A stretch of DNA of 64,000 nt, taken from Oscillospiraceae bacterium (GTDB taxonomy: Bacteria; Bacillota; Clostridia; Oscillospirales; Ruminococcaceae). Where the stretch lies: the NCBI GenBank assembly GCA_017465665.1, contig JAFTVU010000029.1, positions 1-64,000 of the forward strand, written 5' to 3'. Below the pieces are notes generated by a model. It was not told the DNA's origin. It made no database searches and saw only the letters and a program-made list of their open reading frames with translations. Both the position numbers and the translations under genes were made by a program. Below, piece by piece: positions 1 to 64,000 of the stretch (the first letter of the stretch is position 1; every line of letters begins with the position of its first letter).

Positions 1-87
1 ATGGATATCTACAACAAGGCGGATGAGCTGATGTATTCGGATAAGCAGGAGATCAAAAAGAATCATCCCGAGCTTTGCGGAAGATAA
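1..87 (+). CDS. C-terminal end of a GGDEF (diguanylate cyclase-type) protein, partial
   Basis: Frame 1 is open from the first base and stops at 85-87, encoding 28 residues. The stretch ADELMYSDKQEIKK matches the last helix of GGDEF domains, which usually ends in a pattern like A-D-x-x-M-Y-x-x-K. The catalytic GGDEF signature and any sensor domain lie upstream of the window, so activity cannot be judged. The ATG at position 1 is just an internal Met codon. Confidence 0.7.
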   Translation: MDIYNKADELMYSDKQEIKKNHPELCGR

Positions 88-102
88 AATCCGAAACAGG
101 CA

Positions 103-131
103 TTGACAAAACACAGAAATTATAATAAAAT
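103..131 (+). promoter_or_regulatory. sigma-A promoter of dapL
   Basis: TTGACA at 103-108 and TAAAAT at 126-131 are 17 bp apart. A TATAAT at 121-126 is also present but only 12 bp from the -35 box. The ribosome site AGAAAGGA precedes the dapL ATG. Confidence 0.65.
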
Positions 132-169
132 AAAAGAGTATTTTTTATCATAAGAAAGGAAATGACACA

Positions 170-1375
170 ATGGCAAAGTTAAATGAAAACTTCTTCAACC
201 TGAAGAAGAATTATCTGTTCATCGATATCGCAAAGAGGATCAAGGCGTACACTGCTGAGCACCCCGATGCAAAGCTCATCAGAATGGGCATCGGCGACGT
301 TACACAGCCTCTTGCTCCTGTGGTTGTTGAGGCTATGGAAAAGGCTTGCCGCGAGATGGGCGTCAAGGAGACATTCCGCGGCTATGAGGACAGCGGCGCA
401 GGCTATGATTTCCTGCGTGACGCAGTATCCGATTACTACAAGAGCTTCGGCGCAGATGTTCCCGCAGGTGAGATACATATTTCCGACGGTGCTAAGAGCG
501 ACTGCGGAAACATCATCGACATCTTCGGTGAGGGTAATGTTGTTCTTGTAACTGACCCTGCATATCCCGTATACGTTGATTCCAACGTGATGAGCGGCAA
601 CAGCGTTCTGTATGCTGATTCCAACGAGGAGAACGGCTTCGCAGCTATGCCTCCCAAGGATATCAAGGCAGATCTCATCTATCTCTGTTCTCCCAATAAC
701 CCCACAGGCTCTGTGTATACCAAGGCACAGCTCAAGGAGTGGGTGGATTATGCTCTTTCCAACGATGCTATCATCATTTTTGACGCGGCTTACGAGGCAT
801 TTATCACAGACGCTGAGCTTCCCAGAAGCATCTACCAGATCGAGGGCGCAAGAAAGTGCGCTATCGAGATCTGCTCCCTTTCCAAGACAGCAGGCTTCAC
901 AGGTACACGTTGTGGCTACACAGTAGTTCCTGAGGATATCATCCAGAAGAACAGCAAGGGCGAGGATGTGAAGATCGCTGATCTGTGGAACAGACGTCAG
1001 GGCAGTAAGTTCAACGGCGTTTCCTATCCCGTTCAGCGTGGTGCGGAGGCTGTATTTACTCCTGAGGGACAGAAGCAGACCAAGGCTACCATTGCTTACT
1101 ATCAGGAGAACGCACGCATGATCGCTGCTACCTGCGATGAGCTGGGCATCAGCTACACAGGCGGTATCAATTCTCCCTACATCTGGCTCAAGTGCCCTGA
1201 TGGTATGGGCAGCTGGGATTTCTTTGATTACCTGCTCAACGAGATCCAGGTGGTTGGTACTCCGGGTGCAGGCTTCGGTAAGAACGGTGACGGCTGGTTC
1301 AGACTTACCGCATTCGGTACTCACGAGGCTACCGCAGAGGCTATGGAAAGACTCAAGGGTCTTCTGAAGAAGTAA
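170..1375 (+). CDS. dapL: LL-diaminopimelate aminotransferase
   Basis: PLP-dependent fold-type I aminotransferase of 401 aa. It converts tetrahydrodipicolinate directly to LL-diaminopimelate, using glutamate as amino donor, in the short DapL branch of lysine and peptidoglycan-precursor synthesis. The opening LNENFFNLKKNYLFIDIAKR, the GIGDVTQPL motif, CSPNNPTG, and the Schiff-base lysine in SLSKTAGFTGTRCGY (about Lys239) are all typical of the family. Length fits. The ATG follows AGAAAGGA at good spacing. It stands alone between its own promoter and a strong terminator. The lysA gene at 11.5 kb supplies the last step of the same pathway. Confidence 0.96.
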   Translation: MAKLNENFFNLKKNYLFIDIAKRIKAYTAEHPDAKLIRMGIGDVTQPLAPVVVEAMEKACREMGVKETFRGYEDSGAGYDFLRDAVSDYYKSFGADVPAGEIHISDGAKSDCGNIIDIFGEGNVVLVTDPAYPVYVDSNVMSGNSVLYADSNEENGFAAMPPKDIKADLIYLCSPNNPTGSVYTKAQLKEWVDYALSNDAIIIFDAAYEAFITDAELPRSIYQIEGARKCAIEICSLSKTAGFTGTRCGYTVVPEDIIQKNSKGEDVKIADLWNRRQGSKFNGVSYPVQRGAEAVFTPEGQKQTKATIAYYQENARMIAATCDELGISYTGGINSPYIWLKCPDGMGSWDFFDYLLNEIQVVGTPGAGFGKNGDGWFRLTAFGTHEATAEAMERLKGLLKK

Positions 1376-1388
1376 TTCGATAAAAACG

Positions 1389-1422
1389 ATACGCCGCTCA
1401 GGAAAGAGCGGCGTATTTTTTT
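1389..1422 (+). terminator. Rho-independent terminator of dapL
   Basis: An 11-bp perfect stem (ATACGCCGCTC / GAGCGGCGTAT) with a 6-nt loop is followed by seven T residues. Confidence 0.9.
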
Positions 1423-1425
1423 GTT

Positions 1426-1896
1426 TCAGAAATCCAGCGGCTTAGGAGATATGAAGAACAGCTTCTTTTCAGTCAGTCCAAAAAGCAGCTCAGTGGTCTC
1501 GCCCTTGCGGTATTCGGGATAGCGGTTTTTTGTTTTCTCGCTGAGCGGTATTGTACGCTCTTCAAATTCGCATTGCCTGATATCGTAATAGATCACCTTT
1601 ACAGCCCCGACAGAGGTATACATAACATAGGCGGTAATGGCGTATATTTCGATGCAGTTCATCAGCCTGAGCTTATCTCTGGCAGTCAGTAGGAAAACAG
1701 CCAGAAGTGCTACGGCAAGAGCACCGTATTCAAATATGATGTTCAGCTCAGTCTCAAAGGAGATGATAAGCCCTATGACAGCAAAGCTGATAAGCGGTAT
1801 CACATCGTTGAAGGTGAACCGCGTCATAGCGTGTTTCTGTTCATACGAAACGGGGCGATACGCTTCTTTCAGAAAGTCAAGCTCATGTTCATCCAT
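1426..1896 (-). CDS. Small two-TM membrane protein of unknown function
   Basis: 156 aa from the ATG at 1896, chosen because AAAGGAGT lies just upstream on the minus strand (complement of 1902-1909). The frame extends upstream to 1923 without a ribosome site. The N-terminal ~30 residues are polar, followed by two closely spaced hydrophobic segments (about residues 33-51 and 55-70) and a C-terminal soluble domain that looks like a PH-like membrane-protein tail (ERTIPLSEKTKNRYPEYRKGETTELLFGLTEKKLFFI). I do not recognise a named family. It lies downstream of the phosphoglycerate-mutase-like gene and may share its transcript if the intervening hairpin is leaky. Its 3' end faces that of dapL. Confidence 0.75.
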   Translation of the reverse strand: MDEHELDFLKEAYRPVSYEQKHAMTRFTFNDVIPLISFAVIGLIISFETELNIIFEYGALAVALLAVFLLTARDKLRLMNCIEIYAITAYVMYTSVGAVKVIYYDIRQCEFEERTIPLSEKTKNRYPEYRKGETTELLFGLTEKKLFFISPKPLDF

Positions 1897-1924
1897 GTCT
1901 GTACTCCTTTGCTGATATATCAAC

Positions 1925-1947
1925 AGCCGCTTCGTAATGAAGCGGCT
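1925..1947 (-). terminator. Hairpin between apgM-like gene and the next gene
   Basis: A perfect 9-bp stem (AGCCGCTTC / GAAGCGGCT, loop of 5) sits just after the stop codon of the minus-strand gene. The downstream T tract on the minus strand is poor, so termination may be partial. Confidence 0.45.
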
Positions 1948-1953
1948 TTGCTG

Positions 1954-3159
1954 TTATTTCTGCAGGAAAACGTTGATAAGCTCGTGACCGACGGGTCTGA
2001 ATATACCCGAAGCCTCTGCGTGAGCCTCGTCGAACTTCTCAACACCGTTTACATCCTTTGTGCTGTCGTAGATGAGGTAGGGAACAGGGTTGGATGTGTG
2101 GGTCTTGAGATCGAGAGGTGTGGGGTGATCGGGGCAGATGAGGATGCGGATATCCTCGCCCTTGAATGCCTCCAGTATCGGACCGAGCACCTGCTCGTCA
2201 ATGATCTCGATAGCCTTTACCTTGTTCTGTACTTCTGCACGGTGACCGCACTCATCGGGAGCTTCCATGTGAACGTACACGAAATCAGCACCGTCCTTAA
2301 GTGCCTTGATAGCGGCATCTGCCTTGCCCTTGAAGTTTGTATCTATGTAGCCTGTTGCGCCCTCAACTTCGATAACATCCATCTGAGCGAACTTGCCTAT
2401 GCCCTTGAGCAGGTCAACAGCGGATATCATAGCGCCGCTCACGCCGTACTTCTCCTTGAAAGGAGTGAGCTCTGCGCGCTTGCCCTCGCCCCACAGCCAG
2501 ATGCTGTTTGCAGGGCGCTTGCCGCGTGCTATTCTTGCCTGGTTTACGGGATGATCCTTAAGCAGATCATAGCTGCGCTTCATCATATCCAGCAGCTTTT
2601 CAGCGTTGGGAGAGGTGCTGAGGTATTCTGTGATAACTCTGCCGCTTATATCATGGGGAGGTGTCATATCTCCCACATCAAGTGTGCCGTTGTTCCAGAT
2701 GAGACAGTGGCGGTAGCTTACGCCGCTGTAGAACTTGAACTCATCGTTTCCGAAGTTCTCCTGAACGTACTTGATGAGCTCTGCCGCTTCTGCAGTGGAG
2801 ATGTCATCGGAGCAGTAGTCCACCATTGTCTTCTTTGTGTAGTCGTCCTCATCGGAGAGAGTTACCAGATTGCAGCGGAAGGATACATCGGTGGACTTCA
2901 TGTCGATACCGATGGAGCCCGCCTCCAGCGGAGAACGTCCTGTATAGTAGATGGACGGATCATAGCCCAGCACGGAGAGGTTAGCCACATCGCTTCCCGG
3001 CTTAAGACCCTCGCCTACTGTCTTAACCATTCCCACCTCGGATACTTTTGCGATGCGGTCCATATTGGGCTTGTATGCCTTGCCCATGGGAGTTGTGCCG
3101 CCGAGATCCTCACGGGGAGTATCTGCCATTCCGTCGCAGAGAAGAACTGCGTATTTCAT
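1954..3159 (-). CDS. ApgM-type cofactor-independent phosphoglycerate mutase / proposed homoserine kinase
   Basis: 401 aa, alkaline-phosphatase superfamily metalloenzyme of the archaeal-type iPGM branch. The N-terminal metal/nucleophile motif is YAVLLCDGMADTP; other family signatures are GRSPLEAGSIGI, HMEAPDECGHRA and ICPDHPTPLD near the C-terminus (Asp/His metal ligands). Bacterial members have been proposed in family models to be homoserine kinases rather than glycolytic mutases. That is family-level knowledge and the sequence alone cannot settle it. The ATG follows AGGAGG at good spacing. Its own promoter is at 3197-3225. No thrA, thrB or thrC neighbour is present. Confidence 0.85.
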   Translation of the reverse strand: MKYAVLLCDGMADTPREDLGGTTPMGKAYKPNMDRIAKVSEVGMVKTVGEGLKPGSDVANLSVLGYDPSIYYTGRSPLEAGSIGIDMKSTDVSFRCNLVTLSDEDDYTKKTMVDYCSDDISTAEAAELIKYVQENFGNDEFKFYSGVSYRHCLIWNNGTLDVGDMTPPHDISGRVITEYLSTSPNAEKLLDMMKRSYDLLKDHPVNQARIARGKRPANSIWLWGEGKRAELTPFKEKYGVSGAMISAVDLLKGIGKFAQMDVIEVEGATGYIDTNFKGKADAAIKALKDGADFVYVHMEAPDECGHRAEVQNKVKAIEIIDEQVLGPILEAFKGEDIRILICPDHPTPLDLKTHTSNPVPYLIYDSTKDVNGVEKFDEAHAEASGIFRPVGHELINVFLQK

Positions 3160-3196
3160 AATAGTTGCCTCCTGATCTTATATTTATGTCGTTAAT

Positions 3197-3225
3197 ATTC
3201 TAACACAATTTTACTCGGAATGCAA
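3197..3225 (-). promoter_or_regulatory. sigma-A promoter of the ApgM-like gene
   Basis: Read on the minus strand: TTGCAT (complement of 3220-3225), a 17-bp spacer, then TAGAAT (complement of 3197-3202). Confidence 0.6.
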
Positions 3226-3243
3226 TATGCTTATGAAATTTTT

Positions 3244-4473
3244 TTAAAACCTGAAAAGCTCCTTTTCGTAGCGCTCCAGAGCGTATTCAAAAGCGTCAAG
3301 GCTGTCGATGTTGGTGGTGCCGTTGTCAAGACGGGTGTCGTGGTGGATATCGCGCTCGTCCCACACTGCGCTGTGCAGAGCCTCTATCAGGTGCGGACAC
3401 TCGTCCGAGATATGAATCCTGCCCGAAGCTATCAGCCTGTTCGTCATGTTGATGCGGGTGTTGATAGGACGTTTCAGCGCGTTGCGGACATCCAGCCTTA
3501 CAGCGCTGCGGAAGCTCTTTACCAGAAGCTGCTCGGCGCTGTCGCAGTAAGCGGCGCAAAGGGTAGGGCGCTGTTCCTTTTCACGGGCAATGTACTCCGC
3601 GAAAGCAGAGATGAGGCTCTCTGCGGAGCGGTTGCGGGCATCGTAATGCTCCGAGAGGACGTACACGTTTTTAAATCCAACGTCATACCCCACATGGCAG
3701 AACACGCTGGCACTGCCGTTTCCGCCGTAATCCACTCCCACAACGGAGGTCATCAGCCTGTTTTCGGTAAGGCACTCAGCAAGCTCATCGGCGGATATGA
3801 TGCAGCTGTCGGAAAAGGCATCGTACACTCTGCCCTCAGCCGCTACCCACATTCCGAGTATGAAGCGGTCGTAGAATACTCCCGAAAACTCTGTCTTGAG
3901 GGCTTTGACATAATCCTCGGGCAGGTGTGGATTATCCTCCAGAGTGAATCTCAGCGAGAGCAGGTCTGGCATCTCCTTATCCAGATAATCGCGCTTCAGC
4001 CAGTGAGAGGGAGTATCGGGATTGGTGGTTGCAAACAGCTTTGCGCCCTCCTCCGAAAGACGTGACAGCAGCATTGTGAAGAAATCCTCCCCGAAAAGGG
4101 AAAGCTCGTCACAGTATGCGCCGCGTAAGGTCATGCCTCGTATCTTGCCCTCTGCGCCTGCATTTGCCGCACCCTCGAGATAGATGCGCCTGCCGAACAG
4201 CCGCGCCTCCTTTTTGGTGACGCTGTAGGTAAAGCTCTTTCCGAAGAGCTCAGCCATAGGCTCAAGGACATTTCTTTTCAGTGTTGTGAGGGTCTTTCCT
4301 GCCATGAGATAGCTCTTCTCTTTTGGAGAGCCTGCCACCCATATCCCCCACATTATCATACTGATATAGGTCTTTCCGCTTCGCACGCTTCCCTCGAATA
4401 TGTTCAGGCGCTTCAGACCGCCGTTTTTCAGCAGTGCCAGCGCCTTTTTCTGTTTTTCGGAGAAATCATACAT
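3244..4473 (-). CDS. Orphan phage-type terminase large subunit (PBSX-like)
   Basis: 409 aa with the full TerL layout. The ATPase half has Walker A GSVRSGKT (residues 28-35), Walker B RGAYCDE (about 117-123) and coupling motif ATTNPD (about 148-153). The RNase H-like nuclease half has VGVDYGG (Asp248), YCDSAEQ (Asp311) and a C-terminal SLDAFEYA (Asp393). In phages this enzyme packages DNA into proheads. Here no portal, protease, capsid or tail gene is present on either side. It overlaps the upstream 83-aa gene by 8 bp, with GGAGGT inside that gene as its ribosome site, and both follow the spoIIA operon on the same strand. Codon use looks like the neighbours. All catalytic residues I can place are intact, so it does not look like a decayed remnant. 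Confidence 0.9.
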   Translation of the reverse strand: MYDFSEKQKKALALLKNGGLKRLNIFEGSVRSGKTYISMIMWGIWVAGSPKEKSYLMAGKTLTTLKRNVLEPMAELFGKSFTYSVTKKEARLFGRRIYLEGAANAGAEGKIRGMTLRGAYCDELSLFGEDFFTMLLSRLSEEGAKLFATTNPDTPSHWLKRDYLDKEMPDLLSLRFTLEDNPHLPEDYVKALKTEFSGVFYDRFILGMWVAAEGRVYDAFSDSCIISADELAECLTENRLMTSVVGVDYGGNGSASVFCHVGYDVGFKNVYVLSEHYDARNRSAESLISAFAEYIAREKEQRPTLCAAYCDSAEQLLVKSFRSAVRLDVRNALKRPINTRINMTNRLIASGRIHISDECPHLIEALHSAVWDERDIHHDTRLDNGTTNIDSLDAFEYALERYEKELFRF

Positions 4474-4717
4474 CTGTATCGACCTCCGAATAAGCCTGTA
4501 TCAGCTTTGCAAGCTTTTCGGTATCCTCTGACGATGAATTCTCCTCCACCATCTCAAAGACAAGCCTGAACACCTTTGCAAGCTTTTCCAGATCCTTTTC
4601 CGCAAGGGCGGAGATAAGCTCCTCATCGGTTATCTTCCGTGCGAACATCTCTCCGAATTTAATGAATGAGCGGTTGTGCTTTGTAAAGAACTCAGCCGCC
4701 GTCAGTTTTTTAGCCAT
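4466..4717 (-). CDS. Small protein upstream of and overlapping the terminase gene
   Basis: 83 aa, charged and helical, starting at an ATG behind a perfect AGGAGG (complement of about 4724-4729). I do not recognise a family. Its position directly before TerL, with an 8-bp overlap, is where a terminase small subunit would sit. It is shorter than typical TerS proteins and shows no obvious helix-turn-helix, so this assignment is only positional. The 80-bp gap to sigF contains no clear terminator, so it may be co-transcribed with the spoIIA operon. Confidence 0.7.
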   Translation of the reverse strand: MAKKLTAAEFFTKHNRSFIKFGEMFARKITDEELISALAEKDLEKLAKVFRLVFEMVEENSSSEDTEKLAKLIQAYSEVDTDV

Positions 4718-4797
4718 GCTGTACCTCCTGTGAATTTGTGTGTGGATATTTCCACAGGGTAAGCATAGCAGGGGATAGGGTGCAAATTACTGCAATA

Positions 4798-5442
4798 TCA
4801 CACCATCTTCTCACGCATGGCGGAAATTATCTTCCGCTCTCTCCGCGAGACCTGCACCTGCGTCATTCCGAGAATGGCGGCTGTCTGACACTGGGTAAGC
4901 TCTCTTTCGTATCTCAGCAGTATCAGCTCTCTGTCGCTTTCGGAAAGCTCAGCAAGGCACTGGCGCAGGGCAAGCCTGTCTATCAGCTTTTCCTCGCCTG
5001 AGGGCGTAGGGATATCGGTGGTGTTTTCATCATCGTCCGAGGGCGAGAGCGATATCGGCGGTATACCTGCGGCTATCGCTTCGGCGGCGGCTTCGTTGGA
5101 TACTCCGAGAGCCTCAGCAATGTCCGAGATGCGCGGCTCCTTGCCATCGGAGATAAGCCTGTCCCGTATCCGCGCGGCTTTCAGTGAAAGCTCCTTGAGG
5201 CTCCTGCTGACTTTAACAGCGCCGCCGTCACGGAAAAGCCGTTTTATCTCGCCGAGTATGACAGGCACCGCGTAAGTGGAAAAGCACAGTCCGCGCCCGT
5301 GGTCGAAGTTGTCGCAGGCCTTTACAAGCCCAAGGCTGCCTGCGGCGAACAGCTCCTCGTATTCTATGCCACGGCCTCTGAAGCGGTTTGCAAGCGAGTG
5401 TACCAGCGGAAGATTGCTCTCGATAAATTCATCGCGGTCCAC
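4798..5442 (-). CDS. sigF: RNA polymerase sporulation sigma factor sigma-F
   Basis: 214 aa. Region 2 includes ANRFRGRGIEYEELFAAGSLGLVKACDNFD and FSTYAVPVILGEIKRLFRDGG. The signature VKVSRSLKEL follows, then region 3, and a region-4 helix-turn-helix (LTQCQTAAILGMTQVQVSRRERKI). It directs early forespore transcription and is held inactive by SpoIIAB. Start is GTG at 5442, 1 bp beyond the spoIIAB stop, with GGGTGA as ribosome site. It starts close to region 2 and lacks roughly 35 N-terminal residues present in the B. subtilis protein. The spoIIAA-spoIIAB-sigF order is canonical. Confidence 0.93.
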   Translation of the reverse strand: MDRDEFIESNLPLVHSLANRFRGRGIEYEELFAAGSLGLVKACDNFDHGRGLCFSTYAVPVILGEIKRLFRDGGAVKVSRSLKELSLKAARIRDRLISDGKEPRISDIAEALGVSNEAAAEAIAAGIPPISLSPSDDDENTTDIPTPSGEEKLIDRLALRQCLAELSESDRELILLRYERELTQCQTAAILGMTQVQVSRRERKIISAMREKMV

Positions 5443-5443
5443 G

Positions 5444-5887
5444 TTATTTCACCCGTCTGCTGAGCTTCTTTTCCATCGTGACCGTTGTGCCCTTGCCGAC
5501 GGAGCTTTTCACTTTAAGCCTGTCCATGAAGCTGTCCATCACGGAAAATCCCAGACCTGAGCGCTCCTCCTCCGCGGCAGTTGTGAAAAGCGGTGTCATT
5601 GCCTGCTCTATGTTCTCGATGCCGCTGCCCTTGTCCTTTACGGATATGTATATCACATCGTTTTTATAGATACGCAGTGTCAGCTCCACCATGCCTAAAG
5701 TGTTTCGGTAGCCGTGCACTATCGCATTGGTGACCGCCTCGGAAACGGCGGTCTTTATCTCGCTTATCTCCTGCACTGTCGGGTCGCACTGGGAGGCAAA
5801 GGCTGCCGCCGCAGAGCGTGCGAAAGCCTCGTTCACCGAGATGGACAGGAACTGTATCTTGGCTTCGTTCAGTATCTCCTTTTTCAT
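5444..5887 (-). CDS. spoIIAB: Anti-sigma-F factor, serine kinase
   Basis: 147 aa GHKL-type ATPase. The N box is EIKTAVSEAVTNAIVHGY, the G1 box is VKDKGSGI, and the lid/G2 region is ERSGLGFSVMDSFMD followed by GKGTTVTM. It binds sigma-F and phosphorylates SpoIIAA. The ATG overlaps the spoIIAA stop (ATGA), with GGAG 7 nt upstream. The preserved Bergerat motifs and length close to the 146-aa Bacillus protein make this assignment safe. Confidence 0.95.
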   Translation of the reverse strand: MKKEILNEAKIQFLSISVNEAFARSAAAAFASQCDPTVQEISEIKTAVSEAVTNAIVHGYRNTLGMVELTLRIYKNDVIYISVKDKGSGIENIEQAMTPLFTTAAEEERSGLGFSVMDSFMDRLKVKSSVGKGTTVTMEKKLSRRVK

Positions 5888-6195
5888 ATCTTTACTCCTT
5901 CCGCCAGCAGCCTTGCAAGCCCTGAAAGCCTTATCACTGCCGCTATATTGGGTCTGACGTTCTTGATGATCATATCTCCGCCCACAGCCTGAACTGATTT
6001 CAGCCGTCCCAGTATCAGCCCTATGCCTGAGCTGTCCATGAAGCCTACCTGTTCAAGATCAAGTATAAGCATCTCAGGTCTTGAACGGGCTATAACGTCA
6101 TCAAGCTCTGCGCGCATGGAACGGGCGGTATGGTGGTCGATATCTCCGCAGAGCGCCGCGGTTATTCGTCTGCCATCGTTGTACAGCTTTATCAT
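5884..6195 (-). CDS. spoIIAA: Anti-anti-sigma-F factor (STAS domain)
   Basis: 103 aa single STAS domain. The phosphorylation site is in FMDSSGIGLILGR, with Ser56 aligning to the regulatory serine of B. subtilis SpoIIAA. Unphosphorylated protein releases sigma-F from SpoIIAB; dephosphorylation by SpoIIE is expected but that gene is outside the window. Starts at ATG 6195 with AGGGGGA upstream. First gene of the spoIIA operon. Confidence 0.94.
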   Translation of the reverse strand: MIKLYNDGRRITAALCGDIDHHTARSMRAELDDVIARSRPEMLILDLEQVGFMDSSGIGLILGRLKSVQAVGGDMIIKNVRPNIAAVIRLSGLARLLAEGVKI

Positions 6196-6501
6196 TGTAT
6201 TTCCCCCTTTTTGGTTTGTGAGGATATCTTACCACCACTCGCGTGAAAATCCTGTCGGTATGCATGAGAGAAATACAGCTTTTTATGACGCTGTGCGACG
6301 GTATCTGCCGTGCTGTTGAGAAAATCTGCACAGTCTGCTGAAACTTATGGAAAATTGTAAGAATAATGTATGATATTTTAGTGAAATCCCCTTGATTTAT
6401 ATGCTTAATTGTTGTATAATCAACTCGAAAGCTGAATAGCTTTTATTGAGGAAATGTGTGCGTGAATACGCTTTTGATACATCTTGGAGAAAGGACATAA
6501 A
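6196..6501. other. Divergent intergenic region, spoIIA versus glycosyltransferase
   Basis: No gene seen. The spoIIA operon is sigma-H-dependent in Bacillus. On the minus strand an AGGATTTT (complement of 6246-6253) could be a sigma-H -35 element, but I find no clean GAAT -10 at the expected spacing, so this is weak. The plus-strand promoter at 6392-6420 serves the glycosyltransferase. Confidence 0.3.
6392..6420 (+). promoter_or_regulatory. sigma-A promoter of the glycosyltransferase gene
   Basis: TTGATT (6392-6397), 17-bp spacer, TATAAT (6415-6420). Confidence 0.75.
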
Positions 6502-7986
6502 ATGAGCGACAAACTTAATGTCTGTCTTATGAACGATTCGTTTCCGCCGCTTATAGACGGCGTTGCGAATGCGGTGGTGAATTACGCTTCAGTTATCTCA
6601 TCCATCGGAAGTGCCACAGTGGTAACTCCCGAGTACCCCGATGCAAAGGATGAGTTCGGGTTTCCTGTTGTCCGCTATACCAGCATGCCGATCACGGAGA
6701 AGATGTGCGGTTACCGCGCGGGATATCCTTTCAGCTCCAGCAAGCTGGAGGCACTGAGCAATTCGGGCTTTGATATCATCCACAGCCACTGTCCGTTTGC
6801 TTCTACCGTTATGGCGAGGACTCTGCGTGAAAAGACAAATATACCGATAGTGCTCACATACCACACGAAGTTTGATATAGATATCCGCCGTGCGCTCCCG
6901 AACAAGCTTCTGGCAGACTCGGCGATAAAGCTGATAGTTGGCAATATCGAGGCGTGTGACGAGGTGTGGACGGTAAGCCGTGGTGCAGGTGAGAATCTCA
7001 GAAGCCTCGGCTACGAGGGTGAATATTACGTCATGGAGAATGGCGTGGATTTCCCCTGCGGCAGAGCAGGCAAGGAACCTGTTGAAGAGCTTCGTGCAAG
7101 GTACGGGCTGAGCGACGAGGTGCCTGTGTTCATGTTCGTGGGCAGATTGTTGTGGTACAAGGGCGTCCGTCTTATCCTTGACGCGCTGAAGATGCTTTCG
7201 GATAAAGGTATAGACTACCGAATGCTGATAGTCGGCGATGGCGCTGACCGTGCGGAGATGGAGCAGTATGTGGATGAGCTGGATATCCGTGACCGGGTGA
7301 TATTCACAGGCGCAGTTTTTGATCGTGAGGAGCTGCGCGTATACTATACGACAGGTGATCTTTTCCTGTTCCCGTCACTGTATGATACCAACGGTATCGT
7401 GGTAAGGGAGGCTGCTGCCTGCGGCGTGGGCTCGCTGCTTATAGAGGGCAGCTGTGCAGCTGAGGGTATAACTCATGGCAGGACAGGAATACTCACAAAG
7501 GATGAGCCTGCTGCAATTGCAGCGGAGCTGGAGTTTGCCGCGTCACATCTTGCAGAGATACGTCAGATCGGTCAGAACGCCATGGATGAGGTGTACATCT
7601 CATGGGAGACCGCAGTAAAACGCGCCTATGAAAGATATCAGGTGGTTATAGACAGGGCAAAGTCGGGCAGCACAGACAGGCAGGAGCGCTTCTTCTCCGA
7701 TGACTTCTTCCTGATGATGGATCGTATAACGGATAATATCCAGAGCTTCCGAAGCATACCTGCGAATATCCGCAGCATTCCCGATAATCTGCGCGAAAGA
7801 ACAGAGAACATCCGTGAGAGCGGCAGAAAACTGAGTGACAACATCCGCGAAAAGGGAGAAAACCTCCTTGAAAACGGCAGGCGCATCGGCGACAACATCC
7901 GTGAGAAGAGCGAAAATCTCATTGAAAACGGAAAGAAGCTGGGAGATAAGCTGCTTGGCAGGGATGACGATGATTTTTCAGAATAA
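6502..7986 (+). CDS. GT4-family glycosyltransferase with amphipathic repeat tail
   Basis: 494 aa from the ATG at 6502, behind GAGAAAGGA; a TTG at 6484 would place the ribosome site inside the coding region. The N-terminal GT-B half carries NDSFPPLIDGVANAVVNYA and HSHCPFASTVMAR. The C-terminal half carries FVGRLLWYKGVRLILDAL and the donor-binding FPSLYDTNGIVVREAAACG (EX7E-like). Closest in style to diacylglycerol glucosyl- or mannosyltransferases, acting at the inner membrane face (family inference). The last ~79 residues are a repeated charged amphipathic segment in which GRKLSDNIREKGENLLEN is followed by GRRIGDNIREKSENLIEN and a partial third copy. This tail is outside the catalytic domain and may bind membrane. 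Confidence 0.88.
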   Translation: MSDKLNVCLMNDSFPPLIDGVANAVVNYASVISSIGSATVVTPEYPDAKDEFGFPVVRYTSMPITEKMCGYRAGYPFSSSKLEALSNSGFDIIHSHCPFASTVMARTLREKTNIPIVLTYHTKFDIDIRRALPNKLLADSAIKLIVGNIEACDEVWTVSRGAGENLRSLGYEGEYYVMENGVDFPCGRAGKEPVEELRARYGLSDEVPVFMFVGRLLWYKGVRLILDALKMLSDKGIDYRMLIVGDGADRAEMEQYVDELDIRDRVIFTGAVFDREELRVYYTTGDLFLFPSLYDTNGIVVREAAACGVGSLLIEGSCAAEGITHGRTGILTKDEPAAIAAELEFAASHLAEIRQIGQNAMDEVYISWETAVKRAYERYQVVIDRAKSGSTDRQERFFSDDFFLMMDRITDNIQSFRSIPANIRSIPDNLRERTENIRESGRKLSDNIREKGENLLENGRRIGDNIREKSENLIENGKKLGDKLLGRDDDDFSE

Positions 7987-7992
7987 AAAAAG

Positions 7993-8022
7993 AGCCGCTG
8001 TCCGTAATGAACAGCGGCTTTT
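7993..8022 (+). terminator. Terminator of the glycosyltransferase gene
   Basis: A 9-bp perfect stem (AGCCGCTGT / ACAGCGGCT) is followed by TTTT. A second perfect 9-bp inverted repeat (TTTTCGCAT / ATGCGAAAA, 8019-8041) begins within that T run. Confidence 0.8.
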
Positions 8023-8181
8023 CGCATGGGGTATGCGAAAATGAAATAATGAATAAATTGGGGAAAACAAAAAACAAGGATGAAAGAGGACTTTCGTCCT
8101 GCCTTCTGTAACATATTATAGCAGAATAAATGTGCCGAAGTCGGGACATTTGCACGAGCTGTAAAAATTATGCTTTCCCCC

Positions 8182-8210
8182 TTGATTTATTTGAGAAAAA
8201 ATGTTAGAAT
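8182..8210 (+). promoter_or_regulatory. sigma-A promoter of the esterase-HAD operon
   Basis: TTGATT (8182-8187), 17-bp spacer, TAGAAT (8205-8210). Confidence 0.7.
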
Positions 8211-8261
8211 ATATCTGTATATTATATACTTTATTTTATTTCTTTATTCGGAGGAGCCGCA

Positions 8262-9071
8262 ATGGTAATCAAAACCTTTTACATCAATCAGGACAAGACA
8301 GCCTATGTAAAGGCTTATATGCTGGATAATATTTCGGGCCTTGCATTCTGCGAGAAGCGCCCCGCGGTAATAATCTTCCCCGGCGGCGGTTATGAATTCT
8401 GCTCAGACAGAGAGGGTGAGCCTATCGCGCTGCAGTATCTTGCAGAGGGCTACAACGCTTTCGTTGTGAACTACACCGTAAACGCAAAGTTCCCCACATC
8501 TCTTGTGGACGCGGCGTACACATTCTACAAGGTGCGTATGCGTGCCGAGGAATTCGGTGTGGATAAGGATAAGCTGGCTGTTCTCGGCTGCTCCGCAGGC
8601 GGACATCTTGCAGGCTGCCTCGCTACCATGTGGAGCGATACACAGATAGTAAAGGCTATCGGCTGTGAGCCTGCCGATCTGCGCCCCAATGCGGCTATCC
8701 TTTGTTATCCTGTTATCAGCGGCGTTACAGCTCCCCATGAGGGCAGCTTCAGAGTGCTCCTCGGCGAGGAGGCGAGCCGTTCCGATCTCAGCCGCCTTTC
8801 TCTCGAAAACAGAGTTACTCCCAAGACACCGCCTGTTTTCCTCTGGGCTACCGCCAATGACGATTGCGTTCCTGCACACAACTCCCTTGTTATGGCAAAG
8901 GCGTGCATCAGCAACAAGGTGCCTGTGGAGCTTCATATGTACGATGAGGGCCCGCACGGACTTTCCACCTGCGACAAGGCTACAGGCTGGCATGAGAGCT
9001 TCTATCTCGATAACTGCCGCCGCTGGATAAAGCTTTCCGTTGAGTTCCTCAACAAGTACATGAACGTATGA
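8262..9071 (+). CDS. Alpha/beta hydrolase, acetyl-esterase/lipase-like
   Basis: 269 aa. The oxyanion-hole motif is IIFPGGGYEF (HGGG-like), the nucleophile elbow is LGCSAGGH (Ser about 109), the acid lies in ANDDCVPAHNS, and the His in DEGPHGLS. No signal peptide, so it is cytoplasmic. Homologous enzymes deacetylate sugars or hydrolyse short acyl esters; the exact substrate is unknown. The ATG follows GGAGGAG. It overlaps the next gene by ATGA, so this is the head of a five-gene run ending at 11397. Confidence 0.88.
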   Translation: MVIKTFYINQDKTAYVKAYMLDNISGLAFCEKRPAVIIFPGGGYEFCSDREGEPIALQYLAEGYNAFVVNYTVNAKFPTSLVDAAYTFYKVRMRAEEFGVDKDKLAVLGCSAGGHLAGCLATMWSDTQIVKAIGCEPADLRPNAAILCYPVISGVTAPHEGSFRVLLGEEASRSDLSRLSLENRVTPKTPPVFLWATANDDCVPAHNSLVMAKACISNKVPVELHMYDEGPHGLSTCDKATGWHESFYLDNCRRWIKLSVEFLNKYMNV

Positions 9072-9808
9072 AAAAGCCATCCATGATGATCTTCGATTAC
9101 GGTCAGACTCTCGGCTACGAGCCCGGGTTTGATCTTATGAGAGGATATAATGCGATATATAAGCACATAACCAAAAATCCCGATAACGTGTCCGCCGAGG
9201 AGCTTAAGCTGTTCGGCGACATGATATTTCAGAGGCAGCGCGATGTGCTGCATACAGGCTACGAGCCGCACAGCCATCAGGGCTACAGGGCGGCATTCGA
9301 GTACTACGGTCTGGAGTTCGATACGGATATAGCGGAGATAGAGCGTATACTGTGGGACAACACCGCCATTGGTGAGATAATGCCCCATTCGGATAAGCTT
9401 CTGCGATATCTGGAGGATAACGGTATCCGTTATGGAATGATCAGCAACATCGGCTGGTCGGGCAAGGCTCTTTCGGACAGGATGAACAGGCTGTTTCCGA
9501 ACAATAAGTTCGAGTTTATCATCGCATCCAGTGAGTATGGCATCCGCAAGCCTGACAGGCTGATATTCGATATTGCGCTGCGAAAGGCAGGGCTTCCTGC
9601 AGAGGAGGTCTGGTACTGCGGCGATAGCATTGAAAACGACGTGCAGGGCGCGATATCCGCAGGAATGTTCCCTGTGCTGTATGAATGCCGCGTTGAGGGC
9701 GGACTGCCCAAGGATAATACCGCGCTTTACGGCAGCTGTGAATATCTTCATATCCATGACTGGAACGAGCTTATAACGCTTCTTTCACAGACAGAGGTGA
9801 CGGTATGA
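9068..9808 (+). CDS. HAD-superfamily hydrolase
   Basis: 246 aa HAD fold with a helical cap. Motif I is MIFDYGQTL: the nucleophile Asp is kept but the second acidic residue of the usual DxD is Gly, as in some dehalogenase-like HADs. Motif II is MISNIGWSG, the motif III lysine is in YGIRKPDRLIF, and motif IV is YCGDSIENDVQGAISAG. Probable phosphatase of unknown substrate. It overlaps the genes on both sides by 4 bp, indicating translational coupling. Confidence 0.88.
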   Translation: MKKPSMMIFDYGQTLGYEPGFDLMRGYNAIYKHITKNPDNVSAEELKLFGDMIFQRQRDVLHTGYEPHSHQGYRAAFEYYGLEFDTDIAEIERILWDNTAIGEIMPHSDKLLRYLEDNGIRYGMISNIGWSGKALSDRMNRLFPNNKFEFIIASSEYGIRKPDRLIFDIALRKAGLPAEEVWYCGDSIENDVQGAISAGMFPVLYECRVEGGLPKDNTALYGSCEYLHIHDWNELITLLSQTEVTV

Positions 9809-10419
9809 CAGAGCACGCAGGCTATTCTCAGGTGGATGACAGATATGGCCGCTTAGCGAAAGGTACGTTCCGCTGTCCTAAAAAGAAAGAGGGCGCGATG
9901 CTCAACGTAGTTGCAGTTATCTATATCGTGTGGCTCGTAATAGTGGTGGTGAATGCTGTTATAGTTCTTTCGGGCGATCTCAGCGTGCCGATATTCGAGT
10001 ATGACAAGACGATAGAGGATTACAAGCCTACGCTTGATCTTCTCTGTGTGATAATATCTGTACTTCTTCTTTTTATACTGACATATGCCGCCGTGTTTGC
10101 GGTCATTCTGATAACCAACGGCTCGGAATACACCTATTTTGCGGATGAGGTAAAGATGGTCATCACCGATCCCGAGGGCGCCAAGATAGTGATAGAATAC
10201 AAGGATGTGATATGCGTCACATACGAAAGGCTGACTCTGTTCTCAAGGCGCGAGCGAGGTTACGATGTGCATATCGAAACGAAGTACCGCACCCATCATT
10301 ACCAGTATATATTCTCGAAAAACAAGCTGTTCCGTCAGGAAAAGGACACGCCGTTCTTCATTCTGGAGGAGGCGGCAGGTCTGAAAAAGCGCAGATATAC
10401 CGATGAAATGGGTACATGA
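9805..10419 (+). CDS. Two-TM membrane protein, unknown function
   Basis: 204 aa. A polar N-terminus of about 30 residues is followed by two long hydrophobic helices (about residues 33-54 and 73-104) and a cytoplasmic beta-rich tail (YFADEVKMVITDPEGAKIVIEYKDVICVTYERLTLFS). That tail resembles the PH-like domain often attached to short membrane anchors. The layout is similar to the protein at 1426-1896. No family name is recognised. It overlaps the preceding gene by 4 bp, and the next gene starts directly after its stop. Confidence 0.78.
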   Translation: MTEHAGYSQVDDRYGRLAKGTFRCPKKKEGAMLNVVAVIYIVWLVIVVVNAVIVLSGDLSVPIFEYDKTIEDYKPTLDLLCVIISVLLLFILTYAAVFAVILITNGSEYTYFADEVKMVITDPEGAKIVIEYKDVICVTYERLTLFSRRERGYDVHIETKYRTHHYQYIFSKNKLFRQEKDTPFFILEEAAGLKKRRYTDEMGT

Positions 10420-10420
10420 T

Positions 10421-11041
10421 ATGAACGATATAAAATTGCTGTTCTTTGATCTGGGAGGAGTGCTTCTTGATGAGCGCGCTTGCTGGGAGGACAGGATACA
10501 CCGCACCTGCGAAAAGCACGGTATCTCTGCCGATGTGCTTCGCGGTGAGATGGAAAAAGCGTCTCGCTCCAATCTGCACGAATACAAGGGCGCTCTCGAT
10601 GCACTGGGCATAAGCTTCGGCGAGAAGTGGAACTCCGAATTTATAGCTCCGTATCCCGAAGCGGCAAAGGTGCTGGCGGAGCTGAAAGCAGGCTACAGGC
10701 TCGGTGTGATAGCTAATCAGCCGCTCAATACGCGAAAGCGCATGGAGGAATGGGGTCTTGCCGAATACTTTGATCTTATGCTGATATCCGCGGAGGTCGG
10801 CTTTTCAAAGCCTGATCCGATACTGTTCAGAGAAGCATTGTACAAAGCGCAGGTCACCGCAGATAAGTGCGTGATGATAGGCGACAAGCTGACTAATGAT
10901 ATCGCTCCCGCAAAGGCGCTGGGCTTTAAGACGGTCTGGGTAAGGCAGGAATGGGGCGGAATGCAGACACCATGCATAGAGGCACTCACGCCCGATCACA
11001 CGGTGGATTCCCTTGTGGAGTTGTTGGAGGTGCTGAAATGA
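10421..11041 (+). CDS. HAD-superfamily hydrolase (second in operon)
   Basis: 206 aa from the ATG at 10421, preferred because family members begin shortly before LLFFDLGGVLLDE; an in-frame ATG at 10403 lies inside the preceding gene. Neither has a strong ribosome site. Motif II is GVIANQ, the motif III Lys is in GFSKPDPILF, and motif IV is VMIGDKLTNDIAPAKALG. Substrate unknown. It is not obviously a recent duplicate of the HAD at 9068, since cap regions differ. Confidence 0.86.
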   Translation: MNDIKLLFFDLGGVLLDERACWEDRIHRTCEKHGISADVLRGEMEKASRSNLHEYKGALDALGISFGEKWNSEFIAPYPEAAKVLAELKAGYRLGVIANQPLNTRKRMEEWGLAEYFDLMLISAEVGFSKPDPILFREALYKAQVTADKCVMIGDKLTNDIAPAKALGFKTVWVRQEWGGMQTPCIEALTPDHTVDSLVELLEVLK

Positions 11042-11397
11042 GCGAGAATAGCAAGGCTGTGAGGACAGGCTCTGTGATAGCGCTGATTGCCTTTATTCTT
11101 TCGTTTGTTCCGTATCTGATATTACTGGGCTTTGGTATATATGCCGCGGTGGACGGCTTTACATTTTTTTCGCAGACCAGCTATGGGATGGACGCATTTT
11201 TGACTACAGTGTTCTTCTTTACTTATCTGTTCTATCCCGTGCCCTTGTTCTGCCTTGTGTATCAGATATGCTGGCTGATAAGGCGTAAGCATAAGACTAT
11301 TCCGCTGAAGAAATACATACGCAATTGTGCGATAGTATACGCGGTCCTGCTGGCGATAGTATGCGTGATCGGCGTGCCGTGGCTTGATATGATCTGA
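11038..11397 (+). CDS. Small three-TM membrane protein
   Basis: 119 aa from the ATG at 11038, which overlaps the stop of the HAD gene (ATGA). Three hydrophobic segments are visible (about residues 15-38, 49-78 and 97-116), with basic residues RRKHKTIPLKKYIR between the second and third. Function not recognised. Last gene of the run that starts at 8262; no strong terminator follows. Confidence 0.72.
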   Translation: MSENSKAVRTGSVIALIAFILSFVPYLILLGFGIYAAVDGFTFFSQTSYGMDAFLTTVFFFTYLFYPVPLFCLVYQICWLIRRKHKTIPLKKYIRNCAIVYAVLLAIVCVIGVPWLDMI

Positions 11398-11432
11398 ATA
11401 TTGGCGAGTGCGACGGGAGTTTTTTCGTGCAC

Positions 11433-11462
11433 TTGACAAGATAAATAAACTATGCTAATATA
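11433..11462 (+). promoter_or_regulatory. sigma-A promoter of lysA
   Basis: TTGACA (11433-11438), 18-bp spacer, and TAATAT (11457-11462) preceded by TGC (extended -10). Confidence 0.65.
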
Positions 11463-11486
11463 TGGTTAGTTAGAAAGAGCTAACCA
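11463..11486 (+). promoter_or_regulatory. Inverted repeat at the lysA transcription start
   Basis: TGGTTAG (11463-11469) and CTAACCA (11480-11486) form a perfect 7-bp inverted repeat directly after the -10 box. It could be an operator or a 5' hairpin. Confidence 0.45.
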
Positions 11487-11506
11487 CAAAGAAAGGAAGA
11501 CATACG

Positions 11507-12772
11507 ATGAAAACTCCATTTGTAACAAAGGAACAGGTAGAGGAGATAGTAAAGACCTACCCCACGCCGTTCCATATCTATGATGAAAAGGCTATCCGCG
11601 AGAATGCACGCGCTCTTAAGGCTGCATTTTCCTGGAACAAGGGCTTCCGCGAGTATTTTGCTGTAAAGGCTACTCCCAATCCCTTTATCCTCAAGGTGCT
11701 TCAGGAGGAGGGCTGCGGCTTCGATTGCTCCAGCTATACAGAGCTCATGATGAGCGATCAGGTAGGCGGTAAGGCTCATGATATCATGTTCAGCTCCAAC
11801 GCTACTCCCGATGAGGATTTCCTGCTTGCTCACAAGCTGGGCGCTATCATCAATCTGGATGACTTCACTCACATCGATGTTCTCGACAAGCTGACAGGCA
11901 TTCCCGAGACCATCTGCTGCCGCTACAATCCCGGCGGAGAGTTCAAGACCGATGGCAGCCCCAATGTAATGGATACTCCCCGTGATGCAAAGTACGGCTT
12001 TACACACGAGCAGATAATCGAAGGCTATCGCATACTCAAGGAAAAGGGCGCAAAGAAGTTCGGTATGCACGCGTTCCTTGCTTCCAACACACTCACAAAC
12101 GATTACTACCCCACACTGGCAAGGATCATGTTCCGTGCCGCTGTTGAGATAAAGGAAAAGTCAGGCGTAGAGCTGAGCTTCATCAACCTTTCGGGCGGCG
12201 TTGGTATCCCCTACAAGCCCGATCAGCCTGCCAACGATATTGCGGTTATCGGCGCAAAGGTCAAGGAGGCTTATGAGGAGATACTCGTGCCCGCAGGTAT
12301 GGGCGATGTTGCTATCTTCACAGAGCTGGGACGCTTCATGCTCGCTCCTTACGGACACCTTATCGCAAAGGCTATCCGTGAAAAGCACATCCACAAGGAG
12401 TATATCGGTCTGGATGCCTGTGCGGCTAACCTCATGCGTCCTGCTATCTATGGTTCTTACCACCATATCACCGTTCTCGGCAAGGAGAATGCTCCCTGCG
12501 ATCATATGTACGATGTGACAGGCGGTCTGTGCGAGAACTGCGATAAGTTCGCCATCGACAGAATGCTCCCGAAGATCGATATCGGCGATTATGTGGCTAT
12601 CCACGATACAGGCGCTCACGGCTTCTCCATGGGCTATAACTATAACGGCAAGCTGAGAAGCGCAGAGCTGCTGCTCAGAGAGGATGGAAGTGTGAAGCTC
12701 ATCCGCCGTGCAGAGACTCCTGAGGATTATTTCAGAACGTTTGATTTTGCTGAGGGCAAATTTGAAGTGTAA
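11507..12772 (+). CDS. lysA: Diaminopimelate decarboxylase
   Basis: 421 aa, fold-type III PLP decarboxylase. The PLP lysine is in YFAVKATPNP (Lys54); the glycine-rich phosphate loop is INLSGGVGIPY; substrate and partner motifs are TELGRFMLAPYG and GGLCENCDKFA (active-site Cys). Converts meso-diaminopimelate to lysine, complementing dapL at 0.2 kb. Some divergent members decarboxylate related diamino acids, but residues and length fit LysA. The ATG follows GAAAGGAAG. Own promoter; a hairpin follows. Confidence 0.92.
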   Translation: MKTPFVTKEQVEEIVKTYPTPFHIYDEKAIRENARALKAAFSWNKGFREYFAVKATPNPFILKVLQEEGCGFDCSSYTELMMSDQVGGKAHDIMFSSNATPDEDFLLAHKLGAIINLDDFTHIDVLDKLTGIPETICCRYNPGGEFKTDGSPNVMDTPRDAKYGFTHEQIIEGYRILKEKGAKKFGMHAFLASNTLTNDYYPTLARIMFRAAVEIKEKSGVELSFINLSGGVGIPYKPDQPANDIAVIGAKVKEAYEEILVPAGMGDVAIFTELGRFMLAPYGHLIAKAIREKHIHKEYIGLDACAANLMRPAIYGSYHHITVLGKENAPCDHMYDVTGGLCENCDKFAIDRMLPKIDIGDYVAIHDTGAHGFSMGYNYNGKLRSAELLLREDGSVKLIRRAETPEDYFRTFDFAEGKFEV

Positions 12773-12783
12773 TTGAGTAGTAG

Positions 12784-12813
12784 TGGCGGCATAGCTTTAT
12801 ATGCCGCCATTTG
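12784..12813 (+). terminator. Terminator after lysA
   Basis: A perfect 10-bp stem (TGGCGGCATA / TATGCCGCCA, loop of 6) with a short T run. Read-through into the Nudix gene is possible. Confidence 0.65.
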
Positions 12814-12832
12814 TGATGTACGGAGGTACAGT

Positions 12833-13324
12833 ATGAAGCTCTTATTCACCATCGACAGGAAAGACTATAACGAAAGCTGGGCACATTCAAAGCGCCCGTC
12901 CATAAGAGCCGTCATCTTTAAGGGGGATAAGCTCGCCATGGTGTACAGCGTCCGTGACGGCTACTACAAGTTCCCAGGGGGTGGTATGGAGGAGGGCGAG
13001 GACCAGCGGTCAACGCTCATACGAGAGGTGCGTGAGGAGGTCGGGTTGAACGTTATTCCGTCTTCTATAAAGGAATTCGGAGAGGTAGTTGAGCTGAGAA
13101 AGAGCAATATCTTCGAGAACACCGTGTTCGAGCAGGAAAGCTTCTACTACTTCTGCGAGACTGAGGACAGCGTTTCGGAGCAGCACCTTGATGATTATGA
13201 AGCGCGGGCAGGCTTTGAGCTGCGCTTTGTGACGATACAGGACGCGATAACAGCCAATCAGAGCGCTGATGCGGAGTTCCTTATAAGAGAGACGCGTGTG
13301 CTTCGGCTGCTCGCTGATTTGTGA
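12833..13324 (+). CDS. Nudix hydrolase
   Basis: 163 aa from the ATG at 12833, preceded by GGAGGT; the longer frame from 12773 crosses the lysA terminator and lacks a ribosome site. A complete Nudix box runs from GGMEEGEDQRS to REVREEVGL, matching G-x5-E-x7-REUxEExGU. These enzymes hydrolyse nucleoside-diphosphate-linked substrates; this one cannot be assigned further. Located between lysA and the pyr operon, with no obvious functional link to either. Confidence 0.88.
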   Translation: MKLLFTIDRKDYNESWAHSKRPSIRAVIFKGDKLAMVYSVRDGYYKFPGGGMEEGEDQRSTLIREVREEVGLNVIPSSIKEFGEVVELRKSNIFENTVFEQESFYYFCETEDSVSEQHLDDYEARAGFELRFVTIQDAITANQSADAEFLIRETRVLRLLADL

Positions 13325-13375
13325 GTTTTGTAGAAAAATTCCTTTAAAAAATTTTTCAGTGTGGCTATATTACTA

Positions 13376-13404
13376 TTGACAAAAATCTATAAATGAGATA
13401 TAAT
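13376..13404 (+). promoter_or_regulatory. sigma-A promoter of the pyr operon
   Basis: Consensus TTGACA (13376-13381), 17-bp spacer, consensus TATAAT (13399-13404). Confidence 0.88.
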
Positions 13405-13427
13405 TATTGCAGTGATAAAAATTGCGA

Positions 13428-13475
13428 AAAGCAGCACCCTTTAAGGCGGCACTGAGAGGTCGGCAAGGTTGAGAT
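13428..13475 (+). promoter_or_regulatory. PyrR-binding attenuator element
   Basis: The leader contains ACTGAGAGGTC followed by GGCAAGGTTGAG, matching the PyrR-binding loop consensus (U/A-C-C-N-G-N-G-A-G-G-Y) and its downstream AAGG segment as known from B. subtilis pyr leaders. It lies between the promoter and a terminator hairpin, with pyrR as the first gene. With UMP bound, PyrR should stabilise this anti-antiterminator and allow termination. Confidence 0.8.
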
Positions 13476-13533
13476 GTTTTCGTTCCTGTGGTATAGCTAT
13501 AACTGTACGAAAAAACAGAGAAATACGAGAATC

Positions 13534-13566
13534 AAGCCTTTCACCTCAACGGTGAAAGGCTTTTTT
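13534..13566 (+). terminator. Attenuator terminator of the pyr leader
   Basis: A 12-bp perfect stem (AAGCCTTTCACC / GGTGAAAGGCTT, loop of 5) ends in six T residues, 34 bp before pyrR. Confidence 0.9.
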
Positions 13567-13599
13567 GGTGCGTTTTTCGGGGAAAGGGAGTGAGCTGCC

Positions 13600-14142
13600 A
13601 TGTGCTGCACCAAAGGACTTACGCTTAAAGCTGAAATACTTGATGAAAGCGCGATCGCAAGGGCTGTTACCCGTATTTCGTTTGAGATACTTGAACGGAA
13701 CAAGGGTACTGAGGGTCTTTGTTTGATCGGGCTTTTTTCTCGCGGTGCGGTCCTTGCAAAAAGGATAGCGGCAAAGATAGCCGATGTCGAGGGCAGCGAT
13801 GTTCCCGTAGGTCTGCTGGATATCACACCGTTCCGTGATGATAAGCCGCGCACTGAGGTCTGCGATAACAGCGAGATAGACTTCGATATCGCAGGCAGGC
13901 GCGTTGTGATCGTGGATGATGTTATCTTCACAGGCAGAACGGCGCGTGCTGCGATAGACGGCCTGATGTCAAGAGGCAGACCTGAGCTGATACAGCTTGC
14001 GGCTCTTATAGACCGCGGTCACAGGGAGCTTCCCATACGAGCTGATTATATCGGAAAGAACCTGCCTACCTCCCGTGAGGAAAAGGTAAAGGTAATGGTG
14101 GCGGAGCTTGACGGCTGCGACAAGGTGGTCATCTACGGATGA
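13600..14142 (+). CDS. pyrR: Bifunctional pyr operon attenuation regulator / uracil phosphoribosyltransferase
   Basis: 180 aa, type I phosphoribosyltransferase fold. The PRPP-binding motif VVIVDDVIFTGRT lies at about residues 101-113, and LIGLFSRGAVLAKRI and DITPFRDD are typical of PyrR. Binds pyr leader RNA in a UMP-dependent manner and may have residual UPRTase activity. The ATG follows GGGAGTGAG. Preceded by its own PyrR-responsive attenuator, so the operon is autoregulated. Confidence 0.94.
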   Translation: MCCTKGLTLKAEILDESAIARAVTRISFEILERNKGTEGLCLIGLFSRGAVLAKRIAAKIADVEGSDVPVGLLDITPFRDDKPRTEVCDNSEIDFDIAGRRVVIVDDVIFTGRTARAAIDGLMSRGRPELIQLAALIDRGHRELPIRADYIGKNLPTSREEKVKVMVAELDGCDKVVIYG

Positions 14143-14197
14143 TCTGATCCTGATTTGAATGCACATAGATGCAGTGAATAGAAATACGGAGGGCGAA

Positions 14198-15472
14198 ATG
14201 ACATTATTTCTGAAGAACGGCTATGTTGTGGACAGTGCGAATGATTTCGAGGGCAAGGCTGATATCGTCATCAAGGACGGCGAGATAGAACGTATCGGCA
14301 AGCGTCTGAGCTGTTCCAAGGCTGACAGAGTGATCGATTGCAAGGGGCTGACTATCATTCCCGGAATATGCGATATGCACGTGCATTTCCGCGATCCCGG
14401 ACAGACCCACAAGGAAGATATCATCACAGGCGGCGAGGCCGCTGTTGCAGGCGGTGTTACTGCGGTGGCTTGTATGCCCAACACCACTCCCGCGGTCGAT
14501 AATGCTGAAACTGTAAAGTACATCATAGAAAAAGCAAAGCAGTCCAAGACCAAGGTCTATCCTGTTGGCTGCATCACAAAGGGTCTCAAGGGCGAGGAGC
14601 TGTGCGATTTCGAGGAGCTTCGCAACGCAGGCTGTGTTGCAGTATCCGATGACGGCAGACCCGTAAAGAACGCAAAGACTATGGCAAGAGCGATGGTTAA
14701 AGCTCATTATGCAGGCCTCAAGGTGATCTCCCACTGTGAGGATCTTGATATAATATCGGGCGGCATCATGAACAGCGGCAAGGTATCCAAGGAGCTGGGA
14801 GTGCCCGGAATGCACCGACTCAGCGAGGATATCATCACCAATCGTGAGATAACCATTGCCACAGACCTTGAAATGCCCATCCATATCGCACATGTTTCCA
14901 CCATGCAGAGCATGCAGAACATACGAGTATTCTCCAGATACGGCACGATGGTCACCAGTGAGACCTGTCCGCACTACTTCATGCTGACAGATGAAAAGCT
15001 GCGTACCCGTGACGCAGACTACAGAATGAATCCTCCGCTGCGTACCGCAGACGATGTAAAGGCTATCACAGAGGGTATCTGCGATGGCACTATCGACTGC
15101 ATCGTAACAGATCATGCTCCCCACACTGCTGAAGAAAAGGCGGATTTCCTGAAAGCTCCCAACGGAGTAGTGGGACTTGAAACATCACTTGCTGCTACAC
15201 TCACTGCGCTGTACCACACAGGCAAGGTAAAGCTCTCCAGAATAGTTGCGTTGATGTGCGTAAATCCCAGAAGAATACTCAGCATCCCGGGCGGCTCGCT
15301 GCAGCCGGGCGATGTGGCGGATATCTGTATATTCGACCCTAACGAGGAGTGGAAGGTAGTTCCCGAAAAGCTCCACTCCAAATCCAAGAACACCTGCTTC
15401 AAGGGCAAGGTGCTCAGAGGAAGAGTTAAGTACACCATCGTAGACGGCGAAGTCGTTTACGAGGATAAATAA
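14198..15472 (+). CDS. pyrC: Dihydroorotase
   Basis: 424 aa from the ATG at 14198, chosen for the strong GGAGGGC upstream and family start (MTLFLKNGYVVD); an in-frame ATG at 14159 lacks a ribosome site. Amidohydrolase fold with the metal pair in DMHVHFRDPGQTHKED, further ligands in SHCEDLD and HIAHVST, and the late Asp in IVTDHAPH. Cyclises carbamoyl-aspartate to dihydroorotate. Second gene of the pyr operon. Confidence 0.95.
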   Translation: MTLFLKNGYVVDSANDFEGKADIVIKDGEIERIGKRLSCSKADRVIDCKGLTIIPGICDMHVHFRDPGQTHKEDIITGGEAAVAGGVTAVACMPNTTPAVDNAETVKYIIEKAKQSKTKVYPVGCITKGLKGEELCDFEELRNAGCVAVSDDGRPVKNAKTMARAMVKAHYAGLKVISHCEDLDIISGGIMNSGKVSKELGVPGMHRLSEDIITNREITIATDLEMPIHIAHVSTMQSMQNIRVFSRYGTMVTSETCPHYFMLTDEKLRTRDADYRMNPPLRTADDVKAITEGICDGTIDCIVTDHAPHTAEEKADFLKAPNGVVGLETSLAATLTALYHTGKVKLSRIVALMCVNPRRILSIPGGSLQPGDVADICIFDPNEEWKVVPEKLHSKSKNTCFKGKVLRGRVKYTIVDGEVVYEDK

Positions 15473-15533
15473 GGCTGGCAGTAAAGCAAATTCAGTAAAC
15501 AATTAAAATTAATATAAAGAGAGGTAGAACACC

Positions 15534-16469
15534 ATGTCATTTGACAGACTTATCGAGAAGATCGAAAAGACCCAGAACCCCACCGTTGCAGGACTTGATC
15601 CCAAGCTCGACTACGTTCCCGAGTACATCCGTGAGAAGTGCTTCGAGAAGTACGGCGAGACATTAAAGGGCGCTGCAAAGGCTCTGCTTGAATACAACAA
15701 GGGACTTATAGACGCGCTGTGCGATATCGTTCCCGCTGTAAAGCCCCAGGCTGCTTATTATGAGATGTACGGCCCTGCAGGCATGAAGGCTCTGCAGAAG
15801 ACTCAGGAATATGCACGCGAGAAGGGTATGTTCGTTATCACAGACGGCAAGAGAAACGATATCGGTACTACCATGGAAGCGTATGCAACAGCGCACCTCG
15901 GCAAGGTAAAGGTGGGCTCCAAGGAGTATGAGCCTTTCATCGGTGACGCTCTGACAGTAAACGGCTACCTCGGCTCTGACGGCATCAAGCCTCTGCTGAA
16001 CATCTGCCGTGAGAACGACAAGGGCATCTTCGTTCTTGCGAAGACCTCCAATCCCTCCTCGGGCGAGCTTCAGGACAGAAAGATCGAGAATATGCCCATC
16101 TATGAAGTAATGGGTCATATGTGCGAGGGCTGGGGCAAGGAGCTGCCCGGCAAGTACGGCTACAGCGGTGTAGGCGCAGTTGTTGGCGCGACATACCCCG
16201 AGCAGATCGTATATCTGAGAGAGGCGCTGCCCACCACATTCTTCCTCATCCCCGGCTACGGTGCACAGGGCGCAGGCGCTAAGGATATCGCAGCAGCGTT
16301 TGACAAGAACGGTCTGGGCGGTATCGTAAACAGCTCCAGAGGCATCATGTGTGCATACCAGAAAGAAAAGTGCGATGAGCGTGATTACGCACAGGCAGCA
16401 CGCAGAGAAGCTATCCGCATGAGAGACGATATCATGAGCTTTGTAGGCAAGATCGTTATCAATAAGTAA
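15534..16469 (+). CDS. pyrF: Orotidine-5'-phosphate decarboxylase, long (type 2) form
   Basis: 311 aa, the longer subfamily distinct from the ~240-aa Bacillus form. N-terminal TVAGLDPKLDYVPEYI, catalytic VITDGKRNDIGTTMEAYA (Lys/Asp dyad) and phosphate-binding FLIPGYGAQGAGAKD with VNSSRGIM. Produces UMP, the final step of de novo synthesis. Preceded by AGAGAGGTAG; 33 bp upstream of carA. Confidence 0.95.
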   Translation: MSFDRLIEKIEKTQNPTVAGLDPKLDYVPEYIREKCFEKYGETLKGAAKALLEYNKGLIDALCDIVPAVKPQAAYYEMYGPAGMKALQKTQEYAREKGMFVITDGKRNDIGTTMEAYATAHLGKVKVGSKEYEPFIGDALTVNGYLGSDGIKPLLNICRENDKGIFVLAKTSNPSSGELQDRKIENMPIYEVMGHMCEGWGKELPGKYGYSGVGAVVGATYPEQIVYLREALPTTFFLIPGYGAQGAGAKDIAAAFDKNGLGGIVNSSRGIMCAYQKEKCDERDYAQAARREAIRMRDDIMSFVGKIVINK

Positions 16470-16502
16470 ATCAAAAGAAATAAATATATACGGAGGCAGA
16501 AA

Positions 16503-17588
16503 ATGATATTTGAGAACAGCAAAAAAGCCAGCCTTGTTCTTGCAAACGGTGCAGTTTTTGAGGGTAAGTCCTTTGGCGCTGAGGGCAAGGTGTTCGGAGA
16601 GGTAGTGTTCAACACCTCTGTCGTAGGCTTTCAGGAGATACTGACAGATGCAGGCTACTGCGGCAAGCTTATCGTGCAGACTTTTCCTCTCGTAGGCAAC
16701 TACGGCGTAAACAAGGAGAATGTTTCTTCCGATAAGGTGATGGCAGGCGGATACATCGTGCGCGAGTTCTGCGAGAAGCCGTCAAACTTCCGCTGCGAGG
16801 GTACTATCGAGCAGTACCTCAAGGACAACGGCACAGTAGGCATTTATGATATAGACACCAGAAAGCTCACAAGAATACTTCGTGAGAACGGAACCATGAA
16901 TGGCGCTATCGTATGCGGTGATTTCGATAAGGACGCTCTTCTGGCTGAGATAAACGCATACAAGCCCGAGATAGCTGCAGGCGTAAGCGCTAAGCAGACC
17001 ATCTCCGCCGAGAATGGCAAGTACAATGTTGTTATGATAGACCTCGGTGTTACAAACTCCGTAAAGAACGCTCTGCTGAAGCTGGGTTGCAACCTCACAC
17101 TCATGCCCCGCACCGCAACAGCAGACGAGATAATGGCAGAGAAGCCTGATGGCGTTATCGTTACAAACGGCGCAGGCGAGCCTGCTGCAAATACACAGGC
17201 AATCGAAGCTGTAAAGGCTCTGCTGACAAAGAACGTGCCCGTATTCGGTATCAATCTCGGTCATCTGGTGCTGGCTCTTGCAAGCGGCGCAAAGGTAGAG
17301 AAGCTGAAGTACGGCCACAGAGGCGCAACTCAGCCTGTAAGAGACACCGAGACAGGCAGGGTGTTCATCGCAGGTCAGAACCACGGCTATGCGGTAGTGG
17401 CAGACAGCGTAAGCGAGAACATCGGCAAGGTGAGCCACATCATCACCAGTGACAACACTGTTCAGGGTGTGACATATACAAACGCTCCCGCGTTCGGAAC
17501 ACAGTTCGCTCCCGAGATGACAGGCAATCCTCACGATACAGGATACCTGTACGATCGTTTTATTAAGATGATGGAGGATAGAAAGTAA
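16503..17588 (+). CDS. carA: Carbamoyl-phosphate synthase small subunit, glutaminase triad lost
   Basis: 361 aa. The N-terminal subunit-contact domain is canonical (EVVFNTSVVGFQEILTDAGY, PLVGNYGVN, IDTRKLTRILRENG). The class I glutaminase domain is degenerate. The nucleophile motif GICLGHQ reads GINLGHL, so Cys (E. coli Cys269) is Asn251, coded AAT at 17253-17255. The catalytic His of HPE is Ala336 (FAPE), while Glu338 remains. SNGPGDP is TNGAGEP and the DYGVK lysine is Thr. It should not hydrolyse glutamine; it may be a structural partner of CarB in an ammonia-dependent enzyme. The gene is intact and ends with a 1-bp overlap (TAATG) with carB. Confidence 0.93.
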   Translation: MIFENSKKASLVLANGAVFEGKSFGAEGKVFGEVVFNTSVVGFQEILTDAGYCGKLIVQTFPLVGNYGVNKENVSSDKVMAGGYIVREFCEKPSNFRCEGTIEQYLKDNGTVGIYDIDTRKLTRILRENGTMNGAIVCGDFDKDALLAEINAYKPEIAAGVSAKQTISAENGKYNVVMIDLGVTNSVKNALLKLGCNLTLMPRTATADEIMAEKPDGVIVTNGAGEPAANTQAIEAVKALLTKNVPVFGINLGHLVLALASGAKVEKLKYGHRGATQPVRDTETGRVFIAGQNHGYAVVADSVSENIGKVSHIITSDNTVQGVTYTNAPAFGTQFAPEMTGNPHDTGYLYDRFIKMMEDRK

Positions 17589-20500
17589 TGCCGTTAAGAA
17601 GTGATATCAAGAAAGTACTGGTTATTGGCTCAGGCCCTATCGTTATCGGACAGGCTGCCGAGTTCGACTATGCGGGCACTCAGGCGTGCCGCGCACTCAA
17701 GCAGGAGGGTCTGGAGGTAGTTCTCATCAACTCCAACCCCGCAACCATCATGACAGACAAGCACATGGCTGACAAGATCTACATCGAGCCGCTTACTCTT
17801 GACGTTGTAAAGCGTATCATCGAGATCGAAAAGCCCGACAGCGTGCTTTCCACACTGGGTGGTCAGACAGGTCTGACACTCTCCATGCAGCTCGCTGAGG
17901 AGGGCTTCCTTGCAAGCCACAATGTAAAGCTGCTGGGTGCTGTTCCCGAGACTATCCACAAGGCAGAGGACAGACAGGCGTTCAAGGATACGATGGAGGA
18001 GATCAACCAGCCCTGTATCCCCTCAAAGGTAGTTGAGACCGTTGAGGACGCTATGGAGTTCGCTACCGTTATCGATTATCCTGTTATCGTTCGACCCGCA
18101 TTCACACTGGGTGGTACAGGCGGCGGTATCGCATATACTCCCGATGAGCTGCACGAGATCGCAACAAACGGTCTGCGCCTTTCTCCTATCACACAGATCC
18201 TGGTTGAGAAGTGCATCAGCGGCTGGAAGGAGATCGAGTTCGAGGTAATCCGTGACAGCAAGAACAACGTTATCACAGTATGCTCCATGGAGAACGTGGA
18301 CCCTGTAGGCGTCCACACAGGCGATAGTATCGTAGTTGCTCCCGCAGTGACACTTGCTCCCGAGGAGTTCAATATGCTGCGCTCCGCTGCTCTGAACATC
18401 GTTCAGGCGCTCGGTGTAGAGGGTGGCTGTAACTGTCAGTTTGCTCTCAAGCCCGACAGCTTTGAGTACGCAGTTATCGAGGTCAACCCCAGAGTTTCCC
18501 GTTCCTCCGCGCTGGCTTCCAAGGCGACTGGCTACCCCATTGCAAAGGTAGCTACACGTATCGCTATCGGCTACACACTGGACGAGATCGTAAACCAGGT
18601 AACAGGCAAGACATACGCTTCCTTTGAGCCTACCATCGACTACCTCGTAGTAAAGTTCCCCAAGTGGCCTTTCGATAAGTTCGTTTACGCAAAGAAGACG
18701 CTTGGTACACAGATGAAGGCTACAGGCGAGGTAATGTCCATCGCTCCCTCCTTTGAGGCAGGCATGATGAAGGCTGTGCGCTCCATCGAGCTTGGCATGG
18801 ATACTCTCACAAAGAAGGCATTCACAGAGCTTTCTGATGAGGAAGTGGAGCAGAAGCTGTATGATGTTGACGTTGACCGTTGCTTCTGCATCTTCGAGGC
18901 GCTCAAGCGCGGTATCTCCGTTGATAAGATCAACGATATCACCAAGGTTGACAAGTGGTTCATCAACAAGCTGAACAACCTTGTTGAGCTTGAAAAGTGG
19001 CTTGCAGATGGTGAGCTGACCGAGGAGAAGTACAACACTGCTAAGAAGTACTGCTACCTTGACAGCACCATCGAGCGCATTTCAGGTCAGAAGGTAAAGA
19101 ACAGAAAGCTTGCTGTTTACAAGATGGTTGATACCTGTGCGGCTGAGTTCGCAGCGCAGACACCTTATTTCTACAACACATTTGACGAGGAGAATGAGGC
19201 TAAGGAGTTCATCGAGCAGCATCCCTCCGATAAGAAGAAGATAATCGTATTCGGCTCAGGTCCTATCCGTATCGGTCAGGGTATCGAGTTCGACTACTGC
19301 TCCGTTCACTGCGTATGGTCGCTGAAGGAGGAGGGCTGCGAGGCTGTTATCTGCAACAACAACCCCGAGACCGTTTCCACTGACTTTGACACAGGCGACA
19401 GACTGTATTTCGACCCGCTCACCCGTGAGGACGTTGAGGCGCTCATTGAGACTGAAAAGCCCTATGGCGTAGTAGTTCAGTTCGGTGGTCAGACAGCTAT
19501 CAAGCTTATCAAGCACCTCACCGATCTCGGTGTAAGGATCCTTGGAACATCTGCTGCAGATGTTGACGCAGCAGAGGACAGAGAGCTGTTCGACGAGCTG
19601 CTTGAAAAGTGCGGCATCCCCAGACCTCAGGGCTCCACAGTATTCACCACTGAGGAAGCGCTGAAGGTTGCAAACCAGCTCGGCTATCCCGTTCTGCTGA
19701 GACCCTCCTACGTTCTCGGCGGTCAGAACATGATCATCGCTCACTGCGACAACGACGTTCAGGAGTACATGACCATCATCACCGCAACAGAGCTTGAAAA
19801 CCCCGTGCTCATCGATAAGTATATGATGGGTACAGAGGTAGAGGTCGACGCTATCTGCGATGGCGAGGACTTCCTCATTCCCGGTATCATGGAGCACGTT
19901 GAGCGTGCAGGTGTTCACTCCGGTGACTCCATCTCCGTATACCCCTGCCAGACACTGACTCCTCACATCAAGAGAGTCATCATCGATTACACCGAGAAGC
20001 TGGCTAAGGCTCTGCATGTGATCGGTCTGGTAAATATCCAGTACGTTGTATACAATCACGAGGTATACGTTATCGAGGTTAACCCCCGTTCTTCCAGAAC
20101 TGTTCCTTACATCAGCAAGGTAACAGGCGTTCCTATGGTAGACCTTGCTACAAAGATCCTGCTCGGCAAGAAGCTCAAGGATATGGGCTACGAGAGCGGA
20201 CTGTACCCCACAGCTGATTACATCGCTGTAAAGGTTCCCGTATTCAGCTTTGAGAAGCTGCATGATGTGGATAACCAGCTTGGTCCCGAGATGAAGTCCA
20301 CAGGTGAGTGCCTTGGTATCGCCAAGACATTCGGTGAGGCTCTGCTTAAGGGTCTGACAGCTGCAGGCTACAAGATGTACGACAAGGGCGGCGTGCTCAT
20401 TTCCGTGCGTGACAGCGACAAGAACGAGGTCATCGAGATTGCAAGCCGTTTCGAGGCGCTCGGCTTCGAGATCTATGCAACAGGTGGAACAGCTTCCATC

Positions 20501-20779
20501 CTGAACCGCAACATGATCGCTACAAACCACGCTTACCGCATCGGCAAGGGCGATCCCGATGTTATCTCTTTGCTGGAGAGCGGAAAGATCAACTACGTTA
20601 TCTCCACATCCGAAACAGGCAGACAGCCCTCCCGTGACAGCGTTAAGATGCGCCGTAAGGCTGTTGAGCGTTCCATCGCCTGCCTGACCTCCATCGATAC
20701 AGCGAATGCGCTCTTAGAGTGTCTTGAGATGCACAAGAGTGTAGACGACGTAGAGATGGTAGATATAACAAAGATCTAA
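17588..20779 (+). CDS. carB: Carbamoyl-phosphate synthase large subunit
   Basis: 1063 aa, full length. Carboxyphosphate ATP-grasp half (about 1-400, GSGPIVIGQAAEFDYAGTQA), oligomerisation region (about 400-550), carbamoyl-phosphate ATP-grasp half (about 550-935, GSGPIRIGQGIEFDYCSVH) and a C-terminal MGS-like allosteric domain (about 936-1063, YATGGTASILNRN). Both active halves retain family motifs, unlike the neighbouring CarA. The product feeds pyrimidine and arginine synthesis. Starts in the last base of the carA stop codon. Confidence 0.97.
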   Translation: MPLRSDIKKVLVIGSGPIVIGQAAEFDYAGTQACRALKQEGLEVVLINSNPATIMTDKHMADKIYIEPLTLDVVKRIIEIEKPDSVLSTLGGQTGLTLSMQLAEEGFLASHNVKLLGAVPETIHKAEDRQAFKDTMEEINQPCIPSKVVETVEDAMEFATVIDYPVIVRPAFTLGGTGGGIAYTPDELHEIATNGLRLSPITQILVEKCISGWKEIEFEVIRDSKNNVITVCSMENVDPVGVHTGDSIVVAPAVTLAPEEFNMLRSAALNIVQALGVEGGCNCQFALKPDSFEYAVIEVNPRVSRSSALASKATGYPIAKVATRIAIGYTLDEIVNQVTGKTYASFEPTIDYLVVKFPKWPFDKFVYAKKTLGTQMKATGEVMSIAPSFEAGMMKAVRSIELGMDTLTKKAFTELSDEEVEQKLYDVDVDRCFCIFEALKRGISVDKINDITKVDKWFINKLNNLVELEKWLADGELTEEKYNTAKKYCYLDSTIERISGQKVKNRKLAVYKMVDTCAAEFAAQTPYFYNTFDEENEAKEFIEQHPSDKKKIIVFGSGPIRIGQGIEFDYCSVHCVWSLKEEGCEAVICNNNPETVSTDFDTGDRLYFDPLTREDVEALIETEKPYGVVVQFGGQTAIKLIKHLTDLGVRILGTSAADVDAAEDRELFDELLEKCGIPRPQGSTVFTTEEALKVANQLGYPVLLRPSYVLGGQNMIIAHCDNDVQEYMTIITATELENPVLIDKYMMGTEVEVDAICDGEDFLIPGIMEHVERAGVHSGDSISVYPCQTLTPHIKRVIIDYTEKLAKALHVIGLVNIQYVVYNHEVYVIEVNPRSSRTVPYISKVTGVPMVDLATKILLGKKLKDMGYESGLYPTADYIAVKVPVFSFEKLHDVDNQLGPEMKSTGECLGIAKTFGEALLKGLTAAGYKMYDKGGVLISVRDSDKNEVIEIASRFEALGFEIYATGGTASILNRNMIATNHAYRIGKGDPDVISLLESGKINYVISTSETGRQPSRDSVKMRRKAVERSIACLTSIDTANALLECLEMHKSVDDVEMVDITKI

Positions 20780-20782
20780 TCA

Positions 20783-20882
20783 GGCTGGCAATATACCCAC
20801 ATCTACTGCGTTAATCACCATGTGGCAGGCACAAAGCCTAGCCGCATGGAGATTTCCTTGTATCTGCGGGTATCTCGCCACC
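20783..20882 (-). ncRNA. Structured RNA candidate, copy 2 (antisense within the pyr operon)
   Basis: Read on the minus strand this 100-nt gap sequence folds into a base helix (GGTGGC with GCCAGCC, one bulge; ATACCC with GGGTAT) and a symmetrical tandem G.A loop flanked by GCA and TAC pairing with GTA and TGT. An internal loop follows, then a long helix capped by TAGGCTTTGTGCCT. The cap is identical to that of the element at 48003-48108, and the helix TAC/GTA replaces TGC/GCA there. On the plus strand the G.A pairs would become unfavourable, which points to the minus strand. It lies opposite in direction to the pyr operon. No promoter was identified. Confidence 0.5.
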
Positions 20883-20892
20883 TTATTGAAAA

Positions 20893-20967
20893 TGCGTAAT
20901 TGTTTTGATTTTACGCAATGGCAACATAAAATTATATACCCAACGGCGGGATCTAACTCTCGCCGTT
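20893..20967 (+). repeat. Two inverted repeats before the membrane-protein gene in the pyr operon
   Basis: TGCGTAA / TTACGCA (20893-20899 and 20911-20917) and AACGGCGGGA / TCTCGCCGTT (20942-20951 and 20958-20967, one G.T pair). Neither is followed by a proper T tract. They could reduce or punctuate transcription past carB. Confidence 0.5.
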
Positions 20968-20993
20968 TCGGGCATTTTCCGAAAGGATAATAT

Positions 20994-21653
20994 ATGAAGA
21001 TCGGCAAGTATCCCGTAAAACATTCCTATAAGATCTCGCGGCTGGTGGCGGATGTGCTTTCTCTCGGCCTTGCGGTCATGATAGTTTCTGCCACTGTGAT
21101 GTTCTTTCAGCAGTATCAGGGCTTTATCGATCAGTTCATGCTGCTCACCGATGAGGCTGTGGAGGCTCTGAAAGCAAACAATCCCAACTATGAATGGAAG
21201 CAGTGGCTGGCACTGATATTCCCTGCGCTCACTCTGGCGGTGTTCGTGGTGTATATTGTGCTCGTCTGCAAGAGCCACAAGCTGGAGCGCTTTAAGGTGA
21301 CCAAGCTCACTGCGCAGAAATGCTACGATACATACGCGTTCTGTGTTTCGTTGTGCAAGCTGCCCGTGCTGGTCATCATGATCAACATCATGTGCGTGGC
21401 GCATGACAAGCTGCTGCCCGTGCAGATATATGGCTATGAGTGGCTCAGTGTGGATACCATCCTGCCGATAGCTTTGTACGGAATACTGATGGCGATAGTT
21501 ATCCGCTGGACTATGCACAGGCTGGCGAAGATAACCGCAAAGCCTGAAAAGACAGACAGCACCGCCGTTAAGGTAAAGGCAGTGGCTGCACCGAAAAACG
21601 AAGATAACGAGAGCGGCAGTGCTGCTCCCGAAAATAAGGAGGAACAGGCATGA
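20994..21653 (+). CDS. Four-TM membrane protein inside the pyr operon
   Basis: 219 aa. Hydrophobic helices at about residues 20-41, 70-88, 117-135 and 152-170, followed by a long charged C-terminal tail (VKVKAVAAPKNEDNESGSAAPENKEEQA), probably cytoplasmic. The sequence resembles general DUF2975-like small membrane proteins, but I cannot confirm that. ATG preceded by GAAAGGATAA; overlaps pyrK by 4 bp, so it is translationally coupled to it. No known role in pyrimidine synthesis. Confidence 0.8.
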   Translation: MKIGKYPVKHSYKISRLVADVLSLGLAVMIVSATVMFFQQYQGFIDQFMLLTDEAVEALKANNPNYEWKQWLALIFPALTLAVFVVYIVLVCKSHKLERFKVTKLTAQKCYDTYAFCVSLCKLPVLVIMINIMCVAHDKLLPVQIYGYEWLSVDTILPIALYGILMAIVIRWTMHRLAKITAKPEKTDSTAVKVKAVAAPKNEDNESGSAAPENKEEQA

Positions 21654-22423
21654 GTTACTTTTGCGATAAGTACCCCGTGATAGAGAAAAAGACGCTTGCA
21701 GGCGGCATATTCTCCATTACTGTAAAGTGTCCCGAGGCTGCAGCGGCGGCTGAGGTAGGACAGTTCGCCAATATTCTTGCGGAGGGCTATACACTGCGCC
21801 GTCCCATTTCCATCTGCGATATCGACAAGCAGAACGGCACACTGCGCTTCGTGTTTGAAGTAAGAGGCAAGGGCACAGAGATCATCTCCCGCGTGAATGT
21901 GGGCGATAATCTGGATATTCTCGGCCCGCTCGGAAATGGCTTCAATGCTCCTGCAGGCAAGAAGATAGTAGCTGTTGGCGGAGGTATCGGTGTTCCGCCC
22001 CTGCTGGGACTTGCAAAGCAGTTCGGTGAGGACTGCACAGCTATCCTCGGCTTCAGAAGCTATGATAAGGTGATACTCGACAAGGAGTTCGCAGCTTACG
22101 GCGCAAAGACTATCGTCTGCACAGACGACGGCTCTGTGGGATATCACGGCGTTGTTACCACACCTCTCACCGAAGCGCTTGCAGCAGGCGATGTGGGAAT
22201 GGTATGCGCGTGCGGTCCCGAGCCTATGATAAAGGCTGTTGTAAAGGAATGCGAGGATAATAACATCCCCTGCCGTGTTTCTCTTGAGCAGAGAATGGGC
22301 TGCGGCGTCGGCGCGTGTGTTGTATGCAGCTGCATGACCGTTCGCGGCGGCAAGGAGTATTATGCAAGAGTCTGCAAGGATGGACCTGTATTTGACGCTA
22401 AGGAGGTAAGATTCGATGGCTGA
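21650..22423 (+). CDS. pyrK: Dihydroorotate dehydrogenase B, electron-transfer subunit
   Basis: 257 aa ferredoxin-reductase-like protein. FAD site in TLRRPISICDID, NAD site in GGGIGVPPLLGLAKQF, and a [2Fe-2S] ligand set CGVGACVVC plus a later Cys in YARVCKDG. Passes electrons from PyrD to NAD. Overlaps the upstream gene by 4 bp and pyrD by 8 bp, as expected for a complex expressed in fixed ratio. Confidence 0.95.
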   Translation: MSYFCDKYPVIEKKTLAGGIFSITVKCPEAAAAAEVGQFANILAEGYTLRRPISICDIDKQNGTLRFVFEVRGKGTEIISRVNVGDNLDILGPLGNGFNAPAGKKIVAVGGGIGVPPLLGLAKQFGEDCTAILGFRSYDKVILDKEFAAYGAKTIVCTDDGSVGYHGVVTTPLTEALAAGDVGMVCACGPEPMIKAVVKECEDNNIPCRVSLEQRMGCGVGACVVCSCMTVRGGKEYYARVCKDGPVFDAKEVRFDG

Positions 22424-23333
22424 TCTTTCTGTAAGAGTTGCGGGTGTTGATTTCAAGAACCCAATCATCATGGCTTCGGGCGCTTACGGCAACGGTGAGT
22501 GCTACACCGATCTCTACCCCATTTCAAAGCTCGGCGGTATCTCCTGCAAGGGCATGACCATCCAGCCCAAGATGGGTAATATTCCTCCCAGAATCGCTGA
22601 GACACCCTCAGGTATCCTGAATTCCGTAGGACTTCAGAACATTGGCGTGCGCGGCTTCATCGACTACTATCTGGACGACCTCAAGGAAAAGGGCGAGGGC
22701 ACTGTTATCATCGCCAATGTTGCAGGTGCGGTGCTGGATGATTACATCGCAGCGGCTGAGGCGCTTGAGGCAAGCTCTGTTGATATGATAGAGCTGAATA
22801 TCTCCTGTCCCAACGTAAAGGCAGGCGGCGCAACATGGGGCGTTACCTGTGAGGGTGCTGCGGCAGTTACAAAGGCTGTGCGTGCGGCTACCAAGAAGCC
22901 TCTCGTGGTGAAGCTCACACCCAACGTCACAAGCATTACAGACATCGCCAAGGCAGTAGAGGCAGAGGGTGCTGACGCTATCTCGCTCATCAATACTCTT
23001 CTCGGTATGAGAATAGATATCCGCAACCGCAGACCTATCCTGCACAACAACGTGGGCGGTCTTTCAGGCCCAGCCATATTCCCTGTGGCTGTACGCTGCG
23101 TATGGCAGTGCTACAACGCTGTAAATATCCCCATCATCGGCATGGGCGGTATCTCCACATGGGAGGACGCTGTTGAGATGATGCTGGCAGGCGCAGTTGC
23201 TATTCAGATGGGTACAGCTATCTTCACCGATCCCTATGCACCGCTCAAGGTCATCGAGGGTCTTGAGAAGTATATGGACGACAACGGCATCAAGAGCCTG
23301 TCCGAGATAGTGGGCGAGGTCAGACCCTGGTAA
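22416..23333 (+). CDS. pyrD: Dihydroorotate dehydrogenase B, catalytic subunit
   Basis: 305 aa class 1B FMN enzyme. The active-site Cys is in ELNISCPNVKAGG; FMN/phosphate motifs are INTLLGMRIDI, GGLSGPAIFPVAVR, GMGGI and AGAVAIQMGTAIF. Together with PyrK it oxidises dihydroorotate to orotate with NAD. Last gene of the pyr operon. pyrB and pyrE are absent from the cluster and must be elsewhere. Confidence 0.95.
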   Translation: MADLSVRVAGVDFKNPIIMASGAYGNGECYTDLYPISKLGGISCKGMTIQPKMGNIPPRIAETPSGILNSVGLQNIGVRGFIDYYLDDLKEKGEGTVIIANVAGAVLDDYIAAAEALEASSVDMIELNISCPNVKAGGATWGVTCEGAAAVTKAVRAATKKPLVVKLTPNVTSITDIAKAVEAEGADAISLINTLLGMRIDIRNRRPILHNNVGGLSGPAIFPVAVRCVWQCYNAVNIPIIGMGGISTWEDAVEMMLAGAVAIQMGTAIFTDPYAPLKVIEGLEKYMDDNGIKSLSEIVGEVRPW

Positions 23334-23381
23334 GCTTATTAGTCCAAGGCAACATAGAAATGTAATCGTGCAATGATAAAC

Positions 23382-23404
23382 AGGGCGGGTCTTGTATCCG
23401 CCCT
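23382..23404 (+). terminator. Hairpin at the end of the pyr operon
   Basis: AGGGCGG / CCGCCCT with a 9-nt loop, 48 bp after pyrD. There is no T tract, so this may be a 3' stabilising hairpin or a weak terminator. Confidence 0.45.
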
Positions 23405-23424
23405 TGACAGTATAAGGAGAGCCT

Positions 23425-23850
23425 ATGAAGATAATGGCAGTAGATTACGGCGATACCCGTACAGGACTCGCAATGTGCGACAAGAGCGAATTCCTTGCAT
23501 CGCCGCTGAAGATAATCACAATGAAAGACTTTGACCGCTGCGTTGAGATGGTAGCGGAGGAAGTAAAGCTGAACAAGGCGGAGATGGTGGTAGTCGGAAA
23601 TCCCATCAACATGAACGGAACTTACGGTCCGCGCAGCGAGAAATGCTGCCTGTTTGCAGAGAAGCTCCGTGAGCTGGTGGAGGTAGATGTGAAGATGTGG
23701 GATGAGCGTTCCTCCACGGTATCCGCCATCGGCATTATGAACGAGAACAACAAGCGCGGCAAGAAGCGCAAGGAAACACTGGACGCGGTGGCGGCAGCTA
23801 TAATCCTTGAAAGCTATCTGGCATACCGCAAGAATCATCCTGACGAATAA
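23425..23850 (+). CDS. ruvX: Putative pre-16S rRNA nuclease / Holliday-junction resolvase-like RuvX (YqgF)
   Basis: 141 aa RNase H-like fold. Opens with IMAVDYGDTRTGLAMCD (first catalytic Asp), then VVVGNPINMNGTYGPRSEK, WDERSST (second acidic site) and ETLDAVAAAIILESYL (third Asp). Length fits. Family members mature 16S rRNA 5' ends. The usual partner alaS is not here. ATG preceded by AAGGAGAG; a terminator follows directly. Confidence 0.9.
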   Translation: MKIMAVDYGDTRTGLAMCDKSEFLASPLKIITMKDFDRCVEMVAEEVKLNKAEMVVVGNPINMNGTYGPRSEKCCLFAEKLRELVEVDVKMWDERSSTVSAIGIMNENNKRGKKRKETLDAVAAAIILESYLAYRKNHPDE

Positions 23851-23853
23851 CAC

Positions 23854-23882
23854 AAGGGCGGCTTATGCCGCCTTTCGTTTTT
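23854..23882 (+). terminator. Terminator after ruvX
   Basis: GGCGGC / GCCGCC stem extended by three further pairs, tetraloop TTAT, followed by TTTCGTTTTT. Confidence 0.8.
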
Positions 23883-23938
23883 ATGTGACAGTTAACTGAA
23901 AACTACGGTTTCTTTCCCCTATATTTGCCGTGTAATAC

Positions 23939-23967
23939 TTGTATTTTTTTATCAGATGTGATATAAT
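23939..23967 (+). promoter_or_regulatory. Extended -10 promoter of the activase gene
   Basis: TTGTAT (23939-23944), 17-bp spacer, TATAAT (23962-23967) preceded by TGA (extended -10). Confidence 0.7.
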
Positions 23968-24033
23968 TAATTGATTATTTGTATTTACATATTTATATAT
24001 ACAAGGTTCTCATTGAAGAAAGGATATGATGAC

Positions 24034-27000
24034 TTGAAAAGAGTAGGACTTGATATAGGCTCAACAACTGTCAAGGTGGCAGTTATAGGAGAAAATGACG
24101 AGCTTCTGTTCAATAAGTATCAGAGACATTTTTCCGATATCCGCAAGACGGTATCGGATATAATAGCAGAGGCAGGCGAGCAGCTAAAGGGCGAGCGCGT
24201 TATGATCGCTGTTACAGGCTCTGGCGGTATCTCGGTATCAAAGTGGCTGGGGATCCCGTTCGTTCAGGAGGTGGCTGCAGGCACTAATGCCATCCGCAAG
24301 CTCATCCCTGAGACAGACGTTGCTATCGAGCTCGGCGGTGAGGATGCAAAGATCACATACCTCACAGGCGGTCTTGAGCAGCGCATGAACGGAACCTGTG
24401 CAGGCGGTACAGGTGCGTTTATAGACCAGATGGCGGCGCTTATCAATACCGATATCGGCGGACTTAACGAGCTTGCAAAGAAGCACACCACCATTTATCC
24501 CATTGCTTCCCGCTGCGGTGTTTTCGCAAAGAGCGACATCCAGCCCCTGCTGAATGACGGAGCAAAGCGCAGTGATGTGGCGGCTTCCGTTTTCCAGTCC
24601 GTAGTAAACCAGACTATAAGCGGTCTCGCTTGCGGTAAGCCTATCAAGGGAAACGTGGCTTTCCTCGGCGGACCTCTGCATTATCTTTCGGAGCTGCGCC
24701 AGCGCTTCATCGAAACGCTGCAGCTGAAGCCCGAAAATATAATCTTCCCTCCCAACGCAAACCTTTTCGTAGCAATGGGCTGTGCGCTCTCTGACGAGAG
24801 CAGCGAGATGGATATGGATGCGCTGGTGGCAAGGTCCTCCGTGCTGGAATCCAACCAGCTCCGTGAGGTGGAGCGTCTTGCTCCGCTGTTCAGGGACGAG
24901 GCAGAGCTCAACGAGTTCAAGGAGCGCCATGCGAAGTCTGTCATCCCTACCGCTGATATAGCAGCGCACACAGGCGCATGCTACCTCGGCGTGGACGCAG
25001 GCTCTACCACCACAAAGGCAGTTCTTCTCAACGGAAAGGCTGAGATACTGTATTCCTACTATGCAGGCAACGGCGGTGATCCGCTGAAGTCCGTGATAGG
25101 CATACTCAAGGAGATATATTCTCTTCTGCCTGAGGGTGCATACATAGCAAAGGCGTGTACCACAGGCTACGGTGAGCATCTCATCAAGGCGGCGCTGGGC
25201 GCTGACTACGGCGAGATAGAGACGATGGCACATTACAAGGCGGCTGACAAGGTGCTTCCCGGTGCGGAATTCATCCTTGATATCGGCGGTCAGGATATGA
25301 AGTGCATGACCGTAAAGAACGGCGAGATAGAGAGCATCCTGCTGAACGAGGCATGCTCCAGCGGCTGCGGCAGCTTTATCGAAAACTTCGCAAACGCTCT
25401 GGGAATGACCTCTGCGGAGTTCGCAAAGCTGGGCCTTACAGCGGAAAACCCTGTAGACCTCGGCTCGCGCTGCACAGTGTTCATGAACTCCCGTGTAAAG
25501 CAGGCTCAGAAAGAGGGCGCAACAGTTGCGGATATCTCCGCAGGCCTTTCCTATTCCGTTGTAAAGAACGCGCTGTTCAAGGTAATAAAGCTGCGCGATA
25601 CCGAATCCATGGGCGAGAAGATCATAGTTCAGGGCGGTACGTTCATGAACGATTCTGTTCTGCGCGCATTTGAATCCATCGTGGATAAAAAGGTCATCCG
25701 CCCCGATAAGGCAGGACTTATGGGCGCGTACGGAAGTGCGCTCATCGCGATAGAGCGTGACGATGGCAAGGGCAGTAATCTTGCCTCTGCCGAGAAGCTT
25801 GATACATTCAAGGCTGAAAAGACCACTGCACGCTGCGGACGCTGCTCCAATAACTGCCTGCTCACCATCACAAAGTTCTCTGATGGCAAGCGCTATATAA
25901 GCAACAACCGCTGTGAAAGAGGCGCTGGAAATGTTTCCGAGGGTGAAAAGCTCCCCAACCTCTTTGATTACAAATACCACCTGCTGTTTGACCGCGAATG
26001 TCTGCCCGAGGCTGCCGCAAAGCGCGGTGTTATCGGCATCCCCAGAGTTCTCGGCCTGTATGAGAACTATCCGTTCTGGCATAAGCTGTTTACGGAGCTT
26101 GGCTTCAGCGTAAAGCTTTCGCCCAAGTCCTCCCGTGAGATATATGACCGCGGCATCGAGACCATGCCCTCGGAGTCTGTATGCTACCCCGCAAAGCTTG
26201 CACACGGACACATCCAGGCGCTCATCGATGACGGCGTAAAGCTGATATTCTTCCCCTCAATGCCGTATGAGATGAAAGAGGAGAGCGGTTCTGACAACCA
26301 CTACAACTGTCCTGTAGTTGCAACCTACAGCGAGGTAATAAAGAACTCCGTTCCCGAGCTTCGCAAGGACGTGAAGTTCCTTAATCCGTTCCTGCCCATC
26401 TTCCACGAGAAGCGAATGGCAGAGCGCCTTTATGAGGAATTCAGCAAGGATGTTCCCCAGTTCGGCATAACAAAGGCAGAGCTTGCTGAGGCTCTTTCCA
26501 AGGCGTATGCGGAGGATGCGGCTTTCAAGGCTGATATCCGTGCAAAGGGCGAGGAAACACTGAAGTTTCTTGAAGAAAATGACAAGCCGGGTATAGTTCT
26601 TGCGGGTCGTCCTTATCATGTGGATCCTGAGATAAACCACGGACTTCCCGAGATGATAGCGGGCTACGGCTACGCTGTGCTCACGGAAGACAGCATCTAT
26701 CATCTGGAGGAGATAGTACGTCCTATCCGTGTAGTTGACCAGTGGATGTACCACAGCAGACTGTACGGTGCGGCGCATGTGGTAGGCAAGCATGATTGTC
26801 TGGAGCTGGTTCAGCTCAACAGCTTCGGCTGTGGTCTGGACGCAGTTACCACTGATCAGGTGCAGGAGACTCTCCGTAGCTACGGCAAGATGTACACCTG
26901 CCTCAAGATAGACGAGGTAAACAACCTCGGTGCGGCGCGTATCAGACTGCGCTCGCTCATCTCTGTAGTGGAGGAGAGAAAGCGTCACGGCTTTGTTCCC

Positions 27001-28323
27001 GTGCAGGGTCATGTGGGCTTCGTAAGACAGCCTGAGTTCACCCCTGAGATGCGTAAGAATCACACCATCCTCTGTCCGCAGATGGCACCCATGCAGTTCG
27101 ATATGCTGGAATACGCATTCCGCCACAGCGGATACAATGCGGTCATCCTTACAGATTGTTCCAAGACCGTTGTGGATGAGGGTCTGAAGTACGTAAACAA
27201 CGATGCGTGCTACCCGTCCATCCTTATCATCGGACAGCTTATCCACGCGCTGAAGAGCGGTAAATACGATCTCAGCAACACTTCCGTTATGATAACCCAG
27301 ACAGGCGGCGCGTGCCGTGCAACAAACTATGTGGGAATGCTGAAAAAGGCGCTCAAGGATGCGGGCTTCCACAATATCCCGCTCATCTCGCTGAACTTCG
27401 CAGGTCTTGAAAAGCAGAGCGGCTTCAAGCTTGCTCCGGGCATGATACTTCGTGCGGCTATGGGTATAGTATACGGCGACGTGCTTTCACGCTGCCTGTA
27501 TAAGGTACGTCCCTACGAGGTAGAAAAGGGCAGCGCCAATGCCCTGTACGAGAAGTGGAGAGATTTCCTCCACGGCGAGCTGAAATCCCTTTCGCTCAGC
27601 CGATTCAACAGGAACGTAAAGAACATTGTAAAGGACTTCTCCGAGTTCCCTGTGCTTGATATCCAGAAGCCTAAGGTTGGTCTGGTAGGCGAGATACTCG
27701 TTAAGTTCCACCCGATAGCAAACAACAACCTTATCGAGCTGCTTGAGAGTGAGGGTTGCGAGGTAGTGGTACCCGATCTCATGGGCTTCTTCTACTACGT
27801 ATGCTCCCACGGTAAGACAAAGGCTGAGCTGCTGTATATCTCCAAAAAGGGCGAGTTCGGTAACAACGCAGCCGTAAGCGTGCTGAAATTCATCGAGAGC
27901 AGCTACCGCAAGGCGGTAAAGGGCACGAAGTTCGGATGCCCCGGCGACATCTTTGAGATGCGTGAGAGCGTGCGCTCCATCGTATCTCCAGGTAATATCG
28001 CGGGCGAGGGCTGGTTCCTGTGCGCTGAGATGATAGAGCTCATCCACGAGGGCGTTCCCAATATCGTATGTATGCAGCCGTTTGCCTGCCTGCCCAACCA
28101 CGTAACAGGCAAGGGCGTTATCGGTGAGCTGCGCAGACAGTACCCCGAATCCAACATAGTAGCGGTAGACTTTGACCCGGGCGCATCCGAGGTAAATCAG
28201 GTCAACCGTATAAAGCTCATGCTCACACAGGCATTTGCGAATGCAGGCATCAGCCGCAGAGCAGTAGTGCCGCAGGTGGAGCTTGAGGATAAATACTCCG
28301 AAATAGCGGATGCTATGAAGTAA
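24034..28323 (+). CDS. Giant acyl-CoA-dehydratase-activase-like ATPase with two ASKHA domains
   Basis: 1429 aa from the TTG at 24034, chosen for AGAAAGGA 9 nt upstream and because homologues start (M)KRVGLDIGSTTVKV. Two BadF/BadG/BcrA/BcrD-type ATPase domains lie in tandem: first VGLDIGSTTVK with cluster cysteines in GTCAGGTGAF and ASRCGVF, second LGVDAGSTTTK with ACSSGCGSF and GSRCTVF. Each pair matches the [4Fe-4S] ligands that bridge a 2-hydroxyacyl-CoA dehydratase activase dimer. A further Cys cluster (CGRCSNNC...NNRCERG) and a long C-terminal region of DUF2229/HGD-D-like type follow. The physiological substrate of this long family is not established to my knowledge. No dehydratase subunit genes adjoin it. 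Confidence 0.87.
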   Translation: MKRVGLDIGSTTVKVAVIGENDELLFNKYQRHFSDIRKTVSDIIAEAGEQLKGERVMIAVTGSGGISVSKWLGIPFVQEVAAGTNAIRKLIPETDVAIELGGEDAKITYLTGGLEQRMNGTCAGGTGAFIDQMAALINTDIGGLNELAKKHTTIYPIASRCGVFAKSDIQPLLNDGAKRSDVAASVFQSVVNQTISGLACGKPIKGNVAFLGGPLHYLSELRQRFIETLQLKPENIIFPPNANLFVAMGCALSDESSEMDMDALVARSSVLESNQLREVERLAPLFRDEAELNEFKERHAKSVIPTADIAAHTGACYLGVDAGSTTTKAVLLNGKAEILYSYYAGNGGDPLKSVIGILKEIYSLLPEGAYIAKACTTGYGEHLIKAALGADYGEIETMAHYKAADKVLPGAEFILDIGGQDMKCMTVKNGEIESILLNEACSSGCGSFIENFANALGMTSAEFAKLGLTAENPVDLGSRCTVFMNSRVKQAQKEGATVADISAGLSYSVVKNALFKVIKLRDTESMGEKIIVQGGTFMNDSVLRAFESIVDKKVIRPDKAGLMGAYGSALIAIERDDGKGSNLASAEKLDTFKAEKTTARCGRCSNNCLLTITKFSDGKRYISNNRCERGAGNVSEGEKLPNLFDYKYHLLFDRECLPEAAAKRGVIGIPRVLGLYENYPFWHKLFTELGFSVKLSPKSSREIYDRGIETMPSESVCYPAKLAHGHIQALIDDGVKLIFFPSMPYEMKEESGSDNHYNCPVVATYSEVIKNSVPELRKDVKFLNPFLPIFHEKRMAERLYEEFSKDVPQFGITKAELAEALSKAYAEDAAFKADIRAKGEETLKFLEENDKPGIVLAGRPYHVDPEINHGLPEMIAGYGYAVLTEDSIYHLEEIVRPIRVVDQWMYHSRLYGAAHVVGKHDCLELVQLNSFGCGLDAVTTDQVQETLRSYGKMYTCLKIDEVNNLGAARIRLRSLISVVEERKRHGFVPVQGHVGFVRQPEFTPEMRKNHTILCPQMAPMQFDMLEYAFRHSGYNAVILTDCSKTVVDEGLKYVNNDACYPSILIIGQLIHALKSGKYDLSNTSVMITQTGGACRATNYVGMLKKALKDAGFHNIPLISLNFAGLEKQSGFKLAPGMILRAAMGIVYGDVLSRCLYKVRPYEVEKGSANALYEKWRDFLHGELKSLSLSRFNRNVKNIVKDFSEFPVLDIQKPKVGLVGEILVKFHPIANNNLIELLESEGCEVVVPDLMGFFYYVCSHGKTKAELLYISKKGEFGNNAAVSVLKFIESSYRKAVKGTKFGCPGDIFEMRESVRSIVSPGNIAGEGWFLCAEMIELIHEGVPNIVCMQPFACLPNHVTGKGVIGELRRQYPESNIVAVDFDPGASEVNQVNRIKLMLTQAFANAGISRRAVVPQVELEDKYSEIADAMK

Positions 28324-28386
28324 ACCGCCCGCAAGGGCAGCCCCGTGCGCCGTGTGGCAGCGCACACAGACAAGAAAGGAAATACT

Positions 28387-29304
28387 ATGGCAACCATGAA
28401 ATTCACTACAGAAAAGAAAGAGGATAACGGCGGCAAGGGCATTGCAACGCTGGTCATTATCGGTATCATTGCGGTGCTCGTTATCATCGTGCTGTTCAAC
28501 AGCTTCACCGTTGTAAACGAGGGCTTTATCGGCGTCAAGTATCAGTTCGGTAAGATCGTTGCAAGCGATCTCACAGCAGGTCTTAACTTCCATATCCCAT
28601 TTATCGAGGAGATCCAGCAGGTGGACACCCGTGAGCAGATCTATTCCGTTATGACTGACGCTTACACCAGCGACACTCAGACGGTAAACGAGCTGCAGCT
28701 CAAGGTCAACTACTACTATGATGGCACAAAGCTCTCCGAGCTTATCCGTACCATCGGTATCGCAAACGTTGAAACAAAGCTGCTGGTTCCGAACGTGGCA
28801 AAGATCACAAAGGACGAGATAGGTAAGGTACAGGCTGAAAAGCTGGTACAGAACCGTTCCGATGTGCAGAACGCCATCTTCGCAGAGATCAAGGAAACTC
28901 TTGCTCCCAACGGTATCATCGTTACAGCATTCGCTATCGAGAATCTTTCCTTTGACGATGCTTTCGAGCAGTCCATCCAGGCAAAGGTGATCGCTGCTCA
29001 GGACGCTCTGAAGATGCAGAACAAGACTGCCGAAAAGGAAGAGGAAGCAAAGCAGAAAGTCATCGCAGCAGAGGCTGACGCACAGTCCCAGAAGATCAAG
29101 GCAGACGCAGAGGCTTATGCAATTCAGGTGGTACAGGAGCAGATAGCTCAGTCCCCTGACTATATCAATTACCTCATGATGAGCAACTGGAACGGCGTGC
29201 TGCCGCAGGCTATCGGAACTGAGGTAAATCCCTTTATTGCACTGAACGGAGATTACTCCGCAGCTACAAGGGAGAATACGACAGTAGTTGTTCCCGCAGA
29301 GTAA
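28387..29304 (+). CDS. SPFH/prohibitin-family membrane protein
   Basis: 305 aa from the ATG at 28387 behind GAAAGGA. Single N-terminal TM helix (about residues 18-38), then the SPFH domain (VVNEGFIGVKYQFGKIVASDLTAGLNFHIPFIEEIQQVDTREQ) and a long Ala/Glu/Lys coiled coil (KTAEKEEEAKQKVIAAEADAQSQ). Such proteins form oligomeric membrane microdomain scaffolds and often modulate proteases. No NfeD or FtsH neighbour, so a specific role cannot be given. Confidence 0.88.
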   Translation: MATMKFTTEKKEDNGGKGIATLVIIGIIAVLVIIVLFNSFTVVNEGFIGVKYQFGKIVASDLTAGLNFHIPFIEEIQQVDTREQIYSVMTDAYTSDTQTVNELQLKVNYYYDGTKLSELIRTIGIANVETKLLVPNVAKITKDEIGKVQAEKLVQNRSDVQNAIFAEIKETLAPNGIIVTAFAIENLSFDDAFEQSIQAKVIAAQDALKMQNKTAEKEEEAKQKVIAAEADAQSQKIKADAEAYAIQVVQEQIAQSPDYINYLMMSNWNGVLPQAIGTEVNPFIALNGDYSAATRENTTVVVPAE

Positions 29305-29314
29305 AATATGCAGG

Positions 29315-29334
29315 GCGGCGTGAAAACACGCCGC
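29315..29334 (+). terminator. Hairpin between SPFH gene and pcrA
   Basis: Perfect 8-bp stem GCGGCGTG / CACGCCGC around AAAA, without a T tract. Weak terminator or mRNA 3' end hairpin. Confidence 0.45.
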
Positions 29335-29367
29335 TCTATCTATCACTAATAAAGGACGGTAATTATT

Positions 29368-31725
29368 TTGGATTATACCTCACTGAAAAGAAATGCGCTT
29401 ACAGCCTTTTTCTCACGCACCAATGAGATGCAGAGAAAGGCTGTGTTCAAGGTGAACGGCGCAGTGCTGATAATTGCTGGCGCAGGCAGCGGCAAGACAA
29501 CTGTACTGTGTAACCGTATCGCAAACATGATGCGCTTCGGAAACGCGTTCAACGATGAAGCTGTGCGCGGTATCTCCGCAGAAGAGGAGGAGTTCCTCTA
29601 TCAGTTCCCTGCAATGGAAAAGACGCCTGAAAACGCTCAGCGCCTTGCGGATATCGTAGCTGTTGACCCTGTAAGCCCGTGGAACATCCTTGCCATCACC
29701 TTTACAAACAAGGCGGCAAGCGAGCTGAAGCAGCGCCTTATCTCCATGATAGGCGAGGAAGCGGAGAAGATAAATGCATCCACATTCCATTCCGCCTGCG
29801 TAAAGATACTCCGCCGCGAGATAGAGCATCTCGGCTACAAGAGCAGCTTTACCATCTATGATGAGGACGATGCAAAGCGCCTTATCAAGGACGCCATGAA
29901 GAAGCAGGGCATCGATGAAAAGGTGTTCAATCCCAAGGTGTTCAAGAACATCATCTCCCGCTGCAAGGACAAGATGATAACTCCCAAGGAATTTGCAGTT
30001 ACCGCCCATAATTCCCTTGATATCATGGAAAAGCGTGCTGCGGATATCTACACCGATTATCAGGCAGCTCTTGAAGCGGCAAATGCAGTGGATTTCGATG
30101 ATATCATCTGCCTTACCGTCCGCCTTTTCGAGGAAAACCCCGATGTGCTGCAGCATTACCGCAACCTCTATAAGTACATAATGGTAGACGAGTATCAGGA
30201 TACAAACGTTGCCCAGTATAAGCTCATAGCTCTGCTGGCAGGCGACAGCGGCAATCTCTGCGTGGTTGGTGATGACGATCAGTCCATCTACCGTTTCCGT
30301 GGCGCTACCATAGAGAACATCCTCAGCTTTGAAAAGCAGTACAGGGGCTGTGAGGTCATCCGTCTTGAGCAGAACTACCGTTCCACAGAAAACATCCTCA
30401 ATGCAGCCAATGCGGTCATCCGTAACAATCACCAGCGCAAGGACAAGGCGTTGTGGTCCGATCTCGGAGAGGGCGAGAAGATACACTGTCACCGCTTCGA
30501 GAGCGAGCAGGCGGAGGCTAAGTTCATCGCAGATACCATCCTTGAGGGTACTCAGCAGGGAAAGAGCTTTGCGGATTTCGCGCTGCTGTATCGCAACAAT
30601 GCCCAGTCGCGCAGCTTTGAGAGCGCATTGGCACGTTCGGGTGTTCCGTACAAGGTAGTAGGCGGTGTGCGCTTCTACGACCGTAAGGAGATCAAGGATA
30701 TCGTATCCTATCTCGCAGTGATTAACAATCCCTATGATATGGTGCGTTTCCGCAGAGTCATCAACGAGCCCAAGCGCGGCATCGGCGACGCTACCGTTGA
30801 GGAGATAATCCGTATAGCGGAGGGACTGCGTATATCTCCGCTGGAGGTCTGCCGTGATGCCTCGGAGTATGATACGCTCTCACGCAAGGCTGCGGCGCTC
30901 AAGGCTGCTGCAAATCTCTTTGACGAGCTGGACGAGCTTGCTGATACGCTCCGCCTTGACGAGCTTATTGACGCAGTAGCTGAAAAGAGCGGCTATATGC
31001 AGGCTATGAGAGCGCTCGGCGATGAGGGTGCTGCACGTATCGACAACATCAACGAGTTGAAATCCAATGCACTGACCGTCCTTGAGGAGGATCCCGATGT
31101 CACCCTGCCCGATTTCCTTGAGCAGGTGGCGCTGGTATCCGATCTGGACAGCTACGACAGCGAATCTGACCGTGTTTCTCTCATGACCATGCACAGTGCA
31201 AAGGGTCTGGAGTTTGATACCGTTTTCCTTGTGGGAGCGGAGGATAACATCTTCCCCAGCTACCGTGCACTGGGTGATCTTTCCGAGATGGAGGAGGAGC
31301 GCCGTCTGGCATACGTTGCCATCACAAGAGCAAAGCGTATGCTCCATGTAACGCACACAGCGTACCGTATGCTGTACGGTCAGACCATGCGTAACAAGCT
31401 TTCCACATTCATCCGTGAGGTACCTGAGGAGCTCATCATCATGAAAGGCGAGCGCAAGGCTGCTCCTGCCGCAGGCTCCACCTGGACAAAGCCCCAGAAG
31501 CCGAATTATCTGGCAGACCAGGCGGCAAAGAAGTCCACCATTCCTCAGCCGATCAACAGCGGTGAGGTATTTGCCGAGGGCGACAGAGTACGTCACAATA
31601 TCTTTGGTGAGGGCACTGTCACAAAGGCTATGCGCACAGGCAATGATACCATGCTCACCATCGTGTTTGACAGAGTAGGCGAAAAGAAGCTGATGGCGAA
31701 TTTTGCCCGTGTTACAAAGGTGTAA
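29368..31725 (+). CDS. pcrA: ATP-dependent DNA helicase PcrA/UvrD
   Basis: 785 aa superfamily 1A helicase. Walker A AGAGSGKTT, motif Ia ITFTNKAASELKQR, Walker B IMVDEYQDTN, motif III VVGDDDQSIYRFRGA, motif IV QNYRSTENIL, motif V TMHSAKGLEFDTVFLVG and motif VI AYVAITRAKRML. The PcrA-type C-terminal tail (GDRVRHNIFGEGTV) that binds RNA polymerase in Bacillus is present. The start codon is TTG, 8 nt after AAAGGACGG; no in-frame ATG exists near it. Acts in nucleotide excision repair and clearance of RNA polymerase conflicts. Confidence 0.95.
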   Translation: MDYTSLKRNALTAFFSRTNEMQRKAVFKVNGAVLIIAGAGSGKTTVLCNRIANMMRFGNAFNDEAVRGISAEEEEFLYQFPAMEKTPENAQRLADIVAVDPVSPWNILAITFTNKAASELKQRLISMIGEEAEKINASTFHSACVKILRREIEHLGYKSSFTIYDEDDAKRLIKDAMKKQGIDEKVFNPKVFKNIISRCKDKMITPKEFAVTAHNSLDIMEKRAADIYTDYQAALEAANAVDFDDIICLTVRLFEENPDVLQHYRNLYKYIMVDEYQDTNVAQYKLIALLAGDSGNLCVVGDDDQSIYRFRGATIENILSFEKQYRGCEVIRLEQNYRSTENILNAANAVIRNNHQRKDKALWSDLGEGEKIHCHRFESEQAEAKFIADTILEGTQQGKSFADFALLYRNNAQSRSFESALARSGVPYKVVGGVRFYDRKEIKDIVSYLAVINNPYDMVRFRRVINEPKRGIGDATVEEIIRIAEGLRISPLEVCRDASEYDTLSRKAAALKAAANLFDELDELADTLRLDELIDAVAEKSGYMQAMRALGDEGAARIDNINELKSNALTVLEEDPDVTLPDFLEQVALVSDLDSYDSESDRVSLMTMHSAKGLEFDTVFLVGAEDNIFPSYRALGDLSEMEEERRLAYVAITRAKRMLHVTHTAYRMLYGQTMRNKLSTFIREVPEELIIMKGERKAAPAAGSTWTKPQKPNYLADQAAKKSTIPQPINSGEVFAEGDRVRHNIFGEGTVTKAMRTGNDTMLTIVFDRVGEKKLMANFARVTKV

Positions 31726-31731
31726 ATAAAA

Positions 31732-31757
31732 AGCTCCTCCCTTTTCAGGGAGGAGCT
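31732..31757. terminator. Bidirectional terminator between pcrA and the zinc-ribbon gene
   Basis: An 11-bp perfect stem (AGCTCCTCCCT / AGGGAGGAGCT). The plus strand continues GATTTTG; the minus strand continues with five T residues. Both convergent genes can end here. Confidence 0.88.
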
Positions 31758-31774
31758 GATTTTGTTATGTGGAA

Positions 31775-32227
31775 TTATTCCTCGGTCTTGGCTTCCTCAG
31801 CAGGAGCTTCTTCCTTTGCTTCCTCGGCAGGAGCTTCCTCAGCCTTGGGCTCTTCCTTAACCTCGATAACAGGGAGCTTTGCGCCGCACTTGGGGCAGAA
31901 GTTGTTATCGTTCTTTGTCTTTGCGCCGCACTTCTCGCAGGTAACGATGCCTGTCAGCTCGTCGATCTGCTTATCGATGTCAGTGAGAGCGTCGCAGCTT
32001 GCGTCGATATCAGCAATAGCGGTATCGAATGCTTCGCCGTCCTTTTCGTCAGCCTTAGCCATCTGGTATACCAGAGCGCCCAGCTTCTCGTACTTTGCCT
32101 TGATATCGGAATTGATCTGAGCTTTCTTTACCTTCAGCTTGGAGATCTTCACTGCTTCGTCAGTCTTCTTGCCTGCTGTGGAGGCAACGTTCTTGGTTGT
32201 GGATAAAAATTCGTCAAAAAATCCCAT
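31775..32227 (-). CDS. Zinc-ribbon protein with coiled coil and acidic repeat tail
   Basis: 150 aa from the ATG at 32227, preceded on the minus strand by AAAGGAGT; upstream in-frame codons to 32272 lack a ribosome site. Order: N-terminal MGFFDEFLSTTKNVASTAGKKTDE helix, a helical segment (about 20-90), a four-Cys zinc ribbon CEKCGAKTKNDNNFCPKCGAKL (about 97-118), and a low-complexity acidic tail with repeated EEAPAEEAK. No catalytic motif. Function unknown; similar small zinc-ribbon proteins are common in clostridia. Confidence 0.82.
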   Translation of the reverse strand: MGFFDEFLSTTKNVASTAGKKTDEAVKISKLKVKKAQINSDIKAKYEKLGALVYQMAKADEKDGEAFDTAIADIDASCDALTDIDKQIDELTGIVTCEKCGAKTKNDNNFCPKCGAKLPVIEVKEEPKAEEAPAEEAKEEAPAEEAKTEE

Positions 32228-32409
32228 TTCGATTACTCCTTTCATGATACGCGGAATATACCGCCTGAACATATTGTATCATATTCCTGCGCTTTTTTCA
32301 AGTATACCGCCGCAGTTTTCATCAGTTCAACACATAAACTATCTTCCTTTGACATCAATCTCCACAAAAACGCCCCTGTTTGGTCTAAAAACTATGGCAC
32401 TACCGCTCA

Positions 32410-32438
32410 TTGACTTTATCTGCGCTCAGAGTTATAAT
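32410..32438 (+). promoter_or_regulatory. sigma-A promoter of the SulP gene
   Basis: TTGACT (32410-32415), 17-bp spacer, consensus TATAAT (32433-32438). Confidence 0.82.
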
Positions 32439-32478
32439 TAATCTCGGTAAAGAATTAGTAAAAAAGAGGGTAATTATA

Positions 32479-34119
32479 ATGTTCAAGAAGTACATCTCCG
32501 ATCTTAAAACGGAGTTCAGAGGCTACAACGGCAAGAGCCTCGCAAAGGACCTGATGGCAGGCCTGACAGTTGCGGCTGTTGCGCTTCCTCTGGCTCTGGC
32601 TTTCGGTGTCAGCTCGGGTGCTGACGCTGCGGCAGGCATGGTTACTGCCATCGTTGCAGGTATCGTCATTGCTATACTCGGCGGCGCTTCCTATCAGATA
32701 TCAGGACCTACAGGTGCAATGGCGGCTATCCTGCTTTCCGTTTCAGCCCAGTACGGAGTATCGGGCGTGCTGATGGCAGGCTTCCTTTCGGGCGTGATCC
32801 TTATCGTTGCGGCGCTGTGCAAGGTGGGTAAGCTGGTAAGCTATCTGCCGTCGCCCGTTATCACAGGCTTTACATCGGGTATCGCAATAATCATCGCTCT
32901 GGGTCAGATAGATAACTTCTTCGGCACAAAGTCCGTAGGCGAGAACGCCATCCAGAAGATCATCTCCTATTTCAACGGCGAGGGCAGCTTTGCTCCCAAC
33001 TGGTGGGCAGTGATGTTCGGTGTGCTCGTAATGGTCATCATGATAGTCTACCCAAAGAAATGGAATGCCGTAGTGCCATCCTCTCTTGTAGGAATCATCG
33101 TGGCGCTTGTTGTGAATATGATAGCATTCCCCGATGGCGTGGTAGCAGAGGTGGGAGATATTCCGCGCAGCCTTGTCACAAAGGACAGCCTTATCGTAAA
33201 CGGCTTTGATTTCTCCAATATAACTCAGCTCATCATGCCAGCGGTATCCGTTGCGGCACTTGGCATGATAGAGAGCCTGCTGTGCGGTGCTTCCGCAGGC
33301 AAGATGAAAGGCGAGCGCCTTGACGCTCAGCGTGAGCTTATAGCACAGGGCATCGGCAACATGGTGATACCGCTGCTGGGCGGTGTTCCCGCAACCGCAG
33401 CTATCGCGCGTACATCCGTAGCCATCAAATCGGGCGGACAGACACGTCTGGTAAGCGTGGTGCATTCTATCGTGCTGATACTTTCCATGTTCCTGCTGGG
33501 CGGCGTTATGAGCCGTATTCCTCTGGCAGCACTGGCAGGCGTACTGATGGTTACAGCTTTCCGCATGAATGAATGGCATGCCATCAAGAGCATTTTCGGC
33601 AAGAAGTTCAAGTCCTCCATCCTGCAGTATCTTATCACGATGGTGGCAACCGTTGTGTTCGACCTCACTGTGGCTATCGTTATCGGTGTTGTTGCGGCTA
33701 TGCTGGTGTTCATCGTCAAGAGCTGCGAGCTAAAGGTCATCGTAAGCGATATCGACGAGCGCAGACTTCAGGGTGGCAAGTACAGCGACAAGCTGAAGAG
33801 CTGCAAGGTGGTATATCTTTCCGGTCCTCTCTTCTTCGGAACACAGGAGAAGCTCATCGGATCCATCTCGGAGCTTTCCGAGGCAAAGCAGATCATCCTT
33901 TCCATGCGTGGTGTGCCTACTGTGGATGATATCTCTCTCGGCGAGCTTGAGAGCCTATACAAGCAGCTTAAGGAGCAGGGCACTCAGATAATGTTCTGCG
34001 GCGTGCAGGAGGCGGTATCGGAGATGATGGAGAGAGCCGATTTCAGAAAGCGTATCGGCGAGGAGAACTTCTACTGGGATGCAGTAGCGGCGATAAACGC
34101 ACTGGAAACAGCAGAATAA
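32479..34119 (+). CDS. SulP/SLC26-family anion transporter with STAS domain
   Basis: 546 aa from the ATG at 32479 (AAGAGGG upstream). About 10-12 hydrophobic helices cover residues 25-425, with the family signatures [21 protein letters not shown] and [13 protein letters not shown]-terminal STAS domain (about 440-546, [32 protein letters not shown]) is complete. Transports sulfate, bicarbonate or another small anion; the substrate cannot be read from sequence. Monocistronic, with its own promoter and terminator. Confidence 0.92.
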
Positions 34120-34127
34120 CAGATTTT

Positions 34128-34163
34128 CCGCTCACAGAAAAGCTGTGGGCGGAGTTTTGTTTT
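34128..34163 (+). terminator. Terminator of the SulP gene
   Basis: A 10-bp stem with one G.T pair (CCGCTCACAG / CTGTGGGCGG) followed by AGTTTTGTTTT. Confidence 0.85.
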
Positions 34164-34187
34164 ATGCACATATTGTTGGCGCAGATA

Positions 34188-34216
34188 TTGATTTTTACCC
34201 ATGTTCATGCTATAAT
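34188..34216 (+). promoter_or_regulatory. Extended -10 promoter of the remA-gmk block
   Basis: TTGATT (34188-34193), 17-bp spacer, TATAAT (34211-34216) preceded by TGC. Confidence 0.8.
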
Positions 34217-34274
34217 ATTATCGTATAATGTGTTACTATGCGTTTTTGCGCTCAAAAGAAAGGTGCGTGTAAGG

Positions 34275-34529
34275 ATGAAGCTTATAAACATCGGCTTCGG
34301 CAACACTGTAAATGCCGACAGGATAGTATCTGTGGTCAGCCCTGAGGCTGCCCCTGTAAAGAGGATAGTCCAGCTTGCAAAGGACGCAGGCACGGCGATA
34401 GACGCCACCTGCGGACGTAAGACGCGCTCCGTTATTGTTTGTGACAGCGGCCATGTGGTGCTGTCCGCATTACAGCCCGAGACCATTTCGGGCAAGACTT
34501 CCGAGGAGGATATGGACGATGAAGAATAA
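34275..34529 (+). CDS. remA: RemA/DUF370-family regulator
   Basis: 84 aa from the ATG at 34275, chosen because RemA proteins start [10 protein letters not shown] and GAAAGGTG lies upstream. The conserved core [62 protein letters not shown] is complete. In Bacillus RemA is a DNA-binding activator of matrix genes that forms ring-like oligomers. Its position before gmk is widely conserved. Overlaps gmk by 11 bp. Confidence 0.9.
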
Positions 34530-35127
34530 GGGACTTTTATTCGTGGTATCTGCGCCTGCAGGCTGCGGCAAGGATACGATACTGGAGCAGGTGCTTTCCC
34601 GCTGTGAGAATGTGGGATATTCCGTTTCTGCCACCACAAGAGCGCCCAGACCCGGCGAGGTGGACGGCGTGCACTATCACTTCCGCACCCGTGAGCAGTT
34701 CGAGCAGATGATAGCCGACAGCGCCGTGCTGGAATACACCGAATACTGCGGAAACTACTACGGCACGCCCCGTAAGGCTGTTGAGGATATGCTTGCCGAG
34801 GGCAAGGACGTTATCCTGAAGATAGAGGTAGAGGGCGCTATGAACATCCGTAAGCTGTTCCCCGAATGCTGTCTGGTATTCATACTTCCGCCATCCATGC
34901 AGGAGCTTGAGCGCCGCCTGAGAAAGCGCGGTACAGAGGACGAGGAGACCATACTCCGCCGTACAGCTCAGGCAAGAACAGAGATAGATATTGCGGTGAA
35001 TTACGATTATTTCGTGGTGAACGACGAGCTTGAGGTGGCTGTTGACGATCTTATCGCAGTTATCCGTGCCGAAAAGTTCCGCAAGGGCAGATGTCTTGAT
35101 ATGCTTAAAGAGATCAAGGGTGAATAA
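34519..35127 (+). CDS. gmk: Guanylate kinase
   Basis: 202 aa from the ATG at 34519 inside the remA 3' end. P-loop [10 protein letters not shown] (family usually SGPSGVGKGT, so slightly atypical but with the essential GKx intact), GMP-binding [19 protein letters not shown] and [11 protein letters not shown], and lid [16 protein letters not shown]. Phosphorylates GMP to GDP. The rpoZ and coaBC genes that follow gmk in many Firmicutes are absent here; priA follows directly. Confidence 0.95.
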
Positions 35128-35133
35128 TATTAC

Positions 35134-37554
35134 ATGAACGAGCTTATTGCGCTGGTGGCGGTGGAGAACACCTCCTACAGCTTTGATACGCTGTACAGCT
35201 ACGCAGTCCCCGAGGAGCTGAAAGCAACGCTCCGCGCAGGAATGAGAGCCGCAGTGCCTTTCGGCAGGGGCAACAGGAGCAGGATGGCTCTTGTGTTCCG
35301 CATTGAACAGGGCGATACTTCAAAGCTGAAGACCCTGCTGTTTGCGGCGGATGAGGAGCCGTGCATCTCAGAGGAGCTGCTGAAGCTCTGCGAATGGCTG
35401 AGGGATACCACTTTCTGCACATATTACGATGCGTTCAGGGCGGTGCTGCCATCGGGACTGAGCTTTTCTCTGCGCACCCATTACTGTGTGAACGAAAGCT
35501 TTGACGGAGTGCTCACCGAAAAGGAGAGCGCATTTCTGGAAAAGCTGAAAGCCGCTGACAGCGTCTCACGCAATGACGTGATAGCTGCACAGGCGGACGG
35601 CGGCAGACTTCTGCGGGAGCTTGTCAGCAGGGGCGCAGTGTCTGAGAATGAGGAGCTGAAACGCCGCGTTGGTGATGAGACCACCAGACTTGTGCGCCTC
35701 GCAGAAACGGACGAGGAGATAAAGCTCACGCCGAAGCAGAAGCAGGTGACAGAGTTCCTGCAGGATAACGAGACCGCATCCGTAAAGGAGGTCTGCTATG
35801 CCTGCTGTGTAACTCAGGCGGTGGTGAAGCGCCTTGTGGAAAAGGGTGTGCTGGAGCTTTACGAGCAGACGGTGTTCCGCACCGAGCCCACAGAGGAAGC
35901 CAGTGAAAGCCCCTCTGACATAGTTTTTTCCGAAAAGCAGCAGAAAGTCTATGACGGTCTGTTGGAGCTAATGAACAGCCCTGACCCGAAATGCGCTCTA
36001 CTGCGCGGCATAACTGGCAGCGGCAAAACTTCCGTCTTCATCCGACTTATCGATGAGGCAGTGAAGCAGGGCAAGTCCGCTATGATGCTGGTGCCTGAGA
36101 TATCGCTTACTCCGCAGATGGTGGGTAAGTTCCGCAGGCTTTTCGGCGGCGAGGTGGCAGTGCTGCACAGCAGCCTTTCCCTTGGAGAAAGGGCGGATGA
36201 ATACCGCCGCATAAAGAGTGGCAAGGCCAGGATAGTTATCGGTACGAGGAGCGCAGTCTTTGCACCTGTGCAGGATCTGGGAATAATCGTCATAGACGAG
36301 GAGGGTGAAAGCTCCTACAAATCCGAAAACTCGCCGCGCTATCATGCAAGGGAAGCGGCAAAGCAGAGGTGCTTTGCACACAACGCATTCCTGCTGCTGG
36401 CGAGCGCAACGCCCTCGCTGGAAAGCTACCACAACGCAAAAACGGGCAGATACAGCCTGTTTGAGCTGGATGAGCGCTACAGCAATGCGGTGCTGCCCGA
36501 TGTATATATCGTGGATATGAAAGAGGAGCAGAAGAACGGCAACCATTCGTCGTTCAGTATGCCGCTTCTGGATGAGATACAGGCTAATCTGGACAGGGGC
36601 GAGCAGTCGATACTGCTGCTCAACCGCAGAGGCTATCACACCAGCGTAAGATGCGCCGCCTGCGGAAGCGCGGCGGAATGTCCGAACTGCGCCGTACCGC
36701 TCACCTACCACAAGGCAAACGGCAGCCTTATCTGTCACTACTGCGGATATACGCAGCGCGTGGCGAAGTCCTGCCCGAAGTGCGGCAGCCCCTTTATCAG
36801 CATGAAAGGCACAGGCACGCAGCGCATAGAGGATGAGCTTTCAGAGATATTCCCGCGTGCGAGGATACTGCGTATGGACGCGGACACCACCTCCACAAAG
36901 CACGCGTTTGAAAATAAATTCCGTGCCTTTGCAAACGGCGAGTATGATATCATAGTGGGCACGCAGATGATAGCAAAGGGTCTGGATTTCCCGAACGTAA
37001 CGCTGGTTGGTGTGCTGAAGACGGATAACTCCCTTTATGCAGGGGATTTCAAGGCGTATGAGCGCACGTTCTCACTGGTGACTCAGGTTGTGGGACGTTC
37101 AGGCAGAGGCGGCAGAAAGGGTCGTGCGATGCTGCAGACATTTACTCCCGAGCACTATGTGCTGAACCTCGCGGCAAGGCAGGATTATCCTGCGTTCTAC
37201 GAGGAGGAGATAAAGCTGCGCGAGGCGATGCTGTATCCGCCGTACTGCGATATCCTGGCGGTGACTTTCTCCGCGCTTTCGGACAGCGTATGTGCGATGG
37301 CGGCGAAGAAATTCGTGCGGATACTGGAGGAGCAGCGCGGAAAGCTCGGCAGAGAGATACCGCTGGCACTGCTTGGACCTGCGCCCTGCGCCGCAAAGAA
37401 GATAAACGGACGCTTCCGTTACAGACTGATGATAAAGTGCAGGAGCAGCAGCTCACTGCGTAAGCTGATAGAAAGCTCACTCAAAGCCGCAGGAACCGAT
37501 GAGCAGTTCAGGAACGTATCGTTCTTTGCGGATATGAACGGAGAAACTCTATAA
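35134..37554 (+). CDS. priA: Primosomal protein N' (replication-restart helicase)
   Basis: 806 aa. N-terminal 3'-end-binding domain, Walker A RGITGSGKTSV, DEAH-type VIDEEGESSYKSE, helicase motif ATPSLESYHNA. Eight Cys zinc-binding module in order C-AAC, C-PNC, C-HYC, C-PKC (around residues 507-550), and QMIAKGLDFPNVTLVG. Reloads the replisome at stalled forks. Starts 6 bp after gmk with AAGGGTGA. Confidence 0.95.
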   Translation: MNELIALVAVENTSYSFDTLYSYAVPEELKATLRAGMRAAVPFGRGNRSRMALVFRIEQGDTSKLKTLLFAADEEPCISEELLKLCEWLRDTTFCTYYDAFRAVLPSGLSFSLRTHYCVNESFDGVLTEKESAFLEKLKAADSVSRNDVIAAQADGGRLLRELVSRGAVSENEELKRRVGDETTRLVRLAETDEEIKLTPKQKQVTEFLQDNETASVKEVCYACCVTQAVVKRLVEKGVLELYEQTVFRTEPTEEASESPSDIVFSEKQQKVYDGLLELMNSPDPKCALLRGITGSGKTSVFIRLIDEAVKQGKSAMMLVPEISLTPQMVGKFRRLFGGEVAVLHSSLSLGERADEYRRIKSGKARIVIGTRSAVFAPVQDLGIIVIDEEGESSYKSENSPRYHAREAAKQRCFAHNAFLLLASATPSLESYHNAKTGRYSLFELDERYSNAVLPDVYIVDMKEEQKNGNHSSFSMPLLDEIQANLDRGEQSILLLNRRGYHTSVRCAACGSAAECPNCAVPLTYHKANGSLICHYCGYTQRVAKSCPKCGSPFISMKGTGTQRIEDELSEIFPRARILRMDADTTSTKHAFENKFRAFANGEYDIIVGTQMIAKGLDFPNVTLVGVLKTDNSLYAGDFKAYERTFSLVTQVVGRSGRGGRKGRAMLQTFTPEHYVLNLAARQDYPAFYEEEIKLREAMLYPPYCDILAVTFSALSDSVCAMAAKKFVRILEEQRGKLGREIPLALLGPAPCAAKKINGRFRYRLMIKCRSSSSLRKLIESSLKAAGTDEQFRNVSFFADMNGETL

Positions 37555-37572
37555 CATGAAAGGAACAGAACA

Positions 37573-38028
37573 ATGGCACTCAGAGAGATAGTAAAATACG
37601 GCGATGACATCCTGCGCAAGAAGTGCAGACCCGTCACTGCGTTTGATGAGAAGCTCCACATCCTGCTGGATGATATGGCGGAGACCCTCGCAAAGGCTGA
37701 GGGTGCGGGTCTTGCCGCACCGCAGGTGGGAATGCTCCGCAGAGCGGTTATAATAGACGTGCATGACGGCAAGGGTGTTATCGAGCTGATAAACCCCGAG
37801 ATAATCGAAACAGACGGTGTGCAGAACGGCAACGAGGGCTGCCTTTCCCTGCCGGGCGAGTGGCACGAGGTGGAGCGCCCCTTTAAGGTCACCGTAAAGG
37901 CGCAGGACAGAAACGGCGAGGAGTTCACCATGACAGGCGAGGGTCTGCTTGCAAGAGCTTTCTGCCATGAGCTGGATCATCTGGACGGCGTGCTGTTCAT
38001 CGATAAGGCGAAGATAGTTACCGACTGA
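37573..38028 (+). CDS. def: Peptide deformylase (first copy)
   Basis: 151 aa with the three metal/catalytic motifs: GAGLAAPQVG, EGCLSLPGE and FCHELDHLDG (HExxH). Removes the N-formyl group from nascent proteins. Preceded by GAAAGGAACAG. A second, similar deformylase lies at 38745, separated by an HD gene. This copy ends in TGATG, overlapping the HD gene by 1 bp. Confidence 0.95.
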   Translation: MALREIVKYGDDILRKKCRPVTAFDEKLHILLDDMAETLAKAEGAGLAAPQVGMLRRAVIIDVHDGKGVIELINPEIIETDGVQNGNEGCLSLPGEWHEVERPFKVTVKAQDRNGEEFTMTGEGLLARAFCHELDHLDGVLFIDKAKIVTD

Positions 38029-38705
38029 TGAACAGGGAGAGGTATTCGCTGATAGAAAGCTTTATGCTCTCCTGTATGCAGGACAGCGCCCACGACAGAG
38101 AGCATGTTTACAGAGTGCTTTACAGTGCTCTGGAGATAGCGTCGGAGGAAGCTGATGCAGACTATGATGTGCTTGTTGCGGCGTGTCTGCTGCATGATAT
38201 AGGCCGAGCGGAGCAGCTCAGAGATCCGTCTCTGTGTCATGCGCAGGTGGGTGCGGAAAAAGCGTATCGCTTTCTCACTGAGAAAGGCTTCGGCGAGGTG
38301 TTCGCAAAGCATGTGAGCGATTGCATACTGACTCATCGCTTCAGGAAGAGCAGTCTGCCGCAGAGTATTGAAGCGAAGATACTCTTCGATGCAGACAAGC
38401 TTGATGCGGCTGGTGCTGTTGGTATCGCAAGAACGCTGGTATATAAAGGCACGGTGGGAGAACCGTTGTATACGCTTCGCTCGGATGGAACGATATCTGA
38501 CGGAGCGCAGGATGAACAGCCATCATTCTTTCAGGAGTACAAGCGAAAGCTTGAAAAAGTGTACGATGGCTTTTATACGCAAAAGGGCGCTCAGCTTGCA
38601 GAGCAGCGCAGAGCCGCTGCAGAGCTGTTTTATAACAGCCTGTATGAAGAGGTCAGCACTTCGCGTAGCTTCGGTGCTGCGGAGCTTGAAAAGCGTATCA
38701 GATAA
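38028..38705 (+). CDS. HD-domain phosphohydrolase
   Basis: 225 aa. HD motifs: H22 (SAHDREHVYRV), LLHDIGRAEQ (HD pair), and a later Asp in ILFDADKLDAAGAVGIARTL. Similar to YedJ/YpgQ-type HD hydrolases acting on nucleotides or nucleoside phosphates; substrate unknown. It is inserted between the two deformylase genes and starts in the stop codon of the first. Confidence 0.88.
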   Translation: MNRERYSLIESFMLSCMQDSAHDREHVYRVLYSALEIASEEADADYDVLVAACLLHDIGRAEQLRDPSLCHAQVGAEKAYRFLTEKGFGEVFAKHVSDCILTHRFRKSSLPQSIEAKILFDADKLDAAGAVGIARTLVYKGTVGEPLYTLRSDGTISDGAQDEQPSFFQEYKRKLEKVYDGFYTQKGAQLAEQRRAAAELFYNSLYEEVSTSRSFGAAELEKRIR

Positions 38706-38744
38706 ATTACCATTGCTGAAATATACATTGGAAGGGAATTAAAA

Positions 38745-39209
38745 ATGGCAAAGCGTGAAATAGTAAGATTCGGGGAGGAAACGCTCCGCAGGAAGTGTCG
38801 TGAGGTAACAGAGTTCGATGAGAAGCTCTGGATACTGCTGGACGATATGTACGAAACTATGATAGAATCAAACGGCGTAGGTCTTGCCGCACCACAGGTG
38901 GGAATACTCCGCAGAGTGGTAGTTATCGATGTTGATGATGACAACGGCAAGATAGAACTGATAAACCCTGTTATCACCAGAATGACAGGCAAGCAGACAG
39001 ACAGCGAGGGATGCCTTTCCTATCCCGGCAAGTACGGCTATGTAAAGCGCCCAAACAAGGTAAAGGTAAAGGCGCTCAACCGTTATGGTAAGCCCGTGGA
39101 ATATACTGGCACAGGTCTCCTTGCAAGAGCGTTCTGTCATGAGATAGATCACCTCAACGGAATACTGTTTTCCGATAAGGTCATTGAGTGGATAGAGGAG
39201 GAGAATTGA
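38745..39209 (+). CDS. def: Peptide deformylase (second copy)
   Basis: 154 aa with GVGLAAPQVG, EGCLSYPGK and FCHEIDHLNG. Closely parallels the copy at 37573 over its length (both begin AxREIVxxGxxxLRxKCRxVTxFDEKLxxLLDDM), suggesting a local duplication followed by divergence. This one directly precedes fmt (1-bp gap), the classical def-fmt pair. Preceded by GAAGGGA. Confidence 0.95.
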   Translation: MAKREIVRFGEETLRRKCREVTEFDEKLWILLDDMYETMIESNGVGLAAPQVGILRRVVVIDVDDDNGKIELINPVITRMTGKQTDSEGCLSYPGKYGYVKRPNKVKVKALNRYGKPVEYTGTGLLARAFCHEIDHLNGILFSDKVIEWIEEEN

Positions 39210-39210
39210 T

Positions 39211-40143
39211 ATGAAGATAGTTTTCATGGGAACTCCCGTGTTCTCCCTTGCCTGCCTTGAAGCGCTGATAGAAGCAGGCCACGAGGTGGCGGCTGTGTTC
39301 ACTCAGCCTGATAAGCCCAAGAACCGCGGCAAGCAGATACAGATGACTCCTGTAAAGGAATGCGCGCTCAAGCACGATATCCCCGTATATCAGCCGCTCA
39401 GCCTGCGTAAGGGCGAGGATGCTGAAAGCTCCATGCAGACGCTGCGTGATATAGCTCCCGAGTGCATCGTAGTTGTGGCTTACGGTCAGATACTTCCGAG
39501 AGAGGTTCTGGAGCTTCCGAAGTACGGATGCATAAACGTTCACGCGTCGCTCCTGCCGATGTACCGCGGCGCAGCTCCTATCCAGAGGGTTATCGAGGAC
39601 GGCTGTACCGTAAGCGGCGTAACCACAATGTACATGGCAGAGGGTCTTGATACAGGCGATATGATACTCAAGGAAGAGGTAGCTATCCCCGAGGACATGA
39701 CAGGCGCACAGCTTCATGACGCGCTTTCCGAATGCGGAGCAAGGCTCATCGTAAAGACTATTGACGCTCTTGCGGACGGCACAGCGGTGCGCACACCTCA
39801 GCAGGGAGATACCTGCTATGCGAAGATGATAACAAAGGAAGAGCTGAAGCTGGATTTCACAAAGCCTGCAAAGCAGGTGTATGATTTCATCCGTGCCATG
39901 TCGGACAGCCCTTGTGCGTATACGTTCCTTGAGGGCAAGCGCATGAAGGTTTATATGTCCCGCCTTGTGGAGGGTGTAAACGCGCCTGCAGGCAGTATTG
40001 CGGATGAACAGCATTTCATCGTTGCCTGCGGCGATGGTAACGGCATTCAGCTTACAGAGATACAGCCCGAGGGCGGCAAGAGGATGGATGTGCAGTCATT
40101 CCTGCGCGGTAAGAAGCTTGAAAAGGGTGCGCTCCTCGGTTAA
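39211..40143 (+). CDS. fmt: Methionyl-tRNA formyltransferase
   Basis: 310 aa. Formyl-THF domain with CINVHASLLPMYRGAAPIQRVI (catalytic Asn/His region), GVTTMYMAEGLDTGDMIL and a C-terminal OB-like tRNA-binding domain. N-terminal KIVFMGTPVFS is standard. ATG preceded by GAGGAGGAG. Formylates initiator Met-tRNA; paired with the deformylases upstream. Confidence 0.96.
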   Translation: MKIVFMGTPVFSLACLEALIEAGHEVAAVFTQPDKPKNRGKQIQMTPVKECALKHDIPVYQPLSLRKGEDAESSMQTLRDIAPECIVVVAYGQILPREVLELPKYGCINVHASLLPMYRGAAPIQRVIEDGCTVSGVTTMYMAEGLDTGDMILKEEVAIPEDMTGAQLHDALSECGARLIVKTIDALADGTAVRTPQQGDTCYAKMITKEELKLDFTKPAKQVYDFIRAMSDSPCAYTFLEGKRMKVYMSRLVEGVNAPAGSIADEQHFIVACGDGNGIQLTEIQPEGGKRMDVQSFLRGKKLEKGALLG

Positions 40144-40158
40144 GTGAAAGGAGATAAT

Positions 40159-40896
40159 ATGTCAAATGCGATAACACTGATGTCGGCGGCAGGAGACCGT
40201 GCTGTATTTTTGCTGGACAGCAATATGTTCACCTATGTTCTCTGCATTGCGGCTATGATATTCGCAATGATATGCTCTGCGAGGGTCAACAGCACCTTTG
40301 CAAAGTACAGTGAGAGCTATTCACGCAAGGGTATGCAGGCATGGCAGGTGGCAAGACAGATACTTGACAACAACGGACTTCACGATGTGGCGGTAGTGCC
40401 CGTAAGCGGACATCTCACCGACCATTACGACCCCAGAAGCAACACAGTATCCCTGTCTGACAGCGTGTATTCCAGCACCTCGCTCGCGGCTATCGGAGTT
40501 GCGGCTCACGAGTGCGGACACGCCGTACAGCATGCGACAGGCTATGTGCCCATAAAGCTGCGTACAGCTATCGTGCCGCTTGCGAATATCGGCAGCAGGG
40601 CATATATCTACATCTTCCTGCTGGGCATACTTTTCAGCTTTCCCGTGCTTGTCAATATCGGCATCTGGCTGTTTGCTTTCGTGGTGCTGTTTCAGCTTGT
40701 CACGCTGCCTGTGGAGTTCAATGCGAGCTCCCGTGCGATGAGAACGCTTTCAGACCAGAGCATCCTTGACAGCGATGAGCTGCCTGCCGCAAGAAAGACT
40801 CTCAACGCTGCCGCAATGACCTATGTGGCAAGCCTTATTGTTTCGATAACACAGCTGCTCAGACTTATGTCAAGAGCGAGGAGCAGCAGAAGATAA
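40159..40896 (+). CDS. YugP-family membrane zinc metallopeptidase
   Basis: 245 aa from the ATG at 40159 behind AAAGGAGA; a GTG at 40144 lacks a ribosome site. N-terminal TM helix, conserved YDPRSNTVSLSDSVYSSTSLAAIGVAAHECGHAVQH with the zinc motif HECGH, then paired hydrophobic helices (GILFSFPVLVNIGIWLFAFVVLFQLVTLPVEFNAS). Proteolytic substrate unknown. Lies between fmt and rsmB, where other clostridia also carry it. Confidence 0.9.
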   Translation: MSNAITLMSAAGDRAVFLLDSNMFTYVLCIAAMIFAMICSARVNSTFAKYSESYSRKGMQAWQVARQILDNNGLHDVAVVPVSGHLTDHYDPRSNTVSLSDSVYSSTSLAAIGVAAHECGHAVQHATGYVPIKLRTAIVPLANIGSRAYIYIFLLGILFSFPVLVNIGIWLFAFVVLFQLVTLPVEFNASSRAMRTLSDQSILDSDELPAARKTLNAAAMTYVASLIVSITQLLRLMSRARSSRR

Positions 40897-40919
40897 ACTG
40901 ACGCGAAAGGAACGACATC

Positions 40920-42239
40920 ATGGCAGACGCAAGACTTACCGCAGTGAAGCTGCTGCTCAAGCTGGAGGAGAGCGATTCCTACTCCAATATCCTGCTGGAT
41001 TCCGTTTTGTCCGAGGCTGAACTCAGCGAGCGCGACAAGGCGTTTGCGGCGGCATTGTTCTACGGAGTTACGGAGCGCCGTATCACTCTTGACCATGTGA
41101 TAGCCACCAACTCGAACATCCCGTTCAAAAAGCTGGACAAGGGAGCTGTGGCGATACTGCGTATCGGACTTTATCAGCTTCTGTATATGGACAGCGTTCC
41201 CGAAAGCGCAGCCGTTAACGAGAGCGTGAAGCTGTGCAAGAAGCTGAAGCTGTTTTCGGCGCAGGGCTTTGTCAACGGTATGCTGCGTAATTTTGTCAGA
41301 AACGGCAAGAAGATAAGCTATCTCGGCATGGAAAGGGAGGACAGGCTCAGCATAGAGTACTCCTGCCCGAAATGGCTGGTGGAGAAGTGGATAGAGGAAT
41401 ATGACGTGGAGCGCACCGTAAAGGCGCTTAAAGCCTCTGTCGGCAAGCCGCCTGTATATGCCAGAGTCAACACTATAAAGACTTCGGCAGACAAGCTGCT
41501 GGAGCGCCTTGCAAAGGAGAAGATACCTGCTCATAAGTACAATGGTCTTGATGACTGCCTCGTGCTTGAAAAGACAGGCGATATCGAAAAGTCAAAGGCG
41601 TTCCGTGAGGGACTTTTCCATGTGCAGGATATCTCGTCACAGCTCTGCTGTCTGACGCTGAGACCTGTTGTCAACGAGACCGTTATAGATATGTGCGCTG
41701 CTCCCGGCGGCAAGAGCTTCACCATGGCGGAGCTTATGGGCAACAACGGCAGGCTGTACAGCCTTGACCTGCACGATATGCGTGTGGGACTTATCGAAGA
41801 CGGCGCAGAACGTCTGGGAATACGCATCATCACCGCAAAGCAGGGCAACGCCACCCGTTACAACACAGAGCTTCCGCAGGCAGACAGAGTTCTGTGTGAT
41901 GTGCCGTGTTCAGGCTTAGGCGTTATCCGCCGTAAGCCCGAGATAAAGTACAAGGACCCTGCGGAGTTCGAGGGGCTTCCTCAGATCCAGCGCCGCATCC
42001 TTGAAACGGCGAGCAAGTATGTAAAGGTGGGCGGTACGCTGGTGTATTCCACATGTACGCTCAGCCGTGCAGAAAACGATGATGTGGTGGAGGCTTTCGC
42101 AGCGGTGCACCCCGAGTTCTCGCCCATAGTACAGCATGTTCCGTATGCTGGAGCGGAGAACAGCTACAAGCGCAGCTATTTCCCCGATGAGAACGGCGGC
42201 GACGGATTCTTTACAGCATCTTTCAGGAGAATAAAATAA
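40920..42239 (+). CDS. rsmB: 16S rRNA m5C967 methyltransferase
   Basis: 439 aa. N-terminal NusB-like RNA-binding domain, C-terminal Rossmann methyltransferase: SAM loop MCAAPGGKS, ADRVLCDVPCSGLGVIRRKPEIKY with the PCSG cysteine, and the catalytic Cys in LVYSTCTLS. ATG behind GAAAGGAACG. One base separates it from rlmN. Confidence 0.95.
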   Translation: MADARLTAVKLLLKLEESDSYSNILLDSVLSEAELSERDKAFAAALFYGVTERRITLDHVIATNSNIPFKKLDKGAVAILRIGLYQLLYMDSVPESAAVNESVKLCKKLKLFSAQGFVNGMLRNFVRNGKKISYLGMEREDRLSIEYSCPKWLVEKWIEEYDVERTVKALKASVGKPPVYARVNTIKTSADKLLERLAKEKIPAHKYNGLDDCLVLEKTGDIEKSKAFREGLFHVQDISSQLCCLTLRPVVNETVIDMCAAPGGKSFTMAELMGNNGRLYSLDLHDMRVGLIEDGAERLGIRIITAKQGNATRYNTELPQADRVLCDVPCSGLGVIRRKPEIKYKDPAEFEGLPQIQRRILETASKYVKVGGTLVYSTCTLSRAENDDVVEAFAAVHPEFSPIVQHVPYAGAENSYKRSYFPDENGGDGFFTASFRRIK

Positions 42240-42240
42240 C

Positions 42241-43281
42241 ATGGATAAGATAGACATCCTTTCCCTGTCAAGGGAGGAGCTGACTGCCGAGCTTACGGCA
42301 ATGGGTGAAAAGGCTTTCCGTGCAAAGCAGATATACGATTGGCTGCACGTCAAAAAGGTCAGTGATTTTTCACAGATGACCAACATTTCTGCACAATTGC
42401 GGAATATGCTCGAAGAAAAGTTTTGTCTAAAATCACTAATTATCAAAAAAAGACTTGTATCGGGCATAGATAATACGGTAAAATACTTATATGGTCTGCC
42501 CGACGGCGAAGCGGTGGAGACCGTTCTGATGGAATACAAGCACGGAAACAGCCTTTGCATATCCACTCAGGTGGGCTGCCGCATGGGCTGCCGTTTCTGC
42601 GCTTCCACGATAGCAGGCTTCGTAAGACACCTGCTGCCGTCAGAGATGCTGCTCCAGATATACGAAACGGAGCGCGACAGCGGACGTCATGTGGACAGTA
42701 TAGTCCTTATGGGCATTGGCGAGCCGCTGGATAATTTCGATAACGTGATGAAATTCCTTTCCCTTGTGAATTCCGAGGGCGAGGGCATGAGCTTACGGCA
42801 TATCTCCCTTTCCACCTGTGGCCTTGTGGACAGGATAAACGAGCTTGCGGAGATGAAGACAGGGCTGACCTTATCCATTTCGCTCCACGCGGCAACGGAT
42901 GAAAAGAGAAGCTCAATAATGCCGATAAACAAGAAGTACAACTTAGAGCAGCTGATGAAAGCGTGCCGTGATTATTTCGCAAAGACAGGCAGGCGCATCA
43001 GCTTTGAATACTCCCTTATCGAAGGTGTGAACGATACCGAGGAATCCGCCAACGAGCTTATCAGGCTGCTGGGCGGCATGCTGTGCCATGTGAACCTCAT
43101 CCCCATCAACGAGATACGGGAGCGTGACTTTAAGAAGAGCCGTTATGTGGAGCGTTTCCGCAAGCGTCTTACGGACGCAGGCATAAACGCTACAGTACGC
43201 AGGACCTTAGGCGCGGATATCAACGCTGCCTGTGGCCAGCTCAGAAGAGATGACGGAGCTTCGGAAGAGGCGGTGGACTGA
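42241..43281 (+). CDS. rlmN: 23S rRNA m2A2503 / tRNA m2A37 methyltransferase
   Basis: 346 aa radical-SAM enzyme. Cluster motif CRMGCRFC gives Cys113, Cys117 and Cys120; the methyl-carrying Cys is in the C-terminal NAACGQLR. Also GIGEPLDNFDNV and SLHAATDEKRSSIMPINKKY. Part of the conserved block; ends in TGATG with prpC. Confidence 0.95.
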   Translation: MDKIDILSLSREELTAELTAMGEKAFRAKQIYDWLHVKKVSDFSQMTNISAQLRNMLEEKFCLKSLIIKKRLVSGIDNTVKYLYGLPDGEAVETVLMEYKHGNSLCISTQVGCRMGCRFCASTIAGFVRHLLPSEMLLQIYETERDSGRHVDSIVLMGIGEPLDNFDNVMKFLSLVNSEGEGMSLRHISLSTCGLVDRINELAEMKTGLTLSISLHAATDEKRSSIMPINKKYNLEQLMKACRDYFAKTGRRISFEYSLIEGVNDTEESANELIRLLGGMLCHVNLIPINEIRERDFKKSRYVERFRKRLTDAGINATVRRTLGADINAACGQLRRDDGASEEAVD

Positions 43282-44024
43282 TGAATGTATACAGCTTGAC
43301 AGATATAGGACTGCAGCGTGATGAGAATCAGGATACGGTGTGGTCAGAGCAGATAAGCGATACTGCCTGTGTGGCAGTGCTGTGCGACGGCATGGGCGGA
43401 GAGCAGGCAGGCGGCCTTGCAAGCCAGATAGCGGTGGATGTCATTTCAAAGCGCATAAAGGAAAGCTACAACGAGATGATGAACCGCAATTCCGTGAGAA
43501 ATCTGCTGATAACTGCAGTTTCTGCAGCGAACGCCATAGTATACGAAAAGGCTCAGACGGAGTTTGACCGCGGCGTGGTCATGGGTACTACCTGCGTTGC
43601 TGCGATAGTTGCTTCGGGCTGCGCGTACATAGTGAACGTGGGCGACAGCCGTGCATACCACCTGTTCGTTTCGGGTGAGGATGAGTGCATTCGTCAGGTG
43701 ACTAAGGATCACTCCCATGTTCAGGATCTTGTGGACCGCGGAGAGATAACCGAGGAAGAGGCGAGGGTACACCCCAAGCGCAACAAGATCACCAGAGCCA
43801 TAGGCGCGGAAAGAGACGTAACACCTGATTATTTCGAGCTGGATATGAACGAGGGCGATATGCTGCTGCTGTGCTCAGACGGACTTTCCTCCTACGGCGA
43901 TGATCTGGATATTCTGGATATCTGTTTTGATACCGCTCCTGAGGATTGTGTAAAAGCGCTGATAGACTATGCGAACGATAACGGCGGTCATGACAATGTT
44001 TCAGTGGCACTGGTCATAGCATGA
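43281..44024 (+). CDS. prpC: PP2C-type protein phosphatase
   Basis: 247 aa with all PP2C metal motifs: RDENQDTVW, CDGMGGEQAGG, VNVGDSRAYHL, LLCSDGLSSYGDD and GGHDNVSVAL. Reverses phosphorylation by the adjacent PrkC kinase; the pair controls cell-wall and germination signalling in Firmicutes. Overlaps rlmN by 1 bp. Confidence 0.95.
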   Translation: MNVYSLTDIGLQRDENQDTVWSEQISDTACVAVLCDGMGGEQAGGLASQIAVDVISKRIKESYNEMMNRNSVRNLLITAVSAANAIVYEKAQTEFDRGVVMGTTCVAAIVASGCAYIVNVGDSRAYHLFVSGEDECIRQVTKDHSHVQDLVDRGEITEEEARVHPKRNKITRAIGAERDVTPDYFELDMNEGDMLLLCSDGLSSYGDDLDILDICFDTAPEDCVKALIDYANDNGGHDNVSVALVIA

Positions 44025-44079
44025 TAATTACAAATTGTAACTAAATATTTACAATTCAATTACAGTTTATTGAAATCTG

Positions 44080-44108
44080 TTGACAAAAGTCTGACAGCAT
44101 GATAGTAT
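44080..44108 (+). promoter_or_regulatory. Internal promoter before prkC
   Basis: TTGACA (44080-44085), 17-bp spacer, TAGTAT (44103-44108). The 5' leader contains an imperfect hairpin (AGCG..CTGC / GCAG..CGCT near 44138-44169). Confidence 0.55.
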
Positions 44109-44205
44109 ATTAAATAAATAATATATAAATATGTGTAGAGCGGAGCTGCTACCATACGGCAGTCGCTTTAAGAACATAACAAGTATGGAGAAATGGCGGA
44201 GTAAC

Positions 44206-46479
44206 ATGGATAGTAATATTGGAAAAAAGCTGGACGGAAGATATGAGCTGCTGGAGCTTATCGGCGTCGGCGGAATGGCTGATATCTACCGTGCAAGGGA
44301 TATCGAGGAGGACCGCATAGTTGCGGTCAAGATCCTCAAGACGGAGTTTGCGGGCAGTGACGAGTTCCTGCGCCGTTTCCGCAACGAATCCAAGGCGATA
44401 GCGCTGCTTTCTCACCCCAATATCGTAAAGATCTATGATGTTGGTTTTACTGAGAAGGTGCAGTTCATCGTGATGGAGTATGTTGACGGTATCACTCTTA
44501 CTGACTATATCGAGCAGCAGGGTGTGCTGAAGTGGAGAGATTCCATACACTTCACCGTGCAGATACTGAAAGCTCTTCAGCACGCGCATGACAGAGGCAT
44601 CGTTCACCGCGACGTGAAGTCCCAGAACGTTATGCTCCTCAGCGATGGTACTATCAAGGTCATGGATTTCGGCATCGCACGCTTCAACCGTGAGAACAAC
44701 AAGACCATGTCTGAAAAGACCATCGGCTCTGTTCACTACATAAGCCCCGAGCAGGCGCGCGGCGATATCACAGACGAGCGCAGCGATATCTACTCCGTAG
44801 GTGTTGCACTGTACGAGATGGTTACAGGCAAGAAGCCCTTTGACGGCGACACACCCGTTTCCATTGCGCTTATGCATATGCAGAGCACTCCCAAGAAGCC
44901 CACAGAGCTGAACAGCACCATTCCTGAGGGTCTGGAGCAGATCATCCTCCGCGCTATGCAGAAGGATCCTAATCATCGTTACCAGACAGCAGGCGAGATG
45001 ATAAAGGATCTGGAGGAGCTTAAGAAGAATCCTGCACTCATTTTTGAGTATAAATATAATTCCACTGACGGTACAACAAAGTACTTTGACCGTCCCATGC
45101 AGGCAGGCGAGCCTGAAAAGCCCCGCCGCAAGCAGATGATCGTCACCATACCCGATGATGACTACGATGACGATTATGATGACGATGACGACGAGTATGA
45201 GGAGCGCCGCTCTCCGCTGATACCCATCCTGTTTGCGGTAGGTACAGCGTTCATTATTGCGGCTGTATTCCTTGTGCTGATGCTCATCAACAGATATTTC
45301 GGTGAGAACAGTTCGCTGCCTACTTCCGGTGCAAATCCCGGCGGAAGCAGTGATACCTCCATCAGCGTTACCGCAGGCGAGGAGATGGAGATGCCCAACA
45401 TGATCGGCATGACATGGGAGCAGGCATACAGCAAGTACGCTTCTTATCTTAACCTTGTTGCTCAGCAGGAGTGGTCCGAGTATGAGAAGGATCAGATCTT
45501 CGATCAGGAGCTTCCTGAGGGCAGAAAGGTAAAGGTAGGCACCACTATCACTGTAAAGGTAAGTAAGGGTATCAAGCAGGTAGAGGTACAGGATCTCACC
45601 AACCGCACCGTTGACGCGGCTGAACGCCAGCTTAAAAAGGATGGCTTCAAGGTAAAGAAGACCTATGAGGAAAGCGATGATATCGCAGCTAACTGCGTTA
45701 TCAGAACAGAGCCTCCCGCTCACGAGCAGGCACCTCAGGGCTCTACAGTTACTCTGGTAATAAGCCTCGGCGCTACGGAAACACTGATGTCCGTGCCCAA
45801 GCTCACAGATATGCCTATCGAAACAGCTCTGGAGAGATGTGAGGAATACTACCTCGTTCCCGAGATAGAATATGTTGATACAGACGAGTTCGAAAAGGGT
45901 ATGGTCATCAGCCAGAGCATCGAGCCCAACGAGCACGTTGAAAGAAATACCGAGATCATTCTCGAGGTAAGTACAGGCGAGATCGCTGAAAAGACCAAGA
46001 AGTTCAGCTTTGCTATCCCGAACAGCGCAGAGGGCGAGTTTGAGTTCCTCTACTACATCGATGGTATGCGTGATACTGAACGCGGCGAGGAGATCCGCGA
46101 TGTTAGCCTTGCTTCCAACAAGACCATTCCTTACGAGCTTACAGGTAAGGTAGGCGATGAAAAGGAGCTTGTTATCAAGGTAACATCCACCAAGACAGGC
46201 GCAAGCGGAACATACCTTGTTGTTAAGTTCACATTCGGTGAGAATGCTGTAACATACGAGATAGTCGAGACCAACAAGAAGATCTTCAAGGAGCTGCTTT
46301 CCGCCGAGGGCGATGAGCCCGTTGAGGACGATCGTTCCGATGAGGCAGTTGAGACAGAGGATGTCCCTGCTGAAACAGCCGAGCCTACCGAGGAGCCTGC
46401 TCCCGAGGATGAGCCCCAGCCTGAGGATACCGAGCCCGATGCTCCCGCGCAGGGCGACAGCGGTATTCCCGTGGCATGA
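44206..46479 (+). CDS. prkC: PASTA-domain Ser/Thr protein kinase
   Basis: 757 aa from the ATG at 44206 (GGCGGAGT upstream). Kinase domain about 1-270: glycine loop IGVGGMADIY, VAVKIL lysine, HRDVKSQN, DFGIAR. An Asp-rich linker (DDDYDDDYDDDDDEYEERR) precedes one TM helix (about 335-362). Outside are three PASTA repeats (starting near MEMPNMIGMTWEQA, VEVQDLTNRTVDAA and MSVPKLTDMPIETA), then an Ig-like region and an acidic Pro/Glu tail (TEEPAPEDEPQPEDTEPD). Senses muropeptides or lipid II. Confidence 0.95.
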   Translation: MDSNIGKKLDGRYELLELIGVGGMADIYRARDIEEDRIVAVKILKTEFAGSDEFLRRFRNESKAIALLSHPNIVKIYDVGFTEKVQFIVMEYVDGITLTDYIEQQGVLKWRDSIHFTVQILKALQHAHDRGIVHRDVKSQNVMLLSDGTIKVMDFGIARFNRENNKTMSEKTIGSVHYISPEQARGDITDERSDIYSVGVALYEMVTGKKPFDGDTPVSIALMHMQSTPKKPTELNSTIPEGLEQIILRAMQKDPNHRYQTAGEMIKDLEELKKNPALIFEYKYNSTDGTTKYFDRPMQAGEPEKPRRKQMIVTIPDDDYDDDYDDDDDEYEERRSPLIPILFAVGTAFIIAAVFLVLMLINRYFGENSSLPTSGANPGGSSDTSISVTAGEEMEMPNMIGMTWEQAYSKYASYLNLVAQQEWSEYEKDQIFDQELPEGRKVKVGTTITVKVSKGIKQVEVQDLTNRTVDAAERQLKKDGFKVKKTYEESDDIAANCVIRTEPPAHEQAPQGSTVTLVISLGATETLMSVPKLTDMPIETALERCEEYYLVPEIEYVDTDEFEKGMVISQSIEPNEHVERNTEIILEVSTGEIAEKTKKFSFAIPNSAEGEFEFLYYIDGMRDTERGEEIRDVSLASNKTIPYELTGKVGDEKELVIKVTSTKTGASGTYLVVKFTFGENAVTYEIVETNKKIFKELLSAEGDEPVEDDRSDEAVETEDVPAETAEPTEEPAPEDEPQPEDTEPDAPAQGDSGIPVA

Positions 46480-46495
46480 TTAGGAGGAGATCATT

Positions 46496-47392
46496 ATTTC
46501 TGCTGAGTTTGACGGCAAAATAATAAAGGCAGTTGGGGGTATCTACTATGTAGATGCCCTCAGCGGCGCTTTAAAAGGTGATATAGTAAAGTGCAGCGCG
46601 AGGGGAATTTTCCGCAAGGACGGCATAAGCCCCAGCGCAGGCGACAATGTACGAGTGGTGACAGAGGATAACACCGACCCCGTTATCGCTGAGATCTACG
46701 AGCGTAAGAATTTCCTGATACGTCCGCCGCTTGCAAACCTTGACGGCATTGTGTTCGTGAATTCCTGCATAGAGCCGCTCCCGAACCGTTTCGTTCTGGA
46801 TAAGCTGGTAGCTATCGCAGACAGCAAGGGCATAGAGCCGCTGGTGGTGTTCACAAAGACCGATCTTAAGGACGCAGGCGACATCATAGATGTTTACAGA
46901 AGCATCGGCATTGAGGTGTGCCTTGTAAACAACATGACAGGCGAGGGCGCGGAGCGCGTGATGGAGTTCATTGGCGGCAAGGTGACAGCGTTCGTGGGTA
47001 ACTCGGGCGTGGGCAAATCCAGCCTTATGAACGTGTTGTTTCCTGAGCTTTCACTGGAAACGGCGCATATCAGCAAGAAGCTGGGCAGAGGACGTCATAC
47101 CACAAGACAGGTGGAGATGTACAAGCTGGCGGGCGGCTATGTGGCGGATACCCCCGGTTTCTCCACGGTGGAAACGGAGCGCTACTGCCGTATCCCAAAA
47201 GGCGAGCTTGACCATGCTTTCCGCGAGTTTGGGGAGTTCATGCATGATTGTCAGTTTGCCGATTGTGCCCATATCAAGGAAAAGGGCTGTCGTGTAAGGC
47301 AGGCGGTGGAGGATGGACGCATACCGCGTTCGCGCTATGACAGCTACATCAGAATGTATGAGGAAGCAAGTAAGATAAATGACTGGGAATAA
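46496..47392 (+). CDS. rsgA: Small-subunit biogenesis GTPase RsgA, apparently starting at AUU
   Basis: 298 aa if started at ATT 46496. The frame is open from 46484 and encodes the required N-terminal OB fold (SAEFDGKIIKAVGGIYYVDALSGALKG), but it holds no ATG, GTG or TTG before GTG 46655, which would delete about 53 residues. A strong AGGAGG (46482-46487) is 8 nt before ATT 46496 and 5 nt before ATT 46493. The GTPase domain is circularly permuted: G4 FTKTD, G1 GNSGVGKSS, G3 DTPGF; zinc ligands follow in C-QFADCAHIKEKGC. It overlaps thiN by 14 bp. A sequencing error is the alternative. Confidence 0.85.
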   Translation: MSAEFDGKIIKAVGGIYYVDALSGALKGDIVKCSARGIFRKDGISPSAGDNVRVVTEDNTDPVIAEIYERKNFLIRPPLANLDGIVFVNSCIEPLPNRFVLDKLVAIADSKGIEPLVVFTKTDLKDAGDIIDVYRSIGIEVCLVNNMTGEGAERVMEFIGGKVTAFVGNSGVGKSSLMNVLFPELSLETAHISKKLGRGRHTTRQVEMYKLAGGYVADTPGFSTVETERYCRIPKGELDHAFREFGEFMHDCQFADCAHIKEKGCRVRQAVEDGRIPRSRYDSYIRMYEEASKINDWE

Positions 47393-47999
47393 GATATGCT
47401 CCATAATTTGCGGAGCGCCCGACGGCAGTATAGACAGATCGCTTGTCAAGGGACTTGTGATATGTGCGGATAAGGGGCTTGACCATGCGCTTGCCGCAGG
47501 CATCACGCCCGATATCGTGGTGGGTGATTTTGACAGCAGTGCGGCGGAAGTTCCTGCAGAGCTTGAATGTATCAGGGTATCGCCCATCAAGGACGATACG
47601 GACGCGATACTTGCCGCGGATACCGCAATAGAGCGCGGCTGTACAGAGCTTCGTTTCTTCTGCGCCATAGGCGGCAGGTTCGATCACACCTTTGCAAATG
47701 TGCAGATGCTGGAGTACCTGCATAACAAAGGAGTGCAGGCGCAGCTTTTCGGAGGCAGTGAGAGGATACGTTTGCTTCACAGCGGAGAAACTGCGGTGCT
47801 TGAGCGTTTCAGCGGCTTTGCTTCGGTGTTCGCACTTACAGAAAGCGCGGTCGTGAGCGAAAGAGGCATGAAATATCCTCTGGAGCAGTACCGTATTGAG
47901 CGGAGCTTTCCTCTCGGAGTCAGCAACGAGGTGACGGAGGAACGCGGCAGTATCGAGGTCCACGAGGGCACTGTGATACTTACCGAGTACTTTGAATAA
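47379..47999 (+). CDS. thiN: Thiamine diphosphokinase
   Basis: 206 aa. N-terminal catalytic domain with VICADKGLDHALAAGITPDIVVGDFDS, KDDTDAILAADTAIERG and FCAIGGRFDHTFANVQ; smaller C-terminal thiamine-binding domain. Converts thiamine to the diphosphate. Overlaps rsgA by 14 bp. In Bacillus, rpe sits between rsgA and thiN; it is missing here. Last gene of the block; followed by the structured element at 48003-48108. Confidence 0.92.
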   Translation: MTGNKICSIICGAPDGSIDRSLVKGLVICADKGLDHALAAGITPDIVVGDFDSSAAEVPAELECIRVSPIKDDTDAILAADTAIERGCTELRFFCAIGGRFDHTFANVQMLEYLHNKGVQAQLFGGSERIRLLHSGETAVLERFSGFASVFALTESAVVSERGMKYPLEQYRIERSFPLGVSNEVTEERGSIEVHEGTVILTEYFE

Positions 48000-48002
48000 G
48001 AT

Positions 48003-48108
48003 AAGACCATCAAGAAAGTGCCAGATGCTAGAAACCTGCACGATGACTAGGCTTTGTGCCTGTCATTGTGCGGAGTGACGACGCAGATGGTGCTTTATTG
48101 ATGGTCTT
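48003..48108 (+). ncRNA. Structured RNA candidate, copy 1 (downstream of thiN)
   Basis: The 106 nt fold almost completely. Base helix: AAGACCATCAA (48003-48013) with TTGATGGTCTT (48098-48108). After one G.A mismatch, AAAGTGCCA pairs with TGGTGCTTT including two G.T pairs. A tandem G.A loop (GA 48024-48025 with GA 48086-48087) and TGC/GCA follow. Beyond an internal loop, a second helix (48035-48073, bulged T48037 and T48048) is capped by TAGGCTTTGTGCCT. A U-rich TCTTTT follows. G.U pairs favour the plus strand as the RNA. It precedes, and does not include, the next promoter, so it is a 3' UTR, a terminator-like structure or a separate small RNA. Confidence 0.6.
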
Positions 48109-48137
48109 CTTTTCGTCAGATTTTCACAAACTATATC

Positions 48138-48166
48138 TTGACACTTTGGGCAAAATGCCTTATAAT
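48138..48166 (+). promoter_or_regulatory. sigma-A promoter of the ABC exporter pair
   Basis: Consensus TTGACA (48138-48143), 17-bp spacer, consensus TATAAT (48161-48166). Confidence 0.85.
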
Positions 48167-48203
48167 ATTCTAGGTTAAATATTCTTTGAAAGGGAAGATG
48201 TTC

Positions 48204-49955
48204 ATGCTAAAAAAACTCGCAGGCTGTGTGCGACAGTATAAGCTGCCTGCATTCCTTACACCCTTGTTCGTAATACTTGAAACCGTGGCGGAGGTGCTTA
48301 TTCCTCTTGTGATGGCAGGCCTTATCGATAAGGGCATAACCCTAGGCAACATGGGAGAGGTAGTGCGCTACGGCATATACCTGCTGATACTAACCTGCCT
48401 TGCCATGTTCTTCGGCGTGACAGCAGGCTTCACCGCATCCCATGCCAGTGCAGGCTTTGCCGCAAATCTCCGCCATGATATGTTCGATAACGTGCAGAGA
48501 TTTTCGTTCTTCAGCATAGATAAGTTTTCCACTGCAAGCATCGTTACAAGACTTACCACCGATGTTTCCAACGTGCAGATGGCGTTCCAGATGATAACCC
48601 GTGTCACTGTGCGCGCCCCTGCAATGCTGATATTCGCTTTCGTATCCGCATTCAATATCGATCGCAGACTTTCCATGGTGTATCTCTGCGCTATTCCTCT
48701 GCTGGCTGTGGGTCTTTTCGTCATCGTGAAGCTTGCGTTTCCGCGCTTTCAGCGTGTGTTCAAGACCTATGACAAGCTCAACGCCGTGGTGGAGGAGAAT
48801 CTCCGCGGCATAAGAGTGGTGAAGTCCTTTGTTCAGGAGGAGCACGAAAAGAGCAAGTTCGGCGCGATATCCGACAGCATATACAAGGATTTTTCCAAGG
48901 CTGAAAAGACGGTGGCAGGCAATGCGCCGCTGATGCAGATAGCTGTATATGCCTGCATGGTGCTGATATCCTGGTTCGGCGCACAGGCCGTGGTTGCAAG
49001 CGGCAACGATGAGCTCCTCGGACTTTCCACAGGCGAGCTGATGAGCCTGTTCACCTATTCCATGCAGATACTTATGAGCCTTATGATGCTGAGCATGATA
49101 TTTGTAATGCTCACAATGTCCAAGGCGAGCGCAAACCGTATAGTTGAGATATTGGACGAAAAGACGGATATCACCGATGGCGAGCGTGCCGTAAGCGAGG
49201 TAAAGGACGGCTCTGTGGAGTTCCGCAATGTTTCGTTCTCCTATTCAAAGACGGCGGAGAAGAACGCGCTTGATGATATCTCGATCAAGATAGCTTCGGG
49301 CGAGACGATCGGCATACTCGGCGGTACAGGCTCGTCCAAATCCACCTTTGTGCAGATGATCCCCAGACTCTATGACGTGACCGAGGGCGCTGTGCTGGTT
49401 GGCGGAGTGGATGTCCGTGATTACACGCTGGATGCGCTCAGGAACAACGTGGCTATGGTGCTTCAGAAGAACGTGCTGTTTTCGGGCACTATCAAGGATA
49501 ATCTGCGCTGGGGCAACGAGAACGCCACCGATGAGCAGATACAGCACGTCTGTGAGCTTGCCTGTGCGGATGAGTTCATACAGGGCTTCCCCGATAAATA
49601 CGATACATGGATAGAGCAGGGCGGCGCAAATGTTTCGGGCGGTCAGAAGCAGAGACTCTGTATCGCACGCGCACTGCTGAAAAAGCCGAAGATACTCATA
49701 CTTGACGATTCCACCAGCGCTGTTGATACCAAGACAGACGCGATGATAAGAAAGGCTTTCCGTGAGGAGATACCCGATACCACAAAGCTGATAATCGCGC
49801 AGAGAGTATCCAGCGTACAGGACGCGGACAGGATAATCGTGCTGAACAACGGCAGGATAGACGCTGTAGGCACGCACGAGGAGCTGCTTAGCTCCAACGA
49901 TATCTACCGCGAGGTATATGAATCACAGATGAAAGGAGCTGAGGACGATGAGTAA
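48204..49955 (+). CDS. ABC exporter half-transporter with degenerate ATP site
   Basis: 583 aa from the ATG at 48204 (AAAGGGAAG 9 nt upstream; ATG 48198 is too close). Six TM helices, then an ATPase domain. Walker A is GGTGSSKST (Ser for the usual Gly before Lys), signature VSGGQKQR, Walker B ILILDDSTSAVD with Asp in place of the catalytic Glu, and H-loop IAQR with Gln for His. This is the pattern of the non-catalytic partner in heterodimeric exporters of the BmrC/TM287 type. Overlaps its partner by 8 bp. Substrate unknown. Confidence 0.93.
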   Translation: MLKKLAGCVRQYKLPAFLTPLFVILETVAEVLIPLVMAGLIDKGITLGNMGEVVRYGIYLLILTCLAMFFGVTAGFTASHASAGFAANLRHDMFDNVQRFSFFSIDKFSTASIVTRLTTDVSNVQMAFQMITRVTVRAPAMLIFAFVSAFNIDRRLSMVYLCAIPLLAVGLFVIVKLAFPRFQRVFKTYDKLNAVVEENLRGIRVVKSFVQEEHEKSKFGAISDSIYKDFSKAEKTVAGNAPLMQIAVYACMVLISWFGAQAVVASGNDELLGLSTGELMSLFTYSMQILMSLMMLSMIFVMLTMSKASANRIVEILDEKTDITDGERAVSEVKDGSVEFRNVSFSYSKTAEKNALDDISIKIASGETIGILGGTGSSKSTFVQMIPRLYDVTEGAVLVGGVDVRDYTLDALRNNVAMVLQKNVLFSGTIKDNLRWGNENATDEQIQHVCELACADEFIQGFPDKYDTWIEQGGANVSGGQKQRLCIARALLKKPKILILDDSTSAVDTKTDAMIRKAFREEIPDTTKLIIAQRVSSVQDADRIIVLNNGRIDAVGTHEELLSSNDIYREVYESQMKGAEDDE

Positions 49956-51876
49956 GAAAGTAAACTCCAAAGCTCCCGAAATGCAGGGAAGACCGCCCAT
50001 GAAGATAGATTTTGCGGTCATAAAGCGCGTTTTCTCCTACATGAAGCCGCATCGTTTTCAGCTTATTCTGGTGGTTATAAGCATCATCATAAGCTCCGTT
50101 GCGGGCGTTGCTTCATCTCTGTTCATCAAGACCCTTATCGACGATCACATCCTGCCTCTCGTAGGCGTGAGCGACCCTGATTTCTCAGGTCTGCTTTCCG
50201 CAATACTTGGAATGTGTGCGATATTCGTTGTAGGAATCATCTGCACACTGCTGTACAATCTGCTTATGGCTACCATATCCCAGGGCGTTCTCAAGCGTAT
50301 CCGTGACGATATGTTCTCTCACATGCAGAAGCTTCCGATAAAGTACTTCGACCAGAACACCCACGGCGATGTAATGAGCTTCTACACCAATGATACTGAT
50401 GCTCTGCGTCAGATGATATCACAGTCGCTGCCATCCTGCCTTTCCTCGCTGATAACCATCGTTTCGGTGTTTGTTTCAATGCTCACAATGAGCGTGTGGC
50501 TGACGCTTATCGTTATCGTGTTCCTGTTCCTTATCTTCGGTGTGACAGGCACTGTTGCAAAGAAGAGCGGACGCTACTTCATGCAGCTTCAGCACTCCGT
50601 TGCGGATATAAATGGCTATGTTGAGGAGATGGTGAACGGACAGCGCGTTGTAAAGGTGTTCTGCCACGAAAACAAGGCAAGAGAGGAGTTCGCGGTAAAG
50701 AACGATGTTCTGAGAAATGATATCGCAAAGGCGAATTCCTATGCTAACATCCTTATGCCAGTGAACAACTGCATGGGATATTTCCTGTATGTCATCATCG
50801 CTATCATCGGCGGACTGCTCGCTATAAATGAAGTTCCGAACGTTGCGTGCTTTGCGGTGAATATCCTTACCCTCGGCGCGATAGCTTCGTTCCTGCAGCT
50901 CACAAGAAGCTTCATCGGACCTATCGGTCAGGTGTCACAGCAGATAAACTCCGTGGTAATGGCTATGGCAGGCGCACAGCGTATCTTCTCGCTGCTGGAT
51001 CAGCAGCCCGAAACGGATGACGGATATGTTACACTGGTCAACGCAAAATACGAGAACGGTCAGCTCACCGAGACTGAGGAGCGCACACACCTCTGGGCAT
51101 GGAAGCACCCTCACGGCGACGGTACTGTTACCTATACGGAGCTTCAGGGTAACGTGGTGCTGGATGATGTGGACTTCGGCTACACCGAGGATAAGCTGGT
51201 GCTGCATAATATAGATCTCTACGCCGAGCCAGGACAGAAGATAGCCTTTGTGGGAGCTACAGGCGCAGGTAAGACCACCATCACCAACCTCATCAACCGC
51301 TTCTATGACATTGCTGACGGCAAGATACGCTACGATGGCATAAACATCAACAAGATAAAGAAAGATGATCTGCGCCGTTCTCTCGGTGTGGTTTTGCAGG
51401 ATGTGAACCTGTTCACGGGCACTGTTATGGATAATCTCCGATACGGTAAGCCCGATGCCACGGATGAGGAGTGCATTGCAGCGGCTAAGCTCGCCAATGC
51501 GGATGGCTTCATACGCATGCTGCCCGAGGGCTACAACACCGTGCTCACCCATGGCGGCAGCGGTCTTTCTCAGGGACAGCGCCAGCTTCTCTCCATTGCG
51601 AGAGCTGCGGTGGCAGATCCGCCCGTTATGATACTGGACGAGGCGACCTCCTCCATCGATACTCGTACCGAGGCGATAGTTCAGGCAGGCATGGACGCTC
51701 TTATGAAAGGCAGAACGGTGTTCGTTATAGCGCACAGGCTGTCTACGGTAAAGAATTCGGACGTTATCATGGTGCTTGACCACGGCCGCATCATCGAGCG
51801 CGGCAGCCATGAGCAGCTCATAGCACAGAAAGGTCAATACTACCGCCTGTACACAGGCGCATTCGAGCTTGAATGA
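49948..51876 (+). CDS. ABC exporter half-transporter, catalytic partner
   Basis: 642 aa. Six TM helices and an ATPase domain with canonical Walker A GATGAGKTT, signature LSQGQRQ, Walker B MILDEATSSID and H-loop VIAHRLSTV. A ~45-residue insertion between TM and ATPase domains (AKYENGQLTETEERTHLWAWKHPH) is typical of the BmrD-like half. With the preceding gene it forms one full heterodimeric exporter for drugs, lipids or peptides. Followed by a strong terminator. Confidence 0.93.
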   Translation: MSKKVNSKAPEMQGRPPMKIDFAVIKRVFSYMKPHRFQLILVVISIIISSVAGVASSLFIKTLIDDHILPLVGVSDPDFSGLLSAILGMCAIFVVGIICTLLYNLLMATISQGVLKRIRDDMFSHMQKLPIKYFDQNTHGDVMSFYTNDTDALRQMISQSLPSCLSSLITIVSVFVSMLTMSVWLTLIVIVFLFLIFGVTGTVAKKSGRYFMQLQHSVADINGYVEEMVNGQRVVKVFCHENKAREEFAVKNDVLRNDIAKANSYANILMPVNNCMGYFLYVIIAIIGGLLAINEVPNVACFAVNILTLGAIASFLQLTRSFIGPIGQVSQQINSVVMAMAGAQRIFSLLDQQPETDDGYVTLVNAKYENGQLTETEERTHLWAWKHPHGDGTVTYTELQGNVVLDDVDFGYTEDKLVLHNIDLYAEPGQKIAFVGATGAGKTTITNLINRFYDIADGKIRYDGININKIKKDDLRRSLGVVLQDVNLFTGTVMDNLRYGKPDATDEECIAAAKLANADGFIRMLPEGYNTVLTHGGSGLSQGQRQLLSIARAAVADPPVMILDEATSSIDTRTEAIVQAGMDALMKGRTVFVIAHRLSTVKNSDVIMVLDHGRIIERGSHEQLIAQKGQYYRLYTGAFELE

Positions 51877-51883
51877 TTATTTG

Positions 51884-51918
51884 TCAGCCCCTGCGGTATG
51901 CGGGGGCTGATCTTTATT
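51884..51918 (+). terminator. Terminator of the ABC exporter operon
   Basis: An 11-bp stem with one T.G pair (TCAGCCCCTGC / GCGGGGGCTGA, loop GGTAT), followed by TCTTTATT. Confidence 0.82.
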
Positions 51919-51952
51919 ATTGTGAAATATATGTGTATTTTTCCCTGCCTAC

Positions 51953-51981
51953 TTGAAAAATCCGCCATAATATTGTATAAT
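51953..51981 (+). promoter_or_regulatory. sigma-A promoter of the site-2 protease-scpAB operon
   Basis: TTGAAA (51953-51958), 17-bp spacer, TATAAT (51976-51981). Confidence 0.78.
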
Positions 51982-52048
51982 AAAATAGTATATCATCTTA
52001 AAAACAAGCCAACATTAATCATAAGCATACAGATATAAAGGAGAAACC

Positions 52049-52741
52049 ATGCAAAGAATACAAGGTCCCATCTTTGACGTGTTTTACGCACTGACAGGCA
52101 GAGGCGATATGATAACCGCGATACTCTCTGTTTTCTCAGTGGCAGTCATTATTTTCGTAGTTTTCCCGATACATGAATGTGCACACGGCCTCATGGCAAA
52201 GATACTCGGTGACGATACTGCCGAGCGCGAGGGCAGACTCACCCTCAACCCCTTTGACCACATCGATCCCATGGGCGCGCTGTGTATGTGCGTGTGCTGT
52301 ATCGGCTGGGCAAAGCCGACGCCTGTGAATATTTCACGCTGCCGAAAGGTAAAGGCTCGCACAGCTCTGGCGCTGACATCCCTTGCAGGCCCGATGTCCA
52401 ATATCATCCTTTCCTATGTGATGATGATAATAATGAAGCTGGTGATGAATTTTGCTATGACCACCCCCACAGGCGTATATGTAGCCTTTGCTCTGCAGCA
52501 GGTCATCGTGCTGAACATCTACCTTGCGATATTCAATCTGATACCAATTCCTCCGTTTGACGGCTCAAAGATACTGTACAGCTTCCTCCCTGCAAAGGGT
52601 ATCAGCTTCATGGAGCGCTATGGTCAGTATATGCACTGGGGCTTCTTTCTGCTGCTGATACTCGGCATACTGGATATCCCGCTGAACTTTCTTACAGACA
52701 TCATCTACTGGCTGCTGGACAAGGCGTCATTCTTTCTTTAA
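52049..52741 (+). CDS. M50 site-2-type intramembrane metalloprotease
   Basis: 230 aa, about five TM helices. Zinc motif FPIHECAHGLMA (HExxH) and third ligand in FNLIPIPPFDGSKI. No PDZ domain, so it is the small M50 type related to the spore protease family but widespread in vegetative clostridia. Starts behind AAAGGAGA and is 10 bp from scpA, a neighbourhood conserved in many clostridia. Confidence 0.9.
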   Translation: MQRIQGPIFDVFYALTGRGDMITAILSVFSVAVIIFVVFPIHECAHGLMAKILGDDTAEREGRLTLNPFDHIDPMGALCMCVCCIGWAKPTPVNISRCRKVKARTALALTSLAGPMSNIILSYVMMIIMKLVMNFAMTTPTGVYVAFALQQVIVLNIYLAIFNLIPIPPFDGSKILYSFLPAKGISFMERYGQYMHWGFFLLLILGILDIPLNFLTDIIYWLLDKASFFL

Positions 52742-52751
52742 CAGGTGAACA

Positions 52752-53480
52752 ATGAGTGAACTGAGCTTTAAGCTGGAGGTGTTCGAGGGGCCGCTGGACC
52801 TCATGCTCTCCCTTATACAAAAGCACAAGCTGAATATTTATGATATCGAGATAAGCGTGCTGCTGGAGCAGTTCATGCTGTATCTTGAGCGCATGACCGA
52901 GGCGGATCTTGAGGTGACCTCTGATTTCCTTGAGATGGCGGCAAGGCTGGTGCTGATAAAATCCGCGGCGCTTCTTCCCAGGGAAGAGGTGGAGGAGCTC
53001 AAAAAGGAGCTTCAGGGAGCGCTTATCGAGCTTGCGCTGTGCAAGACCATGGCTGGTAAGCTGCGCACCCGTTTTCAGGGCGATTGTATTTTCGTCAGAA
53101 AGCCGATGGAGCTGGAGGTAGACCGCTCATACAACAGATCTCACGAGCCTGAGGAGCTGCTACTCGCATACGGTGCAGTGGCTGACAGAGGCAGGAAAAA
53201 AGCGGAATACCGCCCGAGATCCATAAAGCCCATCGTTGCCAAGAGCTATGTCACGGTGTTTACAGGCATAGTTGCGGTGCTGAAGAGCCTGCGTAAAAAG
53301 GGCAGCGTCACCATGGCGGAGCTTTATGCGGATCAGCCCCGCTCCCGTGAGGTTGCGACATTCCTCGCAATACTGGAGCTTTCCAAGCAGGGGCGCATAA
53401 TAATTTCCGAGGACGGCTGCAGTGTCCGCATGGCGACCCGTGCAGACCTCGTCAAGGAGGATGAAGATGAAATTCAGTGA
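52752..53480 (+). CDS. scpA: Segregation and condensation protein A (kleisin)
   Basis: 242 aa. Opens with LEVFEGPLDLMLSLIQKHKLNIYDI, the conserved ScpA N-terminus that contacts the Smc neck, followed by EMAARLVLIKSAALLP, and ends in the winged helix VTMAELYADQPRSREVATFLAILELSKQGRI. Bridges Smc dimers with ScpB. Overlaps scpB by 14 bp. Confidence 0.95.
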   Translation: MSELSFKLEVFEGPLDLMLSLIQKHKLNIYDIEISVLLEQFMLYLERMTEADLEVTSDFLEMAARLVLIKSAALLPREEVEELKKELQGALIELALCKTMAGKLRTRFQGDCIFVRKPMELEVDRSYNRSHEPEELLLAYGAVADRGRKKAEYRPRSIKPIVAKSYVTVFTGIVAVLKSLRKKGSVTMAELYADQPRSREVATFLAILELSKQGRIIISEDGCSVRMATRADLVKEDEDEIQ

Positions 53481-54033
53481 TGGAATGGCAGCTATCGAAG
53501 CGATACTGTTCGCCTGCGGCGACCCTATCGAGCTTGAAAAGCTCGCAGCTGCAGCAGAGATAGAAGCTGAGACCGTGGCAAAGATGATAGACCGACTGAA
53601 CGACAGATATTCCGAGCAGGGAAGTGCGTTCACGATAAGCCGTCTGGGCAGCAGCTATCAGATGATGACAAGACCTGATTTCGCGCTGCAGATAAAGGCT
53701 GCAATGGAAACAAGGCGTCAGGCGCCGCTTTCTCCCGCAGCACTTGAAACGCTGGCGGTGGTTGCGTATAACCAGCCTGTCACAAAGGGCTTTGTGGAGC
53801 AGGTGCGCGGTGTTGACAGCTCGGGTGTTGTGAACTCCCTTGTGGAGCGCGGACTTCTGGAGGAGTACGGCAGACTTGACCTCCCTGGCAGACCTATCGC
53901 ATACAAGACAACGGAGAACTTCCTGCGCTGCTTCGGTGTTACGGATATCAGCGGACTTCCGCCGATACCCGACAGCAGCGGTCAGATCAATTTTGACGAA
54001 TACGATGACATGGCATTTTCGGGCGGAGATTAA
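53467..54033 (+). CDS. scpB: Segregation and condensation protein B
   Basis: 188 aa from the ATG at 53467, 6 nt after AAGGAGG; an ATG at 53461 abuts the ribosome site. Two winged-helix units: AIEAILFACGDPIELEKLA and LSPAALETLAVVAYNQPVTKGFVEQVRGVDSSGVVNSLVERGLLEEYGRLDLPGRPIAYKTT. Partner of ScpA in chromosome condensation. Confidence 0.95.
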   Translation: MKFSDGMAAIEAILFACGDPIELEKLAAAAEIEAETVAKMIDRLNDRYSEQGSAFTISRLGSSYQMMTRPDFALQIKAAMETRRQAPLSPAALETLAVVAYNQPVTKGFVEQVRGVDSSGVVNSLVERGLLEEYGRLDLPGRPIAYKTTENFLRCFGVTDISGLPPIPDSSGQINFDEYDDMAFSGGD

Positions 54034-54055
54034 ACCGCCCTGCAGATAAAGGACG

Positions 54056-54796
54056 GTGGTTGCTACGGGCTGGCTGATCGCAGGAGGTATCCTGCTGTTT
54101 ATCCTGATACTTCTGAGTATCCCCGTGGTGGTATGGTTCGACTACGGAGAAACGCTGAGGCTGAGGGTGAGATATCTTTTCTTCACGGTGTATCAGATAC
54201 CCGCAAAGCCGAAGAAGCGCAGAAAAAAGAAGACTAAAAAGAAGAAAAAAGCGGCAAAGGTCGCAGAGCAAGAAGCGGACAAGCCACAGGCTGAACAAGC
54301 CGAACAGACCACAGCTCCCGCACAAAAGGACGAGAAGAAACGCGGTAAGGCAAAGAGCAAGGAAAAGAACCCTAAAAAGCCCACGCTTTCCGAGATATTC
54401 GAGCTTGTGAAAGTGGCGGTGGAAAGCCTTTCGAAGCCGCTGAAAAAGCTGTGCAGGCGCATAAAGATATGTGATTTCGATCTGCACATGGTATGCGGCG
54501 GCGATGACGCGGCAAAGGCGGCGCTGAATTTCGGCAGGATGAATCTGCTGGTGACTAACGCGCTGGGCTGGCTCGGCAGCTTTTTCACGCTGAGAAGACC
54601 GCAAATAGATATCAATGTTGACTTTCAGTCTGAGGAAACAGTGACGGAATGCTCCTGCAGGATAAAGCTGAGTGCTCTTGCGGCACTGGCATTTGCGTTC
54701 ACATTTCTGGGCAGACTTATAGTGCGCGCTCTGAAGAGCGAAAAGATAAAGAGCTACCTCGGCAGGCTGAGGGGCAAAACAGCAAAGGCTAAGTAA
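54056..54796 (+). CDS. DUF2953-like membrane-anchored protein
   Basis: 246 aa. One N-terminal TM helix (about 6-27), an FDYGETLRLRVRYLFFTVYQIP segment, a highly basic Lys-rich linker (about 50-110), and a C-terminal domain with IKICDFDLHMVCGGDDAAKAALNFGRMNLLVTNALG, the DUF2953 pattern. The start is GTG 54056, close to AAAGGA (spacing only ~3 nt), so it is uncertain. Located between scpB and gerW as in many clostridia; a spore or envelope role is suspected only from context. Confidence 0.78.
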   Translation: MVATGWLIAGGILLFILILLSIPVVVWFDYGETLRLRVRYLFFTVYQIPAKPKKRRKKKTKKKKKAAKVAEQEADKPQAEQAEQTTAPAQKDEKKRGKAKSKEKNPKKPTLSEIFELVKVAVESLSKPLKKLCRRIKICDFDLHMVCGGDDAAKAALNFGRMNLLVTNALGWLGSFFTLRRPQIDINVDFQSEETVTECSCRIKLSALAALAFAFTFLGRLIVRALKSEKIKSYLGRLRGKTAKAK

Positions 54797-54846
54797 AAGA
54801 TCGTTTGGATGTATCATTCAGCGTTCATGCGAAAGGAGTTATTATT

Positions 54847-55254
54847 ATGGCAGACAAGCACCCTATCGAAAATGTAATGGGCATTTCTATGGACAAGATC
54901 CACGAGATGACAGATGTAAACACCATCATCGGTGATCCTATCAGCTCTCCCGATGGCACTACGGTTATTCCTGTATCCAAGGTATCCTTTGGATTTGTTT
55001 CGGGCGGCAGCGATCTCCCCACACAGAGCCCCGATAAGTTCGCAGGCGGCTCGGGCGCAGGCGTTACTGTAAAGCCTGTGGCTTTCATCGTTATCAAAAA
55101 GGACGGCGATGTGAAGCTGCTGGAGCTGGGCGGCAAGGGCAGCCCTGTTGACAGCGTTATCGACGCTCTGCCCGGTATCATTGACAAGGTAAAGGGTATG
55201 ATCGATAAGAAAAAGGCAGAGGGCGACACCGCTGCTGAGGCTTCCGCAGAATAA
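54847..55254 (+). CDS. gerW: GerW/YtfJ-family sporulation protein
   Basis: 135 aa from the ATG at 54847 behind GAAAGGAG. Conserved core: VNTIIGDPISSPDGTTVIPVSKVSFGFVSGGSD, GGSGAGVTVKPVAFIVI and a charged C-terminal helix. In Bacillus the family is needed for L-alanine-triggered germination. Its presence supports spore formation by this organism, along with spoIIA at 5 kb. Confidence 0.9.
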   Translation: MADKHPIENVMGISMDKIHEMTDVNTIIGDPISSPDGTTVIPVSKVSFGFVSGGSDLPTQSPDKFAGGSGAGVTVKPVAFIVIKKDGDVKLLELGGKGSPVDSVIDALPGIIDKVKGMIDKKKAEGDTAAEASAE

Positions 55255-55333
55255 TTTTGCAGATCAAGGCGTTTATTTTCCCAGTACCTGCACATACTAC
55301 CGCTGAAATATCAACGGATAAGGAGTGCATCTT

Positions 55334-56461
55334 ATGAATAAACGCATCAGGATACTGGCATCAGTTATCATTGCCGCGATGGTCGGACAGATCACCGCGG
55401 CTTATGTATGGGCAGCGCCCGAAAGCATATCCGCGGTGAGCGCTATACTCATCGAGGCGGACAGCGGCACTGTTCTGTACGAAAAGAATGCAGATGAGCA
55501 GCGTGCTATGGCAAGCACCACCAAGATAATGACCGCCATCCTCACCATTGAAGCGGGCGACCTTGACAGAGAGTTTGTTGCGGACAGCTATGCGATCCGT
55601 GTGGAGGGTACTTCTATGGGTCTGCAGGAGGGCGACCGTGTATCGCGCCGTGACCTGCTGTATGGCATACTGCTTCCCTCAGGAAATGATGCCGCCAATG
55701 CGGCGGCGGTGGATGTGGGCGGCAGCATTGGCGGCTTTGTGGAGATGATGAACGCCAAGGCCGAGGAGCTGGGGCTGGAATCCACGCATTTCGTAACGCC
55801 ATCGGGTCTTGACGCTGATGGGCATTACACCACTGCGCGTGACCTTGCGGCGCTCACTGCCTACGCCATGAAGAATGATATCTTCCGCAGTATCGTGTGC
55901 TGCTCCTCGGCGGAGGTGGAGTATGGCAATCCGCCGTATATGCGGACTCTGTACAACTCCAACAAGATGCTCACACGCTACGAGGGTGCTATCGGAGTAA
56001 AGACAGGCTTTACAGATAACGCGCGGCGCTGCCTTGTTTCGGCGGCGGAAAGGGACGGTGTTACCCTTATCGCTGTCACGTTGAATGCAGGGGACGACTG
56101 GAACGATCATACCAAAATGCTGGATCATGGCTTTGCGCGTGTTTTCAGCTATCCGCTTGAGCTGAAATGTTCCGAGAGCGTGGCGGTGGCAGGCACAGGT
56201 CAGAGTGTTGAGGTGTACGCCGAAGAAGCTGAGATATCACTGCTTCCCGAGCAGCGTGAGCGGCTCACGAGGAGAGTTCTGCTGCCGAGGTTTGTCTATG
56301 GCGATGTGCGGCAGGGCGACAGGCTCGGCTGTATCGAGTTCAGCATCGACGGCAGAGTGATAAAGAGCTGTCCGCTCTATGCGGCGAGCAGCGTCACCGC
56401 AGACAGAGAGGAGCTTACCGCATGGCAGGTGCTGCTCTCGAAGCTGGGGATCTATGTGTGA
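55334..56461 (+). CDS. D-alanyl-D-alanine carboxypeptidase (S11, DacF/DacB-like)
   Basis: 375 aa from the ATG at 55334. N-terminal signal peptide (MNKRIRILASVIIAAMVGQITAAYVWA), then the penicillin-binding motifs SxxK in ASTTKIMTA, SGN in LLPSGNDAAN and KTG in IGVKTGFTDNARRC. A C-terminal PBP5-like beta domain follows. Trims stem peptides in the wall or cortex. It sits in the scpAB-gerW neighbourhood; spmA and spmB, often next, are not present. Confidence 0.92.
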   Translation: MNKRIRILASVIIAAMVGQITAAYVWAAPESISAVSAILIEADSGTVLYEKNADEQRAMASTTKIMTAILTIEAGDLDREFVADSYAIRVEGTSMGLQEGDRVSRRDLLYGILLPSGNDAANAAAVDVGGSIGGFVEMMNAKAEELGLESTHFVTPSGLDADGHYTTARDLAALTAYAMKNDIFRSIVCCSSAEVEYGNPPYMRTLYNSNKMLTRYEGAIGVKTGFTDNARRCLVSAAERDGVTLIAVTLNAGDDWNDHTKMLDHGFARVFSYPLELKCSESVAVAGTGQSVEVYAEEAEISLLPEQRERLTRRVLLPRFVYGDVRQGDRLGCIEFSIDGRVIKSCPLYAASSVTADREELTAWQVLLSKLGIYV

Positions 56462-56476
56462 TATATATTAATAATA

Positions 56477-56600
56477 GTATAATAAAAACAGCTTTGATCA
56501 AAAGCTGACGCTTTTGCGCTGTTTTTATTGAACGGCTGAAAAGACGGCTGTCGCCGTCTGTGCCTGTCGGCACTCAAACGCTGCTGCGTTTGTTTTCATG
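56477..56600 (+). repeat. Hairpin-array module 1 (124 nt)
   Basis: Begins GTATAAT. Part A: outer 12-bp stem AATAAAAACAGC (56481-56492) with GCTGTTTTTATT (56518-56529), and inner stem CAAAAGC / GCTTTTG with loop TGAC. Part B: closing stem TGAAAA (56537-56542) with TTTTCA (56593-56598), enclosing GACGGC-TGTC-GCCGTC, GTGCC-TGTC-GGCAC and CAAACGC-TGCT-GCGTTTG. All stems are perfect. Confidence 0.85.
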
Positions 56601-56724
56601 GTATAATAAAAACAGCTTTGATCAAAAGCTGACGTTTTTGCGCTGTTTTTATTGAACGGCTGACCTTGCCGCATACGCGGCAACGCTGCTTACGCAGCTT
56701 GCAAAGCTTCGCTTTGCGGTCATG
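56601..56724 (+). repeat. Hairpin-array module 2 (124 nt)
   Basis: Part A is identical to module 1 except one C to T that turns a G-C pair into G-T. Part B is wholly different in sequence but has the same plan: closing stem TGACC (56661-56665) with GGTCA (56718-56722), enclosing TTGCCGC-ATAC-GCGGCAA, GCTGC-TTAC-GCAGC and GCAAAGC-TTC-GCTTTGC. Confidence 0.85.
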
Positions 56725-56850
56725 GTATAATAAATTAGGCTTATTTCAAAAGCCTTGCGGCTTTTGCGCCTAATTTATTGTACGGCTGAAAAGACGGCTG
56801 TCGCCGTCTGTGCCTGTCGGCACTCAAACGCTGCTGCGTTTGTTTTCATG
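56725..56850 (+). repeat. Hairpin-array module 3 (126 nt)
   Basis: Part A keeps the plan with four compensated pair changes: AATAAATTAGGC (56729-56740) with GCCTAATTTATT (56768-56779), and inner stem CAAAAGCC-TTGC-GGCTTTTG. Part B is identical to that of module 1. Confidence 0.85.
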
Positions 56851-56882
56851 GTATAATACGGCGCGGCGGTATCTGCTGCGCC
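56851..56882 (+). repeat. Truncated fourth module
   Basis: A fourth GTATAAT is followed by a single hairpin, GGCGCGGC (56860-56867) with GCTGCGCC (56875-56882, one G.T pair), and then the rluB leader. It marks the end of the array, 35 bp before rluB. Confidence 0.6.
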
Positions 56883-56917
56883 TGTAAATATATCGTCGGG
56901 AGACGAAGGAGGATAAT

Positions 56918-57664
56918 ATGGAAAAAATAAGGATCCAGAAGATAATCGCAGACAGCGGTTATTGCTCAAGAAGAAAGGCGGAGGAGTTCATCTCCGCAGG
57001 ACTTGTAACAGTGAACGGCAGAGCCTGCTCGCTGGGTGACAAGGCTGACCCCAGAAACGATCTTATCAGGGTAGGCGATGACACCATCTCCGCAGAGCGT
57101 GCGGAAAAGCGCTACATAGTTCTGAACAAGCCAAGAGGCTACGTTACCTCTATGGCGGATGAAAAGGGAAGAAAGATAGCGGCTGATCTGCTGACGGATG
57201 TGCAGGAGCGTGTTTATCCCGTAGGCCGTCTTGACCGCAATTCCGAAGGCCTGCTCATATTCACTAATGACGGAGAGTTTGCAAACGACATCATGCATCC
57301 GTCACGTCACGTGGCAAAGACCTACCGTGTAACCATTGACGGCAGGGTAAAGGAGGATCAGCTTTCCCGTCTTATGGCAGGCGTTGAGATAGAGGAGAAC
57401 GTTTGGACTCTCCCCTGTACGGTAGAGGTGCTGACTGAAGAGCCTGAGCGTACAGTGCTGCGCTTTGTAATCAAGGAGGGCAGAAACCGTCAGATCCGCC
57501 GCATGTGCGAGGCTGTGGGACTTCAGGTAGGCAGACTTCGCAGAACTGCTATCGGCGGAGTAAAGCTCGGCATGCTGAAGCCCGGCGAATACCGTGATCT
57601 CACCAAGGAGGAGCTGAAGAAGCTCCGCACCGCCGTCGGCAAGAGCACAAAGCAGGGCAGATAA
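56918..57664 (+). CDS. rluB: 23S rRNA pseudouridine synthase RluB/RsuA family
   Basis: 248 aa. N-terminal S4 RNA-binding domain (RIQKIIADSGYCSRRKAEEFISAGLVTVNG), catalytic domain with VYPVGRLDRNSEGLLIFTNDG (catalytic Asp in RLDRNSEG) and KEGRNRQIRRMCEAVGLQV. ATG behind AAGGAGG. The preceding 456-nt gap is filled by the hairpin array. Confidence 0.93.
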   Translation: MEKIRIQKIIADSGYCSRRKAEEFISAGLVTVNGRACSLGDKADPRNDLIRVGDDTISAERAEKRYIVLNKPRGYVTSMADEKGRKIAADLLTDVQERVYPVGRLDRNSEGLLIFTNDGEFANDIMHPSRHVAKTYRVTIDGRVKEDQLSRLMAGVEIEENVWTLPCTVEVLTEEPERTVLRFVIKEGRNRQIRRMCEAVGLQVGRLRRTAIGGVKLGMLKPGEYRDLTKEELKKLRTAVGKSTKQGR

Positions 57665-57675
57665 GGGAGAGCATT

Positions 57676-58008
57676 ATGATAGAGATATTACAGAACAAGG
57701 CAAATCTTGACAAGATAGAGTTCAACGCCACCGAAAAAGGCGAGTGCCTGGGCAGGTGCGCGGGAACGATGCAGGGCGATACTTTCGTATTCGATGAGCT
57801 GGAGTGCGATGAGTTCTTCGTGGATGGTCTGGTGAGAGCGCTGCTCAATCTTCTTGAACTCAAGGGTATAGAAAAGGCACGCTTCGATTTTGACGAGGGC
57901 GAGACCCTTGCACGTCTCAGAAGATGGGGCTTTGTCAAAAACGCCGAAAAGACCATAGATAATATCGCGGCATTCTTTGATGAAAATAAAAATTGCACAA
58001 AATTTTGA
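57676..58008 (+). CDS. Small protein of unknown function downstream of rluB
   Basis: 110 aa, acidic. GRCAGTMQGDTFVFDELECDEFFVDGLVRALLNLLELKGIEKARFDFDEGETLARLRRWGFVK could be a shortened GNAT-like fold, but there is no convincing acetyl-CoA motif. Starts 11 bp after rluB with GGGAGAG, so it is probably co-transcribed. Homologues of this size after rluB are plausible; I cannot name a family. Confidence 0.7.
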   Translation: MIEILQNKANLDKIEFNATEKGECLGRCAGTMQGDTFVFDELECDEFFVDGLVRALLNLLELKGIEKARFDFDEGETLARLRRWGFVKNAEKTIDNIAAFFDENKNCTKF

Positions 58009-58015
58009 TTTGGAC

Positions 58016-58044
58016 TTGTTATTTTCATCACAATATAGTATAAT
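58016..58044 (+). promoter_or_regulatory. sigma-A promoter of the carboxyltransferase operon
   Basis: TTGTTA (58016-58021), 17-bp spacer, TATAAT (58039-58044). Confidence 0.65.
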
Positions 58045-58124
58045 TAATATGGAGAAATTTTTAATATAAAGATGCATGATGTCATTTTATGGCATTGCGT
58101 GTCTTTGATTTATGGAGGACTGAA

Positions 58125-59447
58125 ATGGCAATCAAGACATTGGCTGAGATGGAACTCAATGTTCCCGACAGCGAGGCAAGAAAAAGACTAACTGCCCTCT
58201 TCGATGAGGACAGCTTCAGAGAGCTGGACAAGTTCGTATCCACAGACGGTGAGCTTTGCTCCGTGGTTGCAGGTTACGGTACTGTTCTCGGCGCTACAGC
58301 TTATGCATTTGCACAGGATGTGAGCGTTAAGGGCGGCGCAGTGAACAAGAGCGCAGCTATGAAGATCAGAAAGATCTATGAGCTGGCTGCAAAGAACGGT
58401 GCTCCCGTTGTTGCAGTGTTTGACAGCAAGGGCGGCGATATCAACGAGGGTATGGCTGTTCTCTCCGCTTACGGCGATATCGTAAAGGCTTCCGCAGCTA
58501 TCTCGGGCGTTGTTCCCCAGATCGCAGTTGTATGCGGAGTATGTGCAGGTGCTGCTGCAATGCTCGCTTCCATGGCTGATATCACTATCATGACAGAAAA
58601 GGCTGAGCTGTTCATGACAGCACCTTTCAATACACCCGATGGCAAGCTGGCAGGCGCAGGCTCTGCTGCAAACGCTGCTAAGGCAGGAGTATGTGATATC
58701 CTTGCAAAGGATGACGCAGAAGCTATCGCAAAGGCAAAGAAGCTGGTTGCCGTAATGCCTGCAAACAACATCTCCCTCGCAGGCAATGATGACTTCGCTG
58801 AGAACGACGCTGACATCACCGCTGCCATGAATGGCGCTGATGTTATCGCAGCTATCGCTGACAAGAATTCCGTTGTGGAGCTGGGTGCTGATTTCGGCAC
58901 TGCCGCTTATACAGCTATCGCAAGCATCAACTGGGCTACTGTTGCATTTGTTGCCACAGATAAGGCTGAGAAGCTCACTGCCGCTGACTGTGCTAAGATC
59001 GCACGCTTCGTTCAGCTTGCAGATGTGTTCTCTATTCCCGTTGTTACAGTTCTCGATACCGAGGGCTTCGTACCCTCCAGCGAGGCAGAGCTTGCTGGCA
59101 GCGTAAGAGATTGTGCAAAGCTCGCACAGGTATATGCTTCCGCTACTACCACAAAGGTAAATCTCATCAAGGGCAAGGCTTTCGGCGCTGCTTATGCAGC
59201 GTTTGACAGTGCAGATATCTCCTACGCTTGGGAGAACGCTGCTATTGCTCCCATGTCCCTTGAGGCAGCAAAGGTATTTATGGGTGAGGAGATCGACGCT
59301 TCTCCCTTTAACGCAGCTGCTCTGGGCATGATCGACGGCGTTATCGCTGCCGAGGATACCAAGGACGCTGTTGCATCCGCAGTGGATCTGTGCAGTGGTA
59401 AGAGAGTTACAGCTCCCACCAGAAAGCACGTTAATTTTGCGTTTTGA
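58125..59447 (+). CDS. Acyl-CoA carboxyltransferase subunit (12S/MmdA-like, divergent)
   Basis: 440 aa from the ATG at 58125 (GGAGG upstream), about 70 residues shorter than usual 12S/MmdA proteins. Both crotonase-like halves are visible: SKGGDINEGMAVLSAYGDIVKASAAISGVVPQIAVVCG then CAGAAAMLASM in the N half, and ADVFSIPVVTVLDTEGFVPSSEAE then KGKAFGAAYAAF in the C half. Normally transfers CO2 between biotin and methylmalonyl- or another acyl-CoA. The GARIQEG signature is GDINEG here, so the substrate may differ. First of three genes with BCCP and OadA. Confidence 0.85.
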   Translation: MAIKTLAEMELNVPDSEARKRLTALFDEDSFRELDKFVSTDGELCSVVAGYGTVLGATAYAFAQDVSVKGGAVNKSAAMKIRKIYELAAKNGAPVVAVFDSKGGDINEGMAVLSAYGDIVKASAAISGVVPQIAVVCGVCAGAAAMLASMADITIMTEKAELFMTAPFNTPDGKLAGAGSAANAAKAGVCDILAKDDAEAIAKAKKLVAVMPANNISLAGNDDFAENDADITAAMNGADVIAAIADKNSVVELGADFGTAAYTAIASINWATVAFVATDKAEKLTAADCAKIARFVQLADVFSIPVVTVLDTEGFVPSSEAELAGSVRDCAKLAQVYASATTTKVNLIKGKAFGAAYAAFDSADISYAWENAAIAPMSLEAAKVFMGEEIDASPFNAAALGMIDGVIAAEDTKDAVASAVDLCSGKRVTAPTRKHVNFAF

Positions 59448-59523
59448 TCGTAGGGACACGGCTTACCGTGTTCGTTGATGAATATTAACTATAACAACAA
59501 AAAATCACAGAGAGGTTTTTGAC

Positions 59524-59880
59524 ATGAAAAGATACACTATCACAGTAAACGGCACAGCTTATGACGTAACAGTAGCAGAGGCTGACGGCGCTGCAGCTCC
59601 CGTGGCTGCCGCTCCCGCACCCAAGGCTGCTCCCAAAAAGGCTGCTCCTGCTCCCGCAGCAGCAGGCGCATCCTCTATCAATGCTCCCATGCCCGGCACT
59701 ATCGTTGACGTTAAGGTAAAGGTTGGCGATAAGGTAACAAACGGCACAGTAGTTGCTGTTCTTGAGGCTATGAAGATGGAGAACGATATCGTTTGCGATA
59801 AGGACGGCGTTGTTGCATCCGTTAACGTAAACAAGGGCGATTCTGTTGATACAGGCGCTGTTGTAGTAACCATCAACTAA
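59524..59880 (+). CDS. Biotin carboxyl carrier protein
   Basis: 118 aa. N-terminal KRYTITVNGTAYDVTV, an Ala/Pro linker (about 25-48), and a biotinyl domain with the biotinylation site VLEAMKMENDI (Lys in AMKM) and INAPMPGTIVDVKVKVGDKV. Carries carboxybiotin between the flanking carboxyltransferases. Equivalent to GcdC/MmdC or the 1.3S transcarboxylase subunit. Confidence 0.94.
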   Translation: MKRYTITVNGTAYDVTVAEADGAAAPVAAAPAPKAAPKKAAPAPAAAGASSINAPMPGTIVDVKVKVGDKVTNGTVVAVLEAMKMENDIVCDKDGVVASVNVNKGDSVDTGAVVVTIN

Positions 59881-59898
59881 TAAATAAGGAGAGCAAAA

Positions 59899-61296
59899 AT
59901 GGCTAAGCTGAAGATTACAGAAACCGTTCTGCGTGACGCGCACCAGTCGCTGCTCGCCACCAGAATGTCTTTAGATGAAATGCGTCCCATCCTGTCCACC
60001 ATGGATAAGATCGGCTACTACTCCGCTGAGTGCTGGGGCGGTGCTACATTCGATTCCTGCATCCGCTTCCTGGACGAGTGCCCCTGGGACAGACTCCGCA
60101 CTATCCGCAAGGAGATGCCCAATACCAAGCTCCAGATGCTGTTCAGAGGACAGAATATGCTGGGCTATCGTCACTACGCTGACGACCTCGTTGAGTACTT
60201 CGTACAGAAGTCCATCGCCAACGGTATCGACATCATCCGTATCTTTGACGCACTCAACGATATCCGCAACCTTGAAACAGCTATCAATGCCGCAAAGAAG
60301 GAGCAGGGTCATGCTCAGGTAGCTATCTCCTACACCCTCGGCGAGGTATTCACACACGAATATTACATGAACTACGCAAAGCAGGTCGAGAGCGCAGGTG
60401 CTGACTCTATCTGCATCAAGGATATGGCAGCACTGCTGACTCCTTATGAGGCTGAGTCCCTCGTACGCGACATCAAGAGCGCTGTAAATATTCCTGTACA
60501 GCTCCATACACACTACACATCCGGTCTTGCATCCATGTGTATCATCAAGGCTGTTGAGGCAGGCGTAGACGCTGTTGATACAGCTATGTCTCCTCTGGCA
60601 CTGGGTACATCCCACGCTCCCACAGAGTCCATCGTTGCTACATTCCAGGGCACAGAGTACGATACAGGTATCGACCTCGTTGCTCTGACAGAGGTAAGAG
60701 ACTTCTTCATGAAGCTGCGTAAGAAGTACATCGACAACGGCCTGCTGGATCCCTCCATGCTGGCAACCGATGCAAACGCGCTCATTTATCAGGTGCCCGG
60801 CGGTATGCTCTCCAACCTGCTCTCTCAGCTGAAGCAGGCAGGCAAGGCAGACCAGCTTGACGAGGTGCTCAAGGAGGTTCCCCGTGTTCGTAAGGACAGC
60901 GGCTTCCCCCCTCTGGTTACTCCCACATCCCAGATCGTTGGTACACAGGCTGTGTTCAACGTTATCACAGGCGAGCGCTATAAGACCGTTACCAAGGAGT
61001 TCAAGGGCCTTGTAAAGGGCGAATACGGCAAGACTCCCGTTGCTATCGATCCCGAGTTCCAGAAGAAGATCCTCGGAGATGAGCAGCCCATCACCTGCCG
61101 TCCCGCTGACCAGCTCGCTCCCGAGTTTGAGGCTATGAAGGCTGAGGCTGCCGAGTGGATAGAGCAGGAGGAGGATATCCTCACCTATGCTATGTTCCCC
61201 AAGGTGGCTCCCAAGTACTTTGAGAAGCGCCGCGACAGAAAGCTCGGCATTGACGCTGACCACGCTGACAAGGCAAACAAGGTACATCCTGTTTGA
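59899..61296 (+). CDS. oadA: Oxaloacetate decarboxylase alpha / pyruvate carboxyltransferase (5S-like)
   Basis: 465 aa. HMG-CoA-lyase-like barrel plus PYC_OADA domain: LRDAHQSLLATRM, GATFDSCIRFLDECPWDRLR, QMLFRGQNMLGYRHYADD, IFDALNDIRNLE, CIKDMAALLTP (carboxylated metal-binding Lys), HTHYTSGLA. No attached biotin domain, matching the separate BCCP. Interconverts oxaloacetate and pyruvate with carboxybiotin. No OadB sodium-pump gene follows, which favours a transcarboxylase-type complex or a soluble decarboxylase. Confidence 0.93.
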   Translation: MAKLKITETVLRDAHQSLLATRMSLDEMRPILSTMDKIGYYSAECWGGATFDSCIRFLDECPWDRLRTIRKEMPNTKLQMLFRGQNMLGYRHYADDLVEYFVQKSIANGIDIIRIFDALNDIRNLETAINAAKKEQGHAQVAISYTLGEVFTHEYYMNYAKQVESAGADSICIKDMAALLTPYEAESLVRDIKSAVNIPVQLHTHYTSGLASMCIIKAVEAGVDAVDTAMSPLALGTSHAPTESIVATFQGTEYDTGIDLVALTEVRDFFMKLRKKYIDNGLLDPSMLATDANALIYQVPGGMLSNLLSQLKQAGKADQLDEVLKEVPRVRKDSGFPPLVTPTSQIVGTQAVFNVITGERYKTVTKEFKGLVKGEYGKTPVAIDPEFQKKILGDEQPITCRPADQLAPEFEAMKAEAAEWIEQEEDILTYAMFPKVAPKYFEKRRDRKLGIDADHADKANKVHPV

Positions 61297-61312
61297 TTGG
61301 CACAATAAGCAC

Positions 61313-61345
61313 AGACCTCTGCTGCATACGCGGCAGGGGTCTTTT
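61313..61345 (+). terminator. Terminator of the carboxyltransferase operon
   Basis: AGACCTCTGC / GCAGGGGTCT (one T.G pair) followed by TTTTAATA. Confidence 0.85.
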
Positions 61346-61777
61346 AATATATATAGTAGGGGTGAGAGATGGCGTTTGTACAAATTGTATAAATGCTTTA
61401 TGTTGATAAATATCGTTTCGGGGGATAGAAAAACTGCAAAAAAAGTATTTTTGTGCATTGGGACATTGACAGGGGTGCAAAGAGCGTGTTCTACACCCCG
61501 AAAATGAGTAAATACCTATAAAAAAAGCAAGAAAATACTGTGAAATATTACTGATATCGTTTACAATTCCTCTGTTTAGATTTTTCGGCACTTTCACCAA
61601 ATCAAAAGTTACAACTTGGTTACAAAACGGTTACAGAATTGCGGAAATTTTGTGAAAGAGTTATTAAGTAGTGCAAAAAACGGCTTGGTTATGCGAAATT
61701 TTTAGTTTTTTTAATTTTATGTAACTTTTTTAAGTTATTAGCTGAAAGTGTTGTAATTATGAACAATAACGGAGCAC
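61346..61777. other. AT-rich intergenic region before the sugar-transport operon
   Basis: 432 nt with no gene-like frame. Markedly lower GC than the surroundings and many A and T runs, as in upstream regions of strong promoters. I see no clear RNA or repeat. Confidence 0.5.
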
Positions 61778-61791
61778 TGAAAACGTTTTCT
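61778..61791 (+). promoter_or_regulatory. CcpA cre / LacI-family operator
   Basis: TGAAAACGTTTTCT contains the perfect 12-bp palindrome GAAAACGTTTTC and matches the cre consensus TGWNANCGNTNWCA at all but the last base. It lies 35 bp upstream of the -35 box. Confidence 0.7.
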
Positions 61792-61825
61792 GGGTGATAC
61801 AGAAGAAAATCTTCAAAAAAAACAC

Positions 61826-61854
61826 TTGAAAATTGGTTTGTTTTATGGTAAACT
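61826..61854 (+). promoter_or_regulatory. Extended -10 promoter of the sugar-binding protein gene
   Basis: TTGAAA (61826-61831), 17-bp spacer, TAAACT (61849-61854) preceded by TGG. Confidence 0.6.
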
Positions 61855-61863
61855 AACTATGAA

Positions 61864-61937
61864 ATCAGGAAGCCTGTAGTACCACGCGGTATTATCGGGA
61901 TAGCCTGATCAGTAAAACCGATTCCGTTTATCGGAAC
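61864..61937 (+). promoter_or_regulatory. Folded 5' leader of the binding-protein mRNA
   Basis: ATCAGG (61864-61869) pairs with CCTGAT (61904-61909) around a small hairpin (TACC / GGTA), and a second hairpin TTCCG / CGGAA follows. There is no terminator, so a stabilising leader is more likely than an attenuator. Confidence 0.45.
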
Positions 61938-61966
61938 GAAAACCTATTTATGGGAGGAAATTACCT

Positions 61967-63376
61967 ATGAAGAAAAGAGTTTTAGCAGCTCTGCTTGCAT
62001 CTGCTACAGTTCTGTCTCTGGTTGGCTGCGCTAACGATGAGACATCCACATCCGATGCTGGTAACGCTGGCAACGACGCTGGCAATTCCACAGTAACAGA
62101 CGGCGGCGACGCTGGTAACACAGACGCAGCTGAAGAGGGCAAGGTTCTCAACATCTGGTGCTGGAATGACGAGTTCCAGCAGAGAATCACAAAGTTCTAT
62201 CCTGGCTACACAGATAACGGCGATGGCACAGGCAAGATCGGTGATGTAGTTGTTAAGTGGACAATCTACCCCAACGCTGATAACGGTTATCAGATCCCCC
62301 TCGATGCAGCTCTGCTGGATCAGGACAACGTTGCAGCTGACGAGAAGATCGATATCTTCCTCATCGAGGCTGACTACGCTGACAAGTATGTAAACTCTGA
62401 CTACTCTCTGCCCGTATCCGCTGTTGGTATCACAGACGCTGATACAGCTGAGATGTACCAGTACACAAAGGAGATCGCTACAGATGCTAACGGCAATCTG
62501 AAGGCTGTTTCCTGGCAGGCAGCTCCTGGTCTGTTCGCATACAAGAGATCTATCGCTAAGGCAGTTCTCGGCACAGACAATCCTGACGAGGTTCAGACAT
62601 ACGTTGCTGACTGGGCTAAGTTCGACGAGACCGCTAAGAAGATGAAGGACGCTGGTTACTTCATGCTCTCCGGTTACGATGATGCTTACCGTACATTCTC
62701 CAACAACGTTTCCGCTCCTTGGGTTAACGAGAATAATGAGATCATTATCGACGCTAACATCCTGAAGTGGGTAGAGCAGACCAAGACATACACAGATAAC
62801 GGTTACAACAACAAGAACTCTCTGTGGTCTGATGGTTGGGCTGCTGACCAGGGTCCTGACGGTAAGGTATTCGGCTTCTTCTACTCCACATGGGGTATCA
62901 ACTTCACACTCGTTGGTAACGCAGGTGAAGCTGGTTGGGGCGACTGGGCAGTTTGCTACGGTCCTCAGTCCTACTACTGGGGCGGCACATGGCTCTGCGC
63001 TTCCTACCAGACAGATAACAAGTCCCTCGTACGTGACATCATGTACAACATGACTTGCAACGCAGAGGTTATGACTCCTATCACAACAACTCCCGGCGTT
63101 GAGGATTACACAAACAACATGGCAGCTATGGAAGCTGTTGCTAACTCTGACTTCAAGTCCGACTTCCTCGGCGGTCAGAACCACATCGCTCTGTTCACAG
63201 AGAACGCTAAGAAGATCGATATGTCCAATATCTCTGCTTACGACCAGGGTCTGAACGAGACATTCCAGGCTGCATTCAAGGATTACTTCGATGGCAACGT
63301 TGATTACGATACAGCTCTTGCTAACTTCTACACCAACGCTACTGTTAAGTATCCTGAGCTCAAGAAGCCCGAGTAA
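61967..63376 (+). CDS. Carbohydrate ABC transporter substrate-binding lipoprotein
   Basis: 469 aa. Lipoprotein signal peptide MKKRVLAALLASATVLSLVGC with lipobox LVGC, then an Asn/Asp/Gly-rich linker (about 22-48) and a family 1 extracellular binding fold (VLNIWCWNDEFQQRITKFYPGY onward). Many Trp and Tyr residues in the C-terminal half (NGYNNKNSLWSDGWAA, GWGDWAVCYGPQSYYWGGTW) suit oligosaccharide stacking. The sugar cannot be read off; cellulose- or hemicellulose-derived oligosaccharides are plausible. ATG behind GGGAGGAAA. Permease follows. Confidence 0.92.
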   Translation: MKKRVLAALLASATVLSLVGCANDETSTSDAGNAGNDAGNSTVTDGGDAGNTDAAEEGKVLNIWCWNDEFQQRITKFYPGYTDNGDGTGKIGDVVVKWTIYPNADNGYQIPLDAALLDQDNVAADEKIDIFLIEADYADKYVNSDYSLPVSAVGITDADTAEMYQYTKEIATDANGNLKAVSWQAAPGLFAYKRSIAKAVLGTDNPDEVQTYVADWAKFDETAKKMKDAGYFMLSGYDDAYRTFSNNVSAPWVNENNEIIIDANILKWVEQTKTYTDNGYNNKNSLWSDGWAADQGPDGKVFGFFYSTWGINFTLVGNAGEAGWGDWAVCYGPQSYYWGGTWLCASYQTDNKSLVRDIMYNMTCNAEVMTPITTTPGVEDYTNNMAAMEAVANSDFKSDFLGGQNHIALFTENAKKIDMSNISAYDQGLNETFQAAFKDYFDGNVDYDTALANFYTNATVKYPELKKPE

Positions 63377-63407
63377 TTCTAAACAATAGCAATTATTAAG
63401 GTCTGAC

Positions 63408-63490
63408 TTAACATCTTCGGACTGCGGTGTAAAAGCCGCAGTCCGGTATGTTAATGCCATTTTATTTCGGTAAATCGGTATTAACATACC
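63408..63490 (+). promoter_or_regulatory. Intercistronic alternative hairpins between binding protein and permease
   Basis: CGGACTGCGG (63418-63427) pairs with CCGCAGTCCG (63436-63445), and the stem can extend with TTAACAT (63408-63414) and ATGTTAA (63449-63455). Alternatively GGTATGTTAAT (63445-63455) pairs perfectly with ATTAACATACC (63480-63490). The two long forms exclude each other. Confidence 0.65.
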
Positions 63491-63544
63491 TTGGAGCGTC
63501 ATGTGCGTTGTGCCGCTTCGGATGTTGAGCTGGCCGGAAATAAG

Positions 63545-63571
63545 ATGAAAGTGATGGTGATAAAACTGTGA
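63545..63571 (+). CDS. Possible 8-codon leader cistron before the permease
   Basis: ATG at 63545 encodes MKVMVIKL and stops at TGA 63569-63571, which overlaps the permease GTG start. It could couple ribosome arrival to the GTG. Short enough to be chance. Confidence 0.25.
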   Translation: MKVMVIKL

Positions 63572-64000
63572 AACGCAAGTCTATAAGCTATGCGAAGTGG
63601 GGCTATTTCTTTATTGCGCCTTTCTTTATCGTATACGCAATATTCCAGCTGTGGCCCCTGATCACAACAATTTATTACAGCTTCTTCGAGAAGTACATGT
63701 CCGGTCTTAACCAGATTGGTCCGAATTTCGTAGGTCTGCAGAACTACATCGATTTCTTTACAGGCGCAAAGGGCGTTCCTGTAGGAACACTGGTATACAA
63801 TACCATTATCATGTGGCTGATGGGCTTTATCCCTCAGCTCGCTGTATCGCTTCTGTTTGCTTACTGGTTCACAAACAAGCGTCTTGATCTGAAGTGCACA
63901 AGCATCTTCAAGTCTATCATCTATATGCCTAACCTCATCATGGCGTCCGCATTCTCCCTGCTGATCTTTGCTCTGTTCGCTAACACAGAGACAGCTCCCA
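63568..64000 (+). CDS. Carbohydrate ABC transporter permease (MalF-type), partial
   Basis: 144 codons to the window edge, starting at GTG 63568; an in-frame stop lies at 63541-63543 and no other start is available. The sequence KRKSISYAKWGYFFIAPFFIVYAIFQLWPLITTIYYSF is the typical N-terminus and first TM of MalF-type permeases, followed by NFVGLQNYIDFF and a second and third TM. The conserved EAA loop would lie beyond the window. Forms the uptake system with the lipoprotein upstream. Confidence 0.92.
   Translation, partial: MKRKSISYAKWGYFFIAPFFIVYAIFQLWPLITTIYYSFFEKYMSGLNQIGPNFVGLQNYIDFFTGAKGVPVGTLVYNTIIMWLMGFIPQLAVSLLFAYWFTNKRLDLKCTSIFKSIIYMPNLIMASAFSLLIFALFANTETAP

Follow-up and report, generated by a model that had tools for sequence, protein, structure and literature searches.

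A folded module of about 125 bp, probably mobile, at the -10 box of promoters in Oscillospiraceae

The array upstream of an rluB-like gene

The window, the whole stretch of 64,000 nucleotides analysed here, comes from contig JAFTVU010000029.1 of an Oscillospiraceae bacterium. The gap between a carboxypeptidase-like gene (55325–56461) and an rluB-like gene, both names being putative and taken from an earlier sequence-only reading, is filled by an array at 56478–56857 (Table 1). The three modules reported in that reading are real, with exact spacings of 124, 124, and 126 nt. Each follows the plan TATAAT, hairpin A, ATTGAAC, a three-hairpin part B, and TGG, and a fourth TATAAT ends the array. We denote the TATAAT boundary as P and the ATTGAA-containing string as P'. 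The natural cuts between units fall at the TATAAT hexamers starting at 56478, 56602, 56726, and 56852, and that TATAAT forms part of the base of stem A. The described plan of both parts was recovered in module 1, where A consists of a 12-bp stem, a 6-nt/1-nt internal loop, and a 7-bp stem with a tetraloop, and B of a closing stem around three hairpins. The four compensated pairs in A of module 3 and the exchanged B stems of module 2 can be read directly in the sequence. The terminal ‘stub’ of the earlier reading shares only TATAATA with a module; the stretch beyond it (about 56860–56882), just after the array in the rluB leader, is a hairpin of its own, GGCGCGGCGG/TCTGCTGCGCC, non-homologous to the modules.

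Table 1. Features of the array and the gene that follows it, in window coordinates.
Feature	Position	Strand	Remarks
Left P, TATAAT, first module boundary	56478..56483	+	-10-like; clear -35 absent at this locus
Module 1 hairpin A	56484..56526	+	AATAAAAACAGC / GCTGTTTTTATT stem, internal loop, second stem
Module 1 P', ATTGAAC plus GGC	56527..56536	+	pairs with upstream TATAAT; A.A at -11, T.G at -10
Module 1 B	56537..56598	+	three hairpins enclosed by the closing stem TGAAAA/TTTTCA
P between modules 1 and 2	56602..56607	+	TGGTATAAT, extended -10 form
Module 2 hairpin A	56608..56650	+	A type as in module 1
Module 2 P'	56651..56660	+	ATTGAACGGC
Module 2 B	56661..56722	+	other sequence type, closing TGACC/GGTCA, plan unchanged
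P between modules 2 and 3	56726..56731	+	
Module 3 hairpin A	56732..56776	+	other type, AATAAATTAGGC / GCCTAATTTATT, four compensated pairs
Module 3 P'	56777..56786	+	ATTGTACGGC; sole copy of 67 with the base opposite -11A paired
Module 3 B	56787..56848	+	type as in module 1
Right P, TATAAT, array end	56852..56857	+	rluB start codon follows 60 nt downstream
Downstream gene, rluB-like (putative name)	56918..57664	+	

Folded as RNA, module 1 has a z-score of -5.84, and as top-strand DNA one of -7.75, with 0 of 200 shuffles folding as well in either case; the bottom DNA strand scores -8.72, and the whole 406-nt stretch, folded as RNA, -11.86 (0 of 100 shuffles). In the RNA fold of module 1, the 12-bp A stem is lengthened by pairing between TATAAT and ATTGAAC. 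In an alignment of 15 diverse A halves, 93.9% of the cells are paired and 13 of 22 pairs have changed on both sides (0 of 500 shuffles match), with a covariation score of 0.442 versus 0.147 in shuffles (0 of 500). For 14 modules taken whole, the share of paired cells is 83.3% (reached by 0 of 500 shuffles); it is only 48.8% and 71.4% in the first two B hairpins, where the variable loops are probably misaligned. The folding z-scores against shuffles and the A-half covariation led us to reject a chance repeat, and the pairing levels bear out the earlier proposal of selection on the fold, either as RNA or as single-stranded DNA. Comparing the two strands, we counted 16 G.T against 11 A.C wobbles in 390 cells, which does not clearly favour the RNA strand; a covarying fold, as in structured cis-regulatory RNAs, is present, and DNA-level folding is compatible with it too.

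At locus L005 (around 1515–1563), hairpin A is a hybrid with a 5' arm of type AATTAGGC and a 3' arm of type GCTGTTTTT, and the stem is broken, as in a recombinant or a decayed copy. At another locus (L295, G366:C61), an inner array edge has changed to TTTGGAT with its stems retained, so that pairing there seems to outlive the -10 box.

Distribution and modular composition

Further loci were first found by a DNA search of the own genome, and a covariance model was then built from 14 modules. With this model, the own genome holds 18 modules. Under stricter filters that lose weak matches, modules occur in 13 of 43 genomes of the genus (1 to 28 each), and none were found in the other 30; among 100 genomes of relatives, 15 match, the own one included, 13 of these being the genus genomes. 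In a sample of the order, also under the stricter filters, 7 of 394 genomes match, again counting the own one. Copy number is patchy, with 28 modules in G008, 22 in G017, 18 in the own genome, 11 in G037, 6 in G028, and one or two in each of eight other genus genomes. Five contigs start inside modules (G000:C97, G000:C47, G008:C10, G008:C36, and G008:C64), so draft genomes probably under-count the arrays. The module measures ~125 bp, reaching about 165 bp in relatives.

By reading, the same grammar in other letters was recognised in other genera (G420, G048, G413, G366, and G112). In G420, hairpin A itself holds three hairpins and B is ACATAAACC...GGGTTTATGT; in G048, P' is GTTACACCA, not ATTGAAC; and G413 and G112 have yet other stems. 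On this reading, it is the plan that has been conserved across genera, and the letters have changed. A loose scan of a wider collection gave 7 clear modules among the best-folding 40 of 169 listed matches, four of them in Oscillospiraceae contigs (L127, L138, L149, and L173) and the other three in one contig (L205); most scan matches are A+T-rich chance hits, and none of the viral matches among the same best-folding 40 of 169 resembles a module. These counts are lower bounds and carry no information on the range of the family.

The mosaic arrangement of A and B types noted in the window recurs elsewhere, the types combining freely also at L003, L054, and L075. The earlier reading had further taken A and B for separate, exchangeable units and had suggested searching each half on its own. 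Done with half-module models in five genomes, this search indicates that the halves travel together: B directly follows A in 72 of 79 A matches, and A directly precedes B in 72 of 80 B matches, the latter with a B-half model (R3) that was built with only five base pairs and is nearly a sequence model. One lone B match (L378) has a divergent A by eye, and three of the seven lone A matches have an extra stretch inside B. Three arrays of G017 (L062, L063, and L064; also L379–L381) have in common an extra, hairpin-rich stretch, GTGTGTTTCGCTCGGCATTGCC..., that adds ~110 bases to B. It may be another small repeat lodged within the module, or else a long B type. By reading, the A types within one array are often alike, which points to duplication as well in array growth.

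Placement at promoters and empty sites in related species

The hexamer at 50 left-edge copies is TATAAT in 49 and TATACT in one, and in 47 of them it stands as the extended -10 box TGnTATAAT. A -35-like hexamer, matching TTGACA in at least 4 of 6 positions, lies at a spacing of 16–18 nt in 36 of the 50, versus 70 of 494 control windows lying further upstream. A position-wise reading of the flank before the hexamer gives a TTGACA-like stretch, then 17 nt, then TRTGn. The other 14 copies have a -35 score of 3 or less, among them the window's own left end (3 of 6) and five (L034–L036, L070, and L071) that seem to be preceded by another unit and may not be true left ends. The set of 50 includes these five and omits L082 and L087–L089 (at contig ends or lacking A), L041, L048, and the other-genus loci; its members are not all independent, as flanks are common to species in L032/L047 and L034–L036. 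The apparent further unit before the modules of L034, L035, and L036 (in G015, G004, and G012) has other hairpins, with TATAATAAACGCAGAG... in two of them, and is likely another related module type.

The right end was readable in 36 arrays, with the right-most hexamers read by eye and their strings confirmed in the sequences by script. In 30 of these, a start codon with a ribosome site follows on the same strand within 260 nt, 26 of them at 19–61 nt after the right hexamer; as a control, a divergent start lies within 260 nt upstream in 12 of the 36. No conserved tie to one gene class emerged, the downstream genes being unrelated by reading and their orthologous stretches lacking the module. 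This placement bears on two alternatives. Terminator or insulator arrays, with A and its flanking A and T runs acting as a bidirectional terminator, are very improbable: type A1 does have CAGC/GCTG followed by TTTTT, but the A types GCGCCTAATTTATT and GCGCCAAATTTATT keep the pairing without a T run, and the arrays sit between promoter and gene, where terminators would silence the gene. A cis-acting structured RNA leader, riboswitch- or attenuator-like, made from the left promoter and tuning the downstream gene through copy number, would suit the arrays in the 5' leaders of genes (30 of 36), the RNA folding of module 1, and the strong covariation. We consider it unlikely, since the downstream genes are, by reading, unrelated and their orthologues do without the element, the conserved base of stem A includes a TATAAT that would lie outside any transcript from that promoter, DNA folding is at least as extreme as RNA folding, and the wobble counts do not clearly favour the RNA strand.

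The sites without modules were examined with probes from 15 downstream genes, searched in eight genomes of the genus; the probe of L057 gave no orthologue. None of the 51 orthologous stretches from 14 loci contains a module (covariance model, E up to 0.01). We compared 50 of the 51 by eye, one ending at a contig edge. A -10 box is readable at the module position in 40, as TATAAT in 23 and TATACT in 17, and no promoter is readable in the other 10. A script confirmed that these hexamer strings occur in the sequences. A -35 of at least 4 of 6 accompanies 35 of the 40 readable sites, a count that takes the best of any place where the string occurs and has no control of its own. All these comparisons are between species, the compared gene stretches being ~73–92% identical.

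The cleanest empty sites are those of L085, L075 (CTTGAAAACGTTTTCAAAATATGGTATAAT), L058, L068, L003, L002, and L059. At L085, the carrier reads TCGTCAATATGTGGTATAAT, module, TATACT, where the empty site of G037 reads TCGTCAATATGTGGTATAATTTATTAG; the carrier has TTTTTCGTCAATATGTGGTATAAT and then the module, and the orthologues have TTTTTCGTCAATATGTGGTATAAT or TATACT and then the leader. The gene of L059 has an array of another type in G028 (L072), which suggests two separate arrivals at one promoter. In G037, the orthologue of the L004 site (L337) is empty except for TATAATAAAAACAG ahead of an ordinary leader, possibly an excision scar or a chance match. In two of the stretches (L326 and L345), a bare ATTGAAC is present with no module by the covariance model. 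For the window's own locus, 16 orthologous intergenic stretches contain no module by the same model, the empty site not being alignable to the base.

Since the orthologous stretches have no module and, in 40 of the 50 compared, an ordinary promoter -10 box in its place, the module is best seen as having been inserted at that box in the direction of transcription. That the module boundaries are promoter -10 boxes, and that the module was inserted there, is a point absent from the sequence-only reading. We conclude, with a probability of roughly 0.75, that this ~125-bp non-coding module is very probably mobile and is joined exactly at a sigma-A -10 box, with transcription and with a TATAAT-like hexamer on each side. 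This conclusion builds on what was observed directly: where the module sits and how it is oriented, its absence from the same sites in related species, its tandem arrays, and its conserved fold.

Edges, movement, and kinship with known repeats

The TATAAT-like hexamers on both sides might stem from a target-site duplication, yet the left and right distributions differ. Left hexamers differ from those of empty sites (TATAAT in 49 of 50 versus 23 of 40, p = 1.2e-6), and right-most hexamers, with TATAAT in 22 of 36, do not (p = 0.82 against the same 23 of 40). Left hexamers thus look element-borne and right ones host-like, as would be expected if a circular module recombined at a -10 attachment site, in the manner of integron cassettes or bcr repeats, in place of a duplication made by a transposase. 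Every edge is the same P and arrays grow at P, which also suits such a site-specific recombination cassette, and the right hexamer equals that of the readable orthologues at L085 (3 of 4), L081 (3 of 3), and L058 (6 of 6). Against it, L069 has TATACT at both edges, as duplication would give; at L003 (3 of 3) and L077 (2 of 2) the right hexamer is TATAAT where the readable orthologues have TATACT; the right hexamers of L002 and L068 are absent from every orthologue read; and no recombinase was identified. We rate the cassette as less likely than not; it would provide a mechanism for insertion at the -10 box and does not compete with that reading.

The left hexamer is also tied to P' by base pairing. 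ATTGAA pairs with the upstream TATAAT, but in 66 of 67 modules the A at -11 has no pairing partner. Opposite this A, position 2 of TATAAT, stands A in 65 modules and C and T in one each, the T in module 3 of the window; opposite position 3 stands G in 64. These 67 modules were chosen out of 86 rows by a list of P' strings written after the rows were seen. The A at -11 is the key base of the -10 box. On one reading, a perfect P' complement would create a backward promoter, which the mismatch prevents with the stem retained; on the other, the mismatch leaves -11A free in the folded strand. The pairing extends to the base N before the left hexamer, which matches its P' partner after ATTGAA at 40 of 56 left edges, versus 22.9 by permutation (0 of 20,000), a test that ignores the relatedness of modules, and a few flanks are common to more than one species. 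It was tried on 57 edges, from which L005 was dropped for its unpaired A arms, a case that counts against strict pairing. Bases further upstream show no link to P' at the same 56 edges in the same test, so the module's say appears to end at N. Either N-TATAAT is brought by the module, or it is selected by pairing, or it is read in the choice of target; if pairing is under selection, this might maintain the left TATAAT, which then need not have come with the module. It is doubtful, though conceivable, that P' serves as a guide. In this case, ATTGAA(C/A/T) of the folded single-stranded module would pair with N-TATAAT on the non-template strand of an open promoter; A-11 would stay unpaired because sigma holds it flipped out, and insertion would be directed to open transcription complexes.

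For the preferred reading, insertion at the -10 box, we propose that the module moves and would be recognised as a folded single strand. Each TATAAT edge would then offer a fresh target, and arrays could grow either through insertion time and again or through unequal recombination. Once a module is in place, the host -35 would work with the module's left TATAAT, the old host -10 box being displaced to the right end, and the downstream gene would still be transcribed and would gain a structured leader. P', as a near-complement of TATAAT, would close hairpin A and, by its mismatch at the key base, disrupt a -10 box in the reverse direction.

We found no transposase or recombinase tied to the module in a survey of two families, Y1 (PF01797) and IS110 (PF01548). 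IS110 occurs in 7 of the 43 genus genomes and in none of the five element-rich ones, which speaks against an IS110 bridge-RNA element; Y1 occurs in 9 of the 43. In schemes of the IS200/IS605 or REP type, insertion is oriented, hairpins are recognised on one strand, and a short target adjoins the element, features that fit the module if it were moved in trans by a Y1 transposase. Genomes G000 (two pieces, one with stops), G008, and G028 do have Y1 matches, but G017 (22 copies, 92% complete) and G037 (11 copies, 83% complete), both rich in the element, have none, and membership in such a family is therefore quite unlikely. Half-module models revealed no autonomous, long, gene-bearing copy in five genomes. 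One candidate was an ORF at L082 that seemed to terminate within the element. The translations next to it do not look transposase-like by reading, the A half is unrecognisable, and the candidate was set aside.

The module is short, gene-free, strongly palindromic, dispersed, and present in many copies, with empty sites between species. In these respects it resembles MITEs, which the excerpt of PMC10969869 presents as small, palindromic, dispersed, and probably mobilised in trans. It differs from that account in having no partner transposase found, no simple terminal inverted repeat pair, though P and P' are near-inverted repeats, and one functional target, the -10 box, approached with transcription. 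The Correia elements of Neisseria, in the same excerpt, are likewise interspersed, lie mostly upstream of genes, and carry promoter sequence; as described there they bring promoters, whereas the module sits on a promoter already present and connects that promoter's -35 with the TATAAT of the module's own edge. The BOX elements of Streptococcus pneumoniae, as far as the excerpt of PMC3049150 describes them, are also modular, with a variable tandem part, predicted folds, and many scattered copies, and are proposed to be parasitic. They have the form boxA-boxB(n)-boxC with distinct end modules and no -10 target named in that excerpt; our arrays repeat A+B as one complete module with a -10 box at each edge, and no distinct end modules were seen in them by reading, which sets it apart from BOX by that description. 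The bcr repeats of Bacillus cereus, in the excerpt of PMC6542083, measure 100–400 bp and are proposed to follow a mechanism like site-specific recombination at a short A+T motif; that motif is another one (TTTAT), the hosts are others, and a promoter target goes undescribed in the excerpt.

No Rfam family matched above threshold. The B part has two weaker matches to isrK (RF01394), at 28.2 bits against a gathering score of 50 bits; two simple hairpins explain them, and identity with isrK was rejected. Among the open-licence papers listed by our searches, judged by title and start of abstract, we found no matching description and none of a repeat that targets the -10 box. The earlier statement that no named family with this plan is known is thus supported, as are the proposals of selection on the fold and of a free combination of A and B types, while the view of A and B as separate units is not. 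The module is likely a new variant of the small non-autonomous interspersed repeats (MITE/BOX-like), and we place it outside any named family.

If mobile, a repeat that targets the -10 box would rewire many promoters without destroying them. It would explain the sudden appearance of long structured leaders, and it would offer a test case for transposition coupled to transcription.
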